This document shows positions 1 to 14,818 of a DNA stretch of 14,818 bases, piece by piece. Source of the DNA: an uncultured SAR324 cluster bacterium (GTDB lineage Bacteria > SAR324 > NAC60-12); assembly GCA_902513935.1 (NCBI GenBank), contig CABXOR010000041.1, positions 1 through 14,818 on the forward strand. Reading direction: 5' to 3'. The notes beneath the pieces are model-generated. The model was given only the letters and a program-made list of their open reading frames with translations, was not told the origin of the DNA and made no database searches. Each line of letters opens with the position of its first letter. The first letter of the stretch is position 1. The position numbers and the translations under genes were made by a program.

Positions 1-24
1 AAAAATCGTTCAGTGAAGGGATGT

Positions 25-432
25 ATGGAGGTTGGAAGTTTAAGAGAAGAAACAGGTACTGCAGAAGAAATTGCTTGCGAAAAAATTAATGTTTCCGTTG
101 TGGAACAGGAATTGGACAATGCAATACTTGAATATGCAATCAGTACATTCCCTTTTTCAAGTGCCTTTGAGAACGTCCCTGGTTATCGAGAAGAAGAGCT
201 TCCGGATTTGATAGAAGGTCTTATTTCTGAGGGAATCGTCAAGGTCGGTTTCTACTACGAAGAAATGCAGGAAAACCTGACAATCTTATATTTTCTTCGA
301 CTGGATGAAGAAAGACACGTTGTTCTGGGACTTGATCCAAACGAAGTCTGTGTCAGTATTTCAAATGTTGATGGTATTTTTCGTTTGAACGATGACCAAT
401 ACATGAATTTACTGAAAATTCCACTCTGCTGA
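25..432 (+). CDS. Hypothetical acidic protein, start uncertain
   Basis: I do not recognise this family. The product is about 135 residues, acidic and soluble, with no signal peptide or membrane segment. It has a central stretch rich in Glu/Asp (EEELPDLIEGLISEG, then an FYYEEM segment) and ends in a short KIPLC tail. The frame is open back to base 1, so the gene could begin upstream of the window. Inside the window a GTG at 13 and an ATG at 25 are possible starts. I chose 25 because AAGGG at 16-20 lies 4 nt before it, the same spacing as the strong ribosome site of the PuuD-like gene at 1432. It is followed after 49 nt by a kinase-like gene on the same strand, so the two may be co-transcribed. 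That it is a real gene is supported by length and codon pattern only; no function is assigned. Confidence 0.6.
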   Translation: MEVGSLREETGTAEEIACEKINVSVVEQELDNAILEYAISTFPFSSAFENVPGYREEELPDLIEGLISEGIVKVGFYYEEMQENLTILYFLRLDEERHVVLGLDPNEVCVSISNVDGIFRLNDDQYMNLLKIPLC

Positions 433-481
433 ATCATTCTGATTTTGCTAAATTCCCGAAAAAATTACAGTTTTAAGTTCC

Positions 482-1168
482 ATGTCTGAATTTTCGGATC
501 CTCCAACACTTCTTAAATCTGAAGCTGTTCAACTCTCTCTAATTGGGATGTCCGGTGCAGGAAAATCATACTGGTCCAAGAGAATGGAAAGTCTGGGTTT
601 CCAAATGTATAGTTGTGACGATCTAATTGCTGAACGTCTTGGACAGAAACTTGAAGAGAAAGGGAAGTCCACAATAAATCTAGCTAAGTGGATGGGGCAG
701 CCATTTTCAGAAGGATATCCGGAGGCAGAAGCTTTTTATCTTGAACTTGAAGGTGTCGTTATCTCTCAGATCTGCGATGAGTTGGAAAACAGCAGTCAAA
801 AAGATAAGCAAGTTGTTGTTGACACAACCGGAAGTCTGATTTATCTGGAAACAAAATTGCTCAACCGTCTGCGTAAATTGACCTTGACTGTACAACTAAA
901 ACTGCCGGAAGAAAAACATGAGCAGCTTTTTGAGGCATACCTCTTGGATCCTAAACCGGTCATCTGGGGAGGAGAATACCTCCCCCGTGAAGGAGAAAGT
1001 CCCAAAAACGCCTTGGGGAGATGCTACAGGGAGTTGCTTTCTTTCCGCAATAAAAGGTACGGTTTGCTGGCAGACTGTGTGCTGGATTATTCATTTCACC
1101 ACTGTGCCAAGACAGGAGTTGAAGAACTACTTGAGTTAGTTACAAACAACTACAAGATGAAGCCCTAA
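482..1168 (+). CDS. P-loop kinase, shikimate-kinase-like
   Basis: The 228-residue protein has a clear Walker A loop, GMSGAGKS, at residues 22-29, preceded by a short beta strand. A C-D-D motif at 45-47 falls where shikimate kinases carry their substrate-binding Asp. A second hydrophobic strand ends in DTTGS at 114-118, where true shikimate kinases have a Gly-Gly-Gly motif. Near the C terminus the segment FRNKRYGLLADCVLD resembles the R-x-x-Y-x-x-x-A-D pattern after the lid of shikimate kinases. The fold is therefore probably that of the shikimate kinase/gluconate kinase group, but the altered substrate motif and insertions make it unlikely to be a standard AroK. The substrate is unknown. There is no aro gene nearby. 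The ATG has no convincing ribosome site; it lies 49 nt after the upstream hypothetical gene. Confidence 0.75.
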   Translation: MSEFSDPPTLLKSEAVQLSLIGMSGAGKSYWSKRMESLGFQMYSCDDLIAERLGQKLEEKGKSTINLAKWMGQPFSEGYPEAEAFYLELEGVVISQICDELENSSQKDKQVVVDTTGSLIYLETKLLNRLRKLTLTVQLKLPEEKHEQLFEAYLLDPKPVIWGGEYLPREGESPKNALGRCYRELLSFRNKRYGLLADCVLDYSFHHCAKTGVEELLELVTNNYKMKP

Positions 1169-1342
1169 ATCATCCAACAGACCGCTTATCTCTTTTTCAA
1201 CATTAAGAAACAACAATGCTCCAACCATATCTTTGACTGTGTTTCTGGCTGTCTCAAAAAGATTTTACTACCTGCTAAAATACTTAGCCTCAGATGCAGT
1301 TTTTTCTAAAGTAAATACTTTTATCAACTCTTGCCGATTCAT
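1137..1342 (-). pseudogene. Possible decayed small gene, antisense
   Basis: Reading the minus strand from an ATG at 1342 gives 24 plausible codons (MNRQELIKVFTLEKTASEAK, then YFSR), then tandem stops TAG TAA. The same frame continues for about 42 more codons with a helical, protein-like pattern (ETARNTVKDMVGALLFLN, then VEKEISGLLDDLGL) to a TAA at 1139-1137. The second part overlaps the 3' end of the kinase gene. This could be a gene remnant broken by the tandem stops, a real 24-residue peptide, or chance. No ribosome site is visible before the ATG. I could not compare it with any family. Confidence 0.2.
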
Positions 1343-1369
1343 TTATTTTTCAAAATCAATAGTTATTAC

Positions 1370-1398
1370 TTGGAATTAGTTTGATAACAATCTATAAT
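1370..1398 (+). promoter_or_regulatory. Sigma70-type promoter of PuuD-like gene
   Basis: TTGGAA at 1370-1375 and a perfect TATAAT at 1393-1398 are separated by exactly 17 nt. The start codon at 1432 would leave a leader of roughly 25-30 nt. The leader contains AAGGAGG at 1421-1427, 4 nt before the ATG. This is the only strong Shine-Dalgarno sequence I see in the window, which suggests high expression of this gene. Confidence 0.7.
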
Positions 1399-1431
1399 AC
1401 ACATTTCCAATCTAAATAATAAGGAGGCACT

Positions 1432-2124
1432 ATGGAAATCATCTCGGTTGATGGTTGGTATTTATTGTTACGCTGGATACATCTGCTCGCAGGCATAACC
1501 TGGATCGGCTTGTTGTATTATTTTAATTTTGTGCAGGGGGAATGGTTTAAAGAAACTGATGCATCGGTCAAAACCGCGGCAGTCCAAAAACTTGTTCCTC
1601 GCGCTCTTTGGTGGTTTAGATGGTCCGCCATGTTCACTTTTCTTGCAGGTGCACTGATCTTGATTTCCAAAGGGATGAAGGGATGGGAAATTTTTGCAAC
1701 ATCCTGGGGCGTTGTAATCCTTACCGGAGCCGCTCTTGGAACATTTATGTTTTTAAATGTGTGGTTGATCATCTGGCCGAAACAGCAAGTTGTAATCGCT
1801 TCTACAAATCAGGTAGCAGAAGGTGGAGAGGCTTTGCCTGATGCTGCAAGATGTGCTGCAAAAGCAGCATTGGCATCCAGAACAAATACATTATTTTCAA
1901 TTCCGATGCTTTTAATGATGGGTGCGGCAAGCCATTTCCCCGTTGGTGTGACAGAGAATACAAGTTTCTCTGGACTGTTTTGGGTCCTCGCTATAATTAT
2001 CGGGGTGCTAGAAATTAATGCAGTAATCGGCAAACCCGGGCCAATGGCCTCTGTAAAAGGCGTAATAAATTCCGGGCTTATCCTGACAGTAGTACTCTTT
2101 GGAGTTATAGGATTATTGGTCTAA
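1432..2124 (+). CDS. PuuD-type membrane protein (urate oxidase N-domain family)
   Basis: This 230-residue integral membrane protein has about six hydrophobic segments (roughly residues 9-31, 60-80, 88-116, 152-170, 181-202 and 208-229). The N terminus shows the family signature RWIHLLAGITWIGLLYYFNF (residues 14-33) with a conserved His17. WWFRW and RTNTLFSIPMLLMMG are further matches to the urate oxidase N-terminal domain family (PF06181). In characterised PuuD (urate hydroxylase) this membrane domain is fused to a C-terminal cytochrome c and oxidises urate. Here the protein is shorter and has no haem motif, but a separate cytochrome c gene follows at 2295. No other purine catabolism gene is visible, so urate as substrate is unproven. 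The start is fixed by a strong AAGGAGG site and a good promoter. Confidence 0.8.
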   Translation: MEIISVDGWYLLLRWIHLLAGITWIGLLYYFNFVQGEWFKETDASVKTAAVQKLVPRALWWFRWSAMFTFLAGALILISKGMKGWEIFATSWGVVILTGAALGTFMFLNVWLIIWPKQQVVIASTNQVAEGGEALPDAARCAAKAALASRTNTLFSIPMLLMMGAASHFPVGVTENTSFSGLFWVLAIIIGVLEINAVIGKPGPMASVKGVINSGLILTVVLFGVIGLLV

Positions 2125-2149
2125 GCACTTTAGATCATGCTTATTTTTT
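2122..2149 (+). terminator. Weak Rho-independent terminator
   Basis: TAAGCA (2122-2127, containing the stop codon) pairs with TGCTTA (2138-2143) across a 10-nt loop, followed at once by six T residues (2144-2149). The stem is short and AT-rich, so termination is probably partial. Confidence 0.35.
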
Positions 2150-2214
2150 AACTTTGTTTTCGAACGCAATAGTTCGGGGTTAAAAAGAATTAAAGATAAG
2201 CCACTCCCACCGCG

Positions 2215-2252
2215 TTACATCTCCCTATATTTTTAAATATGGGGAGATGTAA
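2215..2252. repeat. Long perfect-type palindrome (18-bp arms)
   Basis: Bases 2215-2232 pair with 2235-2252 over all 18 positions, with only one G-U wobble (2226 against 2241) and a 2-nt centre. In RNA this is a very stable hairpin with a GC-containing base (ACATCTCCC/GGGGAGATGT) and an AT-rich tip. No T-tract follows on either strand, so it is not a standard terminator. It lies between the PuuD-like gene and the cytochrome c gene, 42 nt before the latter's ATG. It could be an mRNA-stability or processing hairpin, or a regulator binding site. Confidence 0.7.
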
Positions 2253-2294
2253 ACTGATTCCATTTCACCGGCAATCTCAATCCCATTTCCAGTA

Positions 2295-2672
2295 ATGCCC
2301 CACTTTTGTTCTATACTCATTTTGTTTTTATTGCTCACAAGTTGTGACCTAGACATTTTCAAAGAAACTGATACAGATGTGGAAGTGGTTTCTGAGAAAA
2401 ATAATGAGACCTTGACTTTAGGCAATGATCCTGAAAAAGGTAAGGTCGTTTATTATGCCAACTGCATTTCCTGCCATAATTATAATCCAAAAAAACCTGG
2501 AAGTATCGGGCCACAAATATACAGGTCTTCAAAAGAACTTCTCTCAAATAAAATTAATTTCGGGAAATATCCAAAAAATTACAAACCAAAAATGTCAACC
2601 AAAATAATGCCTTTACTGCCTCATTTAGATAAGGAGATTGCAAATTTACATGCATTTTTAAATGCTCCTTAA
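2295..2672 (+). CDS. Lipoprotein class I cytochrome c
   Basis: The 125-residue protein starts with a lipoprotein signal peptide (a hydrophobic run ending L-L-T-S-C, lipidation Cys17). An acidic linker rich in Asp, Glu and Thr follows, then a small cytochrome c domain from about residue 45. The haem site is CISCH, followed by a Gly-Pro (SIGPQIY) and a late Met-rich segment (YKPKMSTKIMPLLPHL) that could supply the axial Met. A C-terminal helix (EIANLHAFLNAP) is typical of class I cytochromes. The residue after the lipid Cys is Asp, which in enterobacteria favours inner-membrane retention. It would act as an electron carrier on the periplasmic face. It follows a PuuD-type membrane protein whose known homologues carry a fused cytochrome c, so it is a candidate partner. 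Confidence 0.85.
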   Translation: MPHFCSILILFLLLTSCDLDIFKETDTDVEVVSEKNNETLTLGNDPEKGKVVYYANCISCHNYNPKKPGSIGPQIYRSSKELLSNKINFGKYPKNYKPKMSTKIMPLLPHLDKEIANLHAFLNAP

Positions 2673-2675
2673 TGA

Positions 2676-2846
2676 GCAAGAACAGAGACGCAGATTCAGC
2701 TTCTAGGTAAAAAAGATAAAATGTTTGCGAATCATGGAAAAGAACTTGGTGAAGCGTTGATGGAAACAATTAACGCAACTTTTACATATATTTTCATTTC
2801 CTTCAAATCCCCCTTTTTATGGCATGAGAATTGCCTTTTCTACTAA
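2676..2846 (+). other. Short open frame, possible gene remnant
   Basis: The frame is open from just after the cytochrome c stop codon to TAA at 2844-2846. It contains an ATG at 2721 and a fairly protein-like stretch (KMFANHGKELGEALMETI). After about residue 20 from that ATG the composition turns hydrophobic and aromatic and looks non-coding. It is unrecognised, with no clear ribosome site. It may be a decayed gene fragment or chance. Confidence 0.15.
2821..2839 (+). terminator. Possible weak terminator
   Basis: GGCA (2821-2824) and TGCC (2832-2835) enclose a 7-nt loop and are followed by TTTTC. It is downstream of the cytochrome c gene and ahead of aat. The stem is only 4 bp, so support is slight. 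A second small stem, TAAGC/GCTTA with a 4-nt loop at 2867-2880, is followed by ATTTT. Confidence 0.25.
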
Positions 2847-2934
2847 TACGCGTGATTAACCGTGAGTAAGCCTGTGCTTAATTTTAGTTTAACTGAAGCC
2901 CTATAAAATAAGCAAAGATCTCTAAAAAGTTGCC

Positions 2935-3654
2935 GTGCCGGTTTATCAGCTGATTCCTGAAATATCCCTGTTTCCACCAATAGAAGAGGCGGAAGATGAC
3001 GGTTTATTAGCAGTTGGCGGAGATCTGACTAAAGAGCGTTTGCTTAGTGCATACCGGAGAGGAATTTTCCCTTGGTATGAAGTAGGTCAACCAATATTGT
3101 GGTGGAGCCCTGATCCGCGTTTAGTTTTATTTCCGGATGAATTAATAATTTCACGCAGTCTGCGCAAAATCCTGCGAAAGGAACAGTTTGAAATTCGTTT
3201 CGATACTGTATTTCATGAAGTAATAAAATCTTGTGCTGATGTTAGGACAAAGCAGGGAGAAGGAACTTGGATAATTCCGGAAATGCAGCATGCCTATACT
3301 GAGTTACATCAGGAGGGTTTTGCACATTCTGTTGAAAGCTGGCTTGATGGGAAATTGGTCGGAGGTCTTTATGGAATTTCAATGGGACAATGTTTTTTTG
3401 GTGAATCTATGTTCAGTACAATGAACGATTCCTCCAAAGTGGCTTTAGTTGCCTTGGCAGATTTTTCTCAACGAGTAGGTATTAAACTGATTGATTGTCA
3501 AATGACAACACCACATCTGTTGAGTTTGGGTGCGAGAGAAATAAAACGGGCGGTTTTTCTTAAATTGTTGAAAAAACATCTTGAAACTCACTCTATCAAG
3601 GGTCTGTGGAATAACGGTCCTGTTTCAATGAAAGTAAACTTGTTACAAAATTGA
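2935..3654 (+). CDS. aat: Leucyl/phenylalanyl-tRNA-protein transferase
   Basis: Aat transfers Leu or Phe from aminoacyl-tRNA to the N terminus of cytosolic proteins that begin with Arg or Lys, marking them for ClpS/ClpAP degradation. The 239-residue product matches the family end to end: GLLAVGGDL near residue 25, YRRGIFPWY, a WWSPDPRLVLFP segment, SRSLRK, GEGTWI, HSVESW, LVGGLYGISMGQCFFGESMF, SKVALVAL and KLIDCQ near the C terminus. The length is normal for the family. The start is GTG, because no upstream ATG gives a longer family match and the N terminus VYQLIPEISLFPP aligns well. No Shine-Dalgarno is visible. One base separates its stop from the next ATG, so the SPOR gene is probably translationally coupled. 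Confidence 0.95.
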   Translation: MPVYQLIPEISLFPPIEEAEDDGLLAVGGDLTKERLLSAYRRGIFPWYEVGQPILWWSPDPRLVLFPDELIISRSLRKILRKEQFEIRFDTVFHEVIKSCADVRTKQGEGTWIIPEMQHAYTELHQEGFAHSVESWLDGKLVGGLYGISMGQCFFGESMFSTMNDSSKVALVALADFSQRVGIKLIDCQMTTPHLLSLGAREIKRAVFLKLLKKHLETHSIKGLWNNGPVSMKVNLLQN

Positions 3655-3655
3655 A

Positions 3656-4375
3656 ATGCCAGAATCAAAAGGGAATAAAGTTTTTCGAATTCAACTGACG
3701 GTTTCAGTTGTTGTACTTCTGTTGACTTTGAGTGCCTTCAGCCTGGTTGCAGCTTTTTATTTAGGAATGACAACCGGCATTAGCATGCAGCGTCCCCCAG
3801 AAGGTTCTGTTGCAAACACAGATATTTCTGCAGATAAGCCTTTGTCAGATGAAGAACTGAAGTTTTTTGGACTCAGTGAGCGGAAAAAAGACCAAGATTC
3901 GTTCGACATGGAAGAGTTACGTGACTTGAAAAAGAAAACAACTGAACTAACTAAAGCTACAAAAACACCGGATTCAGCCTCACCGAAAGTACCAAAAACA
4001 GAAACTCCAACAGTGGAAGCGCCGGATAGTCCTGCATCTGAACAAAAAACTGTGGTTAAAAAATCTGTTCCTGTTCTCAAAACTGTCGTTCCTAAAAAAC
4101 CGGATAATGTAAAAATTCCTGTAGTCAAATCAAAGAAAGATGCAACTTACACTATTCAGGTTTTAGCTTCACGAAAGCATGCAAATGCTAAAAATCTGCT
4201 TGAAAAACTTAAGCAAAACGGTTTTATAGATGCTTTTATTTTTAAACATACTGCAGGAAACAAAACCCTTTATCGAGTTCGTGTTGGTAAAATAAAGCGT
4301 TCAGAGACTAATAATTTAGCCAACAAACTCAAAGAACTAAAATTTATTAATTCCGTCCAAGTTACACGCTTCTGA
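3656..4375 (+). CDS. SPOR-domain membrane protein
   Basis: The 239-residue protein has a short cytoplasmic N terminus and one membrane helix (about residues 12-36). A long Lys/Pro/Thr/Ser-rich periplasmic linker (about 45-160) follows, and then a C-terminal SPOR domain (about 163-239: YTIQVLASRKHANAKNLLEKL, with YRVRVGKIK and a final VQVTRF strand). SPOR domains bind peptidoglycan glycan strands lacking stem peptides and are found in division and cell-wall proteins such as FtsN and DedD. The layout matches that class, but the family is too broad to name this protein. Its ATG is 1 nt after the aat stop, with no ribosome site of its own, so coupling to aat is likely. The low-complexity linker is variable within the family. 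Confidence 0.85.
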   Translation: MPESKGNKVFRIQLTVSVVVLLLTLSAFSLVAAFYLGMTTGISMQRPPEGSVANTDISADKPLSDEELKFFGLSERKKDQDSFDMEELRDLKKKTTELTKATKTPDSASPKVPKTETPTVEAPDSPASEQKTVVKKSVPVLKTVVPKKPDNVKIPVVKSKKDATYTIQVLASRKHANAKNLLEKLKQNGFIDAFIFKHTAGNKTLYRVRVGKIKRSETNNLANKLKELKFINSVQVTRF

Positions 4376-4378
4376 AGT

Positions 4379-4489
4379 GTGTCCAAAATTGATAAGCTCG
4401 TTAAAATTCTAAATATCACATTTTTTTTATTAATATTCAGCTTATCTTTCAATTACATACATCTTGATATCCAGAACAGGAATCCATGA
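4379..4489 (+). CDS. Possible 36-residue membrane peptide
   Basis: A GTG at 4379 opens a 36-codon frame ending in TGA at 4487-4489, which overlaps the ATG of the next gene (ATGA). The peptide has a basic N terminus (MSKIDKLVK), one hydrophobic helix (ILNITFFLLIFSLSF) and a short polar tail (HLDIQNRNP). The frame is the same as that of the preceding SPOR gene, right after its stop. The topology and the ATGA overlap are typical of coupled small membrane proteins. There is no clear ribosome site, and a hydrophobic AT-rich frame this short could arise by chance. Confidence 0.35.
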   Translation: MSKIDKLVKILNITFFLLIFSLSFNYIHLDIQNRNP

Positions 4490-5181
4490 GTAATTATTGG
4501 CGTTTTTCACGCTCAACTTATTATTCTGTTGTTGCAGCGCTGCCGTTACTGGTGGCATACGAAATACTGGTTATTCTAACACAATCCCGTTATTGGAGTC
4601 TCAGGAATGCCGCAGATATGTGGATCCGGACTTTTCTAATGGCCTTCGATCTTCAAGCGCAACACCTGACTTTTGTGATGATCGGCACCTTATTCGCTTT
4701 GATTCCGTTAGCAAAATCTTACTCTGCCGGAGTTCGGCTTAAGGTTAATTATTTTGTACTGATGCTAGTAGAGGCTTTTGTTTATAGCCTTCTTCTTGGG
4801 GGTCTGCTGCAATCAATTTTACGGGTGAGTGGGCTGTCTTCTGGAGGACCTGGAAATGGTCCACTTCAGAATTTTGCACTTTCCTTGGGAGCAGGTTTAT
4901 TTGAAGAAATCATTTTTCGAGTACTATTGCTCAACCTGCTTTTTTTACTCTTGAAACCTTTCTTGAAAAGCAAGGTCAGTGCAGCCGTTGTTTCTGTTTT
5001 AGTTGCCTCATTCCTTTTCTCAATGAGTCACTATATCGGTACTATGGCTGATCAATGGCAGTGGTACAGTTTCATGTTTCGCTGGGTTGCAGGATTATTG
5101 TTCACTGTCCTTTATTTCATACGCGGCTTTGCCATAACAGCCTATACTCATGCACTATATGATATTTGGGTTCTTGTTTGA
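4486..5181 (+). CDS. CPBP-family intramembrane metalloprotease
   Basis: This 231-residue integral membrane protein has about six to seven hydrophobic segments. It carries all the motifs of the CPBP (CaaX protease and bacteriocin-processing; ABI/Rce1-like) family: E140-E141-x-x-x-R145, F178-x-x-x-H182 and H222-x-x-x-D226. In Rce1-type enzymes these Glu and His residues form the metal-dependent active site within the membrane, so it is probably an active protease. The substrate cannot be told from sequence; bacterial members include bacteriocin-maturation and immunity proteins and many of unknown role. It sits last in the aat-SPOR cluster. The start overlaps the stop of the small frame before it. 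A weak ACAGGA lies about 6 nt upstream. Confidence 0.85.
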   Translation: MSNYWRFSRSTYYSVVAALPLLVAYEILVILTQSRYWSLRNAADMWIRTFLMAFDLQAQHLTFVMIGTLFALIPLAKSYSAGVRLKVNYFVLMLVEAFVYSLLLGGLLQSILRVSGLSSGGPGNGPLQNFALSLGAGLFEEIIFRVLLLNLLFLLLKPFLKSKVSAAVVSVLVASFLFSMSHYIGTMADQWQWYSFMFRWVAGLLFTVLYFIRGFAITAYTHALYDIWVLV

Positions 5182-5201
5182 TTTTAGCTTTAAAATTAAT
5201 T

Positions 5202-5230
5202 TTGAGAAAGATATTATCAAATAGTGTAAT
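5202..5230 (+). promoter_or_regulatory. Sigma70-type promoter of DegT-family gene
   Basis: TTGAGA (5202-5207; 5 of 6 consensus) and TGTAAT (5225-5230; 5 of 6) are separated by 17 nt in the gap between the CPBP gene and the aminotransferase gene. The leader would be about 30 nt, so the aminotransferase may be a separate transcription unit. Confidence 0.5.
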
Positions 5231-5268
5231 CAAGCCACTTTAAGAATTTTCCATTCAAAACATAACTC

Positions 5269-6429
5269 GTGAAAGTCCCTCTACTCGATCTACGTCCACC
5301 TTTGGAGGATTTACGTGATGAAATTGTTGAAGCAATTTCTCAAGTCATTGATTCAACGCGATACATTATGGGGCCTGAAATTGACAACTTGGAAAAAGAA
5401 ATTGCTGAATATTGCGGTACCGCGGACGCAGTAGGAGTGTCGTCCGGAACTGATGCCCTTTTGCTTTCACTTATGGTTTTAGATGTTGGGCCTGGAGATC
5501 TTGTGTTGACTAGTAATTTTTCTTTCTTTGCTACTGCCGGCGTTGTCGCCCGTCTGAATGCGACCCCGGTATTTGTAGACATTGATCCGGAAACATATAA
5601 CATTGATCCGGAATGTGTGAGAATGACTTTGGCAGAAATGGATAAGGAAACCCGGAAACGAGTAAAGGCTATTATTCCGGTTCATCTCTACGGCCAATGT
5701 GCAGACATGAAAGCAATATTAAATATTGCTGCTGAATATAAAATTCCTGTTATTGAAGATGGTGCACAGGCAATTGGTGCAGAGTGCGAGATTGATGGGA
5801 AAAAGAGGCCTGCAGGCAGTTTGGGTGATTTTGGCTGTTTTTCCTTCTTTCCTTCAAAAAATTTAGGTGGTGTAGGAGATGGTGGGATTGTCACAGTCAA
5901 TAAACCTGAACTAGCAGAAAAGTTACGTCTCAAACGAGTTCATGGAGGCGAGCGGAAATATTTCCATCGTGTGATTGGAGGAAACTTTCGGCTTGACCCC
6001 ATTCAGGCAACCGTAATACGTGTTAAACTACCACACCTGAGCCACTGGCACAACCAGCGTCAGAATAATGCTGAGTACTACAACAAGTTGTTTGCTGAAA
6101 CAAGTTTCGGCGGGAGAATAAGTTTACCTCAGGTCATGCATCCCAAAAGGCTGCAAAATCCTCACATCTACAATCAGTATGTAATCAGAGTTGAACAGCG
6201 TGATCAATTGCAATCATTTCTGGCAGAAAACGAAATTTCAGCAGAAGTATATTACCCACTTCCTTTTCACCTGCAAGAATGTTTTCTGGACTTAGGTGGT
6301 AAAGCAGGAGACTTCCCGGTTTCTGAGAAGGCAGCAAAAGAGGTACTTGCTTTGCCTGTTTATCCCGGATTAAATCCGCAAATGCAGGAAGCGGTTGTAG
6401 AGAAAATTGAAGAATTCTATCAGACTTAA
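5269..6429 (+). CDS. DegT/DnrJ/EryC1 family PLP-dependent sugar aminotransferase
   Basis: The 386-residue protein is a full-length member of the family that transfers an amino group from glutamate to a nucleotide-linked keto-sugar, for lipopolysaccharide, capsule or glycan building. It shows RYIMGPEIDNLE, SSGTDAL at 59-65 (PLP phosphate site), YGQCADM, VIEDGAQAIGA at 161-171 (Asp164 pairs with the PLP ring nitrogen) and FSFFPSKNLGG with the PLP lysine K197. The sequence resembles the WbpE/WlbC branch, which acts on UDP-3-keto-N-acetylglucosaminuronate, but branch assignment by eye is weak. No other sugar-nucleotide gene is in the window. The start is GTG with no ribosome site. The stop overlaps the convergent EF-G stop by 3 bases. 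Confidence 0.88.
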   Translation: MKVPLLDLRPPLEDLRDEIVEAISQVIDSTRYIMGPEIDNLEKEIAEYCGTADAVGVSSGTDALLLSLMVLDVGPGDLVLTSNFSFFATAGVVARLNATPVFVDIDPETYNIDPECVRMTLAEMDKETRKRVKAIIPVHLYGQCADMKAILNIAAEYKIPVIEDGAQAIGAECEIDGKKRPAGSLGDFGCFSFFPSKNLGGVGDGGIVTVNKPELAEKLRLKRVHGGERKYFHRVIGGNFRLDPIQATVIRVKLPHLSHWHNQRQNNAEYYNKLFAETSFGGRISLPQVMHPKRLQNPHIYNQYVIRVEQRDQLQSFLAENEISAEVYYPLPFHLQECFLDLGGKAGDFPVSEKAAKEVLALPVYPGLNPQMQEAVVEKIEEFYQT

Positions 6430-8534
6430 CTTTCTTTATCCTTGAGTTTTTCCTGCCGCTCCTTGATTACTTTTTCCTGCACAAAGGAAGGACATTCTGC
6501 ATACTTCTCAAATTCCATTGTGTAATTTGCTTTTCCTGCAGACATGGAGCGAAGAGTTGTTGCATAACCAAACATTTCCGCTAAAGGCACACCAGAATTA
6601 ATCACAGTGTCGTCACCTTTTACTTCTGAGCCATAAATCACACCTCGCCTGGAACTCAAGTCTCCTATCACTGGCCCCTGATACTCACTTGGAGTTTCTA
6701 CTTCAACTTTCATGACTGGTTCCAACAATACCGGATTTGCCTTTGCAACAGCCTGGCGCATGGCGTAACGTGATGCTAATTGGTAAGCTAAATCACTTGA
6801 ATCAACATCATGGTATTTCCCCTCATTTAGTGTAACCTTAATATTAACCATTGGAAATGCGGCCAGAGGACCTTTTCCCATCACATCCTTAAAACCTTTT
6901 TCACATGCACCAATGTGTTCTGACGGGATTGAACCACCAAATATTTTGTTTTCAAATTCAAAACTTTCTTCATGATCCAAAGGCAAAGGTTCAATTGATC
7001 CTGTGACTCCTGCAAATTGTCCGGAACCGCCAGTTTGTTTTTTATGTAAATAATCGTAATCAGCTGCTCTTGTGATTGCTTCTCTATAGTTCACTTGCGG
7101 AGCACCAACGATAACATCCACTTCAAATTCCCGACGCATTCTTTCAATGTAAATATCAAGGTGCAGTTCACCCATTCCAGAAATAATCGTATCTCCGGAT
7201 TCTTCATCAGAGGAAACGTGAAAAGTAGGGTCTTCTCGCATGAAACGCCCGAGCGCTTTACTCAATTTCATGTGTTGTTCGTTATCTTTACCTTTTACTG
7301 CAAGAGAAATAACGGCATCCGGAACAAAAATAGATTCACAGGAAACACGGATTCCCTCACCACAAAAAGTATCTCCAGAAGCACAATCAACTCCAACCAT
7401 TGCAATTATATCTCCGGCTTCTGCAACATCTATGTTTTCACGGTCATTGGAGTGCATTCTTACCATACGGCCAACACGCATCTTGTTAGCGGTCCTGGAA
7501 TTAGTAACCTGGTCACCTTTTGATAGTTTGCCCTGGTAAACTCTGGTATATGTCAACTGACCAAATTGTTCTTCTGTTAGCTTAAAAGCCATTGCTACAG
7601 TCGGTTTATCTGGGTCGCAACTCAAAAGGACTTCTTCTTGTGTCTTAATGTCAGTAGCTTTAGTTGAAGCAGCTTCAAGTGGCGATGGGAGGTAGCTGAT
7701 CACAGCATCAAGAAGTGATTGAACACCTTTATTTTTGAAAGCACTTCCCATATAAACCGGGCATAGCCCCAAAGACTGTACACCTATTTTTACTGCAGCA
7801 TGGATGCTTTCTTCTGCAATTTCTTTTTCTTCCAGTAAATCCTCCATCATTTGATCATCAAACATGGAAACTGCTTCCAGCATTTCTGCCCGGTAACTTT
7901 CTGCATCTGATTTCATCTCATTCGGAATTTCCTCAAACCTCAGATCATCACCATGCTCACCGTCAAAATAAATAGCTTTCATTGTGATCAAATCAACCAC
8001 TCCATTGTGATTTTCCTCAAGTCCGATTGGCAGTTGCATGGCTACTGCGTTCAAATCAAGAATGTCTCGAATACCCTTAATACCATTATGGGGATTTGCA
8101 CCCATTCGATCCAATTTATTAATAAATGCAAGTCGCGGAACTCGATAACGTTTCATCTGACGATCTACTGTGATCGACTGAGATTGAATACCGGCCACAC
8201 CACAAAGGATCATAATCGCTCCATCAAGAACACGTAGTGATCGCTCAACTTCAACTGTAAAATCAACATGACCGGGAGTATCAATAATGTTAATTTTTGT
8301 TTCATTCCATTCCACAGTTGTTGCAGCAGAAGTAATCGTGATACCTTTTTCTTTTTCAAGTTCCATGTGGTCCATGGTTGCTCCAGCACCTCCTCCACGA
8401 ACCTCTTCAATTTTATGAATTTTGCCGGCGTAGAATAATACACGCTCTGTGAGAGTTGTTTTTCCGCTGTCGATATGTGCGGAAATACCGATGTTTCTTG
8501 TATTTTCAAGAACTTTTTGAGATGCAGGATTCAT
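6426..8534 (-). CDS. fusA: Translation elongation factor G, spdEFG1/mtEFG1-like
   Basis: This 702-residue GTPase drives ribosome translocation. All G motifs are intact: AHIDSGKT (19-26), EKGITI with Thr66 in switch I, DTPGHVD (85-91) with catalytic His89, NKLDR (139-143) and SAFKNKG as G5. Domains II-V follow at normal length. Several features match mitochondrial EF-G1 and the spd-type EF-G1 of spirochaetes, planctomycetes and deltaproteobacteria rather than enterobacterial FusA: the insert EVRGGGAGATMDHMELE in switch I, Ser in place of Ala in the P-loop, the KKQTGGSGQFAGVTGSIEPL segment of domain IV and SEYQGPVIGDLSSRRG in domain V. Such organisms often have a second EF-G for ribosome recycling. 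The gene is apart from rpsL, rpsG and tuf. It has its own promoter, no clear ribosome site, and meets the aminotransferase tail to tail. Confidence 0.95.
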   Translation of the reverse strand: MNPASQKVLENTRNIGISAHIDSGKTTLTERVLFYAGKIHKIEEVRGGGAGATMDHMELEKEKGITITSAATTVEWNETKINIIDTPGHVDFTVEVERSLRVLDGAIMILCGVAGIQSQSITVDRQMKRYRVPRLAFINKLDRMGANPHNGIKGIRDILDLNAVAMQLPIGLEENHNGVVDLITMKAIYFDGEHGDDLRFEEIPNEMKSDAESYRAEMLEAVSMFDDQMMEDLLEEKEIAEESIHAAVKIGVQSLGLCPVYMGSAFKNKGVQSLLDAVISYLPSPLEAASTKATDIKTQEEVLLSCDPDKPTVAMAFKLTEEQFGQLTYTRVYQGKLSKGDQVTNSRTANKMRVGRMVRMHSNDRENIDVAEAGDIIAMVGVDCASGDTFCGEGIRVSCESIFVPDAVISLAVKGKDNEQHMKLSKALGRFMREDPTFHVSSDEESGDTIISGMGELHLDIYIERMRREFEVDVIVGAPQVNYREAITRAADYDYLHKKQTGGSGQFAGVTGSIEPLPLDHEESFEFENKIFGGSIPSEHIGACEKGFKDVMGKGPLAAFPMVNIKVTLNEGKYHDVDSSDLAYQLASRYAMRQAVAKANPVLLEPVMKVEVETPSEYQGPVIGDLSSRRGVIYGSEVKGDDTVINSGVPLAEMFGYATTLRSMSAGKANYTMEFEKYAECPSFVQEKVIKERQEKLKDKES

Positions 8535-8592
8535 TAGATAATCTGATTTTTATGGGATTTGTATAGAAATAATAAAAAAAATATAATCCTTA

Positions 8593-8621
8593 AATATAGA
8601 TCTATAATAAGATTTTATCAA
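8593..8621 (-). promoter_or_regulatory. Sigma70-type promoter of EF-G gene
   Basis: On the minus strand TTGATA (8621-8616; 5 of 6 consensus) is 17 nt from TATATT (8598-8593; 5 of 6). Transcription would start near 8586, giving an AU-rich leader of about 50 nt before the ATG at 8534. It lies between selD and the EF-G gene. Confidence 0.55.
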
Positions 8622-8673
8622 GCACTATTCTTAAACTATATACAAGGGGAATTTATTAACCTGTCAGCGAGTG

Positions 8674-9732
8674 TTATGTAAAAATTAGTTTTGCTTTACT
8701 AAAATTGCTTACGTAGCCGATGCAAGCAGAGGGAAACACTCCGACATTATGCAGGTCTTTTAGAATTGTGGTAGTTTCATCTTCCGGAACTGCGACCAAA
8801 AGGCCGCCGCTGGTTTGTGGATCCAGCATTAATTCTTGCAATATCGGTGCACTTTTTTCAGGAAATTTCCAGTATTTTTCAACCAAACTGCGATTGGTTT
8901 TATTTACACTAGTACTTACACCACGCTCATACATTTCCCTGGCTTCACTCAAAATAGGGATATCATCAAGTGTGATGTTCAATGTTAAGTCAGAACCGGG
9001 CACCATTTCCATGCAATGACCAGCAAAACCAAATCCAGTGATATCAGTTGCTGCGTGTATCTCAAAGTTCGCCAATACTTCAGCCGCAGCTTTGTTTAGT
9101 TCAATTAAGGAGTCCAGACAATCCTGAAGCGCTTCTTTTGAAACTAAATTTTTTAGATTAGCATTTAATAAAACGCCACTGCCAATTGCCTTCGTCAAAA
9201 TCAACTGATCTCCAGGCTGAGCACCGATATTTCTCCAAATTTTTTCAGGATGCACCAATCCTGTTACAGTCAATCCAAATTTTGGTTCATCGTCATCAGT
9301 GGTATGTCCTCCTAATAGAACTGCACCTGCTTCTGTGATTTTTTGCAGAGCACCTGCAACAATCCTTTCCAGCACCTCATCTTCAAGTTTTCCGGAAGGA
9401 AAGCCTACAAGATTTAGACAGGACAATGGTTTGCCGCCCATAGCATAAACATCACTTAGGGAGTTGGCTGCGGCAATTTGTCCATATAAATAAGGATCAT
9501 CAACCGGTGGTGTGATAAAATCAGCTGTAAAAACAAGAGCCTGTTCATCATTCAAAAGATACACTCCTGCATCATCACTGGTGTCAAAACCAACGAGCAC
9601 ATTAGAGTCATTATTTTGAGGTAAAGAAGCCAGCATTTTTTTCAATCCGACCGGATTGAATTTTGATGCTCAACCACAGGTTTTTGCCAAACTTGTGAGA
9701 CTGGGCTTTTGAAAAATTTGTTTCAATTTCAT
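8674..9732 (-). CDS. selD: Selenide, water dikinase; selenoprotein (Sec21 from in-frame TGA)
   Basis: SelD makes selenophosphate from selenide and ATP, the selenium donor for selenocysteine and 2-selenouridine. From residue 45 the protein is a standard member: SDDAGVY, TADFITPPVDDPYLYGQIAA, AMGGKP, LLGGHTTDDDEP, DPQTSGGLL. A plain open frame begins only at a TTG (9645) and lacks the N-terminal active-site loop. Extending upstream in frame to an ATG at 9732 crosses one TGA (9672-9670) and yields KTCG-Sec-ASKFNP. Sec21 then aligns with Cys17 of E. coli SelD and Lys24 with the catalytic Lys20, with the same spacing of three. Many SelD proteins carry Sec at this place. With Sec the length is 352, normal for the family (E. 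coli 347). A SECIS-like hairpin follows the TGA. Another ATG at 9753 is possible; neither has a clear ribosome site. Confidence 0.93.
9641..9660 (-). promoter_or_regulatory. Bacterial SECIS hairpin in selD
   Basis: On the coding (minus) strand TTCAATCC (9660-9653) and GGATTGAA (9648-9641) form a perfect 8-bp stem around the loop GGTC (9652-9649). The stem starts 9 nt after the TGA, and the loop begins 18 nt after it. This fits the bacterial SECIS pattern: an apical loop about 16-37 nt downstream with a G in its first two positions, bound by SelB. E. coli fdhF also has GGUC in its loop. The TTG that looks like a start codon is part of the 3' arm. Confidence 0.85.
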
Positions 9733-9867
9733 AGAATTTATTCTGCTGTACATGCATTGCTTGCAAAGAAGCAGGCCTGATCAAGAATTTTTACTCTGCA
9801 TTCAAGATACTCCATCTGCAACATCCAGAAATTTTAGGATTTCAGTAAACCCGTAAATAAACAAGAC

Positions 9868-10284
9868 TTATAGATCAAAACAGGCTTTGATGGAATCCGG
9901 AATGACCTTAGCCTGTAGGCGTTTTGAGTTTGAAGGATGTGGTTTGGCCCACACCCTTACTTCTGTACCCTTTACGCAAAGTTGGCCGTTGTTATAAATT
10001 TCGTGGGATACAATCATTGTTTTTGCCCGCCACTCACTGATCCAACTGGTAACCTCAATCACATCTCCGTATTTTGAAGGATAAATAAATTCAGCATGAG
10101 CATCTACGATCGGTAGGCCGACAACGCCAAATTGTTTCATTAAATCCCCCATATTCGCACCGGCTTTGTCAAACAAAAGATGGGCACTCTGATCAAACCA
10201 AATGAAATAATTTGGATAAAACACAATTTTTGCGGGATCACAATGTCCCCAGCTAATATGAATTGTGAGTGTATATTTTAGCAT
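9868..10284 (-). CDS. 4HBT-family acyl-CoA thioesterase
   Basis: This 138-residue hot-dog-fold protein hydrolyses an acyl- or aroyl-CoA thioester. It matches the 4-hydroxybenzoyl-CoA thioesterase of Pseudomonas CBS3 along its whole length: WGHCDPAKIVFYPNYFIWFD near the N terminus with Asp16 at the catalytic Asp17 position, GLPIVDAHAEFIYPSKYGD in the middle, ISEWRAKTMIVSHEIY and a late TEVRVWA strand. The length is normal (about 140). YbgC-type thioesterases share the DxD-like start, so the true substrate may be another acyl-CoA. No benzoate or halobenzoate degradation gene is nearby. A GAGCGGA about 6 nt before the ATG could be the ribosome site. selD follows 135 nt downstream on the same strand; co-transcription is possible. 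Confidence 0.85.
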   Translation of the reverse strand: MLKYTLTIHISWGHCDPAKIVFYPNYFIWFDQSAHLLFDKAGANMGDLMKQFGVVGLPIVDAHAEFIYPSKYGDVIEVTSWISEWRAKTMIVSHEIYNNGQLCVKGTEVRVWAKPHPSNSKRLQAKVIPDSIKACFDL

Positions 10285-10720
10285 GAATTTCCGCTCATTA
10301 TTAGATTATCTTTCAGATGACTCAGCACCTGTGAATCAGTAGACTTAGCAGGGAGTATTAGTAAATTTCTTTGTCTTCAAAAAAGTGCGATTGTCAACTG
10401 TTGAAATAGTAAAGCATAAGCAGAAAAGGGAAAGAATGCAACGATCTATATTGTCAATCATTCATCACAGAAGCAGAATGATTGAATCAGTTCCCAGAAA
10501 TAAAGGAGAGAGAACCAAATATAATTATCACTAATTTAAGTGGAAAATTTGGCAAAATTGCACATTACAATCGTGTGAAAAGAAAATTGATTGAATTTTT
10601 ACTAAAGTTTCATGAAAATTAGCCGAGATTAATAGTAGTTCATTTGCTCAGGAATTTTATGTAATAGCATTACTGATTTGTATGTCTTTTGAGTAACACT
10701 TTTTTCAACATAGTACAAAG
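10285..10720. other. Intergenic region between divergent genes, with inverted repeat
   Basis: This 436-nt AT-rich gap separates the thioesterase gene (leftward) from the lipoprotein gene (rightward). I see no tRNA, no convincing gene and no clear promoter. It holds a perfect 10-bp inverted repeat, TCAATCATTC (10454-10463) and GAATGATTGA (10476-10485), with a 12-nt spacer and no T-tract after it. The longest plus-strand frame here is a 32-codon one from the ATG at 10437, of odd composition and probably not coding. The repeat lies near the middle, suitable for a shared regulator site. Confidence 0.5.
10454..10485. repeat. Perfect 10-bp inverted repeat
   Basis: TCAATCATTC and GAATGATTGA are exact reverse complements separated by 12 nt. 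The lack of a following T-run argues against a terminator. The form suits a dimeric DNA-binding protein or a structured leader, but no function can be assigned. Confidence 0.6.
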
Positions 10721-11161
10721 ATGAAAATGATCAATATTTCACAAAAAACATCTTGGTTAGTTATTTTATCTGGAATTATATTTTTTGGTTCCGGGTGCTC
10801 AAAATTGGTCGGTTTTACCAAAGAAAAAACTACTCCTACTTCTTGTGCTGACCGTGCAATTGAACGGGCCTTTAACTTGCACGAGGGTGCCAAGACCGGT
10901 TTGGCTTTGTATTTTGAGGAACGAAGTGACAATCAACTTTATCTGGCTTTCTATGCAGCAACAGATTCAGTTTATGAATCCAGGAGGGTGAAAAAGTGCT
11001 GGGATAGAAGGGTTTCTCATTACAATGCAATGCAGAATTTATGGGAAATGAACACGGCATTAGCCAGAGCGATTCGGCGCAATATGCCGGATGACGAGCG
11101 TGGTGAACTGATCTCAGTTTTCCGCGAACAATACGATTGGGTGATGCCTAATTTTCGCTGA
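10721..11161 (+). CDS. Hypothetical lipoprotein
   Basis: The 146-residue protein begins with a signal peptide (basic start, hydrophobic residues about 12-22) ending in GSGC. Cys26 is the probable lipidation site, although Gly at the -3 position is less usual than Leu. The mature part is soluble and helical, with two further Cys (about residues 42 and 93), several Arg pairs, Trp residues and the segment RRNMPDDERGELISVFREQYDW near the C terminus. I do not recognise the family. Ser27 after the Cys would favour outer-membrane sorting by the enterobacterial rule. Start codons at 10721 and 10727 are both possible; neither has a strong ribosome site. greA follows 114 nt downstream on the same strand. 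Confidence 0.7.
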   Translation: MKMINISQKTSWLVILSGIIFFGSGCSKLVGFTKEKTTPTSCADRAIERAFNLHEGAKTGLALYFEERSDNQLYLAFYAATDSVYESRRVKKCWDRRVSHYNAMQNLWEMNTALARAIRRNMPDDERGELISVFREQYDWVMPNFR

Positions 11162-11275
11162 ATTTACAACTTGCCTTTTTGCTCTCATCAGTCTAACTTA
11201 AATCTTCTGTTATTCCCCATCGACTCCGGTCACTTATTTTTTCAGTAATTTTATATGCTTTAATTGATATTTCAA

Positions 11276-11755
11276 ATGAGCGAGTCTTACCCTATGACCA
11301 TTCCGGGTTACGAAAAATTAAAAAACGAACTCAAAGAATTGACCAGTATAGATCGGCCCGCTGTGGTAAATGCTATTTCTACTGCAAGAGAACACGGAGA
11401 TCTAAAGGAAAATGCTGAATACCATGCTGCCAAAGAACAACAGGGTTTTATAGAAGGAAGAATTCAGGAATTGAATGCAAAACTGGCTCTCGCAAATGTG
11501 ATTGATATTGCAAAACTTTCTGGCGAAAAGATAGTTTTTGGCGCAACTGTTACTTTTGTGGACGTTGATACAGACAAAGAAAAAATCTATCAGCTGGTAG
11601 GTGATGACGAATCAGATCTTGAACAAAATAAACTTTCTATTTCCTCACCTATTGCCCGTGCTTTGATCGGGAAGTCTGTTGGTGATACTCTCACCATTCC
11701 AATACCCAAAGGGAAAATTGAGGTCGAAATATTGAAAATCGAATTTATTGTTTGA
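11276..11755 (+). CDS. greA: Transcript cleavage factor GreA
   Basis: GreA rescues backtracked RNA polymerase by stimulating cleavage of the nascent RNA. The 159-residue product matches E. coli GreA along its length: [14 protein letters not shown] at the start of the coiled coil, [20 protein letters not shown] with the tip acidic residues Asp42 and Glu45, [17 protein letters not shown], then a C-terminal FKBP-like domain ([30 protein letters not shown]). I chose the ATG at 11276 ([13 protein letters not shown]). An in-frame TTG at 11264 would add four residues not found in the family. No Shine-Dalgarno is visible. The stop is 2 nt from the convergent gluQ stop. Confidence 0.96.
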
Positions 11756-11757
11756 TT

Positions 11758-12690
11758 TTAATTTTTGTGGTCTAATATCGAATTCGGCCCGTCTTTCAGA
11801 ATCATAATACTCCGGAACACTTCTTTCAAATCTTCAAGTGTCTGAATTTCTTCAAACGGAAGATTTAACGACTTTGCGGTTTCTTGATAAATCCAAGTTG
11901 GATCCCGGTGTTTTTCCCGTAACATTTGTATAGAATGAGATCCTTTTGACTTTGACAGTTTGTCTCCGGCATCATTTGTCTGCAACAAATGGTGTACAAA
12001 GCGTGTTTCTGGAAAGATAGAATCGTTTAAACATTTCGCAAGATAAAGTTGTGCACCAGTTGAAGACCTCAAATCATATCCTCTGACTACAAGATTTACT
12101 CCAAGTTCCAGATCATCCACGATGGACGTAAGCTGATAAGCTGGAAGTCCATCTCTTCGTTTTATTACAAAATCACCCATTTCCCGGGAAACGTCGATTT
12201 TCTCTATTTTGTTTGTAAATGTTTTTAAACAGATAAGAGTTTGCACAGGAACAAGGATCCGGCAAGTATGATTACCGTTCAGTAAATTGAGTTTTTTGTT
12301 ACGGCAAGTTCCCGGATAGTTTCCGTTTGAAGATATTTGTCTGATTTCTGAACGGGAGCATTCACAGGCAAACATGTGTCCGGATTTGCGAAGAAGTTCA
12401 AGTGACTCATGGTAAAGCTCCATGCGAAATCGTTGTGAAAATTTTGAGAATAACTCGTCGGGTCCGGAAGGTCCGGAATCGTATTTGATGCCGAGCCATT
12501 CCAACTGCAAAAAAATATCTTCCACAGCAGAACGTTCCACCCGGGGATCGTCAAGGTCATCAATTCTAAGGTGTAAATGTCCATTTTGAAAATCTACCAG
12601 CAAAGCAGTCAGCAAAAAATTGAAAGCATTCCCAAGATGGAGATAACCACTCGGCGTGGGGGCTAATCGAGAGATGACAGATGAGTCCAT
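11758..12690 (-). CDS. gluQ: Glutamyl-Q tRNA(Asp) synthetase
   Basis: GluQ-RS is a shortened glutamyl-tRNA synthetase that lacks the anticodon-binding domain. It activates glutamate without tRNA and attaches it to the queuosine base at position 34 of tRNA-Asp. The 310-residue product shows RLAPTPSGYLHLGN with the HIGH-type motif at 18-21, RIDDLDDPRVE, a zinc site (Cys109, Cys111, Tyr125, Cys129) as in E. coli YadB, GDFVIKRRDGLPAYQLTSIV and a KLSKS (KMSKS-type) motif at 244-248. The length is right for GluQ-RS and far too short for full GluRS. The ATG at 12690 is the best start. A TTG at 12762 adds 24 residues with no family match. The gene points away from efp and meets greA tail to tail. Confidence 0.88.
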   Translation of the reverse strand: MDSSVISRLAPTPSGYLHLGNAFNFLLTALLVDFQNGHLHLRIDDLDDPRVERSAVEDIFLQLEWLGIKYDSGPSGPDELFSKFSQRFRMELYHESLELLRKSGHMFACECSRSEIRQISSNGNYPGTCRNKKLNLLNGNHTCRILVPVQTLICLKTFTNKIEKIDVSREMGDFVIKRRDGLPAYQLTSIVDDLELGVNLVVRGYDLRSSTGAQLYLAKCLNDSIFPETRFVHHLLQTNDAGDKLSKSKGSHSIQMLREKHRDPTWIYQETAKSLNLPFEEIQTLEDLKEVFRSIMILKDGPNSILDHKN

Positions 12691-13145
12691 TACTGTTTTT
12701 TGTAGAGTTAGCAAATAACTTACTGGAATTTTTACACTACTCTGCTTGTTTTTAGAGTACAAGGAATTATCATGGACTAACCACTATTCTACCTAAATCA
12801 ATATAAATGTTCCGGATTTGAATACCAACCAGGTCTAGCCATACAGAAATTCAGTGAACAGATTTAGTACTGGTTAAATCTGAAGAACAGTATTCGATAA
12901 GAGGCCTGAGAAGCAGGAAGTTGAGGAGTTTCAGAATTGTACATTGATGCAGTTTTCCATATTAAGCTAGATTTGTTTTGGTGCCTGTACTAAGATAACA
13001 CATCAGGAATAAGCATATGTGGAAAATGAATCAAACCGATTATTTCAGTTTATCTGAAAAATTTTTTATGTAAAAGTAGAGCATTTTATGTTTGTTTTTA
13101 ATAACACAAAGTTCAGGTTTACATAATAATCAACGAAAGATTTAA
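12691..13145. other. Divergent intergenic region gluQ/efp with inverted repeats
   Basis: This 455-nt gap contains no gene or tRNA that I can support. Two structures stand out. CAGATTTA (12859-12866) and TAAATCTG (12875-12882) form a perfect 8-bp inverted repeat with an 8-nt spacer. TTTCAG (13043-13048) and CTGAAA (13054-13059) form a 6-bp stem with a TTTAT loop, followed by AA and six T residues (13062-13067), which looks like a weak plus-strand terminator. As no plus-strand gene precedes it, it could end a short leader transcript or an unknown small RNA upstream of efp. No confident promoter was found for either gene. Confidence 0.5.
13043..13067 (+). terminator. Terminator-like hairpin in efp leader
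   Basis: A 6-bp stem, TTTCAG/CTGAAA, with a 5-nt loop is followed by AA and six T residues. It ends about 78 nt before the efp ATG. The stem has only two G-C pairs, so it is weak. If transcription starts upstream, it could attenuate efp. Confidence 0.35.
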
Positions 13146-13706
13146 ATGTACGAAACATCAGATATCCGGAAAGGTCTCCGAGTTGAACTGGATGGTGGTC
13201 CATTTGTGGTGGTGGACTTTCAGTTTGTAAAACCTGGGAAAGGGACTGCATTTACACGGACAAAAATCCGAAACATGATTAACGGCGCCGTGATAGACCG
13301 TACATTTAAGTCAGGTGAAAAACTAAAACCGGCTGATACAGAAGAGCGTGAAATGCAGTTCTTATATAGAGATGGAGAATTTCATTTCATGGATAACAGT
13401 AACTACGAACAAGTAAGTTTGGAAAGCAGTGTTGTCGGTGATGCTTCGAATTATTTGACAGAAAACATGATGATTGAAGTGAGTTTTTACAAGGGGCGTT
13501 CTATTGGCTTAACTTTGCCAAATTTTGTAGTTTTGGAAGTTACAGAAACTGCACCCGGTGAAAAAGGGAACACAGTCACAGGTGCCTCAAAACCAGCTAT
13601 GGTTTCCACCGAATTCACAGTTAATGTACCTTTATTTGTTAATGAAGGTGATCATCTTAGAATTGACACTCGAACAGGTGAATACGTTGAAAGAGTCAAA
13701 GCCTAG
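13146..13706 (+). CDS. efp: Translation elongation factor P
   Basis: EF-P binds between the P and E sites of stalled ribosomes and promotes peptide bonds at consecutive prolines. The 186-residue product has the standard three-domain build: an N-terminal KOW-like domain with the loop KPGKGTAF, a central OB domain (about 66-125) and a C-terminal OB domain ending in RIDTRTGEYVERVKA, the EF-P signature. Lys32 sits at the tip position of E. coli Lys34, which receives the beta-lysine modification. Lys rather than Arg or a neighbouring-Pro variant points to the EpmA type of modification, and epmA lies 69 nt downstream. The only hint of a ribosome site is CGAAAG about 7 nt before the ATG. Confidence 0.97.
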   Translation: MYETSDIRKGLRVELDGGPFVVVDFQFVKPGKGTAFTRTKIRNMINGAVIDRTFKSGEKLKPADTEEREMQFLYRDGEFHFMDNSNYEQVSLESSVVGDASNYLTENMMIEVSFYKGRSIGLTLPNFVVLEVTETAPGEKGNTVTGASKPAMVSTEFTVNVPLFVNEGDHLRIDTRTGEYVERVKA

Positions 13707-13775
13707 TACAACTTCAAATTCCCTCTCAATACTCCAGCCAGGACTCAATTAAAGTTTTTCTTTAGGTATCCGATC

Positions 13776-14818
13776 ATGTCCGGATCTTCAAAAATATTCG
13801 ACAATTCGCTGTTATCCGGGGACTATAATGGCCGAGTCATAGAAGTCTCTTTCCAGACTAAACAATCTCAAGAATCATCTCCCGAGTATCTATACAGTAT
13901 CCTGGTTTTAGTTGAAGATCAGTTGTTGACTTTGTCGTTTCGAGAGAAAGAAAAAATTAAAAAGGGTGCATTAATTTCTTTTGGGGTGACTGAAGAAAGA
14001 GAGATCGAAATAGTAAAAATAAAAAATCATGCTTTTAATTTTGATGCTGAGAGTGACTTGCTTCGCTGGAGACGTCCGGCAAATAATCCTTCAAGAATGG
14101 AGTTGCTCCGGACTCGTCAGCAAATCTTACGCGGTATCAGGGAGTGGTTTGAAGAACAAAATTTTCTAGAAACAGAGACTCCTACTCTGGTTCGTGCACC
14201 AAGTCCGGAAGCACAATTTTCCCCTGAAATAACCAGCTCCGGTTATTTAATTACCTCTCCAGAATTTCAGATGAAACGTTTGTTGTCAGGTGGTTTTGAG
14301 AGAATATTCCAATTTGCGCGTTGTTTTCGCAAAAACGAATCCGGCCCCTTGCATAATCCCGAATTTACAATGCTCGAGTGGTATCGTACTAACGAACCAC
14401 TGGCAAAGCTAATGTCGGATATTGAGCAAATGGTTAAGCATCTTACTGAAACGGCTTCAGCACAAAGCTTTCCTGAACAAGTTCCATTACCTCCATGGCC
14501 TCGTGTAACAGTGAGTGAATTATTTAAAAAACATTTGGACATTATTTTGGATGGTTCTGAAAATTCTGACCGCTTAAGAGAAAAAGCAAAACTTGCAGGA
14601 TTTTATGAATCAAAAGCTGAGTTTAATCCTGAATCAAAACTCACAGAATCACTTGATTATGAGCAAATGTTTTTCAAACTTTGGAATCATTTTGAAGCAG
14701 ATTTAGGAATAGTATCTCCAATTTTTGTATATAGTTGGCCTCTTCCACTGGCCAGTCTTGCCCGACATTGTCCTGAGCACCCAAGATTTGCCGACCGAGT
14801 TGAACTATATGCCGACGG
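13776..14818 (+). CDS. epmA: EF-P lysyltransferase EpmA, partial, with N-terminal extension
   Basis: EpmA is a paralogue of the class II lysyl-tRNA synthetase catalytic domain that attaches lysine (in E. coli, (R)-beta-lysine made by EpmB) to the conserved Lys of EF-P. The frame is open from the ATG at 13776 to the window end, giving 347 residues so far. Recognisable motifs are ITSPEFQMKRLLSGG (159-173), motif 2 in FQFARCFRKNESG and HNPEFTMLEWYR (178-204) and FVYSWPLPLASLA near the edge; motif 3 would lie beyond the window. The catalytic part begins near residue 104, whereas in E. coli it starts about 14 residues in. The first 100 or so residues here are an added beta-rich stretch (NGRVIEVSF, YLYSILVLV, QLLTLSF), perhaps a degenerate OB-like domain. 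AGG 9 nt before the ATG is a weak ribosome site. Probably co-transcribed with efp. Confidence 0.9.
   Translation, partial: MSGSSKIFDNSLLSGDYNGRVIEVSFQTKQSQESSPEYLYSILVLVEDQLLTLSFREKEKIKKGALISFGVTEEREIEIVKIKNHAFNFDAESDLLRWRRPANNPSRMELLRTRQQILRGIREWFEEQNFLETETPTLVRAPSPEAQFSPEITSSGYLITSPEFQMKRLLSGGFERIFQFARCFRKNESGPLHNPEFTMLEWYRTNEPLAKLMSDIEQMVKHLTETASAQSFPEQVPLPPWPRVTVSELFKKHLDIILDGSENSDRLREKAKLAGFYESKAEFNPESKLTESLDYEQMFFKLWNHFEADLGIVSPIFVYSWPLPLASLARHCPEHPRFADRVELYAD

Follow-up and report, generated by a model that had tools for sequence, protein, structure and literature searches.

The selD gene of the window (the whole stretch of DNA analyzed here, 14,818 nucleotides) raises the question of where its coding region begins and, with it, how a TGA codon just upstream of the conventional frame is read. 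The plain open reading frame occupies positions 9645..8674 of the minus strand, starts with TTG (9645-9643) and encodes 323 amino acids; the catalytic residue of SelD and the accompanying Lys lie outside it, as a previous sequence-only reading of this DNA had pointed out. The same frame remains open upstream, through the single TGA at 9672-9670, to an ATG at 9732-9730, which yields a protein of 352 residues with the N-terminus MKLKQIFQKPSLTSLAKTCG-U-ASKFNPVGLKKML...; apart from this TGA the frame is intact. This extension through one TGA with Lys at +3, proposed in that reading, was recovered at exactly the same coordinates. As set out below, the UGA at residue 21 is almost certainly read as selenocysteine (Sec), and we predict from the sequence, with very high confidence, that the gene encodes the selenoprotein form of selenophosphate synthetase, with UGA at the position of the catalytic Cys and a SECIS element downstream. 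The relevant features are the following.

8674..9732, minus strand: complete frame of selD (selenide,water dikinase), 352 residues, residue 21 being predicted Sec encoded by UGA (TIGR00476, translation)
9730..9732, minus strand: likely selD start codon, ATG (18 of 38 relatives have ATG here in the ungapped comparison)
9670..9672, minus strand: in-frame TGA at the catalytic position, predicted to encode Sec (opposite Cys17 of 3u0o)
9661..9663, minus strand: Lys24 codon, three codons after the predicted Sec codon (Lys conserved in 110 of 110 genes)
9641..9660, minus strand: predicted bacterial SECIS hairpin, 8-bp stem, loop GGUC at 9652-9649 (folding, pairing, covariation)
9643..9645, minus strand: TTG, mechanical start, probably false, inside the 3' arm of the SECIS hairpin (Leu-codon variation in relatives)
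8676-8674, minus strand: selD stop codon (translation)

Identity of the read-through protein

The read-through protein belongs to the SelD family by a score above the curated cut-off across the family length (TIGR00476, 362.4 bits against a cut-off of 125, residues 12-319 of 352 aligned with profile positions 2-310 of 311), and it matches two solved SelD chains, 2yye (206.3 bits) and 3u0o (203.5 bits). The latter, which we take to be the E. coli enzyme, is a Cys-type SelD that is homologous over residues 12 to 320 and differs in having Cys where the window has UGA: residue 21 is aligned with Cys17 and Lys24 with Lys20, both presumably essential in E. coli SelD. The read-through protein thus combines the Cys/Sec position of the SelD active site with Lys at +3.

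Conservation of the TGA codon and of the coding pattern

The selD genes were compared at two levels. Among 81 genes, comprising 80 genome-contig loci (the best 80 of 588) and the locus of the nearest genome, G001 (96.0% and 95.7% identical to the window in two blocks that cover it), the codon for residue 21 is TGA in 71, TGC in 6 and TGT in 4. With 29 loci of further relatives added, the set amounts to 110 genes (again including the best 80 of 588), in which this codon is TGA in 100, a Cys codon in 10 and nothing else, and Lys is found at +3 in every gene. The pairing of an in-frame UGA with Cys in homologues, by which selenoprotein genes are recognized, is accordingly observed here.

At the level of genomes, the read-through SelD was matched in 38 of 40 relatives, with no match to it in the remaining two of these genomes (G006 and G032). 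The N-terminal part is covered in 34 genomes, each with an internal TGA; these comprise 32 near full-length genes, a fragment in G020 and a gene in two frames in G005, and the residue-21 codon itself was read in 30 of the 34 (L102-L131). G008 has a C-terminal SelD piece at the start of a contig, and G035 and G039 have weak SelD relatives only, at 28-29% identity. The short SelD of G003 was rejected as a genuine fragment and is attributed to an assembly gap, because a run of 100 N stands where the rest of selD should lie. In G005 (L123, G005:C1:69848-70881), the gene lies in two frames with several internal stops, its first 51 residues being 94% identical to those of the window, and is perhaps an assembly error. 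The closest named SelD genes (L002-L009, among the best 80 of 588) come from assemblies labeled Anammoxibacter, Gemmatimonadetes, Calditrichia, Verrucomicrobiales, Desulfobacterales and Desulfobacteraceae, a discordance that suggests either mislabeled assemblies or gene transfer.

The pattern of nucleotide differences, counted by codon position in 38 loci against the window as the ungapped reference, shows a protein-coding pattern upstream of the TTG. For codon positions 1, 2 and 3, the frequencies of differences are 0.163, 0.132 and 0.526 in residues 11-20, 0.217, 0.095 and 0.388 in residues 22-29, and 0.363, 0.142 and 0.526 in residues 31-50; the signal is weak in residues 1-10 (0.439, 0.311 and 0.542) and gone upstream of the ATG (0.658, 0.703 and 0.690). 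Given that third positions are the most variable on both sides of the TGA, the coding constraint expected of a selenoprotein gene crosses this codon and begins near the ATG. At the place of the ATG (9732-9730), 18 of the 38 relatives also have ATG, and a later start is assigned to G007 and G009 because of stops there. At the place of the TTG (9645-9643), 13 of the 38 have TTG and the other 25 a different Leu codon, a variation that speaks against a start at this codon. Relatives with a normal start at the TTG and without conserved upstream codons, which the sequence-only reading had named as evidence against its own proposal, were not what this comparison returned: the upstream codons are kept.

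The predicted SECIS hairpin

Downstream of the TGA, the arms TTCAATCC (9660-9653) and GGATTGAA (9648-9641) form all 8 of 8 pairs around the loop GGTC (9652-9649). Between the TGA and the stem lie 9 nt, and between the UGA and the loop 17 nt, which makes the first loop base number 18 after the codon; the hairpin previously described from the sequence alone at this spacing is thus exact at 9660-9641. Folding also gave a clear result: the 41 nt from the TGA fold at -13.2 kcal/mol (z -4.20), and 0 of 200 dinucleotide shuffles fold as well. Because the hairpin region is coding, synonymous recodings were used as the null model. For the 27 nt around the hairpin, the folding energy is -9.3, and 400 such recodings average -3.1 (P 0.0025). 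By the same standard, the 8/8 pair count of the window taken by itself is weak (P 0.145, 2000 draws), since much of the pairing is dictated by the encoded amino acids.

The aligned genes extend this result. The hairpin alignment consists of 39 genes (34 distinct), namely the window, 30 relatives' loci and, out of 80 named loci, just the eight closest. Across it, 264 of the 312 possible pairs form, compared with 206.6 (sd 6.9, maximum 233) in 2000 synonymous recodings. In the seven rows shown, P against recodings ranges from 0.0025 to 0.05 for folding energy and from 0.027 to 0.22 for consecutive pairing, except for L130, which has no excess in the latter (1.0). The loop is GGUC in 34 of the 39 genes. 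Pairing is complete (8/8) in 17 of the 39 rows and comprises just 3 to 5 of the 8 pairs in 8 rows, distant relatives being looser; the outermost pair (pair 8) fails in 21 of the 34 distinct rows. The two pairs next to the loop (1 and 2) are invariant, pairs 3, 4, 6 and 8 have changes on both sides, and the pairing register is best at slide 0.

Five measures of covariation were compared with 500 shuffles, which ignore relatedness among the genes: the fraction of paired cells (82.4% vs. 75.9% shuffled, 0/500), cells with double changes (30 vs. 12.2, 0/500), the covariation score (0.337 vs. 0.226, 0/500) and further pair types (14 vs. 11.8, 23/500) exceed the shuffled values, and pairs with a double change (4 vs. 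3.4, 202/500) are no more numerous than in the shuffles. A stable stem-loop downstream of the UGA with a G in the apical loop and compensatory changes, as in bacterial SECIS elements, is thus present, more weakly in the distant rows. The Rfam scan of the window returned no family at threshold.

Taken together, the TGA/Cys pattern in relatives, the codon-position constraint and the covarying hairpin bear out the proposal that this SelD is itself a selenoprotein.

Selenium machinery and other selenoproteins

The nearest genome, G001, encodes SelB (400 bits, cut-off 242.25), SelA (510.1 bits, cut-off 267.9) and tRNA-Sec (52.9 bits, gathering threshold 47; also called tRNA-Sec by ARAGORN, with anticodon TCA). 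All three components whose absence was to count against a Sec-containing SelD are present in this close relative. Among the 40 relatives' genomes, with completeness from 51 to 99, SelB is over the cut-off in 36, SelA in 33 and tRNA-Sec in 30; all seven tRNA-Sec loci run through ARAGORN have the anticodon TCA. ARAGORN found no tRNA in the window itself. MnmH exceeds the cut-off in 33 of the 40 genomes, G001 among them.

The search for other genes with an in-frame TGA, which had been recommended as a check, was productive: a SelW-like gene was matched in 29 of the 40 genomes, including G001, and each of the 31 matches contains one TGA. In the five SelW-like loci where the motif was recognized (L143 and L145-L148), CxxU is followed by a predicted hairpin; in the sixth, L144, the motif was not recognized. 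Among the matches listed, the formate dehydrogenase alpha subunit (TIGR01591) exceeds the cut-off in 12 of 21 genomes, and the matches concerned contain no internal TGA. Also among the matches listed are two sub-threshold formate dehydrogenase-like ones with one TGA each (G027:C2:2677-3453 and G033:C37:3109-3465), which might represent further selenoproteins. Of the 15 window genes examined, 6 end with TGA, so the codon keeps its meaning as a stop there.

Elsewhere in the window, at 10539/10540 between two gene clusters, 657 bases are absent relative to G001 (L140). A repeat check of this 657-base stretch of G001 revealed no element ends, and only two short direct repeats and one palindrome. 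G003 has extra DNA at about the same place (L158), with a mechanical ORF of 230 aa.

Annotation of the gene in databases

The sequence-only reading had expected automatic annotation of this gene to be truncated at the 3' arm of the SECIS hairpin, and nearly all of the best 120 listed database proteins do lack the front of the protein. In a search with 7998 candidates scored, 118 of the best 120 listed proteins begin at residues 30 to 46, past the TGA; among these 120, 25 begin at the position of the TTG and 81 begin 15 residues further in. The remaining two of the best 120 begin at residue 1 and have Trp in place of Sec, probably due to translation with a code in which TGA means Trp. Given that the N-terminal active-site loop is missing in 118 of the best 120, alignments, models and function calls made with these proteins lack the catalytic end.

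Alternative explanations

Three alternatives were considered and rejected. A normal, shorter SelD that starts at TTG 9645, the upstream similarity being fortuitous or vestigial, would explain why the plain frame and 25 of the best 120 listed database proteins begin there; such a protein, however, would have neither the catalytic residue nor the Lys, and it would leave unexplained both the conservation of the upstream codons with a coding pattern and the presence of TTG in just 13 of 38 relatives, so that we consider it extremely improbable. Only a single base separates TGA from the Cys codons TGT and TGC, and the TGA might then reflect a single-base mutation or a misread base in what is really a Cys gene, or mark a recent pseudogene. 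Against this, TGA is shared by 100 of the 110 related genes (including the best 80 of 588) and lies within the match in all 34 of the 40 genomes in which the N-terminus is covered, and the window frame is otherwise intact; the chance that this explanation holds appears negligible. Genome-wide reassignment of UGA, for example to Trp or Gly, without involvement of Sec insertion, would fit the two database proteins with Trp at residue 21, but TGA terminates 6 of 15 window genes, tRNA-Sec with anticodon TCA, SelA and SelB are encoded in G001, and the TGA sits at a Cys position; there is hardly any likelihood left for such a reassignment.

A more elaborate possibility is that two forms are made, a Sec-containing SelD when selenium is plentiful and an inactive SelD started internally at the TTG of the SECIS element. 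The TTG indeed lies within the 3' arm, but its occurrence in just 13 of the 38 relatives makes this scenario very unlikely.

The Cys-Gly-Sec motif

The predicted Sec-containing SelD of the window has Cys two residues before Sec (Cys19-Gly20-Sec21, window 9678-9670), as is the case in most of the clade. In the 110 genes (including the best 80 of 588), Cys is found at -2 in 40 (38 of the Sec type and 2 of the Cys type), at +2 in 31, at neither position in 39 and at both in none. Both the window and 28 of the 30 relatives' loci read have this Cys at -2, a distribution largely accounted for by shared descent. In this respect, the clade differs from 3u0o and many Bacillales rows, which have Cys at +2. 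Cys19 and Sec21 could conceivably form a redox pair, in which a reversible selenenyl-sulfide would shield the catalytic selenium, load it or render it inactive; we regard this as rather unlikely. If it were true, the Cys-Gly-Sec pair would stand in for Sec-x-Cys, the pair present in other SelD lineages. In the excerpts consulted from papers on SelD, selenocysteine and CxU, the CxU motif is assigned to other families, with SelD not among them.

Comparison with known systems and implications

Sec-containing bacterial SelD proteins have been surveyed previously (PMC4561486, PMC1794560, PMC2398784, in the portions available; further portions of comparison literature, PMC12013277 and PMC5029168). 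According to the available text of PMC4561486, Sec is present in 19% of SelD genes of a prokaryotic reference set, always at the same position, and selenoprotein genes are usually misannotated; that of PMC2398784 gives 357 Sec-SelD from ocean samples, with a CxxU motif in about 5.6% of single-domain Sec-SelD. In the available part of PMC5029168, Table 1 lists SelD and no other selenium genes for two SAR324 single-cell genomes. A 16S probe site for the marine SAR324 group had no exact match in 40 genomes and a single match with one mismatch, and thus lends no support to a placement in that group, although 16S may be missing from many such assemblies. The window selD shares with the Sec-containing bacterial SelD (TIGR00476) the family, the single Sec position, Lys at +3 and a hairpin just after the UGA. 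The hairpin, like bacterial SECIS elements, is a stem-loop in the coding region right after the UGA with a G in the apical loop (a feature described in the portion of PMC2398784 available); its loop in the window has four bases, GGUC in 34 of 39 genes, and it corresponds to no Rfam family at threshold.

By analogy with the known bacterial pathway, SelB, with GTP and Sec-tRNA-Sec, would bind the hairpin loop, and Sec would be delivered at UGA 9672-9670 instead of termination. Sec21, together with Lys24, would then take part in the synthesis of selenophosphate from selenide and ATP. The selenophosphate would be passed via SelA to the synthesis of SelD itself and at least of the SelW-like selenoprotein, and probably also to MnmH, for selenouridine in tRNA. 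Because the internal UGA would be read as Sec, SelD would need its own product for its own synthesis, which mechanistically is the known dependence of SelD on its product.

The window selD is a new, usually misannotated case of a classic bacterial selenoprotein, with the small oddity of the Cys-Gly-Sec motif. With it comes a further clade whose genes, as far as read, are uniformly Sec-SelD and have a well-conserved hairpin; in practice, the chief consequence is that the front of SelD is lost in automatic annotation.
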